Below are positions 1-64,000 of a DNA stretch of 64,000 nucleotides, piece by piece; the first letter of the stretch is position 1; every line of letters begins with the position of its first letter. Both the position numbers and the translations under genes were made by a program. The notes under the pieces are model-generated. The model saw only the letters and a list, made by a program, of their open reading frames with translations. It made no database searches and was not told the DNA's origin. The DNA is from Microbacterium oryzae (GTDB taxonomy: Bacteria; Actinomycetota; Actinomycetes; Actinomycetales; Microbacteriaceae). The stretch spans positions 1 through 64,000 of the forward strand of contig NZ_JAUEPM010000001.1 of NCBI RefSeq assembly GCF_030406385.1, given 5' to 3'.

Positions 1-2
1 TC

Positions 3-65
3 CGAGGCCGCGGCCTCGACAGCCTCCCCAGCACCCGCCCCGACATCACCGACCCGGCTGACTAA
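3..65 (+). CDS. C-terminal end of a probable IS21-type helper ATPase (IstB), cut by the window edge
   Basis: Only about 20 codons ending in TAA are visible, reading RGRGLDSLPSTRPDITDPAD. The frame stops 14 bases before two short direct repeats of the kind found at the ends of IS21 elements, where istB is the last gene. The identity rests on that position and on the basic/Gly-rich tail, not on a recognisable domain, so it is tentative. Confidence 0.35.
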   Translation, partial: RGRGLDSLPSTRPDITDPAD

Positions 66-78
66 ACTGCCCACAACC

Positions 79-121
79 GTTCACTTTTCGAACGCCGGAA
101 GTGTTCACAATTCGAGCGCCG
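79..121. repeat. Two direct repeats resembling IS21 terminal repeats
   Basis: GTTCACTTTTCGAACGCCG at 79-97 and GTTCACAATTCGAGCGCCG at 103-121 are near-identical 19-mers with a 24-base period. IS21-family elements carry several such repeats at each end as transposase binding sites. These would mark the end of an element whose body lies left of the window. Confidence 0.5.
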
Positions 122-239
122 CCGACATCGAAAGGCTCCGGGCATCCGGGGCCTTTCGAGTACCTGAAACGATCAGTTTCGAGCGATTGCGGAAACCTAC
201 AACTCGAAGCCGTTGCGCCCGGACTCCTAGGCTGAGCGA

Positions 240-695
240 ATGGCGATCAACGTTAGGCAAGTCATCGACACCGACGAGAACGAGTGGTCGCGGCTCTACG
301 CCGGTTACCGGAGCTTCTACAAGCTCGACGGCGATCCGCGAGCCGTGCACACCACATGGGCGTGGGTCTCCAACGCCCAGCACGGGTTCATAGGCTTGGT
401 GGCGACCCTTGACGACGTCGTGGTGGGGCTCGCCAACCTCCGCCGATTCGCTCGGCCATCCACAGCCGCGATCGGCCTGTACCTCGATGATCTGTTCACT
501 GACCCCGACTCTCGCGGTGCAGGTGTCGCCACAGCACTGCTGCACGAAGCGGCCGCCATCGCAGCTCGCGAAGGCGCGAACGTGGTTCGCTGGATCACCG
601 CTGCGGACAATGCGGCTGCGCGGGGCGTGTACGACAAGGTTGCGACCGCAACTCCGTGGGTCACCTACGACATGAAGCCTTCCCCCGCACGCTGA
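240..695 (+). CDS. GNAT family N-acetyltransferase
   Basis: A 151-residue protein with the GNAT fold pattern. A central strand reads IGLYLDDLFTDPDSRGAGVATALL, in which the R-G-A-G-V-A stretch (about residues 92-97) is the acetyl-CoA pyrophosphate-binding motif A. It is followed by helix LLHEAAAIAAREGA and the motif-B-like segment DNAAARGVYDKV. The substrate cannot be told; the family acetylates amines on antibiotics, polyamines or proteins. It stands alone, 170 bases after the IS21-like end, and is probably cargo or chromosomal flank. Start ATG at 240. Confidence 0.8.
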   Translation: MAINVRQVIDTDENEWSRLYAGYRSFYKLDGDPRAVHTTWAWVSNAQHGFIGLVATLDDVVVGLANLRRFARPSTAAIGLYLDDLFTDPDSRGAGVATALLHEAAAIAAREGANVVRWITAADNAAARGVYDKVATATPWVTYDMKPSPAR

Positions 696-912
696 TCCAC
701 GACCTCGACCGAAACTCCGGTCCGAAACCACTCTCCCGAAACCCCCGGTTTCGATACGGGACAGCTTTACGGTGGCCGCTGCGGCATCAGTGCCAAGCGC
801 TCCCGCAAACGATGGTTTCCGGCGAGCGGATGGCTTCGGTGCCTCTTGACCGCCGCTAACTTCCGCCGATACACCAATTAGATTGGTGCTTGTGACGTTG
901 AGGCCAGTACCG

Positions 913-1422
913 CTAGGCGTCAGCTGTGACCACGATCCAGTAGCGGCGCTTGAGGGCACTGCGACCGGGACGAACGTCTTCGAGGATTCCGCCGAGCTTC
1001 TCGATCACCCCAGCTGACGCGGTATTCGTGTCGTCGCAGGTGACGAGGACGCGTTCGACACCCCTCGCCGCAAGGTCCGCGACAGCGAGACGAAGGATGT
1101 CCGTCGCATACCCGCGGCGACGATACTCAGGTCCGACCGCGTATCCGACGTGTCCTCCCTCATTCAACAAGAAGTCGTTCAGCACATGGCGAATTGACAC
1201 CCGCCCGACGACCTCGCCATCAACGTCCGCGACGAGCCAGCTGCTACGTACGCGCCCCGGTGCGATGTCGACGCCCTCATGCTCTCGACGGACGGCAGCG
1301 CAGATCTGCTTCCAAGTCCCCTCCGCCTGGAGGAATGCAAAGTTCTCCGCGGCGAGCTGTTCATGCAGGCGACGGCAAGCCGCCTCGTCGGCCGGTCCAG
1401 GAAAGCGAAGCGAAAGCACCAT
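913..1422 (-). CDS. GNAT family N-acetyltransferase
   Basis: About 169 residues. Motif A is seen as YAVGPEYRRRGYATDILRLA and motif B as DDTNTASAGVIEKLGG, typical of RimJ/RimL-like or YdaF-like GNATs that use acetyl-CoA. The ATG at 1422 (MVLSLRF) was preferred to a GTG 30 bases upstream because the homologous part of the fold begins there. No clear ribosome site supports either start. The gene is monocistronic and faces away from the gene at 240. Substrate unknown. Confidence 0.75.
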   Translation of the reverse strand: MVLSLRFPGPADEAACRRLHEQLAAENFAFLQAEGTWKQICAAVRREHEGVDIAPGRVRSSWLVADVDGEVVGRVSIRHVLNDFLLNEGGHVGYAVGPEYRRRGYATDILRLAVADLAARGVERVLVTCDDTNTASAGVIEKLGGILEDVRPGRSALKRRYWIVVTADA

Positions 1423-1574
1423 CCGGAGACAATATCCAAGTTTCTCGAGCACGCTCGACTACGACCACGTACCGTGTTCGCATCGCCGAAAACCATCGTC
1501 TCTGGCAGGGTTCGCTTGTTGCGCTCAATCAGGCTTGTGTAAGACCTCTCGACCAAGCGCTCGACGGGGTCGCT

Positions 1575-1970
1575 TCACTTCGATAGTTGTGCGATCCATT
1601 CGGTACCTGCAATCGCTTCTCGTCGCTGGAAGGCGCGGAGAGTCCATCCCTTCGGCGACTCGGGGCGCACGGTCAGCGCACGGAAGGCACCACGGCCGAC
1701 GTTCGCCTCGAAGTCCTCCACCGCCTCCCGTAGGGCCGCCGCCTTGAGCTGCAGCTCTCTCGCCGGATCCACCACGGGCGCGACCTCGAACTCGTAGCCG
1801 TCGATCGGGATGCCGCTCGAGAGCACCACCTGATCATCGATCTTCACGAAGCCGCCGTCGACGAAGGTGAGCTGCGCGTACACCTCGCGGCCGCGATTGC
1901 CCCAGGCACGCCCTGTCAGCCGAACGCGCTGGCCCTCGTAGTGCCGGGGCTTGATCGGGTTCCTGGTCAT
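1575..1970 (-). CDS. Hypothetical protein, last gene of a three-gene overlapping set
   Basis: 131 residues, start MTRNPIKPRHYEGQRVRL. The N-terminal half looks like a small beta-barrel (YEGQRVRLTGRAW, YAQLTFVDGGFVKIDDQVV), followed by a helical segment LKAAALREAVEDFEANV. No family recognised. The ATG overlaps the stop of the upstream gene in an ATGA, so the two are translationally coupled. Size, composition and coupling suggest phage or mobile-element origin, which is inference. Confidence 0.5.
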   Translation of the reverse strand: MTRNPIKPRHYEGQRVRLTGRAWGNRGREVYAQLTFVDGGFVKIDDQVVLSSGIPIDGYEFEVAPVVDPARELQLKAAALREAVEDFEANVGRGAFRALTVRPESPKGWTLRAFQRREAIAGTEWIAQLSK

Positions 1971-2389
1971 CGCTGGAGCCTCTTCGCCGTGTCCTCGGCG
2001 ACTCGTCGGACCTCCACGCGCCACGAGCCGGCGCCGTTGAACGCGTCGTCGTCGAGCCGGATCGTGAGATATGTGCCGGCGCGACGAGTCAGTCCCTCAT
2101 GCTCGGGGCATTCGCAGTCCTCCAGGCTGCATTGCATCGGCTCCCCGTCCTCGAACTGGACGGCGCGGATCTCGCCGGTCATCACGTCGTCGCTGGCGGG
2201 CTGGGCAGCACCGGCGGCATCCAGCACCGCCTGCAGGTCATCGAACTCGATGAGGTGCACGTGTCCATCGGGTGTCCGGTACGACGAGGCGGTGTGGACG
2301 GTGGAGCCGGCGTCCACGTACGCGCGCAGGCGCGCGATCGACGCGTCTAGCTGAGCCCTCGTCGTGGGCTCGGTCTTGTCGGTGGTCAT
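1967..2389 (-). CDS. Hypothetical acidic protein, middle gene of a three-gene overlapping set
   Basis: 140 residues starting MTTDKTEPTTRAQLDASI. It has an N-terminal helix, then a strand-rich segment (SSYRTPDGHVHLIEFDDLQAVLDAA), and a Cys-containing patch (CSLEDCECPEHEG) that could bind metal. Its start overlaps the stop of the 61-residue upstream gene and its stop overlaps the next start, both as ATGA. Function unknown. Confidence 0.5.
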   Translation of the reverse strand: MTTDKTEPTTRAQLDASIARLRAYVDAGSTVHTASSYRTPDGHVHLIEFDDLQAVLDAAGAAQPASDDVMTGEIRAVQFEDGEPMQCSLEDCECPEHEGLTRRAGTYLTIRLDDDAFNGAGSWRVEVRRVAEDTAKRLQR

Positions 2390-2571
2390 CTCCAGCTCCG
2401 TCCTTCGTTCTGATCTCCGTCGTGCCAGCGCTCCTGCGTCCGGCCGTTGTCGCTCTGCGCGACGTGCTGGCGCTTGCGGTGTCCTGCCGGCTTCTGGCAC
2501 CGCACCAGGTCGGTATAGCCGGCTGTCTGCGCGGTGACGTACGTCGCCGTGCAGCGATTCGTGTCGTCCAT
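2386..2571 (-). CDS. Small Cys/His protein, first gene of a three-gene overlapping set
   Basis: 61 residues, MDDTNRCTATYVTAQTAGY then a CQKPAGHRKRQH segment. Cysteines at residues 7 and about 27 plus the CxxxxGH pattern resemble small phage or plasmid zinc-binding proteins. A GAGAGGA ribosome site lies about 6 bases before the ATG at 2571, the only good ribosome site in the set, so all three genes are probably read from here. Function unknown. Confidence 0.45.
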   Translation of the reverse strand: MDDTNRCTATYVTAQTAGYTDLVRCQKPAGHRKRQHVAQSDNGRTQERWHDGDQNEGRSWR

Positions 2572-2690
2572 GAGGTCCTCTCGATGGGGTAGGTCAGGGG
2601 TGCGGCGCCTGGCGCGCGAGTAGCGAGGGGGCGCAGCGGGTGCAGCCGCCCGCACTCGTCAGCGCGAGGGGCGATTGATAGCGTGCGGTC

Positions 2691-3278
2691 ATGCGCGCGT
2701 CGTCGGGGAAACCTCTGGTTCTGATCGCCTCGGTTCTGCTGCTCACCGGGTGCGCGGCGACACTCACACCCGCAGCAGAACCCGTCCGTACACCGACAGG
2801 TCCACGAGCAGCAGACGTCAAGCCGGTGGCAACGCGTCCTCCTAAGCCGACGCCGGCTCAGGCATCGACACCGCCCAGCCCCTGCGAGGGGTACGCGGTC
2901 GAGGGCCGCTCGAACGAGGTCGAAGACCGCGTGGGGAACTACTTCGGTCTTCCGAAGGACCTCGGCCCCGTCGACGGCGGCACCGGGGACGTCATCCTCA
3001 ACGCCGAGGGCGAGCCCGCGGCTTACGTCGTGGCCGAGGGCGACACGACCTATGCGATCGCCGAGCGCTTCTGCTTCGGGACCGCGGCCTACCTCGAGGA
3101 GATCAACTCCATCCGACGGAACGGCGCCTGGGCGCCGATGTCCGACGAGGACGGGACGTTCGTGATCTTCCCCGGGGACACCCTCAACCTCGACCCGTAC
3201 ACGATCGCAAGCGTCGGCGACGAGCAGGGCGTGGTGTACGACCACACGCCGGATTTCCACATCCCGCCGCAGCGGTGA
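2691..3278 (+). CDS. LysM-like lipoprotein
   Basis: 195 residues. A lipoprotein signal with lipobox LLTGC puts the acylated Cys at residue 21. A Pro/Thr/Ala-rich linker follows (about 25-65). The C-terminal part reads YVVAEGDTTYAIAERF, EEINSIRRNG and VIFPGDTLNL, which follows the LysM pattern (xYxVxxGDTxxxIAxRF...LxxxN...I.PGxxLxL). It is likely anchored to the outer membrane face and binds peptidoglycan. The gene stands alone. The family call is from motif shape only. Confidence 0.7.
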   Translation: MRASSGKPLVLIASVLLLTGCAATLTPAAEPVRTPTGPRAADVKPVATRPPKPTPAQASTPPSPCEGYAVEGRSNEVEDRVGNYFGLPKDLGPVDGGTGDVILNAEGEPAAYVVAEGDTTYAIAERFCFGTAAYLEEINSIRRNGAWAPMSDEDGTFVIFPGDTLNLDPYTIASVGDEQGVVYDHTPDFHIPPQR

Positions 3279-3411
3279 GGACCGCGGGAGCGTACCGTCT
3301 GACGCCCGGTACTTACCCGACGGGTGCACGTAGCAAGCGTTGTCAGCCCCTTCGCGCGGCTTCCGGAAGGTCTATACGCTTCGCGACGAAGGGAACGCCT
3401 CCCACTCGCCG

Positions 3412-3564
3412 CGGTCCTGCGCAGCGTGCAGTTTCTTCACCCTGTCACAGCTGCGGGAGGCGATGGCGGGCATCGAGCTTCCCGACAGCAACGCCTTCCT
3501 CGACGAGGTCCCGGCGGCCCACAAGCCGATCGACCGGGTGATGACCGACGCGCCGGCCTCGTGA
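3412..3564 (+). pseudogene. Remnant of the RtcB RNA ligase C-terminus
   Basis: A stretch reading FTLSQLREAMAGIELPDSNA then FLDEVPAAHKPIDRVM matches the pattern near the RtcB C-terminus (FTLxxLxxxxxGIE...xDEIPxAYKxIDxVM). RtcB normally continues with a conserved tail ending in VVxVKG, but here the frame ends a few residues later at 3564. Upstream of about 3412 the similarity is lost. It is therefore a decayed fragment of a much larger gene. The identification is from memory of the family. Confidence 0.5.
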
Positions 3565-3632
3565 CTGCGCGGCACGCCCTGCGTTAGCTCGCCCCCGAGC
3601 AGCGGCCACGCGCGGACACCCGCCCGCCGCCG

Positions 3633-4582
3633 TCACACCACCGACGCTGCGAGGGCGGCGGGGATGGGCCGGCGAGCCCAGGCGGGGGCCGTGGCGTTCG
3701 ACGACGCGGGAATCACGATCCCGTCGCGCCGCAGCAGCTCGGCCGTGCCCTCTGCGTCGACGAACCGTCCCACGGTGGCGGCGCCCGCCGCCGGCACGAC
3801 CGTGTGCATGACCGTGCGCTCGTACACGTGCACGAAGTTCACCGTCTGCGCGGCGTCGCGCCACGCGTGCCACGACCAGGCGTCAGCAGATCCTGCGTGT
3901 AGCACGTCGACGACGCGACCGAGACGGGAATGCCCTCGAGGCTCGCGGTGGTGTTGTAGTGCAGGTGGCCGCCCAGGATGGCGCGTACGTCGCTGCCGCG
4001 CAGCACGTCGGCGAACGCGGCCTGGTCGCGCAGCTCGACGGTGACGGCGAGGTCCTGCAGGCACGGGATCGGCGGGTGGTGGAGGGCGAGGATGGTGCCC
4101 TCGGGCGCCGGCTGGGCGAGCACCCCGCGCAGCCACGCGAGCTGCGCGGGCTCGAGCTCGCCGTGCGCGTGACCGGGGACGGTCGAGTCGAGCACCACGA
4201 TCCGCAGGCCGCCGAGCCACTCGACGCGGTCGCATGGCTCAATCGTGGGCTCCGCGTCGAGCAGCGTGCGCCGCAGGGTCGCGCGGTCGTCGTGATTGCC
4301 CATCACCCAGATGATGCGCGCTCCCATGCGCGCAGCGGCCTCCTCGACGACGGTGCGCAGCTCGGCATACGCCTCGGCCTGACCGGTGTCAGCGAGGTCT
4401 CCCGTGAACACCAGGGCCTCGGGGTGGATTCCCGTGTCCGCGACGGTCGCGAGCAGCGATCGCAGATGGGCGCTGGCATCGGCGACGCCGCCCAGACGCT
4501 CGCCGGGCATCACGAAGTGCGTGTCGGAGATGTGCACGAGGAAGTGCTCGGGCAGCGGGTGCTCCGCGATCCGGATTTTCAT
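3633..4582 (-). pseudogene. Calcineurin-type metallophosphoesterase (GpdQ/CpdA-like), single frameshift
   Basis: The frame from ATG 4582 has the full dimetal signature: ISDTHF, GDLADTG, GNHDD, HHPP and GGHLHYN. It then runs out after [10 protein letters not shown] with a premature stop near 3840. The expected C-terminus ([20 protein letters not shown]) continues in another frame to 3633. One missing base at about 3858-3862 explains both; repaired, the protein is about 316 residues, normal for this family. Family members hydrolyse cyclic nucleotides or glycerophosphodiesters. Its place at the end of a transporter/GDPD operon favours a phosphodiester. The ATG overlaps the lacI-type stop by one base. 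The defect may be real or a sequencing error. Confidence 0.8.
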
Positions 4583-5652
4583 CAGAGCTCCTGTTCGAGG
4601 GTGGCGGCCGGGGCGATGCCGACCGAAGCGGTGGGGGGAGGTGCGACGGTGCGGCCAGGGACGAGGCGCCCGGGGACGAGCTCCCGGATGGTTCCCGACG
4701 GAGGGTGGTCGCCGATGAGGGCCGCGATGTTCGCGACGGCTCGCTCGGCGAGGCGCTCCACGCCGATGCGGTAGCTGGTGAGGCCCATCAAGTCGATGCC
4801 GGGCAGGACGGCGTCGCAGCCGGTGACGGACACGTCGCCGGGCGCCGACAGGCCGGCGACGTCGAGGGCACGCAGCACGTTGAGCGCGCGCAGGTCGGCA
4901 GGACACATCACGGCGGTGATCTCGCGGCGCCGCACGAGGTCGATCACGTCGGCGATGCCGTCGGTGAGGGCGACGGCCGGCAGTGGCACGATGCGCACGC
5001 CGCGGGCCGCGAGCTCGGCCGCGGTGTTCGTGGCGCGGACGTACTCGGGGTACGACGCGTGCTCCTGCGTCACGATGAGAGCGACCGATCGGTGCCCCTG
5101 GTCAGCCACATGCGCGGCGAGCGCGCGCGCCGAGGCGTGCTCGTCGTACGAGACGGCGTGGATGTGGCCGGTCTCCTCGGGCCGGCCGGCGCGCACGATG
5201 GGGATACGCTCCCGGAACGGCTCGAGCTGAGCGCTGGTCACGCCGCCGGTCGCGACGATGAGGCCGGCGACGCGCATGCCCATGAGGCGGCGCAGGCTGT
5301 CGATCTGCCGACTACCGCGCGGGTCGCCGCTGATCGTCATCGAGATCAGCGTGATGCTGGCGTCGTGGGCGGCCTCCTGCAGGCGCGTGAACAGCAGGCC
5401 GTACGCCGGGTTTGCGGCGTCGCGCAGCAGTAGCCCGACGACGGACGATCCGCGCGACGCGAGCTCGGACGCCATTACGTTCGGGACATACCCGAGCCAC
5501 TCGGCGACCGCGAAGACCCGTTCGCGGGTCGCGTCGGACACCTTGCCCTGGCCCAGGAACACACGCGACACGGACGAGCGCGAGACTCCCGCGGCGGCGG
5601 CGACGTCCTCCATCGTGGGTCCCCGCAGCGATATGGGCGGCTGCTCGCTCAC
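4582..5652 (-). CDS. LacI family transcriptional regulator of the ABC/phosphodiesterase operon
   Basis: 356 residues. The helix-turn-helix is [19 protein letters not shown] with the hinge helix region following (about residues 14-60); the rest is a periplasmic-binding-protein-like effector domain. The start is GTG 5652, whose GTGA overlaps the stop of the GDPD gene. It probably represses its own operon: two copies of a 16-bp palindrome of LacI-operator type lie upstream of the first gene (10528-10543 and 10643-10658). The inducer is unknown, perhaps a phosphodiester or its product. Confidence 0.9.
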
Positions 5653-6521
5653 GCCCTCACCAGCCGTCGCTCGCGGTAGGCGTGCAGCAACCACGGCCAG
5701 TCGGTCTGGATGGCGTCAATTCCGAGCTCAAGGATCGCGCCCCACCCGGCGTTGGGGTCACCGAACACCGAACGGTCGTCGTCGAGCCCGGCGAACAGCG
5801 GCGGCCCCGACGTGAGCACCTCCGCGTTGGCCATCGCGAACACGCCGCGCTCGCGCAGGCCGACGATCACGTCGCGGTCGACGAACGGGCTGTCAGCGTC
5901 GGCGGCGAGCATCTCGATGCCGATGGTGTTGAGCGCCGGGTCGGCGACGATCCGCTCCGCCTCCGCGAGCGTGCGGCAGATCGGCATGAACGGGTACGGC
6001 TCGGGGTGGGCGCGCAGCAATTGCAGGCGGGTCTCGTCGGTCGCGTGGCACTTCAGTAGAATCCGCTCGGTCACGCCCTGCTCGTCGAGCCACGGCAACA
6101 GCGTCTCCCACCACGGCCACGACCGGTCGAGGTTAATAAGCGCGTCGTCGGGCAGGGCGGCCAGCAGGTCGCCGAGCTCTGGCACGCGGCCGTCGCGCGC
6201 GGAGCCCGCGATGCGCAGGTGACGCAGCGTGCGGATCCGGTCGGCGGACAGGTGCTGCAGGTTCTGCGGCACGCCCAGCAGGATGGGCTCCATCCCGTCG
6301 TGAAAGGCGAAGAGCACGCCGTCGTGCGACGCTACGGCGTCGAGCTCGACCACGTCGCCGCCCGATCGGAGCGCGGCGCGCACGGCCTCGATCGTGTTCT
6401 CCGCTACGGACCCCGTTGCGACGCCGCGGTGCACCACGATGAGCGAGCCCTTGTCGTCGAGCCGCTCGGCGAACCGGCGGTTCACGTGCGCGTGCTCGGG
6501 GCGTCCGAGCATGCGCGTCAT
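5649..6521 (-). CDS. Glycerophosphodiester phosphodiesterase family protein (GDPD)
   Basis: 290 residues with the GDPD TIM-barrel signature at the N-terminus: VVHRGVATGSVAENTIEAV, then DVVELDAVASHDGVLFAFHD. These supply the catalytic His pair and the Glu/Asp metal ligands. The enzyme cleaves glycerophosphodiesters to glycerol 3-phosphate and an alcohol. There is no signal peptide, so it is cytoplasmic and acts after uptake. ATG 6521 overlaps the permease stop (ATGA) and its stop overlaps the regulator start, so it is coupled to the transporter, much as UgpQ is to the Ugp system. Confidence 0.9.
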   Translation of the reverse strand: MTRMLGRPEHAHVNRRFAERLDDKGSLIVVHRGVATGSVAENTIEAVRAALRSGGDVVELDAVASHDGVLFAFHDGMEPILLGVPQNLQHLSADRIRTLRHLRIAGSARDGRVPELGDLLAALPDDALINLDRSWPWWETLLPWLDEQGVTERILLKCHATDETRLQLLRAHPEPYPFMPICRTLAEAERIVADPALNTIGIEMLAADADSPFVDRDVIVGLRERGVFAMANAEVLTSGPPLFAGLDDDRSVFGDPNAGWGAILELGIDAIQTDWPWLLHAYRERRLVRA

Positions 6522-8361
6522 CGCGCCGACTCCGCCGCCACGCTGGCACCAAGAGGCGACGTGGGCCAGGCGAGGGCACCCCCCGATGCGGCGTCGTCGC
6601 GGGATGCGTCCGAGACACCCCGGCCGGCCGCCCGCCGCCTCGCACCAGCACTGCGGGACGCTTTCCGAGTCGCCCGGCCGTAGACGAGCCACATCGTCAC
6701 GCCCGTGATGATCATGAGTAGCACGGTGTAGACGAAGGTGTTCGCCCGCGCGTTCACGTCCAGCGAGCCCGAGGCGCTGGCCTGGATCACGAGGCCCAGC
6801 GGCTGGAACAGCGGGTGCGCCAGGAACACGGCCGTGTCGTAGTCATCCAGCAGCGAGTTGAAGTTCAGCGCGAAGACGGCCGCGGCGGTCGGCAGCACCA
6901 CCGGCAGGATGATGCGCCGGTAGATCGTGAACGTGCCGGCCCCGAGCAGCGACGCCGCCTCCTCGAGCGCCGCGTTCACCCCGAGGTACGCGGCCTTCAT
7001 GAGGCGCAGCGTGAACGGGATCTTCGCGATCACGAACGCGATCAGGAGGATCGCGGTGGTGCCAGTCAGCACGATCCCGCCGACGAGCGGGTTGGGGTGG
7101 TCGTAGCTCATGATCAAACCGAGCGCGATCATGGCGGCAGGCAGGATCCACGGGATGTGCAGCAAGTACTCGAGCGCCGTGCTGATCGCATTGCGGTGGC
7201 GCACGATGATGCGCGACAGCACAAGCATGGCGAGCACGGCGATGCCCGCGGCGAACGCGCTGTAGACGGTCGAGACGACGAATGGCCGCAGCGCCGAGCC
7301 CTGGCTCAGCACGCGCACGTAGTTGTCGAGCGACATCCGGTCGAGCGCAAGCGCGCCCGTCTGGATCGCGGCCGAGTCGGCGAACGAGTACAGCACGATC
7401 AGCACGACCGGCAGCAGGTACACGACGAACAGCAGGTACGCCGCGCCGTGGACGAGCGCGTTCACGATCGGGTTGCGTAGGCGCTGGCGCTGCAGCGGGG
7501 TGGAGATCTTCGACAGCGAGAAGTAGGTGCCGCCGCGCTCAATGCGAGTCAGGATCGCGAGCATCGCGATCGTGACGAGACCCAGGATCACGGCCATCAG
7601 CGCAGCAATGTCGCGCGAGGTGGCCGAGGTGGCGAAGCTCAGGATCATCGGGGCGATGGTCTGGAAGTCGCGCCCGCCGAGCACCTGCGGCGCCGAGAGG
7701 GCGCCGAGGCCGGTGAGGAACGACAGGATCGTGACGGCGAACAGCATGGGCCGCAGCGCGGGCAGCACGATGCGCCACAGGATGGTGCCGTTGCCGGCGC
7801 CGAGGTTGCGGGCGGCCTCGATCAGCTGGAAGTCGAGCTTCGCGATCGCGGGCGACAGGAACAGCAGGTGGTTGGTGGTCGTGGCCAGGGTCATGACCAT
7901 GAGCACGGCCGGAAAGCCCTGGAACCACTGCGGATCCATGCCGGGGAACCACGCCAGCAGCAGCGTCGTGACGATGCCATCGTCGCCGTATACGAACCGG
8001 TAGCCCGCGGCGAGCACGATGCCGCCGTAGATGAGCGTGGTCGCGTAGCCGAGCCACAGGATGCGCGCCCCGGCAACGTGGAAGTACCGCGTCACGAGCA
8101 CGATGAACACGCCCACGACGTTGGTGCTGATCGCGAGGGCGAACGCCAGCAGCACGCTGTTGCCGAGCGATCGCAGGGCCCGCTCGGAGCTCAGCAGCCG
8201 CTCGACGGCGCTGCCCGAGAACGCGCCGTCGGGGAAGAACGTCTCGAGCAGCAGGTTGGCGTTGGGCCACACGAGGAACGCGACGATCGCCCATCCCGTC
8301 ACGAGCAGCGTGACGACCGTGAAGGGCGAGCGCAGCATCCGCCGCGTCGACGCGGCCGCGC

Positions 8362-8365
<4 letters not shown>
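6518..8365 (-). CDS. ABC transporter permease, fused double-permease type
   Basis: 615 residues with about 12 membrane helices and two EAA loops: EAARNLGAGNGTILWRIVLP in the first half and EAASLLGAGTFTIYRRIILP in the second. One chain therefore makes the whole channel, as in the iron(III), thiamine and 2-aminoethylphosphonate permeases. The last 45 residues are a basic, Ala/Ser-rich tail. It begins at ATG 8365, overlapping the ATPase stop. The substrate is not shown by the sequence; the linked phosphodiesterases suggest an organophosphate. Confidence 0.9.
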
Positions 8366-9401
<1,036 letters not shown>

Positions 9402-9405
<4 letters not shown>

Positions 9406-10472
9406 GGGATGTACTCGAGCTCGATCTTCTCGACCCAGGCGGGCAGGTTCTCGGCGACGAGGTCCCAGTCGATCTCCTGGCGCGGCAGATCCTCGTGGAA
9501 CGCGACGATCTCGGCGTCCGCCTCGGCGATCGCGCCCTCGTTAACCGGCATGGAGTCGAACTCGGCCGACCACGCGGCCTGCACGTCGGCGCTGCCGAAC
9601 CAGTCGATGAACTCCTGCGCCTGCTCGGCCTGGTCTGTGCCCTTGACGACCGCGACCTGCTCGACGGCGTAGGGCACGCCCACCTCGGGGCGCACGACCT
9701 CGCTGTCGATGCCGTACTGCTCCTCCCGGGCGGGCAGGCCCGAGGTCCACATCTGGCCCATGTCGACCTCATCTTCGGCCATGCGGGCGTAGAGGTCGGT
9801 GTCGGGCACGGCGGGGTTGCCGTGCTCGAAGTAGGCGGCGACCTGCTCCCAGCCCTCGTCGGAGACGCCGAGGTCGCCCGACTCGTCGAGGTAGCGGGTG
9901 AGGATGCCGGCGAACACGAGTTGCGAGGTCGCGCCGCCCAGGTCCGGCACGGTCTCGTAGCGGCCCTCGAAGCGGGAGTCGGTCCACAGGTCCGTCCAGT
10001 CCTGCGGGGCGTCCTCGGGCGTGGGGAAGGCGGCCGTGTTGTAGGCGAGTACGATGCCCTGCTGCACGAGCGGCCAGTAGTAGCCCTCGCCCGACGGATC
10101 GCCGAGCGCCGGGGCGACCTCCCCCGACCACGCGGGCGTGTAGGGCTCGATCGTGTCGGCGGCAATCAGCTGCGAGAAGTACATGTTGTTCAGACCGAAC
10201 ACCACGTCGGCCACCGGATTGCCGGCCTCGGCGATGAGCTTCTCAGTGGTGTCGCCGCCGCCCTGGCCGACGATCTGGATCTCGAAGCCCGCCTCGGCGG
10301 CCTGCGCGGTCAGCCACTCGGCGCGGCCGTCAGCGTTGGAGTTGGTGTAGATGATCAGCGGGTCGCCGCTCTCGGCGGCGGCCTCGCCTGCGGTTCCCGC
10401 GGAACAGCCGGCGAGCAGGGTCAGGGTGGCCGCAGCGCCGACGGCGACCGCGGTTTGGGCGTACTTGTGCAC
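9402..10472 (-). CDS. Extracellular solute-binding lipoprotein of the ABC operon
   Basis: 356 residues. The signal peptide ends in lipobox LLAGC (Cys at about residue 23). The mature part begins LIIYTNSNADGRAEWL and has TTEKLIAEAGNPVADVVFG, the layout of iron/phosphonate-type (family 1) binding proteins, which scan anions at the cell surface. The start is GTG 10472. As first gene of the operon it lies just behind two LacI-type operators. Acidic ligand contacts cannot be read from sequence alone. Confidence 0.88.
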
Positions 10473-10527
10473 GGCTCGGTGGTCCTTCGCTCTGGTGGAT
10501 CGGGCGCGGGATCAGCTCCCCTTCCGG

Positions 10528-10543
10528 GGGGAGCGCTCTCCCC
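10528..10543. promoter_or_regulatory. LacI-type operator, proximal copy
   Basis: GGGGAGCGCTCTCCCC is palindromic apart from one mismatched pair around the central CG typical of LacI-family sites. It lies 56 bases upstream of the binding-protein GTG, where a bound regulator would block transcription. The exact reverse complement occurs at 10643-10658. Confidence 0.65.
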
Positions 10544-10642
10544 GCCCTTCGACCCTGTCGAGCGAGGGTGACGCCGCCCTGGCGCTCACGCGACCGTTGA
10601 ATGAACATCGGTTCCGCCCCCGTTAACCAGGCACGGGTACGC

Positions 10643-10658
10643 GGGGAGAGCGCTCCCC
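10643..10658. promoter_or_regulatory. LacI-type operator, distal copy (inverted)
   Basis: GGGGAGAGCGCTCCCC is the exact reverse complement of the proximal operator. The centres are 115 bases apart, a spacing that would allow looping by a tetrameric or two-dimer repressor. It lies about 171 bases upstream of the first gene. Confidence 0.6.
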
Positions 10659-10660
10659 CT

Positions 10661-11022
10661 CACCCGTCGGCGCCGCGGCGCCGGCACGCAGACGGCCCCA
10701 TGCCAGCGTGTGCGTAAGCGGATCATGCAAGCATGCGGATACGCCCGATGGCGCGGGTGGCGATCGGGCGCGGAGATCCGGAGCATCAGGCTCCGATCGC
10801 GAGCGGGTTCGCGGCGTTCGGGCAGACGCCGGTGAGCAGCATCACCTCGAAGCTGCCATCGATTCGTGACCGAGACGCCCAGACCGGGCTTTGTCCACTA
10901 CTCCTCGCATGCCGCTACCCAAGAACCGGTTACGTTCCCGTTCTTCTTGACGGTTAACGTGGCGGTGCCGGCTCCCCGCGGCGCCGGCGACCTCGGGCCA
11001 AGTGAACCGCAAGGGATGGTCC
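10661..11022. other. Gene-poor stretch between the ABC operon and the toxin-antitoxin remnant
   Basis: No intact gene seen. On the minus strand, at about 10796-10865, a short frame ends GSFEVMLLTGVCPNAANPLA before a stop. It looks like the tail of a lost gene, but the family is not recognisable. Confidence 0.4.
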
Positions 11023-11207
11023 TCATCGGTAGACGCGCTCCTGCATTGCGCGTTCAACTGCCCAGGGCCGCTTGGTGACGCGCGTGCGGTTGGCGAGAGG
11101 CACATCGCACAGCTCGAGAACCGCGCCAGGGAGCTTCTCGCGGGGTCGTCCGAGCGCACGCAACGCAAGACTTGCCAGGAGATCTCGTAGCGCTCCCCAT
11201 CTGTCAC
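11023..11207 (-). pseudogene. Wrecked RelE/ParE-type toxin
   Basis: The ATG at 11207 overlaps the antitoxin stop (ATGA), the usual antitoxin-toxin coupling, and begins MTDGERYEISW as in RelE-type toxins. The frame then breaks. In another frame the expected first helices appear as [20 protein letters not shown], then PLANRTRVTKR, followed by a stop at 11023. The C-terminal sheet with the catalytic Arg and Tyr is gone. The toxin is dead; at least one frameshift and a C-terminal loss are needed. Confidence 0.55.
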
Positions 11208-11479
11208 CGGCGGCTTCGGCGCAGTGTGGCTCGCGCTTCCTCGACGCTCAGCGTGCGACCAGCGGCTATGTCCGACTCCGCCTCGTCGATCTCGCTCGCA
11301 GTGAGGGAATCGCTGAGCCAGGCGACCGTGTCGGTGAGCTGCTGCAGGTCATCGGCCGCGATGAGGACCGCAGCTGCCTCCCCATGACGCGTGATGGTGA
11401 TCGCATCATGTCCGGATGCAACGGCCTCCACCAGCTGGGACAGCTTGTCCTTGGCATCGCTGACGTCCATGGTCCGCAT
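11204..11479 (-). CDS. Phd/YefM family antitoxin (orphan)
   Basis: 91 residues. The N-terminal pattern MRTMDVSDAKDKLSQLVEAV followed by ITITRHGEAAAVLIA is the Phd/YefM fold that dimerises and binds its own promoter. The C-terminal tail (SEIDEAESDIAAGRTLSVEE) is the toxin-neutralising part. It is intact although the overlapping RelE toxin downstream is destroyed. It may persist as a regulator or as protection against related toxins. Confidence 0.85.
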   Translation of the reverse strand: MRTMDVSDAKDKLSQLVEAVASGHDAITITRHGEAAAVLIAADDLQQLTDTVAWLSDSLTASEIDEAESDIAAGRTLSVEEARATLRRSRR

Positions 11480-11563
11480 GAACCGTAGGTTAAGGGCTTG
11501 GCCGAAACCTTGGCTAGATCCAGTCGAGACGCAGCACAGGAAGATCGCGGCATGGCGACCGGA

Positions 11564-11738
11564 TCACGGCGACGCGGCGCAGATCGCTGCAGCCGTCGGG
11601 GCCGCGGCGAGCTCGTCGGTGGTCGCGAAGAGCTCGTCGACCACCCCTCGAGCGGCGTTGAGCGCGGAGAGGTCGTCGAAGGAGAAGGGGCCGGAGTACA
11701 CCTGCGTCAGGTGGGCGATCTTCTGCTGCGGTGCTCAT
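11564..11738 (-). pseudogene. Frameshifted small hypothetical gene
   Basis: An ATG at 11738 has a strong GGAGAAG ribosome site 6 bases upstream. Within a few codons the coding-like frame changes: QQKIAHLTQVYSGPFSFDDL then SALNAARGVVDELFATTDEL, with a stop at 11564. One base added or lost near 11729-11735 joins them into a protein of about 58 residues. Function unknown. Confidence 0.4.
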
Positions 11739-12020
11739 GCTCGTCTTCTCCGGTTGATGGGCACCCGACCGGTCGCCCGTTGCCCGCCGGCACGGCTGTG
11801 CCGGCGCCACCTGATAGCACTGTCCCCTCGTCGCCCCCGCAGCTGCCCGATGCCTTGACTCGCGCGAGTTGGCCCGAGGACCATAGCGTGCGTACCTTCT
11901 GGACCTCGATCACGGCCATCACGCCATTGCCATGCAGGTCCCGTCATCGCAACCCTCTCCCCCGCCATAGGCGCCGGTCGGTAGACCTGGAGACCCAGAC
12001 CGAATCGAACGAGGAGCATC

Positions 12021-12248
12021 ATGCCCACTGGAGACGTCGAGACCTATCACCGCGACGGCGCGTGGCACAACCGCATCGAGGGCACCGGCGTCACCGTGCC
12101 CGAGACGTACCCGACCAAGCACGAGGCGGTCGAGGCGGGACGGGAGATGGCGCGCCAGCGGAAGACCGAGCACATCATCCGCAACGAGAACGGCCAGATC
12201 GGCGAGCGGAACTCTTACGGCAACGACCCGCGCGGCGTGAAGGGCTGA
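12021..12248 (+). CDS. DUF2188 domain protein
   Basis: 75 residues, nearly all one DUF2188 domain: HRDGAWHNRIEGT, KHEAVEAGREMARQRKTEHI, then NGQIGERNSYGNDPRGVKG. Members are small, charged and common in actinobacteria; their role is unknown. The start ATG 12021 has a GAGGAGC ribosome site. A decayed second copy of the C-terminal half lies at 23402-23518. Confidence 0.85.
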   Translation: MPTGDVETYHRDGAWHNRIEGTGVTVPETYPTKHEAVEAGREMARQRKTEHIIRNENGQIGERNSYGNDPRGVKG

Positions 12249-12413
12249 GGGTGCGCGCATGATCATGCCGGCCGGGCTGAGGCCGCCGCTTGTGGTGGCG
12301 CTCGCCCGGCCGGTGGACTCGATCCCGGGCGCAGACGCTCTGCCGGGAGGGACTCTCTACGAGCCGAAGTCGGACGGCTTCCTTCACTGAACCCGGGAAG
12401 GCCCGGTTGGACG

Positions 12414-13313
12414 TCAAGTGTGCGGCTCCGGGCGGAAGATCTCTTCCCAGGTGGTACCGAAGTCACGTGTCGTGACCACGCCACGTTGGTCGACGAGGGC
12501 GATCTCGTCGCCCGGCGTGACGGTGAGGGCCTGGGCGGCACCTTCGTACTCGCCTCCGGTGGCCCACTCGCCGCTGGGGAGCTGGTAGACGAGTGTGTTG
12601 TCGAAGCTGGTGCCGACCAGTAGCCCCAGGCTGTTCGTCGCGATCAGAACCATCCGCGGCGCAGTCTCGTCGAGCTCGAACGTCGCACCCGCGTCACGGC
12701 TGACATAGAGCCCTTCGGGAGTGGTCGCGTAGACGGTGTCGGAATCGTCGGGGTCGGCGAGCATGTCGCGTGCGTCGACGCCGACTCCGTCGTTCCAGGT
12801 GCGCCCGCCGTCGTCGGAGCGGTAGACGATGCCGAAGTTGTTCGCGTAGATGCGATTCGGATCGGATTCGCTGATGGCGAGGTCGTGAAAGTCGGCCTCA
12901 CCGGTGAATGCGACGTTCGTCCAGGTGCCGGCGTTGTCGTCGGAGCGGATGAGGCCGAGATTCTGGCCGGCGAAGTGGTCGGGGCTGTTCGGCCCGGGGT
13001 GTCCGGAGGCATAGAGCTGACCGTCGACGGCGGTGAACCCCATGGCGTCGAAGTCGTTGCCGGCGACCGGTCCGCTGAGCTCCGCCGAGCGGGTGAGGGC
13101 GTCGAGTTGGTAGATGCCGCCGTGGCTGGCGATGAGCAGACCGCCCGTCTCGGGGTCGGAGGCGAGCCCGTGGATGTGCTCGAGGGCCACCTTGGTGTCG
13201 TGGTCGGGGTCCTCGGCTCGGATCAGAGCGCAGCCGGTGAAGAGGGGCGCAGTCAGGGCAAGGGCGGCGAAGGCGGCCAGGCGCCGTCGGGGAATGGCGG
13301 GGGTGAAAGGCAT
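12414..13313 (-). CDS. F510_1955-type BNR/sialidase-like beta-propeller lipoprotein
   Basis: 299 residues. The signal peptide has lipobox LFTGC. Then follow repeated propeller blades with Asp-box-like motifs: IRSDDNAGTWTN, YRSDDGGRTWND, YVSRDAGATFEL and TTRDFGTTWEE. The family is named as a glycosyl hydrolase, but no catalytic role is proven and it tends to occur with copper genes. Here it is the last gene downstream of csoR-copZ-copB-DUF6153-DUF305. It is likely an exported metal-stress protein; the function is inferred from context. Confidence 0.7.
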   Translation of the reverse strand: MPFTPAIPRRRLAAFAALALTAPLFTGCALIRAEDPDHDTKVALEHIHGLASDPETGGLLIASHGGIYQLDALTRSAELSGPVAGNDFDAMGFTAVDGQLYASGHPGPNSPDHFAGQNLGLIRSDDNAGTWTNVAFTGEADFHDLAISESDPNRIYANNFGIVYRSDDGGRTWNDGVGVDARDMLADPDDSDTVYATTPEGLYVSRDAGATFELDETAPRMVLIATNSLGLLVGTSFDNTLVYQLPSGEWATGGEYEGAAQALTVTPGDEIALVDQRGVVTTRDFGTTWEEIFRPEPHT

Positions 13314-13391
13314 GGGAGATCTCCGGGATGGTTTGGGCAGGGCGGAGCCGGTGACCCACCCGGACGGGGTGGCCACCGGCGTGGCGGGTGC

Positions 13392-14000
13392 TCACAGCTG
13401 GGCGAGCAGCTCCTGCATCTCGGTGATCTCGGCGGTCTGGTCCTCGACGATCTTCTGCGCGAGGGCGACGGCGTCGGGGTTCTGGCCGTTGTCGATCTGG
13501 GCCTGAGCCATGTCGATCGCGCCCTGGTGGTGCATGATCATCTGCTCCAGGAACAGGCTCGATGCGGTTTCGCCGTCGGCTTCCTCGAGGGCGGCCATCT
13601 CCTCTTCGGACATCATGCCGCCGCCGTGGTCCATCCCACCCATGTCGGTGTCCTGGCCCCAGTCTTCGAGCCACTGGTTCATGGTCTCGATCTCCGGGCC
13701 CTGAGCGGCGTTGATGCGCTCGGCAAGCGCGACGACGTCCGGGTGAACCCCGTCCTTGGCCAGCAGAGTGTCGGACATCTCTATGGCCTGCTGGTGGTGC
13801 ATGACCATCTCCATCGCGAACGTCACGTCCGCGTCGTTGAACACCGCGCCACTGGCCTCAGCGGAGGCGCTGGGCGAGCTGCTGGTGCCGTTGCCGTGGT
13901 CCATGCCTTCCATATCGGAGCCACCGGTGTCGCTGCAACCGGTCAGGACGAGCGCGGTCGCGAGGATGCCGACGTGGAATGCAATCGTGCGGATCTTCAT
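13392..14000 (-). CDS. DUF305 lipoprotein with Met/His-rich segments
   Basis: 202 residues. Lipobox LVLTGC near residue 20, then an M/D/H-rich linker (SDMEGMDHGNG). Two ferritin-like helical halves carry MEMVMHHQQAIEMSD and LFLEQMIMHHQGAIDMA, the duplicated MHHxxAI signature of DUF305. A second Met/His run (DMGGMDHGGGMM) lies between them. DUF305 proteins accompany copper systems and probably bind copper outside the membrane; no enzyme activity is established. Confidence 0.85.
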   Translation of the reverse strand: MKIRTIAFHVGILATALVLTGCSDTGGSDMEGMDHGNGTSSSPSASAEASGAVFNDADVTFAMEMVMHHQQAIEMSDTLLAKDGVHPDVVALAERINAAQGPEIETMNQWLEDWGQDTDMGGMDHGGGMMSEEEMAALEEADGETASSLFLEQMIMHHQGAIDMAQAQIDNGQNPDAVALAQKIVEDQTAEITEMQELLAQL

Positions 14001-14069
14001 GAGGGTCTGTCTCCTAAGTCGTTGTTGAGGGGCGTGCCGAAGCACGGGATCTGCGACAGCAGATGACCC

Positions 14070-14531
14070 TCAGGTGCGACTGATGGAGAGGACGTTCAGA
14101 TCGGGAGGAACCGGCGGCGCCTCCGTGAGCGTCGCCGTGGCATGTGGCGGCGCCTGAGCGCGCGCAATGGTGACGACCCGGCCGGGGCGAATGGCGAGGA
14201 CGATGCTGACGGCGAGCAGGGCGAGCACGCACGCCATGAACGCCATCGCGTCCATGCCGCCCCCGCAGTCGCCCTCAGCGCAGGGATCCGCCGCGGAATG
14301 ATCACCGGCTGTAGCCGCGTCCGGGCTCGCGACGTCAACCATCGCGGGCTCACCGCCATGGTGCCTGCTCTCGCTGATCACCACGGGAGCGTGGTGGGTG
14401 CTGCCGCTGCTGAGCACGTGCATGCCGACTAGGCCAATCAGCACCCCGATGACGGCCGCGGCGGTGAGTAGGAAGGTGCGCGCCAGTGTGGCGCTCGGAC
14501 GCATCGCCTGGCGCAGCGTCATCACGCTCAT
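14070..14531 (-). CDS. DUF6153-like membrane protein of the copper operon
   Basis: 153 residues. Membrane helices are seen at about 17-40 (TFLLTAAAVIGVLIGLVG) and about 93-115 (MAFMACVLALLAVSIVLAI). Between them is a His-containing loop (HHAPVVISESRHHGG) and a DPCAEGDCGGGMDAM patch that could hold metal. Start ATG 14531 has GGGAGGTG 6 bases upstream. Small proteins of this shape recur beside copper ATPases. Role unknown. Confidence 0.6.
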   Translation of the reverse strand: MSVMTLRQAMRPSATLARTFLLTAAAVIGVLIGLVGMHVLSSGSTHHAPVVISESRHHGGEPAMVDVASPDAATAGDHSAADPCAEGDCGGGMDAMAFMACVLALLAVSIVLAIRPGRVVTIARAQAPPHATATLTEAPPVPPDLNVLSISRT

Positions 14532-14574
14532 CAGCGCACCTCCCTTCCCGCTCACAATCTACGAAACCCGCCTG

Positions 14575-16812
14575 TCAGGCACCACGCAAGACCGCTGCAG
14601 CGGTGATCTCGGGGCGCATGTCCAGCCGGCGCAACAGCTGCGCGTTCAGCGCGACGACGATCGTCGACAGCGACATCAGGATCGCCCCGACCGACATCGG
14701 GAGCACGAACCCGAACGGGGCGAGCACCCCGGCGGCGAGCGGGACGGCGATCAGGTTGTAACCGGCAGCCCACCACAGGTTCTGCTTCATCTTCCGGTAG
14801 CTTGCCCGCGACAGCTCCATCACCGACAGCACCGATCGCGGGTCGTCGCTGGCGAGGATGACACCGGCGGAGGCGATCGCGACGTCGGTGCCCGCACCGA
14901 TCGCTATACCCACGTCGGCCTGGGCGAGGGCGGGAGCGTCGTTGACGCCGTCGCCGACCATCACGACCTTGCGGCCCTCCTCCTGCAGCTGCTTGACCTT
15001 GGAGGCCTTGTCCTCGGGACGCACGCCGGCGAAGAACCGGTCGATGCCAAGCTCCTCGGCCACGGAGGCGGCGACCGCTTCCGCATCGCCGGTGATCATC
15101 ACGACCTGGACGCCGCGGACGTGGAGCGCCTCGATCGCCTCCCGGGACTCGCTGCGGATCTCATCGGCCAAGCGAAGCGCCCCGGCGACCTGACCGTCGA
15201 TCAGGATGTGCAGGATGATCGCCCCCTCGCGGCGCCACTCGTCCGCGACGGGCAACTCGGCGGATCCCTCCTGCTCGAGCAGGTAGGGGCCGCCGACCTG
15301 TACCAGGTGCCCGTCGACGGTGGCGCGCACGCCGACCGCCGGTGAGGACTCGAACCCGGAGGATCCCGGCACCGCCAGTCGCTTCTCGCTCGCGCCGTTC
15401 ACGATCGCGCGTGCCAGGGGGTGCTCAGAGTCCGCCTCGGCCGCCGCAGCGAGGGCGAGCAGCCGATCGGCGTCGATCCCGCCGGCGGGGTGCACCGCGG
15501 TGACCGCCGGAGCGCCCTTCGTCAGGGTGCCGGTCTTGTCGAACAGGACCGTGTCGATGGTGCGCATACTCTCCAGCGCCAACCGGTCCTTGATGAGCAC
15601 TCCGCCGCGCGCGGCCCGCTCGGTGGCGATGGACACCACCAGCGGGATCGCCAGGCCCAGAGCGTGGGGGCAGGCGATCACGAGGACGGTGATGGTGCGG
15701 ACCACGGCCTGATCTGGGAGGCCCAGCAGCGTCCATACCAGCGCGGTGATGACGCCTGCGATCAGGGCGAACCAGAACAGCAGCGCCGCGGCGCGGTCAG
15801 CGATTCGCTGCGCGCGGGACGAGGAGTTCTGCGCTTCGGCAACCAGCCGCTGGATGCCGGCGAGGGTGGTGTTCTCTCCGATCGCGGTGATCTCCACGCG
15901 CAGGCCCGAATCGGTCGCGACGGTGCCGGCGACGACCTGGTCGCCCTCGGAGCGGCGGACCGGGCGGGATTCGCCGGTGATCATGGCCTCGTCCATGCTC
16001 GCGGAGCCCTGCACGACCCGCCCGTCTGCGGGCACGCGGCCGCCCGGGCGGACCACCACGACGTCCCCGACACGCAGGTCGGCGGGGGCGACGGTGACGG
16101 TGGTGTCGCCCTCGATGCGCTCGGCCTCGTCCGGCAGCAGCGCGGCGAGGGAGTCCAGCGCGGACGTCGTCTGGGCAAGGGAGCGCATCTCGATCCAGTG
16201 CCCCAGCAGCATGATGACGATCAGCAGCGCGAGCTCCCACCAGAAGTCGAGCTCATGGTGCAGGACGCCCAGGCTCGCGCCCCACGAAGCCAGGAACGCG
16301 ACCGTGATGGCCAGACCGATCAGCAGCATCATCCCGGGCTTGCGGGTGCCCAGCTCGCTGACCGCGCCGGTGAGGAAGGGCGCACCGCCCCACACGTACA
16401 TCACCGTGCCGAGCACGGGTGAGATCCAGCTCACCCATGCGGCGTCGGGCAGCGCGTACCCGAGCAGCATGGCGAACATGCTCGAGAACGCCACCACCGG
16501 CACGGCGAGGGCGAGCATGATCCAGAACAGGCGGCGGAACTGCCCCACGTGATCACCGTGACCGGCATGCCCGCCATGGCCGACGTGCCCGCCATGACCA
16601 GCGTGCGCGGCTTGACCGCGATGCGCGCCGTGATTGTGCTCCGCTTGATCGTGACCGCTGTGGTCCTGGCTGCCGTGCGCTGCCGGTTCGGTCGCGACGG
16701 CTTCGCGCATACCCTCGGCGGTTGCCTCGGGATCCGTGTGCTCCGTGGTGCTGTCGTGTCCGGCGCGGTTGTGGCCGGTGTGCCCGTGCATGGTGTGATC
16801 GTGCTGGCTCAT
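14575..16812 (-). CDS. copB: Copper-type P1B ATPase (CopB-like, CPH motif)
   Basis: 745 residues. The first 85 are extremely His-rich (HTMHGHTGHNRAGH and HAGHGGHVGHGGHAGHGDH), a metal-binding tail in place of an HMA domain. Then come the P-type core elements: actuator TGES, the membrane motif CPHALGLAIPLV, phosphorylation site DKTGTLTKG, the EHP motif in DSEHPLARAI, and the hinge GDGVNDAPAL. CPH instead of CPC marks the P1B-3 (CopB) subgroup that exports copper or silver. An AGGAGG site precedes ATG 16812. It works with CopZ upstream. Confidence 0.93.
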   Translation of the reverse strand: MSQHDHTMHGHTGHNRAGHDSTTEHTDPEATAEGMREAVATEPAAHGSQDHSGHDQAEHNHGAHRGQAAHAGHGGHVGHGGHAGHGDHVGQFRRLFWIMLALAVPVVAFSSMFAMLLGYALPDAAWVSWISPVLGTVMYVWGGAPFLTGAVSELGTRKPGMMLLIGLAITVAFLASWGASLGVLHHELDFWWELALLIVIMLLGHWIEMRSLAQTTSALDSLAALLPDEAERIEGDTTVTVAPADLRVGDVVVVRPGGRVPADGRVVQGSASMDEAMITGESRPVRRSEGDQVVAGTVATDSGLRVEITAIGENTTLAGIQRLVAEAQNSSSRAQRIADRAAALLFWFALIAGVITALVWTLLGLPDQAVVRTITVLVIACPHALGLAIPLVVSIATERAARGGVLIKDRLALESMRTIDTVLFDKTGTLTKGAPAVTAVHPAGGIDADRLLALAAAAEADSEHPLARAIVNGASEKRLAVPGSSGFESSPAVGVRATVDGHLVQVGGPYLLEQEGSAELPVADEWRREGAIILHILIDGQVAGALRLADEIRSESREAIEALHVRGVQVVMITGDAEAVAASVAEELGIDRFFAGVRPEDKASKVKQLQEEGRKVVMVGDGVNDAPALAQADVGIAIGAGTDVAIASAGVILASDDPRSVLSVMELSRASYRKMKQNLWWAAGYNLIAVPLAAGVLAPFGFVLPMSVGAILMSLSTIVVALNAQLLRRLDMRPEITAAAVLRGA

Positions 16813-16882
16813 CGGAGCCTCCTCTGCGAGTTGCCGCCGCTGGAAGGCCGGGAGGGCAGGAGTGGGTGGATGCTCGGCCGTG

Positions 16883-17206
16883 TCAGGCGTCGCTGACGGT
16901 GTAGCCGGCCTCAGCGACGGCGACGCGCAGCGCATCGGCGTCGACGGGAGCGGAGCTTCGGACCGTGACGGTCGAGGTGCCGCCCGCGGTGAGCGCGACC
17001 GACACGTCGTCCACGCCGGGAACCGCGGACAGCTCTTCGGTGACGCTGGCAATGCAGTGCGCGCACGTCATCCCCTCCACCAGCAGCGTGGCCGACAGTC
17101 CCGCTTCCACGGGCAGCTGTTGCGTCGTCGAGGCGCTCGGGGCGGCGCAGCAGGCGCATCCGACGCCGGCGTCCTTGAGACCCAGCTCGACTCGTTCGAT
17201 CGTCAT
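16883..17206 (-). CDS. copZ: Heavy-metal-associated (HMA) copper chaperone, CopZ-like
   Basis: 107 residues. The HMA fold covers about residues 38-105 with the metal site MTCAHC. The N-terminal 30 residues add a second Cys cluster (GVGCACCA), which is unusual for a simple CopZ and could be a further copper site. Start ATG 17206 with GGAAGGAC upstream. It lies between csoR and the ATPase and probably delivers Cu(I) to the pump or regulator. Confidence 0.85.
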   Translation of the reverse strand: MTIERVELGLKDAGVGCACCAAPSASTTQQLPVEAGLSATLLVEGMTCAHCIASVTEELSAVPGVDDVSVALTAGGTSTVTVRSSAPVDADALRVAVAEAGYTVSDA

Positions 17207-17231
17207 GATGATGTCCTTCCGGTGACGTGGT

Positions 17232-17513
17232 TCACGAGCGCACCAGGCGCGCGATGGCGGCGTTGGCTTCGCGGATCTTCTCCTCCGCGACCGGCCCGCC
17301 CTGCGCGGTCGCCTCGGCCACGCAGTGGCTGAGGTGGTCGCCGAGCAGCGACAGTGCCACCGCTTCGAGGGCCTTCGTCGCTGCGGAGACCTGCGTGAGG
17401 ATGTCGATGCAGTAGTCGTCGTTCTCGACCATCCGCGCGATCCCCGCGACCTGTCCCTCCGCGCGGCGCAGCCTCTTCAGCAGCGCTTCCTTGTTGTCCG
17501 CGTACCCGTGCAC
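17232..17513 (-). CDS. csoR: CsoR-type copper-sensing repressor
   Basis: 93 residues if started at GTG 17513 (MHGYADNKEALLKRL), the usual family start. An ATG at 17528 is open but sits inside the operator. The core LRRAEGQVAGIARMVENDDY, then CIDILTQVSA and HLSHC supplies the Cys-His-Cys copper triad (Cys, HxxxC). Cu(I) binding releases DNA. It heads the minus-strand copper operon. Confidence 0.9.
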   Translation of the reverse strand: MHGYADNKEALLKRLRRAEGQVAGIARMVENDDYCIDILTQVSAATKALEAVALSLLGDHLSHCVAEATAQGGPVAEEKIREANAAIARLVRS

Positions 17514-17525
17514 GCGCCAATGATA

Positions 17526-17544
17526 CATACCCCCACGGGGTATG
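17526..17544. promoter_or_regulatory. CsoR operator
   Basis: CATACCCCCACGGGGTATG is a near-perfect inverted repeat (8 of 9 pairs) of the TACCCC...GGGGTA type bound by CsoR. It lies between csoR (minus) and the Csp-like gene (plus), so it can control both operons. Confidence 0.8.
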
Positions 17545-17626
17545 CAACCCGGTGGGGGAATCTGTGCCGAGGCCCTACCGTGCCGAGGGTCGGGGAAGCG
17601 CCCCGATCGAGGAGAAGGAGGACGAT

Positions 17627-18031
17627 ATGACTGTTGCAGAGCAGATGCTGACCACTCACCCCCGGGCGGGCGCCGGCGCCGACACCGCGGCCTTGGTGCG
17701 CTGTATCGAGGCGTGCGTGGAGTGCGCCCAGGCGTGCACCGCGTGCGCAGATGCCTGCCTGAGCGAAGAGATGGTGGCTGACCTGACCGCGTGCATCCGC
17801 AAGAACCTCGACTGCGCCGACGTCTACGCGACGACCGCCGCGGTCCTGTCGCGCCAGACCGGCTCGAACACCGACGTCCTGCGCGCCCAGCTCGAGGCAT
17901 GCCGCGCGGCCTGTGCGTCGTGCGCGGCCGAGTGCGAGACGCACGCCCAGATGCACGAGCACTGCCGGGTGTGCGCCGAGGCCTGCCGCCGCTGCGAGCA
18001 GGCGTGCGCGGAGCTGTTGGGGGCACTGTGA
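17627..18031 (+). CDS. Four-helix-bundle copper storage protein (Csp-like)
   Basis: 134 residues with about 20 Cys placed along helices: CIEACVECAQACTACADAC, CIRKNLDCADV, CRAACASCAAECETHA, and CRVCAEACRRCEQAC. This is the pattern of Csp1/Csp3, four-helix bundles that hold many Cu(I) ions in the core. No signal peptide is visible, so it is the cytosolic Csp3 type. ATG 17627 has a GGAGAAGGAGG site. It faces the CsoR operator, so copper probably induces it. Confidence 0.88.
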   Translation: MTVAEQMLTTHPRAGAGADTAALVRCIEACVECAQACTACADACLSEEMVADLTACIRKNLDCADVYATTAAVLSRQTGSNTDVLRAQLEACRAACASCAAECETHAQMHEHCRVCAEACRRCEQACAELLGAL

Positions 18032-18549
18032 GCCAGGCCGGGCACCACTCCGAGCACGAGGGCATGCCGCACTCGAAGCAGGGCGGGATGCAGCACGGGG
18101 GGATGGCGAGCTACGGCAAGCTCGCCATCTCCCTCGCACTCAGCTTCATCGTGATGTACCTGCTCACCTTCGCGATGATCAACGTCTTCGCCGACTTCCT
18201 GCCCAACATCAGCAACCTCTACATGGCGCTGATGATGGTGTTCCCGATGGGGATCATCATGATCGCCGTGATGTGGAAGATGTTCCCCAACAAGCCACTC
18301 AACATCGGACTGCTCGTCGGCTTCGCCGCGCTGTTCGTGGTGGCGTTCCTCATGGGCCGAGCAGAAGCATTCGTCGGGGATGACCAGTTCCTGCGGTCGA
18401 TGATCCCGCACCACTCCCGCGCGATCCTCGTCTGCGAGCAGTCCAACATCACCGACTCCGAGATCGTCACGCTGTGTGAGCAGATCGTTCAGTCCCAGCA
18501 GGAGGAGATCGACCAGATGAAGGACATCCTCGAGCGGCTCAACGATTAG
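18028..18549 (+). CDS. Membrane-anchored DUF305 protein
   Basis: 173 residues. A Met/His-rich N-terminus (GMPHSKQGGMQHGGM) is followed by three membrane helices (LAISLALSFIVMYLLTFAMI, LMMVFPMGIIMIAVMW, IGLLVGFAALFVVAFLMG). A single C-terminal DUF305 unit follows with FLRSMIPHHSRAILVCEQS. GTG 18028 overlaps the Csp stop (GTGA), so the pair is coupled. It probably handles copper at the membrane. Differs from the secreted two-unit DUF305 at 13392. Confidence 0.8.
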   Translation: MSQAGHHSEHEGMPHSKQGGMQHGGMASYGKLAISLALSFIVMYLLTFAMINVFADFLPNISNLYMALMMVFPMGIIMIAVMWKMFPNKPLNIGLLVGFAALFVVAFLMGRAEAFVGDDQFLRSMIPHHSRAILVCEQSNITDSEIVTLCEQIVQSQQEEIDQMKDILERLND

Positions 18550-18670
18550 GGGTGGTGTTAAGCACCTCCGTGAGGCGAAAATCGACCGGCTTCTCGAGCT
18601 GCTCGTACGTGCATGTCGTCGGGTCTCGGTCCGGAGCCATCTCGACCGAGCGAGGTACCTGGGGTTTGAG

Positions 18671-19250
18671 TCAAATCGCACGCTCGGCGACTATGCGGAC
18701 GATCACGAGCGGATCTTTCACGCGCTGCGGGATGGACGCACCGAGGACGCCCATGCTGAGCTCTGCACGCACCTTCGTCAGATCCTTCACGACGTCCCAC
18801 GCATCCGGGTTCAGAAGCCCGAGATCTTCGGATGACCTTGTGACCCGGACTCCTTCTGCAGCAGCTCACGTCGGCGCTCAAGTCGCCTCTGCTCGAATTC
18901 GTTGCCGAATAACGCGTTCAGCTCGCGGTCGCCCCCAGCCACGAGTTGTGGCGGTAGCTGATGAACGTATAGTCCCTCGCGCGCCTCACCGAGGCGCTGA
19001 ACGTCAACGCCGAGGAGCGCCTCTCGGGCGGGCGATTCAGGCTTCCTCGATCTCATTCGCGGTGCGAGCCAGAGCCCGCACTCGCTCGGCCGCTCCGCAG
19101 AACCGCCAGAGCTCGATGGAGTTAGCAGCGGAGAAGAGCATTGTCCCGCCCGCGAAGACTCGTCGTGTGAGCTCACTCAGGCGCGACGTGGTGTTCTCTG
19201 AGCGTGGACCGGCGTAGTACGCAGATTTCCGCGTGCGACTCGTCGACCTC
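18671..19250 (-). pseudogene. Decayed unknown gene, several frameshifts
   Basis: No intact gene lies here, but three coding-like pieces follow one another on the minus strand in different frames. They are RLSELTRRVFAGGTMLFSAA with ALARTANEIEEA (about 19190-19037), VDVQRLGEAREGLYVHQLPP with NALFGNEFEQRRLE (about 19020-18840), and LGLLNPDAWDVVKDLTKVRA with SIPQRVKDPLVIVRIVAERA (about 18825-18671). Together they would make about 180 residues. Family not recognised. Confidence 0.45.
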
Positions 19251-19278
19251 GCGCATCGATGGTGGGTCGAAAGTCTCG

Positions 19279-19662
19279 TCAGTGTGACCACCGGTCAACG
19301 TCTTCCTCGGCCATACGTTTGACTTCGCCAGCATGCCCTGCGCGGAGAAGCGTCGCCGCCGTTTCTCCGCCTCGATCGTCCATGGGCGAGTTCAACCACA
19401 GCGCGACATCCCAGGGATCACTGAGCACATTCCGCAACATCTCGAGGACCGGAGGCAACGCGGGCAAGGTGGCACCATCATCCGAGAACTGGAACGTCGG
19501 GAACAGGGTCTCCTCGCCGGCGATGACCGCGATCAACTCTCCACGCTCGACGAATTCTTGAAGAGCATCCACCGGCAGGTCGCCGAGCAGACGCGCTACG
19601 GACTCCGGACGGTAGAACGGTCCGAGGGCTGCGTCCCAATCGTCGATACTCGCGCCTCGCAT
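19279..19662 (-). CDS. Hypothetical protein, MbcA/ParS/Xre-antitoxin-like layout
   Basis: 127 residues, start ATG 19662 (MRGASIDDWDAALG). The N-terminal half has a helical segment ESVARLLGDLPVDALQEFVE followed by ELIAVIAGEETLFPTFQF. The C-terminal half, WDVALWLNSPMDDRGGETAA then TLLRAGHAGEVKRMAEED, resembles the toxin-binding domain of Xre/MbcA/ParS-type antitoxins. The protein at 20944 has the same order and the motif LFPSFQF. No RES-type toxin is adjacent. The open frame continues upstream through the repeat array, but that extension is an artefact of the repeats. Confidence 0.55.
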   Translation of the reverse strand: MRGASIDDWDAALGPFYRPESVARLLGDLPVDALQEFVERGELIAVIAGEETLFPTFQFSDDGATLPALPPVLEMLRNVLSDPWDVALWLNSPMDDRGGETAATLLRAGHAGEVKRMAEEDVDRWSH

Positions 19663-19754
19663 ACGAGGAAGAGTAGCCCTCCGTCCGCTACGCCGCCCCG
19701 CTCGCGCCCCTCGCCTCGCATCGCCTCCGGCGCCCGACTCGAGATCCGGGCGAC

Positions 19755-20150
19755 GCGCCACCAGATGATCCCACCCCACACAGCGCCACCAAATGGTCCC
19801 AGCCGCCAGACCGGCGCCAAGGGCGCCCGGCCCCGCGCTACCAATTGACGCCACCCCAGCAGGCGCCACCAAATGATCCCACCCCGCCAGGCGCCACCAA
19901 TTGATCCCACCCCACACAGCGCCACCAAATGATCCCAGCCGCCAGACCGGCGCCAAGGGCGCCCGGCCCCGCGCTACCAATTGACCCCACCCCAGCAGGC
20001 GCCACCAAATGATCCCACCCCGCCAGGCGCCACCAATTGATCCCACCCCACACAGCGCCACCAAATGATCCCAGCCGCCAGACCGGCGCTAAGGGCGCCC
20101 CGCCCGAGCGCCACCAAATGATCTCACCCGGGCGAGCGCCACCAACGGGG
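19755..20150. repeat. Array of about twelve copies of a 20-bp IS21-like repeat
   Basis: The motif GCGCCACCAAATGATCCCA and close variants (AATTGATCCCA, GATGATCCCA) recur every 22-35 bases, all in the same orientation. On the other strand it reads GGGATCAWTTGGTGGCGC. A related array with variant GTTCCCA ends lies at 22994-23270. Such reiterated sites resemble transposase-binding repeats of IS21-type elements, but no transposase gene is present here. Confidence 0.7.
19769..20102. repeat. 136-bp tandem repeat, about 2.5 copies
   Basis: A unit beginning TCCCACCCCACACAGCGCC starts at 19769, 19905 and 20041, exactly 136 bases apart. The first two copies are almost identical; the third is complete to about 20102 and then diverges. 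Each unit contains about five of the short 20-bp motifs, so the array has grown by larger-scale duplication. Confidence 0.85.
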
Positions 20151-20243
20151 TCATCCTGGAGCGCGCTCGCCCTGACGCTGAGACCAGATGCGGCCGCAGC
20201 CAGAAGCAGGCAGTGCACGCCCTCACCCGCGCCAGGTGGTGAT

Positions 20244-20555
20244 GTGGGGAACAACCGCCGATACGACTCCGTCGGACCCACTCTGGATCGACTCGCGCGC
20301 GACAATGAGGCCAGGGCGGTTCCGCAAGGGCTCACGCCGGAGGAGGTTCAACTTACCGGCAAGCGGAAGGACCTTCGCGAGCCGGTGCCGTGCGCTGCGC
20401 TCGTCCAGCATCGAGTCGAACGAGTCGATGCCAGGCAGGTCGACGGCGAAGTGATCGCAACTACTCCCGGTGGTGCTGTCCTCGTGCGCTGGAAGGACGA
20501 GCGCGGCCATCTGTGCCATGCCTGGCTATGGGGCGGGGCGGTTCGACCGAGGTAA
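20244..20555 (+). CDS. Small hypothetical protein
   Basis: 103 residues from GTG 20244, preceded by AGGTGG at short spacing. The C-terminal part DGEVIATTPGGAVLVRWKDE then GHLCHAWLWGGAVRP looks like a compact beta-barrel (KOW/SH3-like). No family recognised. The start is uncertain; the coding character is clear only for the last 60 residues. Confidence 0.4.
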   Translation: MGNNRRYDSVGPTLDRLARDNEARAVPQGLTPEEVQLTGKRKDLREPVPCAALVQHRVERVDARQVDGEVIATTPGGAVLVRWKDERGHLCHAWLWGGAVRPR

Positions 20556-20612
20556 CGGCTCCGTGGCGCGCCGCTCCTCCCGTGCTACTGCGCCCAACCG
20601 AGGCGGGACAAG

Positions 20613-20723
20613 TCAGCGCGCCGGGGCTTGGTTGAGGTACTCCTCAAGCATCTCAATCAGCTCATCGACGGTCGTCGCGCCGGCAACGGAGAGCAGATCG
20701 CGAACCTCGGACCAAGTGAGCAT
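20613..20723 (-). CDS. Very small hypothetical protein or gene remnant
   Basis: 36 residues, MLTWSEVRDLLSVAGATTVD then ELIEMLEEYLNQ, an amphipathic two-helix sequence. No ribosome site is obvious. It may be the tail of a lost gene. Function unknown. Confidence 0.25.
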   Translation of the reverse strand: MLTWSEVRDLLSVAGATTVDELIEMLEEYLNQAPAR

Positions 20724-20943
20724 GGCGCGAGCGTAGCGTTGAGTGAGGAGCGGTGCGCCACTCTCCATCGGCCGCCCTGCGCGCACGACACGCCGAACAG
20801 AGGCGACGATTTGAGCGCTACCCGGGCGGCACCGACATTTGCTCATATACGAGCCAATCTCGCTCCCCTCGCACGCAGTAACTCCCGGTCAAGCGGCATA
20901 TCCCGGCGCAGAGCTCTCCGCTTCACACCGTAGCATCGAGGCC

Positions 20944-21600
20944 ATGAATCATGATGCGCCCCGCGAAGAACCGGAAGCCGCGGAGCGAGCTTCCGCGGTT
21001 GAGCGCCAAGCGTTCGAGCGCTTGTACGCGGCGCTGCAACGTCTGGGCGGAAACACCGATTGGCTCGTGGAAGGGCTGACCGAAGCACTCCTGCGCATTC
21101 CGCCCGTTCAGAAGGACGGGCTGAGCGAGCGGCAGGAGCAGTTCCTGATCGAGGTGGGCGTGTTCACCGCTGACAAGCTCGACGAGGCACGATCGGACGT
21201 AGCGAGAGGAGCCCTACAACTGAGCGCCGCGAGAGCCTTCCTGACCCACATCTCAAGCATGATGTCGCTCGACGACGTCGTCGCCTACCTCGGGTGGACC
21301 GAGGAGGCCGTGCGAGCGGCAGTGAGAGAGGATCGGCTTTACGCGGTCGAGATCGCGGGCCGCCTGCTGTTCCCCTCCTTCCAGTTCACCCTGCTCTTCG
21401 GTGAGAAGCTGCTCCCCGGGCTGAGCGAGATCATCAAGGCAGCCAAACGCCGCTGGACCTGGCAGGACTTCAGTGCCTTCATGTCGACGCCGCAGGAGGA
21501 TCTGATCTCCAGGGGACGGCAGACGCCCACCGAGTACCTTCGCTGGGGCGGCCCCGTGGACCGAGTCGCGCAGATGATCGACGAGTCGGGCTGGCGGTGA
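20944..21600 (+). CDS. Hypothetical protein with C-terminal MbcA/ParS-like region
   Basis: 218 residues. Residues 1-100 are helical and charged. From about residue 95, MSLDDVVAYLGWTEEAVRAA then GRLLFPSFQF resembles a helix-turn-helix/excisionase-like segment. The end, FMSTPQEDLISRGRQTPTEY then GGPVDRVAQMIDESGW, resembles the toxin-binding half of Xre/MbcA-type antitoxins. It shares this layout with the protein at 19279. It could be a regulator or an antitoxin without its toxin. Confidence 0.55.
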   Translation: MNHDAPREEPEAAERASAVERQAFERLYAALQRLGGNTDWLVEGLTEALLRIPPVQKDGLSERQEQFLIEVGVFTADKLDEARSDVARGALQLSAARAFLTHISSMMSLDDVVAYLGWTEEAVRAAVREDRLYAVEIAGRLLFPSFQFTLLFGEKLLPGLSEIIKAAKRRWTWQDFSAFMSTPQEDLISRGRQTPTEYLRWGGPVDRVAQMIDESGWR

Positions 21601-21648
21601 AAATCTCCGCCGGTGCGCCGCGAGGCGCAAGCAGCGCCGCGAGAGCGA

Positions 21649-22236
21649 ATGACGGTGACTGAGCCAGCAGAACGACCCGGCTCGCCCGCAGGACGGGTGA
21701 AACTGATCGATAAGACCGCGCGTTGTTACGCGAACGAGGAGCACCGGCGCAGCGGAAGGCGGCTGCCACCCTGGGGCGATCGGTCTGAGGAACAACAGAA
21801 GGTGCTCATCGAGGAGATCACCCGCGTCTTCCAGGCGATAGACGAAGCTCAACGGACCGTCGCGGTAAGTGAGCCCGCTAAGGCAGATCCGCTGGCGTTC
21901 CCGGCCTCGGAGGACGACCAGTTCCCGTACGACGGCGAAGGCTCCTGGCCGTACGGGCTTGAGAGCGGACGATACGACGACGATCTGGACGCACTTTTGA
22001 CTTCCCGTGGCTGGACTTCGGACAGATCGTGGAAGGAAGACGTAGTTGTGGACCAGTGGCTCCTGACGTTCGGTCCCGATCACTACGGGCGCACGAAAGA
22101 GACGGTCATTACCTGCAATGACCGCAATGCCGACCTCTTCACTGTCCAGCTCGCCGGCGTCGTGAGCTTCGGCACCGACATGACGCGCGACGAGCTTCTA
22201 GGGACCCTCGACGCGCTCGAGGCGCACCGGCCATAG
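21649..22236 (+). CDS. Hypothetical protein
   Basis: 195 residues from ATG 21649 (an in-frame GTG at 21613 is possible). The N-terminus has a basic helix region (KLIDKTARCYANEEHRRSGR). The C-terminal half, LDALLTSRGWTSDRSWKEDV then DQWLLTFGPDHYGRTKETV and FTVQLAGVVSFGTDMTRDEL, looks like a compact alpha/beta domain. It sits 48 bases behind the previous gene and may share its transcript. Family not recognised. Confidence 0.55.
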   Translation: MTVTEPAERPGSPAGRVKLIDKTARCYANEEHRRSGRRLPPWGDRSEEQQKVLIEEITRVFQAIDEAQRTVAVSEPAKADPLAFPASEDDQFPYDGEGSWPYGLESGRYDDDLDALLTSRGWTSDRSWKEDVVVDQWLLTFGPDHYGRTKETVITCNDRNADLFTVQLAGVVSFGTDMTRDELLGTLDALEAHRP

Positions 22237-22314
22237 ACGCGACACCGCACCCCGGCTTACCCGGCTTGCAGACCGCAGACGCGGAGGACTTCCGAGACGG
22301 ATATCACCTACGCC

Positions 22315-22981
22315 GTGCACAACGTGTTTCGCATTAGCCTCCGCGGCGCCGCGCGTATCGATGGTGTCCATACCGCCTCAGGCGTCACCGTGGCCACCGC
22401 CGAAGCTCTCGGGTCACTCGCCTACGCCGAAGACGCTCAGGGCAGCGCCGTGGTCGTCATCGACGAGAACGCGGTGCGCGTCGCCTGTCAGCTCGCCGGC
22501 TACGACGTCGGAGCGCGGAACGACCCCTCGCTGCGGAACCCCGACCACGGAGCGCACAGGGTTTCACCCCGAGCGAGACGACGGTCACGCACATAACGAT
22601 CATGCTCGCCCGCACGAGGACGTTCTTCGACGCGTTTAGACCGGTCACGAAGGACGGCTTCATCTTCACCGACCCTGAACTCTTCCTGCACCGCGATCGA
22701 GGCGGCTAAAGGAATCTGGTCGATTCCGGTGACGGCGACTTCCTCACGGCCGACACGCTCTGGGACATGAAGATCTCCGCGAACAAGCCGACGAAGGATC
22801 ACACGCTCCAGCTCCTGATGTACTTCCTGATGGGACAGACCTCTGGCCCCCGGGGTTCGCACACCTGACGCATGTGGGGCTGATCAACCCCCACCTGGGC
22901 ACCGTGCATCGCCTAGCCGTCGCCGGTGTGCCCAGTGACACCATCAACCTGATCCGTTGCGACGTAGGGTACGAGTCGTAA
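22315..22981 (+). pseudogene. Frameshifted actinobacterial unknown gene, possible PD-(D/E)XK-like domain
   Basis: Pieces in successive frames read NVFRISLRGAARIDGVHTAS, then RTRTFFDAFRPVTKDGFIFT, then VDSGDGDFLTADTLWDMKIS with KDHTLQLLMYFLMGQTSG, then LTHVGLINPHLGTVHRLAVA to a stop at 22981. Joined, they make one protein of over 220 residues of a conserved actinobacterial type I know only as hypothetical. The D...WDMK pattern recalls PD-(D/E)XK nucleases, which is speculative. At least three frame changes, so the gene is dead. Confidence 0.5.
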
Positions 22982-22993
22982 GCTTCGGGCCCG

Positions 22994-23270
22994 AGTGCCA
23001 CCGATTGGTCCCACTCGGCAGGACCCGATCACCCCCGGTCTTCGCGTCAGCTACGTCAACGCGCAGCGGTAGCAACGGTCCCAGTCAGACCGCCACCAGT
23101 TGTTCCCACGCGAGGGTCCCCGGCGCCACCGATTGTTCCCAGCAGGGAGTCGCGACGGACCAGGGCGCCACCTTTTGTTCCCATCAGGAGTCCGTTACGG
23201 AAGGCCGGCGCCACCGTATGTTGCCTCTGCTCCCGCACGCGGAGAGCAGAGGCGCCATCAATTGTTCCCA
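22994..23270. repeat. Second array of the IS21-like repeat, six copies
   Basis: Copies begin near 22994, 23091, 23124, 23164, 23208 and 23252, with the core GCCACCRATTGTTCCCA and variants. The orientation is the same as in the array at 19755-20150, so the two flank about 2.8 kb as direct rather than inverted blocks. Spacing is looser and sequence more degenerate than in the first array. Confidence 0.65.
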
Positions 23271-23401
23271 CGGCTGCTGAGGTGGCAGCGCGGTTGAGCA
23301 CCTCGGCTGCGCGGGGCGGCGGCCGCCGCGACAGCGCGCAACCCCTTCCGCCATCCCGTGGCGCGCCGATAGAGACGGGGGGGGGAGGATCAAGGCCAGA
23401 A

Positions 23402-23518
23402 GGAGGGCTTCATGCCGGACGCGATGCCGCGCGCGAGCGACGCGTCGAGCACATCCTTCGGAATCTATACGGACAGATCGGCGAGCGGAACTCCTACGGC
23501 CACGATCCCCGCGATGTG
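23402..23518 (+). pseudogene. Remnant of a DUF2188 gene
   Basis: The frame reads AGRDAARERRVEHILRNLYG then QIGERNSYGHDPRDV, matching the C-terminal half of the intact DUF2188 protein at 12021 (QIGERNSYGNDPRGV). The N-terminal half and start are missing. Confidence 0.7.
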
Positions 23519-23596
23519 TCCCGCCGGCTGAGGTCGCGGATCCTGTCCATGAGAGTTCGCTCGAACAGGGCCCCCTTCGCTGCATACACTCATGCC

Positions 23597-24103
23597 GTGG
23601 GCAAACACGAGAAGCTCATCGAGCAGGCGCAGGCGCACCTCGATGAGGGCGAGACGGTGGATTGGTCGGTCTTCGGCTTGTACGAGGCCATGCGCCTGGG
23701 CAATAAGGTCGCTCGGAACGGGGTGCTGATCGCGACGGACCGGAGAGTTCTCTTCTATGCCAAGCGCCTCGGCGGCTACGACCTGGAGTCCTTCCCGTAC
23801 CGGAACATCTCGTCGTTCGAATCGGGGAAGTCGCTCACTGGGAGCAATGTGACCTTCTTCGCATCCGGCAACCAGGTCCGCGTCAAGATGATCCAACCCG
23901 ACGGCGCCGTCACGAAGCTGGTCGAGCTCGTTCGGCAGCGTATGTCCGCACCCGCGGCCCCTGTCGGCACGGCGCCGGGGACGAGCGGCGGCACGGAGGA
24001 CGTCATCGCTCAGATCGAGCAGCTCGGGAAGCTCCGGGACGCCGGCGTCCTCACGGAGGAGGAGTTCGCGACCAAGAAGGCGGAGATGCTCGGCCGTCTA
24101 TGA
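23597..24103 (+). CDS. PH-like and SHOCT domain protein
   Basis: 168 residues from GTG 23597. Residues about 10-112 form a bacterial PH-like domain (NGVLIATDRRVLFYAKRLGG then YDLESFPYRNISSFESGKSL and NQVRVKM). After an Ala/Pro-rich linker, the last 35 residues are a SHOCT module, IEQLGKLRDAGVLTEEEFAT then KKAEMLGRL. Such proteins are cytosolic and may bind partner oligomers; no enzyme role is known. It stands between the repeat zone and the arsenic island. Confidence 0.8.
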   Translation: MGKHEKLIEQAQAHLDEGETVDWSVFGLYEAMRLGNKVARNGVLIATDRRVLFYAKRLGGYDLESFPYRNISSFESGKSLTGSNVTFFASGNQVRVKMIQPDGAVTKLVELVRQRMSAPAAPVGTAPGTSGGTEDVIAQIEQLGKLRDAGVLTEEEFATKKAEMLGRL

Positions 24104-24295
24104 CGCCTCGCCTCGCTCGCGCTCCGTACATCCGCCTGCGAGAGTGGCGGCTTGTGCGGACGCTTCGCTCTCAGCTCCTGTCTGGGAATCGTTCGCCCGA
24201 TGCAACCGGCGTCTGTGGCCGCAGCGACGTAGGCGGACGCCCAGTGAGAACCAGCAACCCCGGAAGCTGCACCAGGAGCGTGACTTTCCCGCTCG

Positions 24296-25597
24296 TCAGT
24301 GCTGCAGTTCGAGGCGGGGTGTGAGCTGCACCAGCTGGGTGGGGGCGGCGCAGCAGCTGCCAGCTGCAGCTCCGAAGTCGCCTGCTCCCCCGCATACCCC
24401 GGTGTCCGGGAGGACGAGCTCGTTGCGCGCGGCTGCTTCGTGGTCGCCTGCGAGGTGCGCTGCGACGCTCCGGGCCTGTTCGTATCCGGTGAGGGCGAGG
24501 AACGTCGGGGCGCGGCCGTAGCTCTTGGCTCCGATGATGAAGAACCCCGGTTCGGGCTGGGCGAGCTGGCGAGCCCCGGTGGCTCCGACGGAGCCGCAGG
24601 AGTGGATGTTCGGGTCGATCTCGCTGGCGATGCCGGCGACAGCTTCGAAGGCGGGGTCGAGGCTGGTCCGAAGCTCGGCGAGCATGGCGGTGTCGGGGCG
24701 GAAGCCGGTGAGAGCGAACACGCGGGCGACACCCCCGATCCCCCGTCCGTCGTCTGCGGTGATCGTGATGCCGTCCTGGTCGTGGCGGATCTCGTCGACG
24801 CGGAAACCGGTGACGACATGCACGTGGCCCTGCCCCACGGCCCTCTGTGCGCGGGTACCGAGCGCCCCTCGCTCGGGGAGCTCGTCGGCTCCGCCGCCGA
24901 AGACGTTCGTCGTGGACGCGCGTCGGAGCAGCCAGGTCACACGGGTTCCGGGGGTCTTCCGGGCGAGGTCTACGAGGCGGAGGACCGCATGTGTAGCGGA
25001 GTGCCCCGAGCCGACGACCACGACGTGCTGGCCGGCGAGGTCGGAGACGTCGTCCGGGATGCGGTAGGAGATGGCATCTCCCGTGGCGTGTTCTCCGAGG
25101 GCCGGAAGCCCGTTCGCCCCGGCGGGGTTCGGGTGCGCCCAGGTGCCGGAGGCGTCCAGGACGGCGCGGGCACGGTAGCGGTCTTCACGCCCGAGCTCGT
25201 CAACGGTGTGCACGACGAGGGGTGCGTTCTTCCGCCCGCTGTCGACGACTTTGTCCCGTCCCGCGCGGCTGATGCCCGTGACGGTGATCCCTGTGCGGAC
25301 ACGCTCCCCGAGGGCGGCTGCGAGCGGGCGGAGATAGGTGTCGACCCACTGGGCACCGGTCGGGTAGCCAGACGCCGGCGCAGTCCAGCCGGACCTCTCG
25401 AGAAGGTGCCGGGACGCGGTGTCGATCAGCTCGGGCCAGGCCGAGAACAGCCTCACGTGTCCCCACTCCGTCACCGCCGCCCCGGCTGCAGGTCCCCGCT
25501 CGAGCACGATGACGTCCTGGTCACGCTGGACGAGGTGCGCGGCCGCGGCTAGTCCCTGAGGGCCGGCGCCGATGACGACGATGGGAAGGTCCGACAT
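24296..25597 (-). CDS. arsO: ArsO-like flavin-binding oxidoreductase of the arsenic island
   Basis: 433 residues. FAD-binding GxGxxG appears as VIGAGPQGLAAAAHL near the N-terminus and a second NAD(P)-binding GxGxxA/S as VVVGSGHSATHAVL at about residue 200. This is the layout of flavin monooxygenases. The tail has a vicinal Cys pair (AGSCCAAPTQ). ArsO genes occur in Streptomyces ars clusters with arsT and arsB; their exact reaction is unproven. ATG 25597 has GGAG upstream. Transcribed away from arsR across an ArsR-type operator. Confidence 0.8.
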   Translation of the reverse strand: MSDLPIVVIGAGPQGLAAAAHLVQRDQDVIVLERGPAAGAAVTEWGHVRLFSAWPELIDTASRHLLERSGWTAPASGYPTGAQWVDTYLRPLAAALGERVRTGITVTGISRAGRDKVVDSGRKNAPLVVHTVDELGREDRYRARAVLDASGTWAHPNPAGANGLPALGEHATGDAISYRIPDDVSDLAGQHVVVVGSGHSATHAVLRLVDLARKTPGTRVTWLLRRASTTNVFGGGADELPERGALGTRAQRAVGQGHVHVVTGFRVDEIRHDQDGITITADDGRGIGGVARVFALTGFRPDTAMLAELRTSLDPAFEAVAGIASEIDPNIHSCGSVGATGARQLAQPEPGFFIIGAKSYGRAPTFLALTGYEQARSVAAHLAGDHEAAARNELVLPDTGVCGGAGDFGAAAGSCCAAPTQLVQLTPRLELQH

Positions 25598-25609
25598 GCT
25601 CACTCCTCA

Positions 25610-25627
25610 CATTGAGAAATTTCAATG
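25610..25627. promoter_or_regulatory. Probable ArsR operator
   Basis: CATTGAGAAATTTCAATG has 7 of 9 pairs matching, including ATTGA...TCAAT arms, typical of ArsR sites. It lies 13 bases upstream of the arsO start and 59 upstream of arsR, placed to control both divergent genes. Confidence 0.65.
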
Positions 25628-25685
25628 CGACACTATTCGGCATCTATCGAAGGATGTCAATACGTGTCAGGATGGAGGCGTGAAC

Positions 25686-26030
25686 ATGCCCCTGATCGTC
25701 GACGCCGCAACCGAGTCGTCCTGCTGCGCCCCGCGCATCACCTCTGCGCTCAGCGATGAGGATGCAGAGCACCTCGCGAAGGTCTTCAAGGCGCTCGGGG
25801 ACGCGACCCGGGTGAAGCTGCTGTCGCTGATTGCGGCGGGCGAGGGCGGTGAGGCCTGTATCTGCGATCTCACCGAGCCGGTCGGGCTGTCCCAGGGCAC
25901 GGTCTCGCATCACATGAAGCTTCTCACCGACGCGGGCCTGGTAACCCGCCAGCAGCGCGGCAAGTGGGCGCACTTCTCCGTCGCCGACGGGGCGCTGGAA
26001 TCCGCTGCGGCAGCCCTTCGCGTCGAGTGA
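25686..26030 (+). CDS. arsR: ArsR family arsenic-responsive repressor
   Basis: 114 residues. The winged helix-turn-helix is seen in FKALGDATRVKLLSLI and LSQGTVSHHMKLLTDAGLV. The As(III)-sensing Cys pair is CIC in EACICDLTEPV, preceded by an extra SSCCAP near the N-terminus. ATG 25686 is preferred because GGAGG lies 7 bases upstream; a GTG 6 bases earlier is also open. As(III) binding would release DNA. Confidence 0.9.
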   Translation: MPLIVDAATESSCCAPRITSALSDEDAEHLAKVFKALGDATRVKLLSLIAAGEGGEACICDLTEPVGLSQGTVSHHMKLLTDAGLVTRQQRGKWAHFSVADGALESAAAALRVE

Positions 26031-26533
26031 GCGCGATAGAGGTCCGCCCGTTCCGCCCCGCGGACTGGTCGGCGGTCGAGGAGATCTACCGGCACGGCAT
26101 CGCCACGGGGCATGCGACGTTCGAGGAGCACCCGCCCACGTGGGAGGAGTTCGACCGAGGGAAGATCCCCGGTCTTCGGTTCGTCGCGGACATCGAGGGG
26201 CGCCTGGCCGGGTGGGTGGCTGCGTCTCCAGTCTCGTCCCGCGCGGCCTACCGCGGAGTCATCGAGCACTCCGTCTACATCCACCCGGCCGCTCAGGGGC
26301 AGGGTGTCGCGCGGGTGCTGCTTGCCGAGTTCCTCGAGGCGTCCGACGCCGCGGGATTCTGGATGGTGCAGTCGAGCATCTTCCCCGAGAACACCGTCAG
26401 CATTGCTCTCCACGAACGGGCTGGATTCCGGCGCGTGGGCGTGCGGGAGCGCATCGCCCTCATGACGTACGGTCCCCTCGCCGGCACCTGGCGGGACACG
26501 GTCCTCTTCGAGCGGCGACGCCCCGCGGAGTGA
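26027..26533 (+). CDS. arsN1: ArsN1-type GNAT acetyltransferase (arsinothricin/phosphinothricin)
   Basis: 168 residues. It begins AIEVRPFRPADWSAVEEIY and has EHSVYIHPAAQGQGVARVLL (acetyl-CoA motif A), then ENTVSIALHERAGFRRVGVR and GTWRDTVLFERR. This is the phosphinothricin acetyltransferase subfamily. Members in ars clusters are named ArsN1 and acetylate the amino group of arsinothricin, an organoarsenical antibiotic. GTG 26027 overlaps the arsR stop (GTGA), so it is co-regulated by arsenic. The substrate is inferred from family and context. Confidence 0.82.
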   Translation: MSAIEVRPFRPADWSAVEEIYRHGIATGHATFEEHPPTWEEFDRGKIPGLRFVADIEGRLAGWVAASPVSSRAAYRGVIEHSVYIHPAAQGQGVARVLLAEFLEASDAAGFWMVQSSIFPENTVSIALHERAGFRRVGVRERIALMTYGPLAGTWRDTVLFERRRPAE

Positions 26534-26543
26534 GACCGCGACG

Positions 26544-26945
26544 TCAGGCGGTAAGGCGCGCGGCAAGGGCTCGGACGTGCGCCGCCACGTCATCCCGCAG
26601 GCCCCGCACCTCGTCTGCTTCCCAGTTCGCAGGGTCGGGAAAAGACCACTCCACGAGCTCCCCGCGCACCGGGCCGGGCAGGGGAAGGCCGGGCTTCATG
26701 AGCACGACGACGTCTGCGTCCTGGAGGTCCTCCGGCGTGACCAAGCGAGGCTTCGCCGCGGTGGTGTCGATGCCGAGTTCGGCGAGCGAGGAGGCGATCG
26801 CGGGGTTGATGGCATCCGCGGGAGCGATGCCAGCGCTCATGGCCGCGAGGCGCTCATCATCGAGGTGCGTCAGCAGATGCGCGCCGAGCTGAGAGCGACC
26901 GGCGTTGTGCTTGCAGATAAACAGAATACTCTTCGGCTTCGTCAT
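26544..26945 (-). CDS. Arsenate reductase-like LMW phosphatase lacking the distal Cys pair
   Basis: 133 residues. The P-loop is FICKHNAGRSQLGAHLL (Cx5R) and the Asp loop is SFPDPANW, as in low-molecular-weight phosphatase-type arsenate reductases. Where the other two ArsC domains in this island have GCGDxCP, this one has LMKPGLPLPGPV with no Cys. It may use mycothiol/mycoredoxin, or dephosphorylate something else. ATG 26945 has AAGGA 7 bases upstream. Convergent with arsN1, 10 bases between stops. Confidence 0.75.
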   Translation of the reverse strand: MTKPKSILFICKHNAGRSQLGAHLLTHLDDERLAAMSAGIAPADAINPAIASSLAELGIDTTAAKPRLVTPEDLQDADVVVLMKPGLPLPGPVRGELVEWSFPDPANWEADEVRGLRDDVAAHVRALAARLTA

Positions 26946-27040
26946 ACCCATGTCCTTCAGTGTGGGGACGCGGATGACGAGCGGGTGAACCCGTCGTCGA
27001 CAGAGTTGCGCACTACATAGACTGTTGTCAATATAGAAGC

Positions 27041-28012
27041 ATGTCGATACAAGAGGTTGAGCTGCTGATCATCGGATCTGGTCCCGCCGGGTACACCGCG
27101 GCCGTCTACGCCGCGCGCGCCGGTCTGCAGCCGGTTGTGCTGGCCGGGTCCGTGACGGCCGGTGGGGCGCTGATGACGACCACGGAGGTTGAGAACTTCC
27201 CCGGGTTCATCGACGGCATCCAGGGCCCTGACCTCATGGACGCCATGCGGCAGCAGGCCGAGAGGTTCGGCGCGCGCATCCTCCTCGACGACGCGATCAG
27301 TGCCGAGCTCGAAGGCGACGTGAAGGTTGTCCGGACGGGCGCTGGTGAGACGTTCCACGCGCAGGCGGTCATCCTCACCATGGGGTCCGCGTACCGCAAG
27401 CTCGGTCTCCCCGACGAGGAGCGACTGTCGGGTCACGGTGTGTCATGGTGCGCCACATGCGATGGGTTCTTCTTCCGTGAGCAGGAGATCGTCGTGGTGG
27501 GGGGTGGGGACTCCGCGATGGAAGAGGCGCTGTTCCTCACCCGGTTCGCCTCGAAGGTCACCCTCGTGCACCGTCGTGGCGTGTTCCGGGCCTCGAAGAT
27601 CATGGCCGAGCGCGCGCTCGCGCACCCGAAGATCGACGTCGCATGGAACAGCGAAATCGCCGCCCTCGTCGGGGAGGACAAGGTCGAAGCCGTGCGACTG
27701 CGCGACACGGTCACCGGCGACGAGCGGGAGCTGCCCGCCACCGGCGTGTTCGTCGCGATCGGGCACGACCCGCGCTCCGAGCTCGTCACCGGCCAGGTCG
27801 AGACCGACGACGACGGGTACGTCCTCGTGGACCACCCCACCGCCCGCACGAACCTTCCCGGGGTCTTCGCCGCGGGGGATCTCGTCGACCACACCTACCG
27901 GCAGGCGATCACCGCCGCCGGCACGGGATGCGCGGCCGCGCAGGACGCCCAGCACTACCTCGCCGCCCGCGACGGTGTCGTCCCGGCGCGCGCCGGGGAG
28001 GTGTACGCGTGA
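27041..28012 (+). CDS. arsT: Thioredoxin reductase-like protein of the arsenic operon (ArsT)
   Basis: 323 residues. FAD-binding [20 protein letters not shown], redox-active [15 protein letters not shown]-binding [16 protein letters not shown], and FAD tail [16 protein letters not shown] make it a normal low-Mr thioredoxin reductase. It should supply reducing power for ArsC. In Streptomyces ars clusters a similar gene is named arsT. ATG 27041. The acr3 GTG overlaps its stop. Confidence 0.88.
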
Positions 28013-29121
28013 GCGCCACCACCGCGTCCCTGCCCCAGGTCGCCACCACGCGCCGCCTGTCGCCCCTTGACCGGTGGCTTCCGCTCTGGATCGGCCTGGC
28101 GATGGTCGCCGGACTCCTCCTCGGACGGTTCGTTCCCGGCGTGTCCACGGTGCTCGCCCGCCTCGAGGTCGGCGGGATCTCCATCCCCATCGCCCTGGGG
28201 CTGCTGGTGATGATGTACCCGGTGCTGGCGAAGGTCCGCTACGACAAGGTCGCCGCCGTTACCGGCGACAAGAAGCTCCTCGTGTCCTCGCTCGCCCTGA
28301 ACTGGCTGGTGGGGCCAGCGCTGATGTTCGCTCTGGCATGGGTGTTCCTGCCGGACCTTCCCGAGTACCGCACCGGCCTCATCATCGTCGGCCTCGCGCG
28401 GTGCATCGCGATGGTCGTCATCTGGAACGACCTGGCCTGCGGCGATCGAGAAGCGGCCGCGGTGCTCGTAGCGATCAACTCCGTCTTCCAGGTTATCGCG
28501 TTCTCGCTGCTGGGGTGGTTCTACCTCACCGTCCTACCTGGCTGGCTGGGACTGGACAGTCAGGGTCTGGACGTATCGGTCGGGCAGATCGCCATGAACG
28601 TGCTCATCTTCCTCGGCATCCCGCTCGTCGCCGGGTTCGCGTCCCGGTACGTCGGGGAGCGCCGCCGAGGACGCGCCTGGTACGAGGAGGCGTTCCTGCC
28701 GAAGGTCGGCCCGTGGGCGCTGTACGGGCTGCTGTTCACGATCGTGCTGCTGTTCGCTCTGCAAGGCGAACAGGTCACCACCCGCCCCTGGGACGTCGTC
28801 CGCATCGCGCTGCCGCTGCTGGCGTACTTCGCGGTGATGTGGTTCGTCGGGCTCCTCACCGGGAAGACTCTCGGCCTCGGATACGCCCGCTCTTCCACGC
28901 TGGCGTTCACCGCGGCGGGCAACAACTTCGAGCTCGCCATCGCCGTCGCGATCGGCACGTTCGGCGCCACCTCCGGGCAGGCCCTCGCCGGTGTTGTCGG
29001 GCCTCTTATCGAGGTGCCCGTGCTCGTCGGCCTCGTCTACGTCTCCCTCTGGGCCGCGCGCACCTGGTTCGCCACCGACCCCTACGCCATCCCCACCGCC
29101 GACGACAGGACTCCCCGATGA
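28009..29121 (+). CDS. acr3: Acr3 family arsenite efflux permease
   Basis: 370 residues with about ten membrane helices. The conserved Acr3 segment [18 protein letters not shown] includes the essential Cys, and [20 protein letters not shown] is the second signature. It exports As(OH)3 using the proton gradient. GTG 28009 and the next ATG both overlap, so arsT-acr3-arsRC is translationally coupled. Confidence 0.93.
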
Positions 29122-30110
29122 GCACGACCGTCCCCCCCACGCCCGTCGACGCCGCCTGCGCCCCGTCGTCCACGCACACGATCGGACAGCCCGCCGCCGC
29201 CGCCCTCGCCGGCACCCTCAAGGCCCTGTCCGACCCGCTGCGGCTGCGGATGCTCTCCGCAATCGCCACCGACGCGCGCGGGGAATCGTGCGTGTGCGAC
29301 CTCGCCGAGCTCGCAGACGTGTCCCAGCCCACCGTCTCCCACCACCTCAAAGTGCTCCGCGACGTGGGTGTGCTCACCTCCGAACGCCGCGGCACGTGGG
29401 TCTGGTACCGCATCACTCCGGAACTGCGACCCGCGGTCACCACCCTCCTGGACTCCTTCGCCCCCGTCGCCGTCCACCCCCACCCGGCCGAGTACGGCGG
29501 ACTCGAGAACGTCGACGACGCCCTCACCCGTCTCGCCAACGTCCTCCACAGCCTGCACCCGTCGCTGAGCGCGGACCTGGTGACCACCGTGGTGCGGGAG
29601 TCCTACACGTCCCTCGCCAGGAGCGCCCGCATGAAGACGCACCTGCTGGCCCTTACCGAGCACTTCGCCCGTCAACGCCTCGCCGACATCACCCGCGACC
29701 GCACCAGCGGACAACCACAGGTGCTGTTCGTGTGCGTCGCCAACGCCGGCCGCTCCCAACTCGCCGCCGCCCTCGTCAACGAACGCTCCGGCGGGACGGT
29801 TATCGCCCGTTCCGCCGGGTCCGCCCCCGCCGCCGAAATCCACCCCACCGTCCAGCCCCTCCTCGAAGAGATCACCGGCACCACCGATGAGGGACGGTTC
29901 CCGAAGCCCCTCACTGACGACGCCGTCCGCGCCGCCGACGTCGTCATCACCATGGGCTGCGGAGACGTATGCCCCGTCATCCCCGGCGTGCACTACGAAG
30001 ACTGGGCCGTCGGCGACCCCGCCCTGGCCTCCGCCGAAGGCGTCGCCGCCATCCGTGACGACATCGCCCACCGCGTCGACGCCCTCCTCGCCACCCTCAC
30101 CACCGACTGA
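29118..30110 (+). CDS. ArsR-helix bundle-ArsC fusion protein
   Basis: 330 residues in three parts. Residues about 25-110 are an ArsR winged helix (LKALSDPLRLRMLSAI, ESCVCDLAEL, QPTVSHHLKVLRDVGVL). Residues about 125-195 form a three-helix segment (DALTRLANVLHSLHPSLSAD and ARMKTHLLALTEHFARQRLA), seen in some mycobacterial ArsC-like proteins. Residues about 200-325 are an arsenate reductase with CVANAGRSQLAAAL and ITMGCGDVCP. A single chain thus joins a sensor-repressor to the reductase. ATG 29118 overlaps the acr3 stop. Confidence 0.88.
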   Translation: MSTTVPPTPVDAACAPSSTHTIGQPAAAALAGTLKALSDPLRLRMLSAIATDARGESCVCDLAELADVSQPTVSHHLKVLRDVGVLTSERRGTWVWYRITPELRPAVTTLLDSFAPVAVHPHPAEYGGLENVDDALTRLANVLHSLHPSLSADLVTTVVRESYTSLARSARMKTHLLALTEHFARQRLADITRDRTSGQPQVLFVCVANAGRSQLAAALVNERSGGTVIARSAGSAPAAEIHPTVQPLLEEITGTTDEGRFPKPLTDDAVRAADVVITMGCGDVCPVIPGVHYEDWAVGDPALASAEGVAAIRDDIAHRVDALLATLTTD

Positions 30111-30122
30111 ACCGGAGACACC

Positions 30123-30524
30123 ATGACCGCTCAGAAGCCCTCCGTCCTGTTCGTCTGCGTCCACAACGCCGGCCGCTCTCAGATGGCCGCCGGATTCCTC
30201 CGCCACCTCGCCGGCGAACACATCGAAGTCCGCTCCGCCGGGTCCATGCCCGCCGAGCAGATCAACCCCGTCGCCGTCGACGCCATGGCTGAGCTCGGCA
30301 TCGACATCATCGCCGAGCAGCCCAAGGTCCTCACCACCGAAGCCGTCCAAGCCTCCGACGTCGTCATCACCATGGGCTGCGGCGACGCCTGCCCGTTCTT
30401 CCCCGGAAAGCGCTACGAGGACTGGAAGCTCGACGACCCGGCCGGGCAAGGCCTCGACGCCGTCCGGCCCATCCGCGACGACATCCGATCCCGCATCGAG
30501 CAACTCGTCGGCGAACTCCTCTGA
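30123..30524 (+). CDS. arsC: Arsenate reductase (LMW phosphatase type)
   Basis: 133 residues. P-loop FVCVHNAGRSQMAAGFL, then ITMGCGDACP with the resolving Cys pair, then YEDWKLDDPAGQ with the Asp loop. It reduces arsenate to arsenite for export by Acr3. It follows the fusion gene after 12 bases. Last gene of the operon. Confidence 0.92.
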   Translation: MTAQKPSVLFVCVHNAGRSQMAAGFLRHLAGEHIEVRSAGSMPAEQINPVAVDAMAELGIDIIAEQPKVLTTEAVQASDVVITMGCGDACPFFPGKRYEDWKLDDPAGQGLDAVRPIRDDIRSRIEQLVGELL

Positions 30525-30576
30525 TCGCGGCAGAAGCTAGGTGCAACAATGATGCATCTGATGGCATGCTTGGGGG

Positions 30577-31689
30577 GTGAACTCAGGTCATAGCGGCGCA
30601 ACGGCTCTGCGGCTCCTCGGAAACGTGCGGCCGCTGGACGAGAAGCAGTTCGTCTATGACGCGATGCTCGCAGGGTGGAGTGATCAGCAGTCCAGCCGAG
30701 GTCTGGCCGCTTCGACGATCCGCAGCCGGGTTCTCACCGTCCGGCGCTTTGAAGCGTTCACCGCCAAGTACCCGTGGGATTGGTCGGCCACGGACGTCGA
30801 GGACTACACAACGCGGCTGAAGTCCAGAACTCGTCCCGCCTCACGCTCGACCATCCGCGCGTTTCAGACGATCGTGCGCCTGTTCTGCGACTACCTCTGC
30901 GATGGGCGCTACGAGTGGGTGATGGAATGCGAGCGCCGCTTCGGACGGGCTCCCCAACAGGTCTGCCATGAGTGGAACACCACCGCGCACCTGGTCGACT
31001 ACGAAGGGCGCGCGCAGCGCCGGGCGCTCACCTACGACGAGCTCGAGCGATTCCTCGCCGCCGCCGACGCCCGCGTTGAAAGCATCCTCGCTCAGGGCCG
31101 TAAAGGGGCTCTGGCTGCCTTGCGGGACGCGCAGATCTTCAAGACGATCTACGCCTACGGACTTCGCCGGGCCGAGGTCGTCGGGCTCGACCTCGCGGAC
31201 CTGCGTCCCAACGGCGCAGCTCCCAGGTTCGGACGTTTCGGTGCCGTCGAGGTGCGCTGGGGCAAGGGCGCGAACGGTTCCGGCCCTCGGCGGCGCACGG
31301 TGCTGACCGTCCCCGAGCTCGGGTGGGTCACCGAGGGTCTCGCTCAGTGGGTTGACCACGCACGACCACGGTTCACGTCCGAGGCCGGGATGCTCTGGCC
31401 GACCGAGCGCGGCAGCCGCGTGAGCCTGCGTTATATCGACCTGCGTTTCGCGGCCCTGCGCGATCAACTGGGACTCCCTCCCGAACTCAGCGTCCACGCC
31501 CTTCGCCATACCTATGTCACCAACCTCATCGAATGGGGCTACACGGAGAAGTTCGTTCAGGACCAGGTGGGGCACGCCTACGCCTCGACCACCGCGATAT
31601 ACACCTCGCTCGGAGACGACTACAAGACGCGCATGGTGACCCGTGCGCTCGCCCGCATCTACGGAGGAAACGATGCCCACAGCCGCTGA
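30577..31689 (+). CDS. Tyrosine recombinase, first gene of a three-gene integration module
   Basis: 370 residues. A SAM-like N-terminal core-binding part (about 30-130) is followed by the catalytic domain. The Arg is in YAYGLRRAEVVGL (about residue 196), HxxR in HALRHTYVTNL (about 307-317), GH in DQVGHAYAS, and the nucleophile is probably Y in TTAIYTSL. The set of residues is complete, so the enzyme should be active. GTG 30577. It reads towards the comEC junction at 33594 and overlaps the small HTH gene by 17 bases. Confidence 0.92.
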   Translation: MNSGHSGATALRLLGNVRPLDEKQFVYDAMLAGWSDQQSSRGLAASTIRSRVLTVRRFEAFTAKYPWDWSATDVEDYTTRLKSRTRPASRSTIRAFQTIVRLFCDYLCDGRYEWVMECERRFGRAPQQVCHEWNTTAHLVDYEGRAQRRALTYDELERFLAAADARVESILAQGRKGALAALRDAQIFKTIYAYGLRRAEVVGLDLADLRPNGAAPRFGRFGAVEVRWGKGANGSGPRRRTVLTVPELGWVTEGLAQWVDHARPRFTSEAGMLWPTERGSRVSLRYIDLRFAALRDQLGLPPELSVHALRHTYVTNLIEWGYTEKFVQDQVGHAYASTTAIYTSLGDDYKTRMVTRALARIYGGNDAHSR

Positions 31690-32020
31690 CGACAGCCCGA
31701 TCACCTGGCAGCTGCGCCAGGTCATGGCCACCGCCGGAATGTTTCACACGACCGACCTCATCGACCCGCTGCGGGAGCAGGGCGTGTCCTTGTCCCGTGA
31801 GCAGATCTATCGCCTCGTGACGAAGACGCCGGAGCGGCTCAACGTCGAGGTACTCGCCGCCCTGTGTCGCATCCTCGACTGCACACCCAACGACCTCATC
31901 GACGTAGCGCCCGCGGCCGCGGCACGCGCGCCACGAGCTGTCGGCGAGACCCGCAGTTCGGGGCCCGCCATCGGCTCGCTCCGCCCGATCCCAGCGAAGC
32001 TCCACCGCCCTGCAGACTGA
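31673..32020 (+). CDS. Small helix-turn-helix protein of the recombinase module
   Basis: 115 residues. A Xre-type helix-turn-helix is present (about 40-80): GVSLSREQIYRLVTKTPERL then NVEVLAALCRILDCTPNDLI. The tail is basic and Ala/Pro-rich. ATG 31673 lies inside the recombinase gene. It may set the direction of recombination or repress the module. Tn554 also has a small third protein (TnpC, 125 residues); that comparison is by layout only. Confidence 0.78.
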   Translation: MPTAADDSPITWQLRQVMATAGMFHTTDLIDPLREQGVSLSREQIYRLVTKTPERLNVEVLAALCRILDCTPNDLIDVAPAAAARAPRAVGETRSSGPAIGSLRPIPAKLHRPAD

Positions 32021-32035
32021 GACACAGAGCCGACC

Positions 32036-33502
32036 ATGAACAACGGGTGGAAGCGCCGGTGCGACTCATGCGAGCGCGACGTCGAGGCTCGCTACGAGAT
32101 CCTCGGGCAGCGCATCTGCAACGCCTGCTACAGCCGGCTGCGACGGAATGCCGCCACCTGCCCCGGATGCGGAGTGACGAAGGTTCTGGCCTTCCGTTCC
32201 GATAGCGGACAGGTCGTCTGCGCCACGTGCGCCGGCGTCCCTGCGCGATTCGGGTGCACCCGATGCAGTAGCGAGGAGTTTCTCGCCGGGTCGCACTGCG
32301 GACGGTGCCGACTCGAGGAGCGGCTGAACGAGGTCCTCACCGACGACCAAGGTCGAATCCATCCGCAGCTTGCCCCGCTACGCGCGCACCTCCTGAGTAC
32401 CCGTGACCCCCGCTCAGCTGAGCGGTGGCTGCGCCGTGAGCCCACCGGCGCCACTCTCCGAGCGATGGCAGGGGGCTTGAAGCCGGTCCGCCATGAGACC
32501 CTCGATGAACTTCCACCCTCGACCCGCCTCCGATACTTCCGGCGGACGCTCATCGCGGCGGGCTGTCTGCCCGAGATCGACGTGCGACTGCACGACCTCG
32601 CGTTGCGCACGGAGAGCTTTATTCAGACGCTCCCCGCCGATCATGCCGTTATCGTGGCGCGGTACTTCTCGTGGGAGACGCTCCGGAAGCTGCGTCGACG
32701 GCCACTGGACCGCCCGGTCAGCGTCGGCGTCGTCAATACCCGCACGACCGAGGTCCGGAAGATCGCCGCGTTCCTCGCTTGGCTCGATGAGAACGACGTG
32801 GAGCTTGAGACTCTCCAGCAGGTCGCCCTAGACCGCTATCTCGCACATCGGGACCCGCATCGCGCCCTCGCACGGTTCCTGCGTTGGGCCGTGCACCATC
32901 GGGTCATGCCGAGGGTCCGTCTCCCGCCGACCCCGAGGGTAGAGCGCGGCCCAGCCACGAACGCAGATGCGCTCTGGGACCACGTCGACGTGCTCCTGCA
33001 CGACGAGACCACGCCGCTGCCAAGCCGCATCATCGGACTCTTCCTGCTCGTGTTCGCCCAGCCAATCAGCGACTCCGCACGCCTTCGCCGCGACGCCGTG
33101 CAGGGATACGGCGAGGAACTCACCGTCAGGTTCGGCACCACACCCGTCAAGATGCCCCCACCGATCGCCAGCCTCCTTCAACAGCATCTCGCCGAAGCCG
33201 GGAACCGCCGGCCGTACGTCGGGCAACCATCGGCGTGGCTATTCCCCGGCACCATGCCCCAGCAACACGTCACCGAGGACGCTGTCAGAGGGCATCTTGC
33301 AAAGCACGGTTTCCATGCCCGCGCTGCCAAGCGAGCGAGGCTCCACCAGCTCACTCAGGTCCTCCCGGCAAGCATCGTCGCCGACATCACCGGATACGCC
33401 GTTCAGACGGCGGTGCGTCACGCTGCGAAGTCGGGAGCGGCATGGGGGGCATACCCCGAGCTGAGGGAAAGCGAGACCTCAGAATTGGACGGGCACAAAT
33501 AA
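32036..33502 (+). CDS. Triple zinc-ribbon, recombinase-like protein of the module
   Basis: 488 residues. Six CxxC pairs (Cys 9/12, 28/31, 42/45, 62/65, 74/77 and 88/91) would make three zinc ribbons in the first 91 residues. The rest resembles a tyrosine recombinase in order: a helical core-binding part, then RIIGLFLLVFAQPISDSARL, and near the end ARLHQLTQVLPASIVADITG. The usual HxxR is not conserved there (RLHQLTQ) and no nucleophilic Tyr is clear. It is likely a DNA-binding partner of the first recombinase rather than an active enzyme. ATG 32036, 15 bases after the HTH gene. Confidence 0.75.
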   Translation: MNNGWKRRCDSCERDVEARYEILGQRICNACYSRLRRNAATCPGCGVTKVLAFRSDSGQVVCATCAGVPARFGCTRCSSEEFLAGSHCGRCRLEERLNEVLTDDQGRIHPQLAPLRAHLLSTRDPRSAERWLRREPTGATLRAMAGGLKPVRHETLDELPPSTRLRYFRRTLIAAGCLPEIDVRLHDLALRTESFIQTLPADHAVIVARYFSWETLRKLRRRPLDRPVSVGVVNTRTTEVRKIAAFLAWLDENDVELETLQQVALDRYLAHRDPHRALARFLRWAVHHRVMPRVRLPPTPRVERGPATNADALWDHVDVLLHDETTPLPSRIIGLFLLVFAQPISDSARLRRDAVQGYGEELTVRFGTTPVKMPPPIASLLQQHLAEAGNRRPYVGQPSAWLFPGTMPQQHVTEDAVRGHLAKHGFHARAAKRARLHQLTQVLPASIVADITGYAVQTAVRHAAKSGAAWGAYPELRESETSELDGHK

Positions 33503-33574
33503 TGCTGATTGCCAATACCATCGACCAGCTCATCCGCGAGTTCGTCTCCGAGGGAGGGAAGCCCGAGGGCTGGC

Positions 33575-33620
33575 GGCCGGGATGGGAGCCGCGCTACTCG
33601 ACCGCACCGGAGACGGCGAG
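33575..33620. other. Recombination junction within comEC, left copy (att-like)
   Basis: On the minus strand comEC similarity ends in the codons for SLSHLLAVSGA and is followed at once by a stop (33594) and the recombinase module's flank. The junction core is TCTCCGGTGCGG. It is matched by the junction at about 39785, where the similarity ends after AVSG. Confidence 0.55.
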
Positions 33621-34378
33621 CAAATGCGAAAGGGACGCCGCTTTCATCGCCGTGTCCAGGTCCTCCGAGACGGCGCGCGTGTCCCCGACAGCGAGGCCTG
33701 GAAGGAGCATCGATCCCGGCTGCGGCAGGGTCGACGCACGCTCGACGAACGTGTCGCGAAGACCGGCCGCGATGGCCAAGAGCGCCGGTGGCGCGGCGAG
33801 CACCTCCGTCTCACACGCGAACACGACGAGCACGGCCCGATCACCAGCATCACCGGCGATGGCGCTTCCGTTCACCGTTGCGACCGAGCCGAGGTCGAGC
33901 TTCTCCCCCTTCGCCGCATCCGCAGCCACGCTTACCGTCACCGACATAAGGCCCTGCAGCGTCTCGTCGCCGCGCCGGACGGCGGACGCCTCGGCGTCGA
34001 ACCACAGGGCTTCTCCTCGCCGCTCGACCTTCGACGTCACGGACAGCTCGAGGTCGACCGCCTCGCCGCCGCCCGCGGCGAACTCGCCTACCGCGACACG
34101 AGCCGGCTGCGCCAACGCGACGTGGCTGGCCACGGCGCCCGCAGCCGCAGCCGCAGCCGCGCAGGCTATCACCGCCATCGCACACAGCTCCGGCAGGCGA
34201 CCCGCCGCCATACGGAGAGCCAGCTCGCCACGAGGACGACAGCACCGATCGCCACGCCGAGAGCGATCGCCGGCACGACCACGCTCAGCAGCGCAGCGCA
34301 CCAGCAAGCCACTGCGACCGCAACCATGCGCCGATCACGCGGAACTGCACCTGCAGGAATCCGCTCGGCGCTCGACAT
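33594..34378 (-). pseudogene. comEC: 5' fragment of comEC, second (divergent) copy, frameshifted
   Basis: It starts at ATG 34378 with membrane helices (CWCAALLSVVVPAIALGVAI), then changes frame near 34215-34225. It continues MAVIACAAAAAAAGAVASHV and KVERRGEALWFDAE to GSMLLPGLAVGD, ending SLSHLLAVSGAVE. This is the N-terminal quarter of ComEC (DUF4131 domain and the start of the competence core). It differs clearly from the copy at 39754, so it is not a recent duplication. No comEA precedes it. Confidence 0.75.
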
Positions 34379-34583
34379 GGCGCAACGCTACGAAGTGAGC
34401 GCGGGGCACGGGCACACAGCGAGCCTCGTGTGAACGCCTCCGGACAGCCACGGCCTTGGGGACGAGAGACCGGCGCCATCTACCCACAAATCGGGTGTCC
34501 CTTACTCGTGCAGCAGACCCGTGATGTCGGCGGCACCGGATACTTTGGGGGCGAGACACCTGTTGGAAACCGGGAGGACGGCC

Positions 34584-35522
34584 GTGACCGATTCGCTGCT
34601 CAGATCGCTCCGAGACCACATGATGGACGAAGCCGAGCCTCTTGCGGGTCTCCTGCGCAAGTGTCTGCTCCTTGGTGCGGAGACGGGATCTGTCTCGCTC
34701 AGGCAGTGGGCGCGGAAGGAGTTGCACGGCTACGAGGATGCGGACGAGTTACCCGGCTATCGGAAGCTGCCCACGCCGCCGATCTCCGCAGACACGCTGA
34801 GCGGGAATACGTGGGCCTCGAACATGACCTACAGCGTGCTTCAACTGCCGTCCGCCGCGCGTGAGTACTTCCGCGACGGATTCTTCCTGTACCAGCCAAT
34901 TGAGGAACTGGAAAAGATTGCCGCACAGAAGTCGGCATCGTTCACGGGCCCGGGCCTGGCCTACGCGCAGCATGCGTGGAACAAGGGACTTCCCTTCGGC
35001 CAGCAGGTTGTCAACCTGAGGTTCACCCTCTCGGGGTCGACGTTCGCCGGTGTCCTGGGCCAGATCCGCACGCAGCTCGTAGATCTTGTCGCTGACCTTA
35101 CAGCGGGCACGCCACTCGAGGAGCTGCCGCGGAAGGAGCTCGTCGACGCGGCGGTCGGCACCCACATCGGCACGCAGTACAACACGACGATCCAGACGAT
35201 GAACGGCGCAACCGCGATCGGTGACCAGGCCAGGGCGAAGAGCGAAGGGCTCAGCGTCGATGATGCGATCAGGTTGCTCGACGCCGTGCGGACCGCGTCC
35301 GGCGACGTTAGCGATGCGGACGCCAAGTCGGAGCTGCTGAAAGCCATCGAGGACCTCCGAGGCGAACTGCAAGCGGACTCACCGGAAACGAGTGCCGTCG
35401 TCACGAAGGCTGGGAGACTCAAGGAGATCGCGGCGAAGATCGGCGGTGCTGGTGTGAGCGCAGCGGCTTCCGGCGTCATTGAGGCGGTCACGGCCCTCGT
35501 CATGAGTGGCGCCTTCGGCTGA
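34584..35522 (+). CDS. AbiTii domain protein, putative phage-defence gene
   Basis: 312 residues from GTG 34584, with GGAGG 6 bases upstream. The N-terminal part LAGLLRKCLLLGAETGSVSL then RQWARKELHGYEDADELPGY matches the AbiTii domain of abortive-infection proteins. The middle is alpha/beta; the C-terminus ends in a hydrophobic Gly/Ala-rich helix (IGGAGVSAAASGVIEAVTAL). The gene after it starts 10 bases downstream, so they form an operon. Defence role inferred from the domain and island location. Confidence 0.7.
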   Translation: MTDSLLRSLRDHMMDEAEPLAGLLRKCLLLGAETGSVSLRQWARKELHGYEDADELPGYRKLPTPPISADTLSGNTWASNMTYSVLQLPSAAREYFRDGFFLYQPIEELEKIAAQKSASFTGPGLAYAQHAWNKGLPFGQQVVNLRFTLSGSTFAGVLGQIRTQLVDLVADLTAGTPLEELPRKELVDAAVGTHIGTQYNTTIQTMNGATAIGDQARAKSEGLSVDDAIRLLDAVRTASGDVSDADAKSELLKAIEDLRGELQADSPETSAVVTKAGRLKEIAAKIGGAGVSAAASGVIEAVTALVMSGAFG

Positions 35523-35532
35523 AGGTGACCAG

Positions 35533-36804
35533 ATGGCCTCGAAACTTGACCTCTCCCCTGCTGCACGCGATCTCCTGAAGCGGGTGAAACAACGCTATTT
35601 GACGTCGCGAGACTTCAACGGGCTGCACCTCCGCCCCGACCAAACTTCCGCCGAAGAGATCGCGGCCGCGATCGAGGTCGTTGAAGCGGATCTGGTTCAG
35701 GTCGTGGGACCAGACGACTACATCAACATCCACATCCGTCCCTGGCCATCGCGCCGGGCTATGGCCGCGCAGGTCGAGGAACTGCGCGACTTGTCGGGGG
35801 ACGACTATGGCGTTGTCCTCTATCCGATGGCGAAGGCTATGAAGTCGGTCAAGCTCCCGAAGAAGTACGAAGCTACCCCGTTCTCGCGTGCGATGGCGCG
35901 TGGCCGGTCGACGCTAGAAGTCGCATTCTTCAGCGCGGACGTCCTTGAGGGCTATCGCAACGACGCCCGGTTCCGGTTCGGCATGAGCGACTTCGGCATC
36001 AACTTCTGGCTGACTGACGAAGCGAGTGACGACGAGGACCACTCGGACAAGGACAGCGTCTCGCTCGTTCATCTGGGCTTCGCATACGACATGCGAAAGT
36101 ACTCCCCCGAGGATCCGGAGTCACCGATCGTGCGACGCGTCGCTGCGTTCTACGGCGATCTGAAGAACCTGACCCCCGAGCACCAGCAACGATGGTCCAG
36201 CTATCAGGTCGATACCGACGGAATAGACCCTCATCCGGTCTGGTTCGCGTCGCAGATGGGCACCTGGCCGGACGGCGTCGGACCGTTCGGGCGGCTAAGA
36301 CAGGAACTCGAGAACATCAACGAACTGTTCGAGAACGTGTGGGGCATGAAACTCTTCAGGACCCACGAGGCCCCCGACGACTTCGGCTGGATCCTGCGGG
36401 CCGACCAGAGGGAGTGGGACCACTTTATTCACTCCCTCGACAAGCTCCTATCAGACAACATCAACGGTTCTGCCCTCGACAATGCGGGGGTCGAGAGGAA
36501 GAACTCTGCCGGGCAGCCGATTGGCACCCTTGTTCGCCTCGAGCGGTTCATGAGGATGAACCACGTGGAACCCGACAAGGCAACCTGGGCGCTTGCACCG
36601 TTGCGCGAGGTGAGAGCCGCGCGCCAGAAGCCTGCGCACTCCCTACGCGCCAACGTCACTGACAAAACGTTCGTCCGCAAGCAAATGCGCTTGATGCACG
36701 ACGTGAACGAAGTACTTATCAACATGCGTCAATGGCTGGCGAGCCATCCGCGGAATCGCGAATGGTCTGATCCGCTGTCCGGACTCAAGAACTACCCCAT
36801 TTAG
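35533..36804 (+). CDS. Unknown protein paired with the AbiTii gene
   Basis: 423 residues, ATG 35533 with GAAGGTG upstream. No family recognised. Residues 1-60 are helical. The centre has strand-rich segments (FGMSDFGINFWLTDEASDDE; VSLVHLGFAYDMRKYSPEDP). The end is helical and basic (EVRAARQKPAHSLRANVTDK then LMHDVNEVLINMRQWLASHP), somewhat like HEPN-type RNA-cleaving folds, though no RxxxxH signature is certain. Operon partner of AbiTii; probably the effector or sensor. Confidence 0.6.
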   Translation: MASKLDLSPAARDLLKRVKQRYLTSRDFNGLHLRPDQTSAEEIAAAIEVVEADLVQVVGPDDYINIHIRPWPSRRAMAAQVEELRDLSGDDYGVVLYPMAKAMKSVKLPKKYEATPFSRAMARGRSTLEVAFFSADVLEGYRNDARFRFGMSDFGINFWLTDEASDDEDHSDKDSVSLVHLGFAYDMRKYSPEDPESPIVRRVAAFYGDLKNLTPEHQQRWSSYQVDTDGIDPHPVWFASQMGTWPDGVGPFGRLRQELENINELFENVWGMKLFRTHEAPDDFGWILRADQREWDHFIHSLDKLLSDNINGSALDNAGVERKNSAGQPIGTLVRLERFMRMNHVEPDKATWALAPLREVRAARQKPAHSLRANVTDKTFVRKQMRLMHDVNEVLINMRQWLASHPRNREWSDPLSGLKNYPI

Positions 36805-36916
36805 CCGCGAAGGTCGCCATGTACCCGCTCAGCGGCGATATCGCCGAGACGCATCGATACGAGGCGGGTGTCGACTGGCGATTGGACCGGCGAGCCGTGC
36901 CGGGCGGCTGAGCCCG

Positions 36917-39558
36917 TTACCACTCACCCTCCTGTTCTCGCTGCACGACTTCGTTGAGCTGCGCTTCGAGGTGGCTAATCGTACGGCGGCACCAGCGCAT
37001 CGCGCCTTCGGATTGGCCGGGCTCCGTGAGCCAGCGTCCAACCTGTGCAATCTGATTGCGGTCCGGACCGACTCATTACCGGTCCAACCGCCGGAAACGA
37101 AATCCCCCAGAAGGATGGCGGAGACAGTCTCGTCGTCGGGGAAACGCTCCAGAAGGAACGAAGCGACAGGACCAAGCGTGTTGTCACCGACCGAAGCGAC
37201 CGGTGCCACGACGCGCGCCCGTTCCTCGGATTCGCCGAGCCACTCCTTAACGACGTCGAGGTCCGCGGCGTCAGCAAGCCACCCGCGCGCAGCGAAGGAC
37301 AGGCGCCACGAGTCGCGGAGGGCGAGTCGGTCCATGACCCGGCACCAGGCGGACGGGTCCGAAGCCCCGATAGCGTTCCTGAACAACTGCTTTTCGTGAG
37401 AGTCCGAGAAGATTCTGACGGCATCACTCTCCACCAGCTCCACGAGGGCATCGAGCACTCGCTCCGGCGCCCGCTCGAGCTCCCCCCTGGCGAGGGTGAC
37501 CCAGTCGTAACTTTGCTGTCCGACGTCCGGGAAGGCCTTGCGCATCATGACGATCTCGCCGATGAGCTCACTCAGCTCGGCCGACGGCCCAGGTCGATCG
37601 TGCAAAGCGAAGGCTATGACGTCGACTAGGGCGTTGTAGTCGGCCTGAGTTTCGACGCGAGCCTTCCATCCGACGATGAGGTCACGTAGCGCCTCCTCAT
37701 CTTCCGAATCGCGCACTCGGTAGAAGACCGTGCGGGCACCATCGGCCACCGACACCCGCCGCAATAGCTCCGCAATCCGTACCTCAGAACGAGCCGTGGA
37801 AGGCCCCTGCGCGGTGAGACGGAGTTTCACGACAGCGTCGAAGTTGGCGGCGTCAACAAACGAGTCGTACGCGCCGGGATCCGCTTCGTCTCGGGCGAGA
37901 AGGTATCCGATGAGCGCGCGCTGGTTCGGACCCCCCAAGCAGTCGACGAGAAGCTTCTCAATGCGATACTCCGCGGCACCAAGCCGCCCGATTGCGCGAC
38001 CGATGCTGAAGTCCGTGGGCACTGCGGTCGTCAGGGTGCCCGCCAGCGCCAAGGCGGCTTCGGCCGGACGCAGGTCGCTGAGGATGCCAAGCAGCTCGGC
38101 CTCGACATCACTGTTGCGCCGGTCCCACGGCGACGAGTGAGAAACCACCCAGAGCCGGTCGGCAATGGTGCCTTCCGGCAAGGCGGCGACCATCGCATCG
38201 AGCGCCTCGCGATAGTTGCGCTCGTCGCCGCTACGGGAGTAGAGCGACTCCAGACTCGCGATCTCGGCCCGCGTGCGCTCCAGTTGCGAAGGCAACAGCG
38301 TCGCGAGAGTCGCCGCCAAATGGTCACGCAACCGATCTATGTCCAGGAAGCCATGGATGGCGCCGGTGAGCGCCTCGACGGCGGCGTCCGCCACGCTCGT
38401 CTCTGGATCATCCGCCAGCGACCTAGCCAGGTCGACAGCCGCGTTGCGGTAATCCCAGGAATCACTCCGGGTAGCCGGCATTCCGCGGGGCTCGACGACC
38501 CCGCCACCCTGCAGTTCGCCCGAAACGATCGTGGACTCGTTGGTATCCAGCGCACGGCGTGCCGCTCGCACGACCAGCTTGCGGACCACCGGATCCTCCG
38601 ACTGCGCCTTCTCACGCAGGTAGGACAGGCGGGAGTCCGGCGTCGCCGCGGTGGACGGAAGCATGGTGCCGAATAGCTCGATCCAGACCGCAGTCGAGTT
38701 GTTCGAATATGTTTCGTTCTCAGCCAGGGCGAGACGAAGGAGCGAGTCGGCCGCTTCGGCGAAGGTCGCCCTGTGCCAGGCGAGCTCCTGCAACGCCCAA
38801 ACGAGCGACTGCCTCGCAGCGGTAGCGGCCTGAAGGGCCTCCTGGGAGCTGCTTTCCAGGAGCTCCCAAATGCGCCGCGACACGCGCGCGGGAGAAAGAA
38901 TTGCGAGGTGGTCGAGAAGATTCGTTCGCCGATCCCCGGACACGGCCTCCAACGAGCTGAGCGGCCCGTCCGCCCCGAGCATCCTGTCGACCACTTCCCG
39001 GGGCAGCGATGCGTCGCCAATCTCGGCCGCTCGCGCGAAGAGGCGATGGACCATCTCGTCACTGAGCTGCGGGATGAGATCCGTCACGACTCGGGATCCG
39101 AACTCCGACCATCCGCTCGAAGCAAGGTAGATAGCGACCGGACTCGGGCCGACGCTGCGGTAGCGTCCCTGCCGGGCCAGCAGCCCATTGGCAGCGAGCT
39201 GCGAAGCGGCTGCCCGGAGGTCGTTCTCGGGAATCCCCAGCGATTTGCTGATGATGCGGAGCTCTTCTGCTGGCACGCCGTCGAATCCGAGCCGGCTAAG
39301 AAGGGCGAGAGCGCAGGACGCTAAGAAAAGTGCGCCGCCCGGGAGTTCGTCCACGATGAACTGTCGAATGTCGCTCGGGCTCACTAGCTGGCGTGCGGTA
39401 GCGGATCCCTGAGCGATGAGTGCCTTGGCGCACTTCAGCGCATAGTCAATGTTTCCGGCGGACACCTCAACAATCACCCGAGCCGCTTCAGGCCACAGCG
39501 CAGGCACGTTGGCGAGGAGCAGTTCCGAGAGCGGCTCGTCTTCGAAAGCAGTAATCAA
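36917..39558 (-). pseudogene. Large protein resembling an NTPase C-terminal region, missing its N-terminus and with a C-terminal frameshift
   Basis: The open frame starts with SELLLANVPALWPEAARVIV and a winged-helix-like segment, as found after the ATPase core of STAND/AAA proteins. About 700 residues of helical repeats follow. No Walker A is present. The frame is open upstream of the TTG at 39558 to about 39620, near the island boundary, as if the 5' part were deleted. Near 37068-37075 one missing base shifts the frame; the better tail is NQIAQVGRWLTEPGQSEGAM then SHLEAQLNEVVQREQEGEW, with a stop at 36917. Perhaps a defence NTPase. Confidence 0.55.
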
Positions 39559-39784
39559 CAGGGGGTCAACTCTGATAAGCCCAATAGGTCGGCTCGTGGC
39601 CCACGATCCAAGGGGACGGCAGACCCGAGGAACTCACAGCCCTGGCCGACGCGCGCCTTGTTGCATAGAGTGGCCCCGGCTCCAGGAAAGCGGCCCCCAA
39701 GTGCGGCTGATGTCGGCCGTCTACAGCTACGAGCGCCGGTCTCATCAAACCGATCAAGTCGCCCACCCACCCTGGTTTGCAACG
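39559..39784. other. Right boundary zone of the island
   Basis: No gene seen. It links the truncated large gene to the comEC break. The comEC reading frame enters from the right and becomes unrelated sequence at about 39785, ending at 39754. No inverted repeat or duplicated target is obvious by eye. Confidence 0.4.
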
Positions 39785-40539
39785 GTATCTCCGCTCACCG
39801 CGGTCAAGTGCGACAGCGATGACGTCTTCATGGCCGCGTCGAGGTCGTCTGAGACGCCGCGGTCATCGCCGACGGCGAGCCCGGGCAACAGGCCGGCACC
39901 TGGCTCGGGAAGCCCTGCCGCGACGTCGTGCACGAAGCCGTCCCGCAGCCCGCTCATGAGCCCCAGCACGTGCGGCGGCCCGCGCATCACCTCGCCCCGC
40001 TCTGCGAAGACGACCAGCACCGACCGCTCGCCCGCGTCGCCCGGCTTCGCCGACCCCCGCAGGGTCACCACCGACCCGAGGTCGAGAGCCGGGCCATCCC
40101 GCAGCTGCGCCGGCTCGATCGAGACCGTGATGGGAATGCGCAGCGGGATCTCGTCGCGCCCGCCGCGCAGCCGCGCGGTGTCGCCGTCGAACCACAGCGC
40201 ATCGCCCACCTGGCGCACCTTCGTCGTGAGCGTCACCGTCGCCTCGACGACGCGGCCGGGCTGCGTCGCCAATGCTCGCGCCGACGCGCGATCGCCCTCG
40301 GCGACGGCCACATGCGCCGCGACGGCCCCGGAGACGGCCAAGGCCACCGTGAGCAGTGGCATCGCGGTCGCGATGAGCCGGCCACGTCGCACCGCGAGCA
40401 GCACCACCAGCGCGAGCGCCGCCATCCACAGCCCGACGGCGACGCCCGCTGCGGCCATCGGCAGCAGCACGCACACGAGTGCCACCGCCCAGACGACGCC
40501 GGCGATCGGCAGCAGGCGGAGGTCGCGAACGCGTGTCAT
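39754..40539 (-). pseudogene. comEC: comEC, 5' part only, interrupted by insertion
   Basis: ATG 40539 overlaps the comEA stop (ATGA), the normal comEA-comEC arrangement. Membrane helices (LLPIAGVVWAVALVCVLLPM; TAMPLLTVALAVSGAVAAHV) and the DUF4131 region (VRQVGDALWFDGDTARLRGG) lead to GAGLLPGLAVGDDRGVSDDL and SSLSHLTAVSG. Beyond that the native ANC... continuation is replaced by DTVANQGGWAT and a stop. About 250 of an expected 700-800 residues remain, so DNA uptake through ComEC should be lost unless the 3' half is expressed elsewhere. Confidence 0.88.
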
Positions 40540-41153
40540 AACGTCACCAGCGGACGGAGGGTCTCGAGCATCTTGTCGCCGATGCCCGGGACGGCGAGCA
40601 GGTCCTCGACCGCCGTGAACGGCCCGTTCTCGTCGCGCCACGTCATGATGCGCTGCGCGAGGGCGGGGCCGATCCGCGGCAGTGTCTCGAGCGCTGCCTG
40701 GTCGGCACTGTTGAGACTCACCAGCGCTCCCTCGGCGGATGGCCCCGCTTCCGTTCCCGGGGGCGGTGCAGGTGGAGGCGGCTCCTCCCCCACGACCGGC
40801 ACCCCGAGCTGCTCGCCGTCCGCGAGCGGGCGCGCCAGATTCACCGCTGCGGCATCCGCGTCCTCGGCGAGCCCACCGGCTGCCGAGATCGCATCGACCA
40901 CGCGGGCGCCGGTCGCCAGCACGTAGAGCCCGGGTTCTTGGACGGCGCCGTGCACATGCACGAACAGCTGCCCGGCCTCGGCGACGGGGCTGCTCGTGGG
41001 TGCCACGGTGACCGCGACCTCCTCCACGGGGGAGGAAGCGCCACGCCAGATGCCGATGCCGACCGTCACGGCGAGGGCGGCGAGCACGAGCACGACCACC
41101 CCGCCCACGCCCAGGCGGGCGCGCGGCGATCGGAAGCCCGTCTCGGCGCTCAT
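40536..41153 (-). CDS. comEA: ComEA competence DNA-binding protein
   Basis: 205 residues. One membrane helix near the N-terminus (VGGVVVLVLAALAVTVGIGI), a SLBB-like domain (QLFVHVHGAVQEPGLYVLAT), a Pro-rich linker, then the helix-hairpin-helix pair LNSADQAALETLPRIGPALA and FTAVEDLLAVPGIGDKMLET. It binds incoming DNA at the cell surface. Intact, although its partner comEC is broken. Confidence 0.9.
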   Translation of the reverse strand: MSAETGFRSPRARLGVGGVVVLVLAALAVTVGIGIWRGASSPVEEVAVTVAPTSSPVAEAGQLFVHVHGAVQEPGLYVLATGARVVDAISAAGGLAEDADAAAVNLARPLADGEQLGVPVVGEEPPPPAPPPGTEAGPSAEGALVSLNSADQAALETLPRIGPALAQRIMTWRDENGPFTAVEDLLAVPGIGDKMLETLRPLVTL

Positions 41154-41293
41154 CCTCGTCACGCTAGGCGGCGACGGGCACCGAGGGCCGGGCACAGGCG
41201 AAGCGGCGCGCGCCACGCCGTGCCCACCCGCCTGTGCAGACGGCGACGCAGCGGATCACGGCCGGCGCGAGCGCTCAACTCCAGTGGATGCAC

Positions 41294-41328
41294 GAAGGCC
41301 GGCGTCCCCTGACGGGAAGCCGGCCTTC
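41294..41328 (-). terminator. Hairpin after leuS
   Basis: GAAGGCCGGC (41294-41303) pairs with GCCGGCCTTC (41319-41328) around a 15-base loop, 14 bases past the leuS stop. A strong GC stem without a U tract, as is common for actinobacterial terminators. Confidence 0.6.
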
Positions 41329-41341
41329 GGGCGCCTCGGCC

Positions 41342-43909
41342 TTACTTCGTCGAGAAGCTGACGACCTTCGGTGGGCGGACGATCGCGCGTGTGATGTCGC
41401 GCTCGCCGAGCGCGCGCAGCACGCGCTCGTCGTTCCGGGCGAGGTGCTCGAGCGACGGACCGTCGATCTTCGCCGGCACCTCGAGCGTTGCGCGCACCTT
41501 GCCGTCGATCTGCACGACCGCGGTGACCTTCTCCTCGACGAGGAGCGTCGGGTCGGCGTTCCGCCAGGTGACGAGGCCGACCGAGGGCTCGTAGCCGAGT
41601 GCCTCCCACATCTCCTCTGCGGTGTGCGGGGCGAAGAGGTCGAGCACCATGGCGGTGACCTCGGCGGCCTCGCGGACGGCGGGGTCGCCGGCGCCTGCTC
41701 CGCTGTCGATCGTCTTGCGGATGGCGTTGACGAGCTCCATGAGGCGCGCCACGACGACGTTGAACTTCGTCTGCTCGACCAGGCCCGGCGCCTCCGCCAG
41801 CAGGCGGTGGGTCACGCGGCGCAGCGCGATGTCGCCGTCGGCCCACACCACGTCGCGCGAGCTCGTCACGTCCTGCGCGACGCGCATCGCGCGGGCGAGG
41901 AACTTCTGCGCGCCGGTGGTCGAGACGTCCTTCCAGTCCTTGTCGTCCTCCACGGGCCCCGCGAACGCGAGGGCGACGCGCAGCGCGTCGGCGCCATGGG
42001 CGGAGAGCTCGTCGCTGAAGAGCACGAGGTTGCCCTTCGACTTCGACATCTTCGCGCCGTCGAGGATGACCATGCCCTGGTTGATCAGGCTTGAGAACGG
42101 CTCGGTGAAGTCCACGCGGCCCATGTCGAAGAGGACCTTCGTGATGAAGCGCGCGTACAGCAGGTGCAGGATCGCGTGCTCGACGCCGCCGATGTAGGCG
42201 TCCACCGGCGCCCAGCGCGAGGCGTCCTCGGAGCCGAACGGCGCGCCATCCATACCCGGGGACAGGAACCGCAGGAAGTACCACGAGCTGTCGACGAACG
42301 TGTCCATCGTGTCTGGGTCGCGCAGCGCGGGAGCGCCGGTCTCCGGATCGGTCGTGGTGACCCACTCCGTGGCGGCGCCCAGCGGCGACTTGCCCTTCGG
42401 CTTCAGGTCGAGGCCCGACGCTGCCGGCAGGCGCACCGGCAGCTGGTCCTCGGGAACGGGGACGACCCGGCCATCCTCGGTGTGGAGCATCGGGATGGGC
42501 GTGCCCCAGTAGCGCTGGCGCGAGATCAGCCAGTCGCGCAGACGGTACTGCTTGGCGGCGCGACCGGTGCCGGCGGCCTCCAGCTGCTCGACCACGCGGA
42601 CGATCGCGTTGCGCTTGGAGAGCCCGTTGAGCGCGCCCGAGTTGATGAGGCGGCCTTCACCGGTGAGAGCGACGCCGGTCTCGCGGGGATCCGCCGTCGG
42701 CATGGGGTCGATCGGCACGCCGTCCTCGTCGAGCTCGATCACCGGGATGGCCCCGGTGACGGGAGCGGCCGTGTCGACCACCACGCGCACGGGCAGATCG
42801 AAGCGAATGGCGAAGTCGAGGTCGCGCTGATCGTGCGCGGGCACGGCCATGACGGCGCCGTGGCCGTAGTCGGCCAGGACGTAGTCCGCGGCCCAGATCG
42901 GCAGGCGCTCGCCGTTGACGGGATTGATGGCGAAGCGGTCGAGGAAGACGCCCGTCTTCGGGCGGTCGGTGTTCTGGCGCTCGATGTCCGTCTGCTTGCG
43001 CACCTCGTCCAGGTAGGCCTGGAAGGCCATCCGCACCTCCGGCGAGGAACCGGCGACCAGCTCCGCCGCGAGGTCGCTATCGGGCGCGACCACCATGAAC
43101 GTCGCGCCGTGCAGCGTGTCGGGGCGCGTGGAGAAGACGGTGACCTTCTCGTCGCGGCCCTCGATCTCGAAGTCGATGTCGGCGCCGACCGAGCGGCCGA
43201 TCCAGTTGCGCTGCATCTGCAGCACCTTGTGCGGCCAGAAGCCCTCGAGCTGGTTGAGGTCGTCGAGCAGGCGGTCGGCGTACTCCGTGATCTTGAAGTA
43301 CCACTGCGTGAGCTTCTTCTTCACGACCTCGGCACCGCAGCGCTCGCAGTGCCCGTCGACGACCTGCTCGTTCGCGAGCACCGTCTGGTCGTTCGGGCAC
43401 CAGTTGACCGGGCTCTCCTTGCGGTAGGCCAGACCCCGCTCGTGCAGCTGCAGGAACAGCCACTGGTTCCAGCGGTAGTAGTCCTCGTCGCTCGTGTGGA
43501 GCACGCGGCTCCAGTCGAACGAGACGCCGTAGCGCTTCAGACTCTCCCGCTGCTGCGCGATGTTGGCGTACGTCCACTCGCGCGGGTCGGCCTTGCGCTG
43601 GATGGCGGCGTTCTCGGCGGGCAGGCCGAACGAGTCCCAGCCGATCGGGTGCAGCACGTTGTAGCCGCGGTGACGCCAGAAGCGCGCGACGATGTCGCTG
43701 TAGAGGTAGTTCTCCGCGTGCCCCATGTGCAGATCGCCCGACGGGTAAGGGAACATCGCGAGCACGTACTTGCGGGGGCGGGTGTCGCCCTCTTCCCCGG
43801 CGAGGAACGTGCCGTGCTCGCTCCAGTAGGCCTGCCACTTCGCCTGGATGGCGTGGACGTCGTTCTCGGGGTGCTCTGCGGGGTTCTGCGACACGGGGTT
43901 CTGCGACAC
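41342..43909 (-). CDS. leuS: Leucyl-tRNA synthetase
   Basis: 855 residues, full length for a bacterial LeuRS. The HIGH-type motif is [15 protein letters not shown] and the KMSKS motif is [11 protein letters not shown] zinc-binding region [20 protein letters not shown] and the editing domain lie between, and an anticodon-binding domain follows. It charges tRNA-Leu. The N-terminus has a short internal duplication ([10 protein letters not shown]). An upstream GTG or ATG choice within the repeat is uncertain. Confidence 0.97.
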
Positions 43910-44017
43910 GGTGCGATGAGGCCAATCGGAATCGAAAGGCGCCGCCCGGGGAGCCGGACAGCGGAAGATCGGGAAGACTCAAGGTTAGCGCGAGCGCTCG
44001 TCTCGTAAGCTCGGCAC

Positions 44018-44695
44018 GTGATCAACGAGATCCTCCTGTGGATCCTGGACCTCGTCGCGGCGGTGGATCCGGTCCTGCGCACCGCGCTGGCGGGTCTCGC
44101 GGTCATGCTCGAGACCAGCGTCCTCGTCGGCCTGATCGTGCCGGGCGACACCATCGTGATCGTCGCCGCGGCCGGTGTGGAGTCGGTGTGGCAGGGCCTC
44201 GCGCTCGGCTGCGCGGTCGTCGTCGGCGCGCTCATCGGCGAGAGCATCGGCTTCGCGCTCGGCCGCTGGCTGGGCCCCCGCATCCGCCATTCCTGGCTCG
44301 GACGTCGCATCGGCGAGCGCAACTGGGAGCGATCGGAGCGCTACCTGCAGCGCCGCGGCGGCATCGCCATCTTCCTCTCGCGCTTCCTGCCCGTGCTGCA
44401 CTCCCTGGTGCCGCTCACCGTCGGCATGACCGGGTTCGCCTACCGCCGGTTCATCGCGTGGACCCTCCCGGCCTGCGCGCTCTGGGCGGGCATCTACGTG
44501 AGCATCTCGGCGGGCGCCGCGCGGGGGTTCCGGGAGATCGCCGACCAGGCGCACTACGCCGGCTACCTGTTCGTCGGGGGCATCCTGCTGTTCGCCGTCC
44601 TGGTCGTGGTGGCCAAGAAGATCATCGCCCGCATCGAGCACCGCCACCTGCATGGCGACGAGAGCCCCGCGAGCGATCCCGCCATGGAAGACTGA
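44018..44695 (+). CDS. DedA family membrane protein
   Basis: 225 residues with four to five membrane helices and the DedA pattern: GLIVPGDTIVIVAAAGVESV, then GESIGFALGRWLGPRI, and the arginine-bearing FLSRFLPVLHSLVPLTVGMT. Family members act as lipid scramblases or undecaprenyl-phosphate flippases. Start GTG 44018. It diverges from leuS, 108 bases away. Confidence 0.88.
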   Translation: MINEILLWILDLVAAVDPVLRTALAGLAVMLETSVLVGLIVPGDTIVIVAAAGVESVWQGLALGCAVVVGALIGESIGFALGRWLGPRIRHSWLGRRIGERNWERSERYLQRRGGIAIFLSRFLPVLHSLVPLTVGMTGFAYRRFIAWTLPACALWAGIYVSISAGAARGFREIADQAHYAGYLFVGGILLFAVLVVVAKKIIARIEHRHLHGDESPASDPAMED

Positions 44696-44700
44696 GGGCG

Positions 44701-45732
44701 ATGTCCTCCTTGACACCCGCCCCGGACAAGATCCACTGGGTCGCGCGGCTCGAGCGCCGGTTCCATGCATGGCGCGAGCGCGTCGCGCGCCGCAAGGGGC
44801 GCGTGCCCACCGCCGTCCCCTTCTCGGGCTACGGCGGGAAGGGGTGGATCCGCGTCCTCGGTCGCGTCCTGATCGTGCCGGCGCCGCGCAGCACGCCCGA
44901 GGGCGAGGCGGCGAGCGTTCGCGGCTGGCGATCCTTCGCCGGCATCCCGATCGCGTTCGCGAAGGTCACCGTGACTGTGGGCGGTGCCACGCACGAGGTC
45001 GTCGCCGACCGCGGCGGCGTGATCGACGCGGTGGTGCCCGCCGACCTCGAACCCGGATGGCAGACCTTCCGGCTGTCGGTCGAGGGCGGCAGCGAGACAT
45101 CCGGGCGCGTGTTCGTCGTCGACCCCGACGTGCGGTTCGGCATCGTCTCCGACGTCGACGACACGGTCATGGTGACCGCGCTTCCGCGTCCGCTCCTGGC
45201 CGCGTGGAACTCGTTCGTCATCCACACTCACGCCCGTCAGCCGGTTCCGGGGATGGCCGTGCTCCTCGAGCGCATCGTCCGCGAGAACCCGGGCGCCCCC
45301 ATGCTGTACCTGTCGACGGGGGCATGGAACATCGCCCCCACCCTCACTTCATTCCTCTCGCGGCATCTCTTCCCACCCGGATCCATGCTCCTGACCGACT
45401 GGGGCCCCACCCACGAGCGGTGGTTCCGCAGCGGCAGCGATCACAAGCGCATGAACCTCCTGCGCCTCGCCGAGGAGTTCCCCGACATCGCGTGGCTCCT
45501 CATCGGCGACGACGGCCAGCACGACGACGAGATCTACACCGAGTTCACGCGCAAGCATCCGGACTCCGTCTCGGCCGTGGCCATCCGTCGTCTCTCGCCC
45601 GCGCAGGCCGTGCTCGCCGGCGGTCGCACCGTCGTCGACGACCACAGCGCTGCCGGCGTGCCGTGGGTGACGGCGGGCGACGGGGCGGGGCTCGCCGAGC
45701 GGCTCGAGGCTGTCGGACTCCTGAAGGCGTAG
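44701..45732 (+). CDS. App1-like phosphatase domain protein (DUF2183)
   Basis: 343 residues. The HAD-like signature is FGIVSDVDDTVMVTAL, followed by MLYLSTGAWNIAPTLTSFLS and FPDIAWLLIGDDGQHDDEIY. This is the App1/DUF2183 phosphatidate phosphatase group. An N-terminal beta domain (about 40-145) precedes it. Next to DedA, it may act in membrane-lipid handling. ATG 44701, 5 bases after the dedA stop. Confidence 0.88.
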   Translation: MSSLTPAPDKIHWVARLERRFHAWRERVARRKGRVPTAVPFSGYGGKGWIRVLGRVLIVPAPRSTPEGEAASVRGWRSFAGIPIAFAKVTVTVGGATHEVVADRGGVIDAVVPADLEPGWQTFRLSVEGGSETSGRVFVVDPDVRFGIVSDVDDTVMVTALPRPLLAAWNSFVIHTHARQPVPGMAVLLERIVRENPGAPMLYLSTGAWNIAPTLTSFLSRHLFPPGSMLLTDWGPTHERWFRSGSDHKRMNLLRLAEEFPDIAWLLIGDDGQHDDEIYTEFTRKHPDSVSAVAIRRLSPAQAVLAGGRTVVDDHSAAGVPWVTAGDGAGLAERLEAVGLLKA

Positions 45733-45741
45733 CCTGCCACC

Positions 45742-46452
45742 GTGTGCGGACGCTTCGTCGTGGCCCGGGTGGGCTCGGAACTGGTCGGTCAGCTGCGCGT
45801 GGATCTCGTCTCGGACGACCTCCCCGCGCCCTCGTTCAACGTCGCGCCCACCGCGCAGGCCGCGATCGTGCTGGACTCCGCGAAGACCGATCCGCCGACT
45901 CGGCGGCTCGAGTCCGCGCGGTGGGGACTCGTCCCGTCGTGGGCGAAGGATCCGTCCATCGGCGTCCGCGCCTTCAACGCCCGCGCTGAGGAGCTCGAGG
46001 AGAAGCGGATGTTCGCACCCGCGCTGCAGAAGCGCCGCGCGGTCGTCCCGGTGACGGGCTACTACGAGTGGCAGGTCACCGAGGAGGGCAAGGTGCCGCT
46101 CTTCATCCACCCGTCCGAGGAGGAGGCGCTCCTCCTCGCCGGACTCTACGAGTGGTGGAAGGACCCGGCGAAGGCGGCCGACGATCCGTCACGCTGGATG
46201 CTGAGCTTCACCATCCTCACGCGCGAGGCGATCGGGCAGCTCGGGTCCGTGCACCAGCGGATGCCCGTCTTCCTCGACGCCGACCACGCGGACGCGTGGC
46301 TCGACACGGACGTGGACTACCCGCTCGACATCCTCGACGCCGCGCTCGACGACGCCCCGCGCGTGGCCGAGCAGCTCACCTACCACCGCGTCTCGGCGGC
46401 GGTGGGGAATGTGCGCAACGACTCTCCGGAGCTCATCGAGCCAGTGGAGTGA
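45742..46452 (+). CDS. SRAP/HMCES-type abasic-site shield protein (YedK-like)
   Basis: 236 residues beginning MCGRFVVA, where Cys2 forms the covalent link to abasic DNA. Conserved parts: FNVAPTAQAAIV, RWGLVPSW, NARAEEL, RAVVPVTGYYEWQ with the catalytic Glu, and HQRMPVFL. GTG 45742 is required because the initiator is removed to expose Cys2. Confidence 0.93.
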   Translation: MCGRFVVARVGSELVGQLRVDLVSDDLPAPSFNVAPTAQAAIVLDSAKTDPPTRRLESARWGLVPSWAKDPSIGVRAFNARAEELEEKRMFAPALQKRRAVVPVTGYYEWQVTEEGKVPLFIHPSEEEALLLAGLYEWWKDPAKAADDPSRWMLSFTILTREAIGQLGSVHQRMPVFLDADHADAWLDTDVDYPLDILDAALDDAPRVAEQLTYHRVSAAVGNVRNDSPELIEPVE

Positions 46453-46498
46453 CCGTCGGGGTGGGCGTCGCCCAGCGAGCGCTCGATACCCTGGAGGG

Positions 46499-47779
46499 AT
46501 GACCGTCCCGACTGCCGCACGCGCCCACATCGACGACCTCGCCGCCTTCGTGAGCGCGTCGCCGTCGTCGTACCACGCCGCCGACGAGGCGGCGAGGCGT
46601 CTGGTGACCGAGGGCTTCATCCGCCTGAGCGAAGCGGAGGCGTGGGATATCGCTCCCGGCGGTCGATACGTCGTCGTGCGCGACGGGTCCGTGATCGCGT
46701 TCGTCGTGCCGCATGGCGCGACCGCGACGACGCCGTTCGCCATCGTGGGCGCGCACACCGACTCCCCCGGCTTCAAGCTCAAGCCGAAGCCCACGACCAC
46801 CGGCCCGGGTGGGTGGTGGCAGCTGGGCGTCGAGATCTACGGCGGCCCGCTGCTGAACTCCTGGCTCGACCGTGAGCTCGAGCTCGCCGGGCGCGTGGTG
46901 ACGGCGGATGGCAGGGAGCACCTCGTGCGGACCGGTCCCCTGCTGCGCCTCCCGCAGCTCGCCGTGCACCTCGACCGCTCGGTGAACGACGGCCTCGCAC
47001 TCGACAAGCAGCGCCACACGCAGCCGGTCTGGGGCTTCGGCGACCGGGAGAGCGCGGACATCCTCGCCGTCGTCGCGGAGCTCGCCGGCACGACCGCCGA
47101 CGCGATCGACGGCTACGACCTCGTCGTCGCCGACACGCAGACCCCGCGCGCGTTCGGCGCGGACGAGGCGCTCTTCGCGTCCGGCCGTCTCGACAACCTG
47201 CTGTCGACGCATGCCGCGCTCACCGCCATCCGCGATGCCCGGCCGACCGATGCGATCGCGATGTTCGCTGCGTTCGACCACGAGGAGATCGGCAGTGCGT
47301 CTCGGTCGGGCGCGGCGGGGCCGTTCCATGAAGAGGTGCTCGTGCGCGTCTCGACGGCGCTCGGCGCGGGGCCCGAGGAGCGCGCGCGGGCGTATGCGGC
47401 GTCGCTGCACGTCTCGAGCGACGTCGGGCACGCCGTGCACCCGAACTACGCCGATCGCCACGACCCGGCCAACCAGCCGATGGTCGGCGGCGGCCCCATC
47501 CTCAAGATCAACGCGAACCAGCGCTACGCGACCGACGCCCACGGAGCCGCCGCGTGGAACGCCGCGTGCCGGTCGGCCGACGTTCCGTCGCAGGAGTTCG
47601 TATCGAACAACGCCATCCCGTGCGGTTCGACGATCGGTCCGATCTCGGCGACGCGCCTCGGCATCCGCACCGTCGATGTCGGCGTGCCGATCCTCTCGAT
47701 GCACTCGGCGCGCGAGCTCACGGCGGTCGTCGACCCCTGGTACCTCTCCCGCGCAATGAGCGCCATCCTCGCCCACTGA
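46499..47779 (+). CDS. M18 family aminopeptidase
   Basis: 426 residues. Metal and catalytic motifs are IVGAHTDSPGFKLKP, FASGRLDNLLST, MFAAFDHEEIGSASRSGAAG, SSDVGHAVHPNYADRH and ILSMHSARELT. It is a zinc-dependent cytosolic exopeptidase, the bacterial counterpart of aspartyl aminopeptidase. ATG 46499, with GGAGGG close upstream. Confidence 0.95.
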   Translation: MTVPTAARAHIDDLAAFVSASPSSYHAADEAARRLVTEGFIRLSEAEAWDIAPGGRYVVVRDGSVIAFVVPHGATATTPFAIVGAHTDSPGFKLKPKPTTTGPGGWWQLGVEIYGGPLLNSWLDRELELAGRVVTADGREHLVRTGPLLRLPQLAVHLDRSVNDGLALDKQRHTQPVWGFGDRESADILAVVAELAGTTADAIDGYDLVVADTQTPRAFGADEALFASGRLDNLLSTHAALTAIRDARPTDAIAMFAAFDHEEIGSASRSGAAGPFHEEVLVRVSTALGAGPEERARAYAASLHVSSDVGHAVHPNYADRHDPANQPMVGGGPILKINANQRYATDAHGAAAWNAACRSADVPSQEFVSNNAIPCGSTIGPISATRLGIRTVDVGVPILSMHSARELTAVVDPWYLSRAMSAILAH

Positions 47780-47780
47780 G

Positions 47781-48638
47781 ATGACGACGTTGGCCTCTGC
47801 CGAATGGCGTGCGCGGGAGGAGGCACACGTCGCCCGCGCGGATGCGCTGACGGCGGAGCACCGTGCCCGCGCCGCGCGCGGCGAGAAGCACCCGGTATGG
47901 GACTTTCTCTTCACGTACTACTCGTACAAGCCGTCGGTGCTGCGGCGCTGGCATCCGGGTCCCGGCGTCGAGCTCGACGATGCTGCGTCCGACGAGCGGG
48001 CCGGATGGCGCTGGTACACGTCAGGGACAGCTCCGGGGTCGCTCGTGGTCGACCGCGACGGATTCGAGGCCGCGAAGCCGCACCTGCTGTCCCTCATCGG
48101 CGCCATCCTGCGCCGGACGGCGTCGCGGCCGGGCCAGTTCGGGTGCTTCGGCTTGCACGAGTGGGCGATGGTCTACCGACAGGGTGACCACCGCCATCCG
48201 CAGCCCCTGCGCCTCGGGCAGGACGCGACGGACGCCGTGGTCGATTCGCACGAGCTGCGGTGCACGCACTTCGACGCGTTCCGGTTCTTCACGCCCGACG
48301 CCGTGCCGCGGAACCGCGAGCTGCTGAGCCGCGAAGGGCAGCCGGAGCGCGAGCAGCCCGGGTGCCTGCACGCGGGCATGGACGTCTACAAGTGGGCAGT
48401 GAAGCTCGGGCCCCTCGTTCCCGGGGAGCTGCTGCTCGACGCATTCGAACTCGCTCGAGACATTCGCCGACTCGACATGGAGGCGTCGCCGTACGACCTC
48501 GCCGACTGGGGCTTCGAGCCCGTCGCGATCGAGACGCCCGAGGGCAAGGCCGAGTACGTGCGCCGCCAGCGTGAACTCGCGCCTCGTGCCAACGCGCTGC
48601 GTGCGCAGATCCTCACGGCGTGGCAGGGCAAGGGCTGA
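47781..48638 (+). CDS. Actinobacterial protein often labelled 3-methyladenine DNA glycosylase
   Basis: 285 residues. Recognisable blocks are HPVWDFLFTYYSYKPSVLRR, QFGCFGLHEWAMVY, THFDAFRFFTPDA, QPGCLHAGMDVYKWA, and EASPYDLADWGFEPVAIETP with EGKAEYVRRQREL. This family is widely annotated as a DNA glycosylase, but I see no known AlkA/Tag/AAG active-site motif, so the function is unproven. It starts one base after the aminopeptidase stop. Confidence 0.75.
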   Translation: MTTLASAEWRAREEAHVARADALTAEHRARAARGEKHPVWDFLFTYYSYKPSVLRRWHPGPGVELDDAASDERAGWRWYTSGTAPGSLVVDRDGFEAAKPHLLSLIGAILRRTASRPGQFGCFGLHEWAMVYRQGDHRHPQPLRLGQDATDAVVDSHELRCTHFDAFRFFTPDAVPRNRELLSREGQPEREQPGCLHAGMDVYKWAVKLGPLVPGELLLDAFELARDIRRLDMEASPYDLADWGFEPVAIETPEGKAEYVRRQRELAPRANALRAQILTAWQGKG

Positions 48639-48688
48639 TCGCTGCTGGACGCAACGCGTGTGGGCCTTCTCGGTAGCTGCACCGCGGG

Positions 48689-50428
48689 TCATCGCTGGGT
48701 CCATCGAATTCTCGTGTGGAGTCGGGTGGTGGAGGTGGGGGCGGGCCGGTAGCGGTGGTGTCGGTCGATCCAGTTCGGGGCGGCGATGTAGGGGGCGCCG
48801 TTTCGTATCTGGATGTCCCATCCGGAGTGTTCGAGGTGGTGGTGGTGCCACCAGCACAGCAGGACGCCGTTGTCGGTGCGGGTGGGGCCGCCTCGGGCGT
48901 GGTCTTGGACGTGGTGGATCTCGCACCAGGCGGCGGGGATCGTGCACCCGGGGATGATGCACCCGCCATCGCGGGCGACGATCGCTTTGCGCTGGGTGGC
49001 GGTGAAGGTGCGCTGCACGCTGGTGAGGGACAGGATCCTGCCGTTCGGGGCGTGCACGGCGCGGAGGATGTCGCCGCTGCACCCGATCCGCCGGGCGACG
49101 GACGCCGGCACGGCCCGGTGGACCCCGTCGAGATGCGCGATGCCGTGCTTCGAGCGACTCGGCGCTGATGGCGGCGGGGGCGGTGAGGGCGGTGGGGGCG
49201 GTGGTGGCTCGTCCCATGCGGGCTCGTCGCCCCACGCAGACTCGGGGAACCGCGTGGACGCGAGGTCCTGCTGCGCGACGTGGACCATGACCGTGGGGGC
49301 GGCGCCGCCGAGGGTTGGAGTCTCGGCTGCGCGGGAGGCGGCCTGCAGCATCGCCATGAGCGCGTCGTGACGCTTCTGCGTGGCCGTGCGCGGGTCGTGG
49401 ACGATTTCGTCCGACTCCCAGGCCGCATCGCCTCGATCCTCGGGAGCGGTTCCGTCGATGAAACCGCCGCCCTCGGGCGCCGCCACCTGTTCGTCAGCGG
49501 AATCGCCGGCGAACGCCACGGTGCGGGCGGGGTTCGTGTGCGCGGCGAGGAGGACCTGCAGAAGGGCGCCTGCTTCGGGGACGAGGACCCCGTTCACCCG
49601 GAAGTTCCCGTTCGGAAGCTCCGTGACCGTGAGGCTCCGAGCGCGGAGCGCCTTGTCGTGTTCATGGTCCGGATCGAACCCGTCCGCCGTGAGCACATCG
49701 ACCCACGCATCCGCGTGCGCCTTCACCACGCTCCACGGCGGCGGCAACACCCCACCTGCGGCAGCACCATCGGCTTCCGCATCCGCTTCCGCGTCGGCAT
49801 CGGCGCCAGCGGCGTCTGCAGCGGTCTCGGTCGCGGGGTCCAGGAGGTCGACAAGCGGACCGGGAACGGCAGCGTCGTCGAGGTCGGAGCCGATCGCGCC
49901 GGTGGCGATGCCGACCAGGTGCGCCTCCATCGCATCGATCTTGTACCGCTCCTCGGCCGGCAGCGCCTTCGACGCCGTATCGAACGCCTTCACCAGCAGC
50001 GCCGCCGGCTCCACCCCGATCCGCCCGGCCGCCAGGGCCGCCGCGAGGACCGGGCGCTCCGGCAGCAGCGGCAACCCCGTCGCGGACTCCCGCTGCCGGG
50101 TCCGCTCATCCAACCGCGCCCGCGAGGAGAGCGTCACCCCCGGCACCCCGGTCACCCGCTCCAGCACCTCCCTCCCGGTGCGGCACCCCAGCCCCTCCGA
50201 CAGCGGATGCTCCAACCCGCGCCCCGAACGTCGCGTCACCTCTCCCGCCGTTCGAACGCGGACGGCGTCAACCATCCGGCCCAGCTGCTCCACCCGCCCC
50301 GTCAGCGCCACGAGCTCCGCGTCGGGAAGCTGCTCGACCAGCCCCAAGACCCCGTCCAGCAGCTCCGCGACCGCACCCACCGAAGTGGCGGGAGCGGTTC
50401 GCGAGACCGGCCTGGCATCTTTGACCAT
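48689..50428 (-). CDS. DUF222 / HNH endonuclease (13E12 family)
   Basis: 579 residues. The N-terminal two-thirds is the DUF222 region (LLDGVLGLVEQLPDAELVAL). It is interrupted by acidic Ala-rich and Pro-rich low-complexity segments (about residues 200-220 and a poly-Pro run at about 420). The C-terminus is an HNH nuclease: CIIPGCTIPAAWCEIHHVQD then DNGVLLCWWHHHHLE. These genes are multicopy in actinobacteria and of unknown role. Confidence 0.9.
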   Translation of the reverse strand: MVKDARPVSRTAPATSVGAVAELLDGVLGLVEQLPDAELVALTGRVEQLGRMVDAVRVRTAGEVTRRSGRGLEHPLSEGLGCRTGREVLERVTGVPGVTLSSRARLDERTRQRESATGLPLLPERPVLAAALAAGRIGVEPAALLVKAFDTASKALPAEERYKIDAMEAHLVGIATGAIGSDLDDAAVPGPLVDLLDPATETAADAAGADADAEADAEADGAAAGGVLPPPWSVVKAHADAWVDVLTADGFDPDHEHDKALRARSLTVTELPNGNFRVNGVLVPEAGALLQVLLAAHTNPARTVAFAGDSADEQVAAPEGGGFIDGTAPEDRGDAAWESDEIVHDPRTATQKRHDALMAMLQAASRAAETPTLGGAAPTVMVHVAQQDLASTRFPESAWGDEPAWDEPPPPPPPSPPPPPSAPSRSKHGIAHLDGVHRAVPASVARRIGCSGDILRAVHAPNGRILSLTSVQRTFTATQRKAIVARDGGCIIPGCTIPAAWCEIHHVQDHARGGPTRTDNGVLLCWWHHHHLEHSGWDIQIRNGAPYIAAPNWIDRHHRYRPAPTSTTRLHTRIRWTQR

Positions 50429-50715
50429 GCCCTCACGATAGAAGCCACCACCGACATTCCCGGACCGGACAACCGAACATCCAGCAGGTGTGGAAAACCC
50501 ACCTCAGACACGCCGACGCGCGCACGCTGTGCACACGACGACGCTTAAAACGACGCTCCCACTCAATCTCCTTCAGTGCCTTAGCACCTCATCCGCTCGT
50601 CGCGCGAGCCAGATCGGCGGCAGAGTATCAAGCGCTCTACTTAACTCAGCAGGCGACCTCAGTCATCCGCCACGCGCGCCGAAAAGTAGCTGCCCCAGCG
50701 GCAACGACACAACCG
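50429..50715. other. Intergenic stretch without a gene
   Basis: Together with the palindrome to its right this leaves about 385 bases between the HNH gene and the glycosidase. Base composition is less GC-rich than the flanks. No gene or RNA recognised; the HNH promoter should lie here. Confidence 0.5.
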
Positions 50716-50770
50716 CATGTCCCACTTGTGCACCCCAAGACCCGGTCTTGGGGTGCACAAGTGGGACATG
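50716..50770. repeat. 55-bp perfect palindrome
   Basis: Two 27-base arms (50716-50742 and 50744-50770) are exact reverse complements around one central base. The outer arm is CATGTCCCACTTGTGCACC and the inner is CCAAGACC. It lies 43 bases past the stop of the minus-strand glycosidase. It could fold into a strong hairpin or cruciform. No T-tract follows on either strand. Confidence 0.9.
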
Positions 50771-50813
50771 CTCAGAAGGCCGGGCCCGGAGAGAAGGCCG
50801 GCTCGCGAAGCGG

Positions 50814-52094
50814 TCAGCCCTGGGGCGCGGCGCACTCCCCCTCGCACGGCAGCAGCGAACGCCCCGCGCCGCCGGCCTGGAGGCGCAGCGCGACGACGCG
50901 GGTCGCCGCCTCGGTCAGTCGCTCCTCCGACAGCGTCCCCGAGTCCACCGCCGCGGCGATGCCCGCAGCCATGTCGGGAGCGGTCTGCGCCGTCGAGCTG
51001 GCGACGGTGAGCACGAGGTCCGCGCCGGCGGAGAGCGCCATGATCGCGTTCTGCACGGGGTCCTGGTACTCCGGGCGCCCGCTCTGCACGAGCATCCCGA
51101 GGTCGTCCGTGACGGCGACGCCCTCGAAGCCGAGCTCATCGCGCAGGATCCGGTACCACTCGGGTGAGAGCGACGCCGGCGCCGGGTCGACGGCCGTGTA
51201 GGAGAGGTGCCCCATCATGACCAGCGGCGCCTGCGCGGAGATGCCGGCCAGAAACGGGCGCGCGTCCCGCGAGTTCCACCGCGACAGCGTCGTATCCGTC
51301 GCGGGGATGGTGAAGTGCGAGTCCTCGCGCACCGGCCCGTGCCCGGGGAAGTGCTTGAGCGCCGACAGCACGTACGGCGACTCGCCGCTCACAGCCGCCG
51401 CGACCCGCGACGTCGCCGCGCTCGGCGTCTCGCCGAGCACCCGGCTCCAGATGAACGAGCCGGTGTCTGCGGTCGTGTCGGCGACGATCCCGAAGTTGAC
51501 GCTGATGCCGGCACGCGCGACGAGCGCCCCGCGGGCCGCGAAGGCGGTCTCCGTCGCACCCGGCGACTGGTCGCGCAGCACGCGCGCAGAGGCCGCGTCA
51601 TCCCAGTAGAGACGGGACACCACGCCTCCCTCCTGGTCCACCGCGATGAGCGGTGGCAGCGCAGGGTCGACGGTCATGGCGTCGGTGAGCGCGCGCGTCT
51701 GCTCCTCCCACCCGACGTTCGCGCCCATCAGGAGGAAGCCGCCGAGGTTGCTGTCGGCGAGGTACGACCGCACGGTCTCCGCATCACGCGACGGGATGTG
51801 CCCCATCACAACGGTCCCCGCTCGCTGCGCGGGGGTCATCTCGGCGACGATCTGCGCCGCCCGGGCCGCGTACGCGTCGGACGAAGCCGCTTCCACGCGA
51901 ACCGTCGGCTCCGCAGGCGGGGCTGCGGATGGCGAGGGCTCGACCGAGGCGGATGGCACCGGCTCGGTCGACGGGGATGGCGACGTCTGCGCGGATGCGA
52001 CGGCGGGAGCTCCGGCGAGGAGGAGAGCGGTCACGACCGCGGCACCCGCCGCTCGGGTGAGAGCCCGCGTGCGTCCGGTCGATCTCGTCCTCAT
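50814..52094 (-). CDS. Secreted glycoside hydrolase family 3 protein (NagZ-like)
   Basis: 426 residues. A cleavable signal peptide (AAVVTALLLAGAPAVASA) and a Pro/Ser-rich linker lead to a GH3 barrel: LPPLIAVDQEGGVVSRL, SALKHFPGHGPVREDSH (His/Asp dyad region) and FEGVAVTDDLGML with the nucleophilic Asp. This pattern is that of beta-N-acetylglucosaminidases. It likely trims cell-wall or GlcNAc-containing glycans outside the cell. A GlcNAc/glucose PTS is found at 57431. Confidence 0.9.
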   Translation of the reverse strand: MRTRSTGRTRALTRAAGAAVVTALLLAGAPAVASAQTSPSPSTEPVPSASVEPSPSAAPPAEPTVRVEAASSDAYAARAAQIVAEMTPAQRAGTVVMGHIPSRDAETVRSYLADSNLGGFLLMGANVGWEEQTRALTDAMTVDPALPPLIAVDQEGGVVSRLYWDDAASARVLRDQSPGATETAFAARGALVARAGISVNFGIVADTTADTGSFIWSRVLGETPSAATSRVAAAVSGESPYVLSALKHFPGHGPVREDSHFTIPATDTTLSRWNSRDARPFLAGISAQAPLVMMGHLSYTAVDPAPASLSPEWYRILRDELGFEGVAVTDDLGMLVQSGRPEYQDPVQNAIMALSAGADLVLTVASSTAQTAPDMAAGIAAAVDSGTLSEERLTEAATRVVALRLQAGGAGRSLLPCEGECAAPQG

Positions 52095-52200
52095 AGCGCA
52101 ATGCTAAGCCGGGGCCCCGCGCGGGACACGGTGACGCGCAGCTCGCCCGCGCGTTCTCAGGTCACGCGGAGCAAGCGCGCCGGCGGCTACGCTCGGGACC

Positions 52201-52959
52201 ATGCCGTCCGAGCCCCTGCCGCCCGCCACCGCCCGCGCGCAGCTGGAGGCCCTCGCCGCGGATCACGACTTCGCGGGGCCCTGGGCGGCGGAGCGGGCGC
52301 GCATGATGCCCGCAGCTGGCCGCCCGGCCGCCGTCCTCGTCCTGTTCGGGGTGCTCGACGACCTGCCTGCCGCCGGCGCGCCCGCTCCGCAAGCCGCCGG
52401 CGCGCCCGCTCCGCAAGCGGCCGGCGCGCACAGCGAGGTCTCGCGCGATCTCGATGTGCTGCTGCTGGCCCGGGCGACGACCCTGCGGTCGCACCCGGGA
52501 GAGGTCGCCTTTCCCGGCGGCCGCGTCGACTCGCACGACGCCGACGTCACCGCCGCCGCGCTGCGCGAGGCGCACGAGGAGACCGGGCTCGACCCCGCCG
52601 GAGTCGACGTGCTCGGCGAGCTCGCGGCCATTCCCGTGCCCGCCTCCGGCCATCTCGTCACGCCCGTCCTCGCCTGGTGGCGCCGACCGTCCGCCGTGCG
52701 CGTCGTGGACGTCGGCGAGTCCTCGGCCGTGTTCCGCGCGCCGGTCGCCGACCTGCTCTCGCCCGCGTTCCGCTTCACGTCGGTCACGCGCCATCGCGGC
52801 AGAACCTGGCGCGGGCCGGCGTTCGTCGTGCCCGACCCTCGCACGGGCGAGGAGCGCGTGGTGTGGGGCTTCACCGCCGGCGTGCTCGACGCGATATTCG
52901 ACCGGCTCGGATGGACCCTCCCGTGGGATGCGAGCCGCACTCTGGACGTGCCCGCCTGA
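52201..52959 (+). CDS. Nudix hydrolase, CoA pyrophosphatase-like
   Basis: 252 residues. The Nudix box is GGRVDSHDADVTAAALREAH then EETGLD, with the CoA-type stretch LRSHPGEVAFPGG just before it. It should cleave CoA or related diphosphates. A 24-base tandem duplication (52372-52419) inserts two copies of the 8-residue unit AGAPAPQA before the catalytic domain. ATG 52201. Confidence 0.9.
   Translation: MPSEPLPPATARAQLEALAADHDFAGPWAAERARMMPAAGRPAAVLVLFGVLDDLPAAGAPAPQAAGAPAPQAAGAHSEVSRDLDVLLLARATTLRSHPGEVAFPGGRVDSHDADVTAAALREAHEETGLDPAGVDVLGELAAIPVPASGHLVTPVLAWWRRPSAVRVVDVGESSAVFRAPVADLLSPAFRFTSVTRHRGRTWRGPAFVVPDPRTGEERVVWGFTAGVLDAIFDRLGWTLPWDASRTLDVPA
52372..52428. repeat. 24-bp in-frame tandem repeat in the Nudix gene
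   Basis: The unit GCCGGCGCGCCCGCTCCGCA plus four bases occurs at 52372-52395 and 52396-52419, followed by 9 bases of a third copy. It encodes AGAPAPQA twice. Copy number could vary by slippage without breaking the frame. Confidence 0.85.
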
Positions 52960-52993
52960 CGCCGACGCTCGGCGGATCGGAGAGGATGGTCCG

Positions 52994-53827
52994 GTGACCA
53001 TCGGACTCCTCCTCGACGTCGACGGCCCGCTCGCGAGCACCGTCACCCGCACGCTGCGCGTGACCTCGATCGCGCCCGACCTCGTCGCGCTCGCCCACGC
53101 CGGCGCGCCCGTCGTGTTCAACACGGGCCGCTCCACGGCGTTCCTCGTCGAGCGCGTGATCCCGGAGCTCGCGGCTGCCGGCCTCCGACCCGACGCTCCC
53201 GTATGGGGCGTGGGCGAGAAGGGCGCGACCTGGTTCTCGCTCGAGCCCGATGCGCCGGAGGTGCGGGTCGGCGAGATCCACGCCGACCTCGAGCTGCGGC
53301 CGCCGCAGGCGCTCACGGACGCCATCCGCGCACTCGCCGACCAGCACACCGACCTCATGTTCTGGGACGACACCAAGCGCACGATGATCTCCATCGAGCA
53401 GAACCTCGACGTCGCGAGCGAGGCGTACCTCGCGGCACAGCCCGCGCTCGTCCGCGCCTGCCAGCAGGTCATCGACGACCAGGGGCTGAGCGACCGGTTC
53501 CACATCATCCCGACGATCATCTCCATCGATATCGAGCACGTCGACGCCGGCAAGGCGCTCGGCGCCGCCCGCGCGCTCTCCCTCGTCGAGCAGCGGATGG
53601 CCGCGCCCAGCCGCTGGTTCACGGCGGGAGACTCCCCCAGCGACTACGACATGGCGCGGTGGCTGCACGCCCGCGGCGACGCGGTCACCCATCTCGACGT
53701 GCGCGTGGACGGCGAGGCGATGACTGAGCCGTTCGAGGTCGTCCGGGAGATGCCGACGCCGGAGCGCGCCGAGGACGACATCACCGCGGAGCACCTCGGC
53801 CGGCTGCGGGCCGAGCTCCCCGCCTGA
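52994..53827 (+). CDS. HAD-superfamily-like hydrolase
   Basis: 277 residues from GTG 52994. The N-terminal motif LLLDVDGPLAST is HAD motif I and APVVFNTGRSTAFL is motif II. Near the end RWFTAGDSPSDYDMARWL is motif IV, as in Cof-type sugar phosphatases. The substrate is unknown. It follows the Nudix gene closely and may be co-transcribed. Confidence 0.82.
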   Translation: MTIGLLLDVDGPLASTVTRTLRVTSIAPDLVALAHAGAPVVFNTGRSTAFLVERVIPELAAAGLRPDAPVWGVGEKGATWFSLEPDAPEVRVGEIHADLELRPPQALTDAIRALADQHTDLMFWDDTKRTMISIEQNLDVASEAYLAAQPALVRACQQVIDDQGLSDRFHIIPTIISIDIEHVDAGKALGAARALSLVEQRMAAPSRWFTAGDSPSDYDMARWLHARGDAVTHLDVRVDGEAMTEPFEVVREMPTPERAEDDITAEHLGRLRAELPA

Positions 53828-53878
53828 CGACCCGCGCCCCGCTCGCGCGTCGTAGCCTGGAGGCGCGGAGGTGACGCC

Positions 53879-54475
53879 ATGGCAGCACGCGACGAGGAGC
53901 ACGTCGACCCGCGCTTGAGCGCGGTCCAGTACCGCATCGATCGCATGCGCGAGGAGCTCGGCGAGACGGACGACACCCCGACGGGCTCCGCGGGCGCTCC
54001 CGGGCTGACCGATCGACCCGCCTACGTCGAGATGGTCATCCAGCAGGCGATGCGCCGCGGCGAGTTCGACGACCTGCCCGGTGCCGGGCGCCCCCTCGAG
54101 GGCCTCGGCGAATCGCACGACCCCGACTGGTGGATCCGCCGCAAGATCGAACGCGAGGGGCTGACCGGGCTCGGCCCGCCCGCCCTGCAGCTGCGCTCGG
54201 AGCACGCCGGCCTCGCGCAGACGCTCGACACGATGTCGCGCGAGCAGGACGTGCGCGAGCACCTCGACGACTTCAACCGCCGTGTGAAGCTCGCGCGCAT
54301 GCAGCTGCTCGGCGGCCCGCCCGTTGTCACGCCGCTCGTGGACATCGATGCCGAGGTGGCCGGATGGGCCGCCCGACGGGAGGAGCGCCGGCAGGCGGCT
54401 CGCGCCGTCGCGGCGCCCGAGCAGACGCCGCGACGCCGGCGGCTGCGACGTCGTCGCGGCGCGGACGGCCGGTAG
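53879..54475 (+). CDS. DUF1992 (DnaJC28-like) domain protein
   Basis: 198 residues. The DUF1992 core reads VEMVIQQAMRRGEFDDLPGA then GRPLEGLGESHDPDWWIRRK. The C-terminus is very basic (RRRRLRRRRG). Function is unknown; no J-domain is present. 10 bases before the dGTPase gene. Confidence 0.88.
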   Translation: MAARDEEHVDPRLSAVQYRIDRMREELGETDDTPTGSAGAPGLTDRPAYVEMVIQQAMRRGEFDDLPGAGRPLEGLGESHDPDWWIRRKIEREGLTGLGPPALQLRSEHAGLAQTLDTMSREQDVREHLDDFNRRVKLARMQLLGGPPVVTPLVDIDAEVAGWAARREERRQAARAVAAPEQTPRRRRLRRRRGADGR

Positions 54476-54485
54476 CATCGGTCGG

Positions 54486-56054
54486 ATGACGGATGCACCT
54501 GCCGCCGACGCCGGCGCCGCTCTCGACGACGACCCGCGCACGGCGCGGCGCGTGCCCGAGGCGATCGACGAGTACCAGCGGCGCGAGCGCAATCCGGAGT
54601 ACCGCGTCGACGTGGAGCGCATACGCTTCTCTCCGTACTACTCGCGCCTGTCGGCGGTCACCCAGGTCATCGCCCAGGCCGGCGCGGGACTCGCCGTCCA
54701 CAATCGGCTCACGCACTCGGTGAAGGTCGCCGCCGTCGCCCGCGGCATCGCCGTGCAGCTGTCGCACAGCGCGGGCCCGGAGGGCGAGATCGTCGCCCGG
54801 CTCGGCGGCTGCGATCCCGTCGTCGTGCAGGCGGCCGCCGCGGCCCACGACCTGGGCCATCCGCCCTTCGGCCACCTCGGCGAGCAGGCCCTCGACCGGC
54901 TCGCGCGCGACCGCTTCGGTCTGCGCGACGGCTTCGAGGGCAACGCGCAGACCTTTCGCATCGTCACCCGGCTCGATGAGTACGACCGGGCCGGCGCGGG
55001 TCTCAACCTGACCGCCGCGGTGCGCGCGGCGGTGCTGAAGTATCCGTGGCTGCGCGCCGAGGGCGACGGCTGGTCCGGTCGACCGGAGGCCCCGCGCGGC
55101 ATCACTCCCGCCTCGCCCGGCAGCGGCGCCTACAAGTTCTCCGCCTTCGCGCTCGACGCGCACGAGATGCGCGCCGCCCGCGCTCCCTACCCCGCGATCG
55201 CGCCGCTGCAGCAGACGATGGAGTGCTCGGTGATGGACATCGCCGACGACATCGCGTACTCGCTGCACGACCTCGACGACTTCTACCGGGCGGGGCTGCT
55301 CAACCAGTCCACGATCTCCGCCGAGTTCCGCGCATGGCGCCGTGACCGCGCCGCCCTGCACGCCGCCGCCCAGGGCGACCTCGTGCTGTCGCAGCGCACG
55401 CCCGGTCGCTCGCTCGAGCTGCTGTGGCGGCGACTCGAGGCGAAGGACCCGTGGATCGCCGACGAGGAGGTCTTCGCAGCCGCCGTGGCCCGGGTGACGG
55501 ACGAGGTCATCGACGGTCTCCTCGCGGTGCCGTTCGACGGCTCCATGCTCACCGAGCGCACGCTGTCGCAGTTCACCGCCGCCTGGATCACCCGGCTGCA
55601 GCACTCCGTGACCGTCAGCGAGACCCCGCCCATCCGCTCCGGGCACGTCAGCCTCGACCGCGACGCGTGGCACGAGGTCGCGGTGCTGAAGTTCCTGCAC
55701 CAGCGCTTCATCCTCGAGCGCCCCGACCTCGCCCTGTACCAGCGCGGCCAGGCGAGCGTGCTCGAGCGCCTCGTCGACGGCTTCGCCGCCTGGCTCGACG
55801 ACCCGCACGACGTGCGGCGGGCGCCGCGGCGCCTCCTCGACCTCGTCGACCTCGCCGCCGAGGACTACGCCCGACTGCGCCGCGACGAGCCCGAGCTCGC
55901 CGACGCGTCAGACGGCGTCGAGCTGCGGCGGCGCGCGACGGGCCGCGGCATCATCGACTACGTCGCCTCGCTCACCGACGCGCAGGCCATGCACATCGAC
56001 GCGCTCATCAACGGCTCGCCCGAGCGTCTCTGGGACGCCGGCCAGGGCCTCTGA
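54486..56054 (+). CDS. dgt: Deoxyguanosinetriphosphate triphosphohydrolase-like protein
   Basis: 522 residues. HD-domain metal ligands appear in HNRLTHSVKVAAVARGIA, AAAHDLGHPPFGHLGEQALD and MECSVMDIADDIAYSLHDLD. These are the dGTPase signatures; it hydrolyses dNTPs to nucleoside and triphosphate. Start ATG 54486. Confidence 0.93.
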   Translation: MTDAPAADAGAALDDDPRTARRVPEAIDEYQRRERNPEYRVDVERIRFSPYYSRLSAVTQVIAQAGAGLAVHNRLTHSVKVAAVARGIAVQLSHSAGPEGEIVARLGGCDPVVVQAAAAAHDLGHPPFGHLGEQALDRLARDRFGLRDGFEGNAQTFRIVTRLDEYDRAGAGLNLTAAVRAAVLKYPWLRAEGDGWSGRPEAPRGITPASPGSGAYKFSAFALDAHEMRAARAPYPAIAPLQQTMECSVMDIADDIAYSLHDLDDFYRAGLLNQSTISAEFRAWRRDRAALHAAAQGDLVLSQRTPGRSLELLWRRLEAKDPWIADEEVFAAAVARVTDEVIDGLLAVPFDGSMLTERTLSQFTAAWITRLQHSVTVSETPPIRSGHVSLDRDAWHEVAVLKFLHQRFILERPDLALYQRGQASVLERLVDGFAAWLDDPHDVRRAPRRLLDLVDLAAEDYARLRRDEPELADASDGVELRRRATGRGIIDYVASLTDAQAMHIDALINGSPERLWDAGQGL

Positions 56055-56175
56055 CAGGTCCGAGCACGGCGTCCGTCGCGGGCGATGCCGGCAGCGCGAT
56101 GTGCACGGCCGGCCCCGCGGCCGCCGTGCCCGCCGTGCCCGCCGCCGAGACGGCGAGCACGGCGCGGCGGGTCAT
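56008..56175 (-). pseudogene. Short ORF with a signal-peptide-like start, probably a truncated exported protein
   Basis: ATG 56175 overlaps the stop of the NAD(P)-binding gene (ATGA) and reads MTRRAVLAVSAAGTAGTAAA, a twin-arginine-like or Sec-like leader. It runs 55 residues into the 3' end of the dGTPase gene on the opposite strand and stops at 56008. The mature domain is absent. Possibly a coupled gene lost by deletion, or chance. Confidence 0.3.
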
Positions 56176-56816
56176 GCCGCGATCGCCTCGGTGATCGGCG
56201 TGCTGCCGTTGCCGAACGGGATCGAGCGCCCGACCGTGCTCGCATCGGCCAGCACGGCGGCGGCCACGGCCGCGACATCGCCACGCGAGACGCGCCCGTC
56301 GCCCGGGTCGGCGGTCTCGATGAGACCGGTCGGCTCGTCGAGGGTCAGCCCGCCCGGCTGCAGGATGGTGTACTCCAGGCCGCTGCCGCGCAGGTGCTCG
56401 TCGGCGGCCGCCTTCGACTCCGCGTAGGCGTAGAAGGCGTCGTCCTCGGGGACGCCGTGGTTCGGCCCCGCGCCGAGATACGACACCATGACGTACCGCG
56501 AGACGCCCGCCGCGCGCGCGGCGTCGATCGAGCGGATGGCCGCATCGCGGTCGACGGCCCAGGTGCGTGCGGGGTTCCCGCCTCCCGCGCCAGCCGACCA
56601 GACGATGGCGTCGTGACCGCGGACGAGGTCGGCCAGGCCGTCGACGTCCAGCGTCTCGATGTCGGCGATGACCGGCTCGGCGCCGGCCGCACGGACGTCG
56701 GCCTCGTGATCGGAATTGCGGATGACGCCGGTGACGGCGTCGCCGCGCTCGGCGAGCAGCGGCGCGAGGCGCAGCGCCACCTTTCCGTGTCCTCCGAAGA
56801 TCAGGATGCGTGCCAT
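56172..56816 (-). CDS. NAD(P)-binding protein, atypical short-chain dehydrogenase type
   Basis: 214 residues. Rossmann motif ILIFGGHGKVALRLAPLLAE (GxxGxxG-like), then SRYVMVSYLGA and YAYAESKAAADEHLRGSGLE with the YxxxK, and LEYTILQPGGLTLDEPTG. It matches the YhfK/HSCARG-like atypical SDRs that may sense NADPH or reduce unknown substrates. ATG 56816 with GGAAGGGG upstream. Confidence 0.88.
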   Translation of the reverse strand: MARILIFGGHGKVALRLAPLLAERGDAVTGVIRNSDHEADVRAAGAEPVIADIETLDVDGLADLVRGHDAIVWSAGAGGGNPARTWAVDRDAAIRSIDAARAAGVSRYVMVSYLGAGPNHGVPEDDAFYAYAESKAAADEHLRGSGLEYTILQPGGLTLDEPTGLIETADPGDGRVSRGDVAAVAAAVLADASTVGRSIPFGNGSTPITEAIAA

Positions 56817-56894
56817 GGGTATCCCCTTCCGGTTGCGTCCGTCCACCCTATGCGTGCGGCAAACCGCCCAGGCCGTGGGGCCCGGGCGACGCCG

Positions 56895-57341
56895 TCACGC
56901 GCCGCACACCTCGGTCAGCTCGCTCTGTGCGTCGGTGAGCTCGGTCGACGACGTGGTCATCGCCTCGCTCGCCTCCGTGACGGCGTCGACGTCGGTCATG
57001 TCGAGACCGGTCATCGCGTCGATCTGTTCGGCGAGGTCGCCGAACGCGCCCGCGAAGCGGTCGAACGCGGGCTTCACCTCGTCGTTCGTGACCTTCTCGC
57101 CCAGGGCGCTGATCTCGTCGTTCACGCTGCCGACCTGCTCGGCCAGCGAGCTCGAATCGCCGCTCGTCATCGACGTCGAGATCTCGCTGAGGCTCGCGCT
57201 GAGGTCCTCGTTCCCGCTCTGGATGACCTCGCAGGCCTCCTCGACGGTCTGACCGCCCCCGCTGCAGGCCGCGAGGCCGGGAAGCAGCGCGAGTGTGGCG
57301 GTCGCTGCGAGTGCGGTCCTGGTGATGCGGCGGATGGCCAT
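56895..57341 (-). CDS. Small lipoprotein, helical
   Basis: 148 residues. Signal peptide with lipobox LAAC (Cys at about residue 26). The mature part is helical, Asp/Glu/Ser-rich, with one Cys near each end (EEACEVIQSG; LTEVCGA) that may form a disulfide. No family recognised. Probably anchored outside the membrane. Confidence 0.75.
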   Translation of the reverse strand: MAIRRITRTALAATATLALLPGLAACSGGGQTVEEACEVIQSGNEDLSASLSEISTSMTSGDSSSLAEQVGSVNDEISALGEKVTNDEVKPAFDRFAGAFGDLAEQIDAMTGLDMTDVDAVTEASEAMTTSSTELTDAQSELTEVCGA

Positions 57342-57430
57342 CAGTCTCTCCTGTCGTCGGCGGTGGGTGGGCCGCGCACGCGACACCACGCCGACACGAT
57401 GCCGACGACCCCCTTCTCGACCCTAGCCGG

Positions 57431-59335
57431 TCAAGACATCTGAACCGAGGCGTCGGGGTTGTTGAGCACGACGACGGGGGTGATGGTGGGATGACCCGCC
57501 GCACGCAGGCGGTCGAGGTCGATCCGCAGCAGCGGCGTCCCGGCCGTCACCTCCTGACCGGCGGACACCAGCGTCTCGAACCCCTCTCCCGCCATGTCCA
57601 CGGTGTCGATCCCGACGTGGATGAGCAGTTCGGTGCCGTCCGCGAGCACCATCGCGACCGCGTGCGCGGTCGGGAAGACGTGTTCGACCCGCCCCTCGGC
57701 CGGTGCGACGACGGTGTCGCCGGTCGGCTCGATCGCGACGCCCGGCCCCATGATCCCCTCGGCGAAGGTGGGATCGGGCACCGTCGACAGCGGCACGACC
57801 CGCCCCTCGATCGGCTGACGGAGCCGGACGACGGCGGGCGCCGTCGTGAGCACCGGAGTCGGCGCCGCCGCGTCGTCTCGTCGCTCGGCCACGGGGGCGC
57901 GACCCGCCATCAGATCCTCCATCGCGTCCTTCACGAACTGGACGTTCAGGCCGTAGACGACCTGCACGGCCCTGCCGCCCGGGCGCATGACCCCAGCCGC
58001 TCCCGCACGTCGCAGCGTCGCGTCGTCCACCTTCGCGACGTCGGCCACGACCATCCGCAGCCGCGTCGCGCAGTTGTCGAGCTCGACGATGTTCTCCTGC
58101 CCGCCGAGCGCCTCGAGGAATCGCGCGGCGGTGCCCCGGAAGCGATCGTCGCCGTCGACCGGCCGGACGCCGTCGGTCTCGACCTCGTCGTCCTCGCGTC
58201 CGGGCGTCTTCAGATCGAACCGCACGATGACGAAGCGGAAGACGAGGAAGTAGACGGCGAACCAGAACACGCCCATGACCGGAATGAGCCACGGGTTCTG
58301 CGCCATCGGGTTCGTCCATCCCAGCAGCAGGTCGATCGCGCCGCCGGAGAAGCCGAAGCCCATCCGCACCGGCAGGATGGCGCTGATCGCCAGGGAGATC
58401 CCCATGAAGACCGCGTGGATCAGGTAGAGCACCGGGGCGAGGAACATGAAGGCGAATTCCAGCGGCTCGGTCACGCCGACGACGAACGACGACACCGCGC
58501 CCGAGAGGAGGAGGCCCGCCGCGACCTTCTTCCGCGTCGTCTTCGCCGTCACGTACATCGCCAGCGCCGCGCCCGGCAGGCCGAACATCATGACCGGGAA
58601 GAAGCCCGTCATGTACTGGCCGGTCACGCCGTACTCGCCCTCGCCGCCGAGGAAGTTCACGAGGTCGTTGATGCCCGCCACATCGAACCAGAACACGGAG
58701 TTCAGCGCGTGGTGGAGGCCCAGCGGGATGAGGATGCGGTTCATGAAGCCGTAGATGCCCGCGCCGAGCGGACCGAGCGCGGCGATGAACTCGCCGAAGG
58801 CCACGAGCGCGCCGTACACGACCGGCCAGGCGAGGAAGAGGATGAGCGCCACGACCAGCGACATCCCCGCCGCGACGATCGCGACCGACCGCTTGCCGGA
58901 GAAGAACGCGAGGGCATCGGGCAGGCGCGTGTCCTTGAAGCGGTCGTAGCTGAACGCGCCGATGAGCCCGGCGATGATGCCGACGAACACGTTGTCGATC
59001 ACGCCGAACGCCGGATCGACGGCGCCCTCCTCGACCCCCTGGAAGAGCGCGACGTTGGCCGGCGACAGCAGCGTCGTGATCGTCAACCACGACACGAGGC
59101 CCGCCAGCGCGGACGTGCCGTCGGATTTCGACGCCATGCCCAGCGAGATCCCGATCGCGAACAGGATCGGCATGTTGTCGAGCAGCGCGCCGCCGGCGCC
59201 GTTGAGGAACGTGACCGCGACGTTCTCCCCCGCGACGTTGCGGATGAAGAAGGCGACGCCGACGAGGATGGCCGCGATCGGCAGCACCGCGACGGGCAGC
59301 ATGAACGATCGGCCAAGCCGCTGGAAGAACTTCAT
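57431..59335 (-). CDS. PTS EIICBA permease, N-acetylglucosamine or glucose type
   Basis: 634 residues in the order IIC-IIB-IIA. IIC (1-375) has FMLPVAVLPIAAILVGVAFF and VVGVTEPLEFAFMFLAPVLY. IIB has the phospho-Cys in IVELDNCATRLRMVV. IIA has DGTELLIHVGIDTV with the phospho-His. All three active residues are present. It imports and phosphorylates GlcNAc or glucose; the specificity is not clear from the eye. ATG 59335 with TCCGGAGG upstream. Divergent from the MarR gene. Confidence 0.92.
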   Translation of the reverse strand: MKFFQRLGRSFMLPVAVLPIAAILVGVAFFIRNVAGENVAVTFLNGAGGALLDNMPILFAIGISLGMASKSDGTSALAGLVSWLTITTLLSPANVALFQGVEEGAVDPAFGVIDNVFVGIIAGLIGAFSYDRFKDTRLPDALAFFSGKRSVAIVAAGMSLVVALILFLAWPVVYGALVAFGEFIAALGPLGAGIYGFMNRILIPLGLHHALNSVFWFDVAGINDLVNFLGGEGEYGVTGQYMTGFFPVMMFGLPGAALAMYVTAKTTRKKVAAGLLLSGAVSSFVVGVTEPLEFAFMFLAPVLYLIHAVFMGISLAISAILPVRMGFGFSGGAIDLLLGWTNPMAQNPWLIPVMGVFWFAVYFLVFRFVIVRFDLKTPGREDDEVETDGVRPVDGDDRFRGTAARFLEALGGQENIVELDNCATRLRMVVADVAKVDDATLRRAGAAGVMRPGGRAVQVVYGLNVQFVKDAMEDLMAGRAPVAERRDDAAAPTPVLTTAPAVVRLRQPIEGRVVPLSTVPDPTFAEGIMGPGVAIEPTGDTVVAPAEGRVEHVFPTAHAVAMVLADGTELLIHVGIDTVDMAGEGFETLVSAGQEVTAGTPLLRIDLDRLRAAGHPTITPVVVLNNPDASVQMS

Positions 59336-59426
59336 CCTGACCTCCGGAGACGAGCGATGCGGCCGACGGTACACGCTGCCGCGGACACCGCCAAGGAGAT
59401 CGGCGGGCGCCGTCCTATGCTGTGGG

Positions 59427-59978
59427 GTGGTGGCAGATGCGCGCGGTTACGAGAGCGGCGATGACGAGGTGGACCTCATCATCGACGCCTGGTCGGCGAT
59501 CCTGCCCGACGTCGACCTCTCGCCGCTCGATGTGATGTCGCGCCTGCGCCGCGTCGCCCGCGACCTGCAGCGCGTGCGCGAGTCGGCGTTCTCGGCCGCA
59601 GGACTGCGCGCGTGGGAGTTCGACATCCTGTCGCTGCTGCGCCGCTCGCCCGAGCAGGCGATGACGCCGTCGCAGCTGGCCACGTGGACCACCGCCACCA
59701 GCGGCACCATCACCTACCGCATCGAGCGGCTGGAGGAGCGCGGCTATCTCGCGCGCACCGACAACCCCGCCGACCAGCGCAGCCGCATCGTGACGCTGCT
59801 GCCGGCGGGCCGCGATCGGGTCGAGTCCGCCATGCGCACGCTCGTCGCGCAGGAGTCGGCCCTGCTCGAGGGCCTCAGCTGGGCGCAGGTGGCCTCGCTC
59901 ATCGACGCGCTGCGCACGATCGGCGCCACCACGCGTCGAGGCGCGCGCCCGGGGACGGGACCGGAGACCGCGTCGTGA
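59427..59978 (+). CDS. MarR family transcriptional regulator
   Basis: 183 residues. Winged helix: LRAWEFDILSLLRRSPEQAM then TPSQLATWTTATSGTITYRI and ERLEERGYLARTDNPADQRS, the standard MarR order. The ligand is unknown. Two GTG codons in tandem (59427 and 59430) are possible starts. The next gene begins in a GTGA overlap. Confidence 0.9.
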   Translation: MVADARGYESGDDEVDLIIDAWSAILPDVDLSPLDVMSRLRRVARDLQRVRESAFSAAGLRAWEFDILSLLRRSPEQAMTPSQLATWTTATSGTITYRIERLEERGYLARTDNPADQRSRIVTLLPAGRDRVESAMRTLVAQESALLEGLSWAQVASLIDALRTIGATTRRGARPGTGPETAS

Positions 59979-60733
59979 CCCTGCGGTACACCCTCATCGC
60001 CGAGCTCCTGCGCGGTCGGCGTCACGAGCTGCAGCCCGAGGACGTGGGTCTCGCCCGTGACCACGGCAGGCGCGTGCCCGGTCTGCGCCGCGAGGAGGTG
60101 GCCGAGCTCGCCGGCATCAACCGCGACTACTACATCCGCCTCGAGCAGGCCCACGGGCATCTCCCCTCCCCGCAGGTGGTGGCGTCGCTGTCGCGCGCGC
60201 TGCGGCTCGACGCGGACACGACGGAGTACTTCCAGCAGCTCGCGCAGACGAGCGCGACACGCGCCATCTCGCGCCGCGACGGACTGCCGAAGGGCGCGTT
60301 CGCCATTCTCCGCCTCGTGGAGCCGCACCCGGCCTACATCACCAACGGCATCCACGACGTGCTGGTCGTCAACCGCGCGTGCGCCCAGGTCGCGAACGGC
60401 TTCCTCGACGTCGGGCGGAACCTCCTCGTGGAGGTGTTCGAGCACGAGGACGAGGCGCCCTCACCCGGCGAGTGGCGGGAGACCGCCATCCGCCTCGTCG
60501 ACTCCCTGCGCTTCCAGGCCGCACCCGACGAGGAGCGCTTCCAGGAGCTCGTCGCGACGCTCCACCGGCGCTACCCGTCCTTCCGGGCGCTGTGGGAGCG
60601 CCAGCGCGCACGCAAGCTGACGTTCGGGACCAGCCTGTTCTACGACGTCGAGCACGGATGGCAGCGGTCGACCTGGCAGACGCTCGTCGTGCCCGACCAT
60701 CCGGATTCGCTGCTGACGGTCATCCACCCGTGA
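59975..60733 (+). CDS. XRE-type regulator with MmyB-like ligand domain
   Basis: 252 residues from GTG 59975. The HTH is VPGLRREEVAELAGINRDYY then IRLEQAHGHLPSPQVVASLS. The C-terminal MmyB-like PAS domain (about 100-250) includes FAILRLVEPHPAYITNGIHD and PSFRALWERQ. Coupled to marR. Its 3' end overlaps the 3' end of the convergent PucR-type gene by 14 bases. Confidence 0.9.
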   Translation: MTLRYTLIAELLRGRRHELQPEDVGLARDHGRRVPGLRREEVAELAGINRDYYIRLEQAHGHLPSPQVVASLSRALRLDADTTEYFQQLAQTSATRAISRRDGLPKGAFAILRLVEPHPAYITNGIHDVLVVNRACAQVANGFLDVGRNLLVEVFEHEDEAPSPGEWRETAIRLVDSLRFQAAPDEERFQELVATLHRRYPSFRALWERQRARKLTFGTSLFYDVEHGWQRSTWQTLVVPDHPDSLLTVIHP

Positions 60734-61568
60734 GGGCGGCGTCCTCTCCCGCCGCCCGGGAGCGGAGCGTCGTCAGCACCACGTGCATCACGCTGCGGCG
60801 CAGCCCGTCCGCGAGCTCGTCGCGGACGACCTCGGGGAGGTTCTCGAGCCGGTAGTAGAGCGTCGTGCGATGGATGTGGAGCCGCCGGCACGCTTCGGAG
60901 ACCCGGCCGCCCGCGTCGAGATACGCCTCGACGGTCGCGAGCTGCGCGTCGTCGTCCGACCGCCAGAGGGCGAAGGCGCCGGGCGAGGCGCGGCGCAGCA
61001 GATCGACGGGGACCTCCACGTCCTCGAGGAGCAGCCGCACTCCCGGAGGCAGCCGCAGGCCGTCGTCCATCGCGGTGCGCGCGTGCAAGGCCTCCCGCAC
61101 GGCGGGAAGCAGGTCGTCCTCGTCCGGGTGGAGGGTCGCGTCGTGCAGACGCGCGTGCGGATGGCCGTGGCGGCGCACCTCGCGCTCCAGCGCCTGCCGC
61201 GCGGGCTCGGGCACGCGCGAGCACGACGTGACGAGCACGGGCAGCCCGAAGGCGTCGCCGATGTGCCACGTCGCTCCGCGCCCGTCCGCCTGCAGCGCCA
61301 TCGCCAGTCGTCGCAGATCATCGGCGGACGTCGCCGAGTCGACGAGCGCGACCAGAAGCGGGGAGGCCGCGTCGAACCACCGACGCTCGCGCGCCTGCGC
61401 GAGCGCGCGCACTCGAACGGCCCGCTCCGCGTCGAGCAGCCGCCGGAAGACGCGGAGACGTCCTCCGGCCGACGCCTGCGCCTCATCGACGGGCGTCTCG
61501 GCTCGCCCCCTGAGATCGTCGTCCTGCCATGGCCGCTGCGCGCCGGGCACCGCACTCGTCTCCGACAT
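60720..61568 (-). CDS. PucR-like helix-turn-helix regulator
   Basis: 282 residues. The C-terminal HTH reads QLATVEAYLDAGGRVSEACR then RLHIHRTTLYYRLENLPEVV, the PucR-type domain. The N-terminal half is an alpha/beta sensor-like region (DSATSADDLRRLAMALQADG). ATG 61568 (MSETSAVPG) has GGAG 6 bases upstream; a longer start at 61613 is possible. Target genes unknown. Confidence 0.85.
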   Translation of the reverse strand: MSETSAVPGAQRPWQDDDLRGRAETPVDEAQASAGGRLRVFRRLLDAERAVRVRALAQARERRWFDAASPLLVALVDSATSADDLRRLAMALQADGRGATWHIGDAFGLPVLVTSCSRVPEPARQALEREVRRHGHPHARLHDATLHPDEDDLLPAVREALHARTAMDDGLRLPPGVRLLLEDVEVPVDLLRRASPGAFALWRSDDDAQLATVEAYLDAGGRVSEACRRLHIHRTTLYYRLENLPEVVRDELADGLRRSVMHVVLTTLRSRAAGEDAALTGG

Positions 61569-61790
61569 GTCCTGCTCCACACTCGCGCCGCGCACCACGC
61601 ACGGAGACACCATCACATCAAGAAAGTAGGGCGATCTCAGGGTGCCGAGGGTGCTCTTTCCACACCCACCCGGCCACATCGCGGCGCGTCCTGGTGCTTT
61701 TCCGACGTTCGTCGGAAAAGCGCCACGTTCCGCCACGCCCAGGGAGCAGCACGCGGACGTCGCACATCCCGGCCGTCTAGCGTTGTGCGC

Positions 61791-62111
61791 ATGGGAGTGC
61801 TCTACTACGGCGCGAATGCCTCCGCCATCCACATCGACGATCGTGCCCTCGCGCACCTCAAGGTCGTCATCATCAGCAAGCTGCGCCGCGACGAGAGCTT
61901 CTCGGTCTCCTGGCGCCATCCGGAAGAGCAGGACGACGGCCGCAGCACCATCTGGGTGCACCCGGCCATCCCGCTGCGCTTCGAGTTCGACGAGCCTCAG
62001 GCTCCGCCGCTCAACCGCGAGTGGGTCGAGGAGCTGGCCGTCTCCGCGAACGCCCTCGGCGGCATCCAGCTCGTCGAGGAGCACATCAACAACGCGCCCC
62101 GACCCCTCTGA
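61791..62111 (+). CDS. DUF7882-type small protein
   Basis: 106 residues, MGVLYYGANASAIHIDDRAL then AHLKVVIISKLRRDESFSVS. It has the look of the small Microbacteriaceae proteins that start GxLxYG and carry a WxHPAIPLxF strand (here IWVHPAIPLRFEF). Function unknown. Convergent with the MFS gene, 3 bases apart. Confidence 0.75.
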   Translation: MGVLYYGANASAIHIDDRALAHLKVVIISKLRRDESFSVSWRHPEEQDDGRSTIWVHPAIPLRFEFDEPQAPPLNREWVEELAVSANALGGIQLVEEHINNAPRPL

Positions 62112-62114
62112 CCC

Positions 62115-63485
62115 TCACGCCGGCGCGTCGCGGACTCCCAGCCAGGACGCGACGCCGCCGGCGGCGAACAGCACCGCGGTCACGACGGCCGCGGAATGGA
62201 ACCCCGCGAGGTCCAGGCGCCCGCCGACGATCGTCGCCAGCAGCGCGATGACGAGGAGCCCGGCCACCCGCGAGACCGCGTTGTTCACGGCCGAGGCGAT
62301 GCCCGATCGCTCCGTGTCGATGGCGCCGAGCACCGTCGCGGTGAGCGGCGAGACGGTCAGCGCGAGTCCCGCGCCCAGCACGATCATCGACGGCAGCACC
62401 TGCCGGACATAGTCGAAGTCGTGCTTCACGGTCAGGAGCAGGGCGGCGCCGACGGCCATCACCAGTGGCCCCGCCGTCATGAAGCCGCGGGTCCCCCAGC
62501 GGCCGGCGAGCGTGCCAGCCCTGGCGCTGAGGAGGATCATGAGGATGGTCACCGGCAGGCTCGCAAGTCCGGCGAGTGTGGCCGGAAGCCCCGCGCCCTG
62601 CTGCAGGTAGACGCCCACGACGAAGCCGTTGAGGGCCAGGGCGGCGTAGATGAACAGTGTCGCGAGGTTGCCCGCCGAGAAGTTCCGCACGGTGAAGAGC
62701 TCCAGCGGCAGGATCGGATCTCGCACCCGGCGCTGACGGAGGAGGAACGCCGCGAAGAGCACCGCGCCGATGACGAGCGGCACGGCGATCGCGGGAGACG
62801 ACCAGCCGAGCCTCGGCTGCTCGATGAGCGCGAACACGGCCGCGCCGAGCCCGAGCGCGCAGAGCGCTCCGCCGGCGAGGTCGATCCGCACTCCGGGCCT
62901 GCGCGCATTGCGCGCCTCCAGCCGGGTGAGGAGCCACAGCGTGACACCGATCGGCAGGACGTTGATGAGGAAGACCAGGCGCCACGACAGCAGATCGACG
63001 AACAGCCCGCCGATCAGCGGGCCCGCGATCATCGCGGCGGTGGTCCACGCCGTCCAGACGCCGATCGCCCGCGCCTGCAGGGGCGGGCGGATGGCCGCGG
63101 TGATGAGGGCGAGGGAGCTCGGCACGAGGAAGGCCCCCGCCGCACCCTGCACGGCGCGCGCGGCGACGAGCAGGGCGGGGTCGGGGGCCGCCGCGATGAC
63201 GAGCGAGGAGAAGCCGAAGCCGACGAGCCCCCACCGCATCACGAGGATGCGGCCGAAGGCGTCGGAGACCGATCCGGCCAGGAGCATCAGCGCGCTCAGG
63301 GTGACGAGATAGGCATCCACCACCCACTGCTGCGTCGTGAGGCCCCCGCCGAGCTCCCGGCTGATCGCCGGGAGCGCGACGTTGACGACGCTGCCGTCGA
63401 GGAAGCTCACGAACGACGCGAGGATCGCGATCACGACGACGAGTCGCTGCTGCGCCGTCAGGCGCTCTCCGGTCGCGTCGGCCAC
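62115..63485 (-). CDS. MFS drug exporter, DHA2 (EmrB/QacA) type
   Basis: 456 residues with about 14 membrane helices. The opening FVSFLDGSVVNVALPAISRE is motif D1 of the 14-helix drug exporters, and AGSVSDAFGRILVMRWG is motif A. It probably pumps lipophilic compounds out with protons. GTG 63485; 16 bases after the SRPBCC stop, so the two genes are likely co-transcribed. Confidence 0.93.
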   Translation of the reverse strand: MADATGERLTAQQRLVVVIAILASFVSFLDGSVVNVALPAISRELGGGLTTQQWVVDAYLVTLSALMLLAGSVSDAFGRILVMRWGLVGFGFSSLVIAAAPDPALLVAARAVQGAAGAFLVPSSLALITAAIRPPLQARAIGVWTAWTTAAMIAGPLIGGLFVDLLSWRLVFLINVLPIGVTLWLLTRLEARNARRPGVRIDLAGGALCALGLGAAVFALIEQPRLGWSSPAIAVPLVIGAVLFAAFLLRQRRVRDPILPLELFTVRNFSAGNLATLFIYAALALNGFVVGVYLQQGAGLPATLAGLASLPVTILMILLSARAGTLAGRWGTRGFMTAGPLVMAVGAALLLTVKHDFDYVRQVLPSMIVLGAGLALTVSPLTATVLGAIDTERSGIASAVNNAVSRVAGLLVIALLATIVGGRLDLAGFHSAAVVTAVLFAAGGVASWLGVRDAPA

Positions 63486-63501
63486 CGGCCCCTCCTCGGC
63501 G

Positions 63502-63954
63502 TCAGGAGATGTCGCCGCGCCAGGCGCCGGTCTCAGCGCCGCGCGACTCGATGAACTCCTTGAAGTGCGCGAGGTCCTTCTTCACAGCACGATCGTCGAA
63601 GCCGAGGACCGCACCCACGTTCTCCGTGAGGCTGGTCGGCTCCCAGTCGAGCTGCACGGTCACGCGGCAGCTCGTGTCCGACAGGCGGTGGAACGTCACG
63701 ACTCCGGCGTGGTCGGCGTCACCCGAGATGCTGTTCCACGCGACGCGCTCGTCGGGGTGCTGCTCGGTGATCTTCGCCGTGAACTCGCGCTGGACGCCCC
63801 CGATCTCGACCTTCCAGGCGGTGGTCTCGTCGTCGATCTGACGGATCGACTCGACGAAGCTGAGGAACTGCGGGAACGTCTCGAACTGCGTCCACTGGTC
63901 ATACGCCGTGGTCACGTCGACGTCGACATCGATGCTCTCTGTGATGCGAGCCAT
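63502..63954 (-). CDS. SRPBCC (START-like) family protein
   Basis: 150 residues. ITESIDVDVDVTTAYDQWTQ then FETFPQFLSFVESIRQIDDE is the polyketide-cyclase/dehydrase-like opening, and VAWNSISGDADHAGVVTFHR is the middle strand pair. This family holds hydrophobic ligands; the ligand is not known. ATG 63954 with AAAGGACA upstream. Confidence 0.88.
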   Translation of the reverse strand: MARITESIDVDVDVTTAYDQWTQFETFPQFLSFVESIRQIDDETTAWKVEIGGVQREFTAKITEQHPDERVAWNSISGDADHAGVVTFHRLSDTSCRVTVQLDWEPTSLTENVGAVLGFDDRAVKKDLAHFKEFIESRGAETGAWRGDIS

Positions 63955-64000
63955 GAGGTGTCCTTTCCGATCGATTGCGTGGATCTCCATCGTGCGGGGA

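Follow-up and report, generated by a model that had tools for sequence, protein, structure and literature searches.

ComEC is the membrane channel for DNA uptake, and the use of competence genes as integration sites by mobile DNA is already known. Integrating elements have been described that reuse an orthologous but imperfectly conserved site within the competence genes comK, comM, comYC, comFA and radC (Croucher et al. 2016, PMC4774983). In the parts of that paper considered here, comEC is mentioned twice, and one of the two mentions refers to the pore rather than to a target. Prophages have been described in comYC and ssbB of pneumococcus (PMC12637031), and comEC of Piscirickettsia salmonis is broken by transposable elements while other competence genes remain (PMC12955456). 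The word comEC does not occur in the main text of the study of large serine recombinases by Durrant et al. 2022 (PMC10083194), and the gene may be among the supplementary targets of that paper. The sections consulted of two other papers (PMC11472951, PMC3948429) have no bearing on comEC insertions. Searches of open-access full texts listed no paper on serine-integrase islands in actinobacterial comEC such as those described below.

In Microbacterium oryzae a mobile island has split comEC at one conserved spot. By analogy, this split fits the known pattern of mobile elements disabling DNA uptake. The initial annotation of this DNA had drawn a parallel with insertions into comM and radC, and the parallel is apt. 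Both cases involve an orthologous site inside a competence gene that is used repeatedly, but here the target is comEC, the DNA channel itself, the hosts are actinobacterial and a large serine integrase is the likely enzyme (PMC4774983). The recombinases of Durrant et al. belong to the same enzyme class, and diverse recombinases were likewise found to share one conserved coding site (PMC10083194), whereas the integrase branch, the attachment-site arms and the actinobacterial hosts come from the present analysis. The pneumococcal prophages also insert into and inactivate a protein-coding gene of the DNA-uptake machinery, as would be the case here, but they are streptococcal prophages in other genes, while the present islands carry defence and metal cargo and, in two cases, relaxases (PMC12637031). 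In P. salmonis, as here, comEC is broken by mobile DNA; however, several transposons at non-identical positions are involved there, and the islands described here use one codon in many species (PMC12955456).

The window, meaning the whole stretch of 64,000 bases that was analysed, covers positions 1-64,000 of a contig of 813,916 bases (C11, NZ_JAUEPM010000001.1) in the M. oryzae genome (G000; 3.09 Mb in 23 contigs). The host comEA gene (positions 40536-41216, minus strand) encodes HHH and SLBB domains according to Pfam, and its product has 91.6% amino acid identity to that of the comEA adjoining the intact comEC of a related genome, G032. It overlaps by a few bases with comEC, which starts at 40539. 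The native 5' part of comEC runs from this start codon to a GG core in the block encoding ...LSHLTAVSG (39791-40539, minus strand) and has 86.6% DNA identity to the G032 gene over 752 bases. The host frame ends after ...SSLSHLTAVSG, the last core base is 39791, and the DNA from 39790 downwards is not comEC. It had been proposed from the sequence that the host order comEA-comEC is kept up to the SLSHLTAVSG codons, where an island interrupts the gene. Both points hold, and the two native parts of the gene stop and resume at one codon.

The missing 3' half, for which a search had been recommended, was found in the same genome on another contig, C22. Its frame continues from the very codon at which the 5' part stops (...VSG|ANCALVVG) and extends to the end of the gene. 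A PF03772 search of the whole genome gave a strong match on C22 (111121-111828, profile positions 28-267) and a weak one at a second comEC fragment at 33.6 kb in the window; the 5' part at 39.8 kb scored 20 bits. Only the C22 piece and the 33.6-kb fragment were reported by this search, and no intact comEC, which would have spoken against the split, was detected in the genome by it. Comparison of the junctions with comEC of intact relatives showed that the host 5' and 3' parts both match the G032 gene, an open frame of 808 amino acids, and break at the same codon. The DNA identity of the 3' part to G032 comEC is 86.3% over 1587 bases, and the amino acid identities are 87.4% for the 5' part and 89.4% for the 3' part. 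Since both parts have about 86% DNA identity to the same gene, they are the two pieces of one native gene. In several relatives comEC is directly followed by a gene that is found here some 8 kb further on; we take its product to be a DNA polymerase III delta-like protein. C11 and C22 are unjoined in the draft assembly, and we infer that they are joined via the island.

The site of the break is conserved. Among 31 intact comEC genes, the 50 bases round the core rank 9 of 2178 windows in DNA conservation, and the eight windows ranked above all overlap one block, VVKVAHHGS, so the core lies in the second most conserved block of comEC. This agrees with the earlier proposal that a conserved insertion site would be usable in many hosts, and the same codons are indeed hit in other hosts. 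Beside the 3' half a large serine integrase gene starts (C22:111861-113384, 507-517 amino acids), which is directed away from the 3' half and encodes Resolvase, Recombinase and zinc-ribbon domains, with PF00239, PF07508 and PF13408 all above the cut-off. A D5-type primase is encoded next.

The attP site of a serine integrase typically consists of mirror-image arms flanking a 2-base core. At the left end of the island an attP-like arm, P', was recognized (39765-39790, minus strand), which mirrors the arm before the comEC 3' half on C22. After the core GG the sequence of the left end is AGATACCGTTGCAAACCAGGGTGGGT; that of the right end, taken from the core as the reverse complement, is AGATACGGTTGTATAGAGGGGTGCGT. 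These arms are identical at 19 of 26 positions; the mean for random pairs is 7.0, and none of 20000 random pairs reached 19. The arms are also mirrored in G153 and G269 (18/26 each), G208 (15/26; reached by 20 of 20000 random pairs), G142 (14/26; 77 of 20000) and G187 (13/26; 257 of 20000). By plain comparison the arms of G324 (7/26), G144 (6/26) and G002 (3/26) are not mirrored. By eye those of G324 mirror after a one-base shift and those of G033 mirror too; the arms of G033, G185, G289 and G308 were compared by eye only. Thus the features of an attP-type site, two mirror arms round a short core and an integrase gene at one island end, are present. Because the integrase adjoins the 3' half and the ends carry attP-type mirror arms, the C22 integrase is the likely agent of the split. 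No relatives of this integrase were found in viral contigs, and the relatives in phages or plasmids (476 and 61 records) all have less than 60% identity.

It had been predicted that other hosts would be hit at the same site, and this was borne out both within Microbacterium and in other genera. A PF03772 match is present in 360 and absent in 6 of 366 genomes of the genus. Genomes that stood out in score or in match number were examined further, 17 in one round and 149 in another scan. comEC is split at these codons in 12 of the 366 genomes, including M. oryzae (G000, G033, G142, G144, G153, G185, G187, G208, G269, G289, G308 and G324), and for each of the 12 both junctions were read. In nine of them (G033, G142, G144, G153, G185, G187, G208, G289 and G308) the two comEC parts share a contig and are separated by other DNA, from about 15 kb (G289) and 16 kb (G144) up to 95 kb (G153) and 148 kb (G033); in G000, G269 and G324 the parts are on different contigs. 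An integrase of the C22 kind is located at or within about 5 kb of one comEC end in 11 of the 12 genomes. It lies by the 3' half in G000, G033, G142, G153, G187, G208, G269 and G324, while in G144 (L020:7640-8323), G185 (L068:5314-5961) and G308 (C205:29285-29923) a diverged integrase, with a match to its C-terminal part only, lies on the 5' side. No integrase of this kind was found near the split comEC of G289. On C104 of G324, two diverged serine integrases in tandem adjoin the comEC 3' half (L070:2147-5000), which suggests stacked islands or an element with two integrases.

Several other outliers are not counted as split. These are G337, with a match from profile position 32 in an open frame of 929 amino acids; G285, G247 and G256, for which match positions only were used; G171, in which the match is whole (1-267); G214, whose two pieces are on separate contigs and whose first piece reaches the end of its contig; G091 and G103, which were covered by the 149-genome scan only; and G263, G315 and G322, which were read from the match table only. 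Ten genomes have two matches to the 5' part. In eight of them the pieces adjoin on one contig and represent one gene read in two, and in G124 and G311 the second match is located either on a small contig or where a contig ends.

A scan of genome contigs from other genera gave eight loci, and six of the eight integrases border comEC. In five loci (a Microbacteriaceae MAG, Cryobacterium luteum, a Curtobacterium MAG, Candidatus Lumbricidophila and Leucobacter ruminantium) the integrase abuts the 3' half of comEC, and in a Pseudarthrobacter locus it abuts the 5' part. There is no comEC beside the integrase in the Arthrobacter Hiyo8 and Gordonia loci. In a sample of 329 genomes of the family, five have a match at 1e-60, namely M. 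oryzae itself and four others, and in two of these four the integrase abuts comEC. Close integrases that do not border comEC include two in G174, one each in G571, G683 and Arthrobacter Hiyo8, and a degraded one in G232. Wider relatives are mostly away from comEC: 6 of 30 loci border it within flanks of 1.5 kb, and 4 more have it within 5 kb. The two integrases of G174 (L073, L074) are close relatives of the comEC integrases, and the comEC of this genome is intact and not adjacent to them; a shift of target is possible.

In a maximum-likelihood tree of 36 integrases the label 'borders comEC' requires three changes, which may be one gain and two losses, compared with a mean of 12.1 after shuffling; none of 500 shuffled sets was as low. 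On one branch, with a support of 87/91 that is below the starred level, 16 of 19 rows border comEC, the exceptions being G571 and the two of G174. This branch contains two sub-branches that are only about 35-39% identical to one another. As both are found at comEC, the specialisation of the branch looks old, with few shifts. The tree includes 36 of 43 sequences. The seven excluded ones, all shorter than 300 amino acids, are three that border comEC (Leucobacter and the remnants of G144 and G185) and four that do not (Arthrobacter Hiyo8, G683, G243 and G002x); the degraded G232 copy is also absent. The tree has long branches (GordoniaOt and the second G324 row), the second G324 integrase is labelled as bordering comEC despite the other integrase between the two, and the rows were picked with an integrase profile built from three sequences, one of which (G033) was in the wrong frame. 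Related integrases have used the same comEC position repeatedly, as indicated by the 12 genomes of the genus, the clustering in the tree and the loci in other genera. A branch of integrases specialised on a conserved comEC codon block in several actinobacterial genera would provide a clean test of whether elements gain by silencing transformation. It also supplies actinobacterial serine integrases together with predicted natural attB and attP sites.

It is highly probable that a comEC-specific island with a large serine integrase integrated into the host comEC. The island may have arrived by conjugation or mobilisation, given that relaxases occur in the islands of two relatives and a coupling protein in one. 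Judging from the arms at the ends and the position of the break, the integrase would have joined attP at the GG to an attB formed by the codons of ...SHLTAVSG|ANC.... comEC is split, with the 5' part by comEA on C11 and the 3' half by the integrase on C22. Since the split separates the N-terminal part from those for the channel and the nuclease, the gene would be inactive and DNA uptake would be lost. Under the hypothesis of Croucher et al. 2016, the loss of ComEC may then protect the island against removal by transformation.

The window contains a second comEC 5' fragment, N2 (33607-34378, minus strand), which begins near the start codon without a comEA, is frameshifted and extends to the same GG core at 33607-33608. 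The initial annotation had stated that a second comEC fragment ends at the same codons. The shared end is correct, and the fragment is not part of the host gene. N2 has 49% amino acid identity to the host 5' part, and its best DNA match among the genes compared is G214, with 68.6% over 525 bases, which places it in another lineage. N2 as the missing half of the host comEC was rejected, because it too is a 5' part and is, moreover, foreign and frameshifted. Across the core from N2 there is the start of an SRAP-like gene (33502-33606, plus strand), whose first 35 codons, MLIANTIDQLIREF...PRYSTA, are cut where N2 begins; this was assigned by BLAST to 33578 and by eye for the rest. On a Microbacterium plasmid the SRAP gene is intact after the same recombinase gene that precedes it here, the last 28 window bases of the match being assigned by eye. 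An extension of N2 by a few bases past the core was also considered and dropped, since the following bases belong to the SRAP-like frame. Because N2 ends exactly at the core, recombination by an integrase may have occurred there, in another host or in another round, and N2 is probably what remains of a second event at this site. It is most readily explained by an event in a different host, after which N2, joined to cargo at the core, arrived with the island.

Two further genomes, G002 and G128, contain a 5' part that extends to the core and a P'-type arm, followed by other DNA (about 9 and 18 kb, respectively) and then by an intact comEC next to its normal downstream genes. No serine integrase of the C22 family was found in the stretches read, and the only PF07508 matches of these genomes are elsewhere. 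The two 5' copies of G128, that of the intact gene and the orphan, share 89.6% identity over 734 bases; their match starts 18 bases ahead of the start codon and reaches the core, whereas the match between the orphan and its counterpart in G144 extends about 175 bases upstream of the start codon. Just before its intact comEC, G002 also carries 31 residues of the 3' half. The presence of an orphan 5' part together with an intact comEC in two genomes makes repair possible. When both 5' copies were compared with the 3' half, the Spearman coefficients were 0.92 and 0.92 for G002 and 0.88 and 0.86 for G128, with controls down to -0.47. In intact controls the N and C parts share their nearest neighbour in only 18 of 31, and the host pair (N1/C) has a Spearman coefficient of -0.23 (Pearson 0.81), yet the two have the same clear nearest neighbour. 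It is conceivable, if rather unlikely, that some islands, or later repair, leave a working hybrid comEC, so that the gene is split, restored and split again at one codon. A second 5' piece, extending from about the start codon to the core, lies immediately ahead of the host 3' half in G002 and G128. If the hybrid reading were true, new 5' halves of the channel gene would also be spliced in at the core, and N2 would be a relic of such a piece. In G128 (L023:7773-10602) and G144 (L020:3076-5902) two genes lie between comEA and comEC and the usual overlap is broken. Their products have 518 and about 425 amino acids and are presumably a photolyase/cryptochrome-related protein and an amine oxidase.

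The recombinase module in the window, which had first been taken for the agent, consists of a tyrosine recombinase with a Phage_integrase match (30577-31689), a Cro/C1-type HTH protein assigned by Pfam (31643-32020) and, as the last gene, a 488-amino acid protein without a Pfam match (32036-33502), all on the plus strand. About 100 bases separate the end of its last gene from the core end of N2, a proximity that would suit an element targeting comEC. However, among 20 loci of relatives of the last gene, each with a flank of about 1.5 kb, only the window's own adjoins a comEC piece. Relatives of the 488-amino acid protein occur in 79 of 295 genomes of the genus, and relatives of the unit are common on plasmids (243 and 548 records). 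The unit is followed by the truncated SRAP-like gene, intact at that place on the Microbacterium plasmid, so the comEC joint is not where the unit ends. It is serine-type arms and the serine integrase that adjoin the native comEC flanks, and the tyrosine unit is internal. In comM-type and Tn554-type islands, by contrast, tyrosine recombinase genes are located at the ends that meet the target. On these grounds the tyrosine unit was rejected as the splitting agent; that it is a comEC-targeting element is very improbable, and as far as the evidence goes it is a passenger of the island. The same genes are found in units on actinobacterial plasmids, for example NZ_CP077418 and NZ_CP012698. One of two plasmid regions examined has ars genes next to the unit. 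Such genes lie upstream of it on NZ_CP077418, and they and trxB are annotated beside it on a Rhodococcus plasmid. Still less credible is the view that there was no site-specific event and that comEC is decaying or was broken by the assembly. The two parts do lie on different contigs of a draft assembly, as they do in G269 and G324, but this view is refuted by nine of the 12 split genomes, which carry both on one contig, all broken at the same codons.

Two other explanations accept the site and differ on its history or its meaning. There may have been two or more rounds at one site: comEC would first have been split by one serine-integrase island, N2 would have restored or re-formed the site, and another island would then have entered the gene containing N2, so that today's two ends stem from different elements. 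The position of N2 inside the island, ending at the core, is in line with this, and the orphan 5' part, P'-type arm, other DNA and intact comEC of G002 and G128 could represent an intermediate. The two ends of G144 and, by eye, of G185 carry unlike arms, as composites would. In addition, the arms of different elements of the common type cross-match at 10-20 of 26 positions, so the ends in M. oryzae could stem from two rounds and need not be one pair. However, the core of N2 joins the SRAP fragment and not a P' arm, and the left arm of M. oryzae matches its own right arm best (other right arms reach 16 at most), although its right arm and the left arm of G269 match at 18. Repeated rounds are a tentative reading and somewhat doubtful. 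A little more plausible, though still short of probable, is the view that the site is used only because it is conserved and dispensable DNA, the loss of competence being a side effect without gain to the island. The position of attB in the second most conserved 50-base block of comEC would on its own be a good reason for targeting, and a shared site in a prolyl isomerase gene is also described in the parts of PMC10083194 considered here. The same parts report, however, that competence genes are strongly enriched as targets of serine recombinases, and insertions in competence genes recur in unrelated lineages (PMC4774983). Integration of a comEC-specific serine-integrase island remains the preferred reading.

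The island DNA on C11 is taken to occupy 1-39790; C11 starts at base 1 of the window, and the comEC 3' half lies on C22, with the join taken as above. Next to the P' arm is a gene for a defence-like protein (36829-39558, minus strand) that matches PD-Lambda-4_A in PADLOC from profile position 354 on. As this gene lacks a match to about 350 N-terminal profile positions and is situated at the island end, DNA near the P' arm, beside position 39558, may have been deleted. The cargo continues with a 432-amino acid protein that has no Pfam or PADLOC match (35506-36804, plus strand) and an AbiTii-like abortive-infection protein recognized by Pfam and PADLOC (34521-35522, plus strand). Beyond the tyrosine unit there is cargo of the metal/arsenic type (25680-30524, mostly plus strand, with 26544-26951 on the minus strand), in which Pfam identifies GNAT and SBF-family (ACR3-like) proteins. 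We take other products of this region, named from their sequences, to be ArsR-, thioredoxin-reductase- and arsenate-reductase-like proteins. On C22 the stretch past the integrase, all or part of which may belong to the island, encodes the primase, an N6-methylase of the restriction-modification kind and AbiD-like, HipA-like and Fic proteins.

The island of G142 carries a type I restriction-modification system and a relaxase, and that of G208 carries a relaxase, a TraG-type coupling protein and an N6-methylase. The two relaxases are 44-45% identical, and from their gene content both islands look mobilisable or conjugative. No relaxase of this type was found in the window or in L003, L004 and L030 (C22 of M. 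oryzae). A protein of about 390-420 amino acids recurs in or near comEC islands; two copies are without a Pfam match, and the one copy scanned with PADLOC had none there either. It is encoded in G002 (L025:6749-8005), on C22 of M. oryzae (L030:6717-7940) and in G187 (L093:3174-4076), and the other two copies are 48.7% and 33% identical to that of G002.
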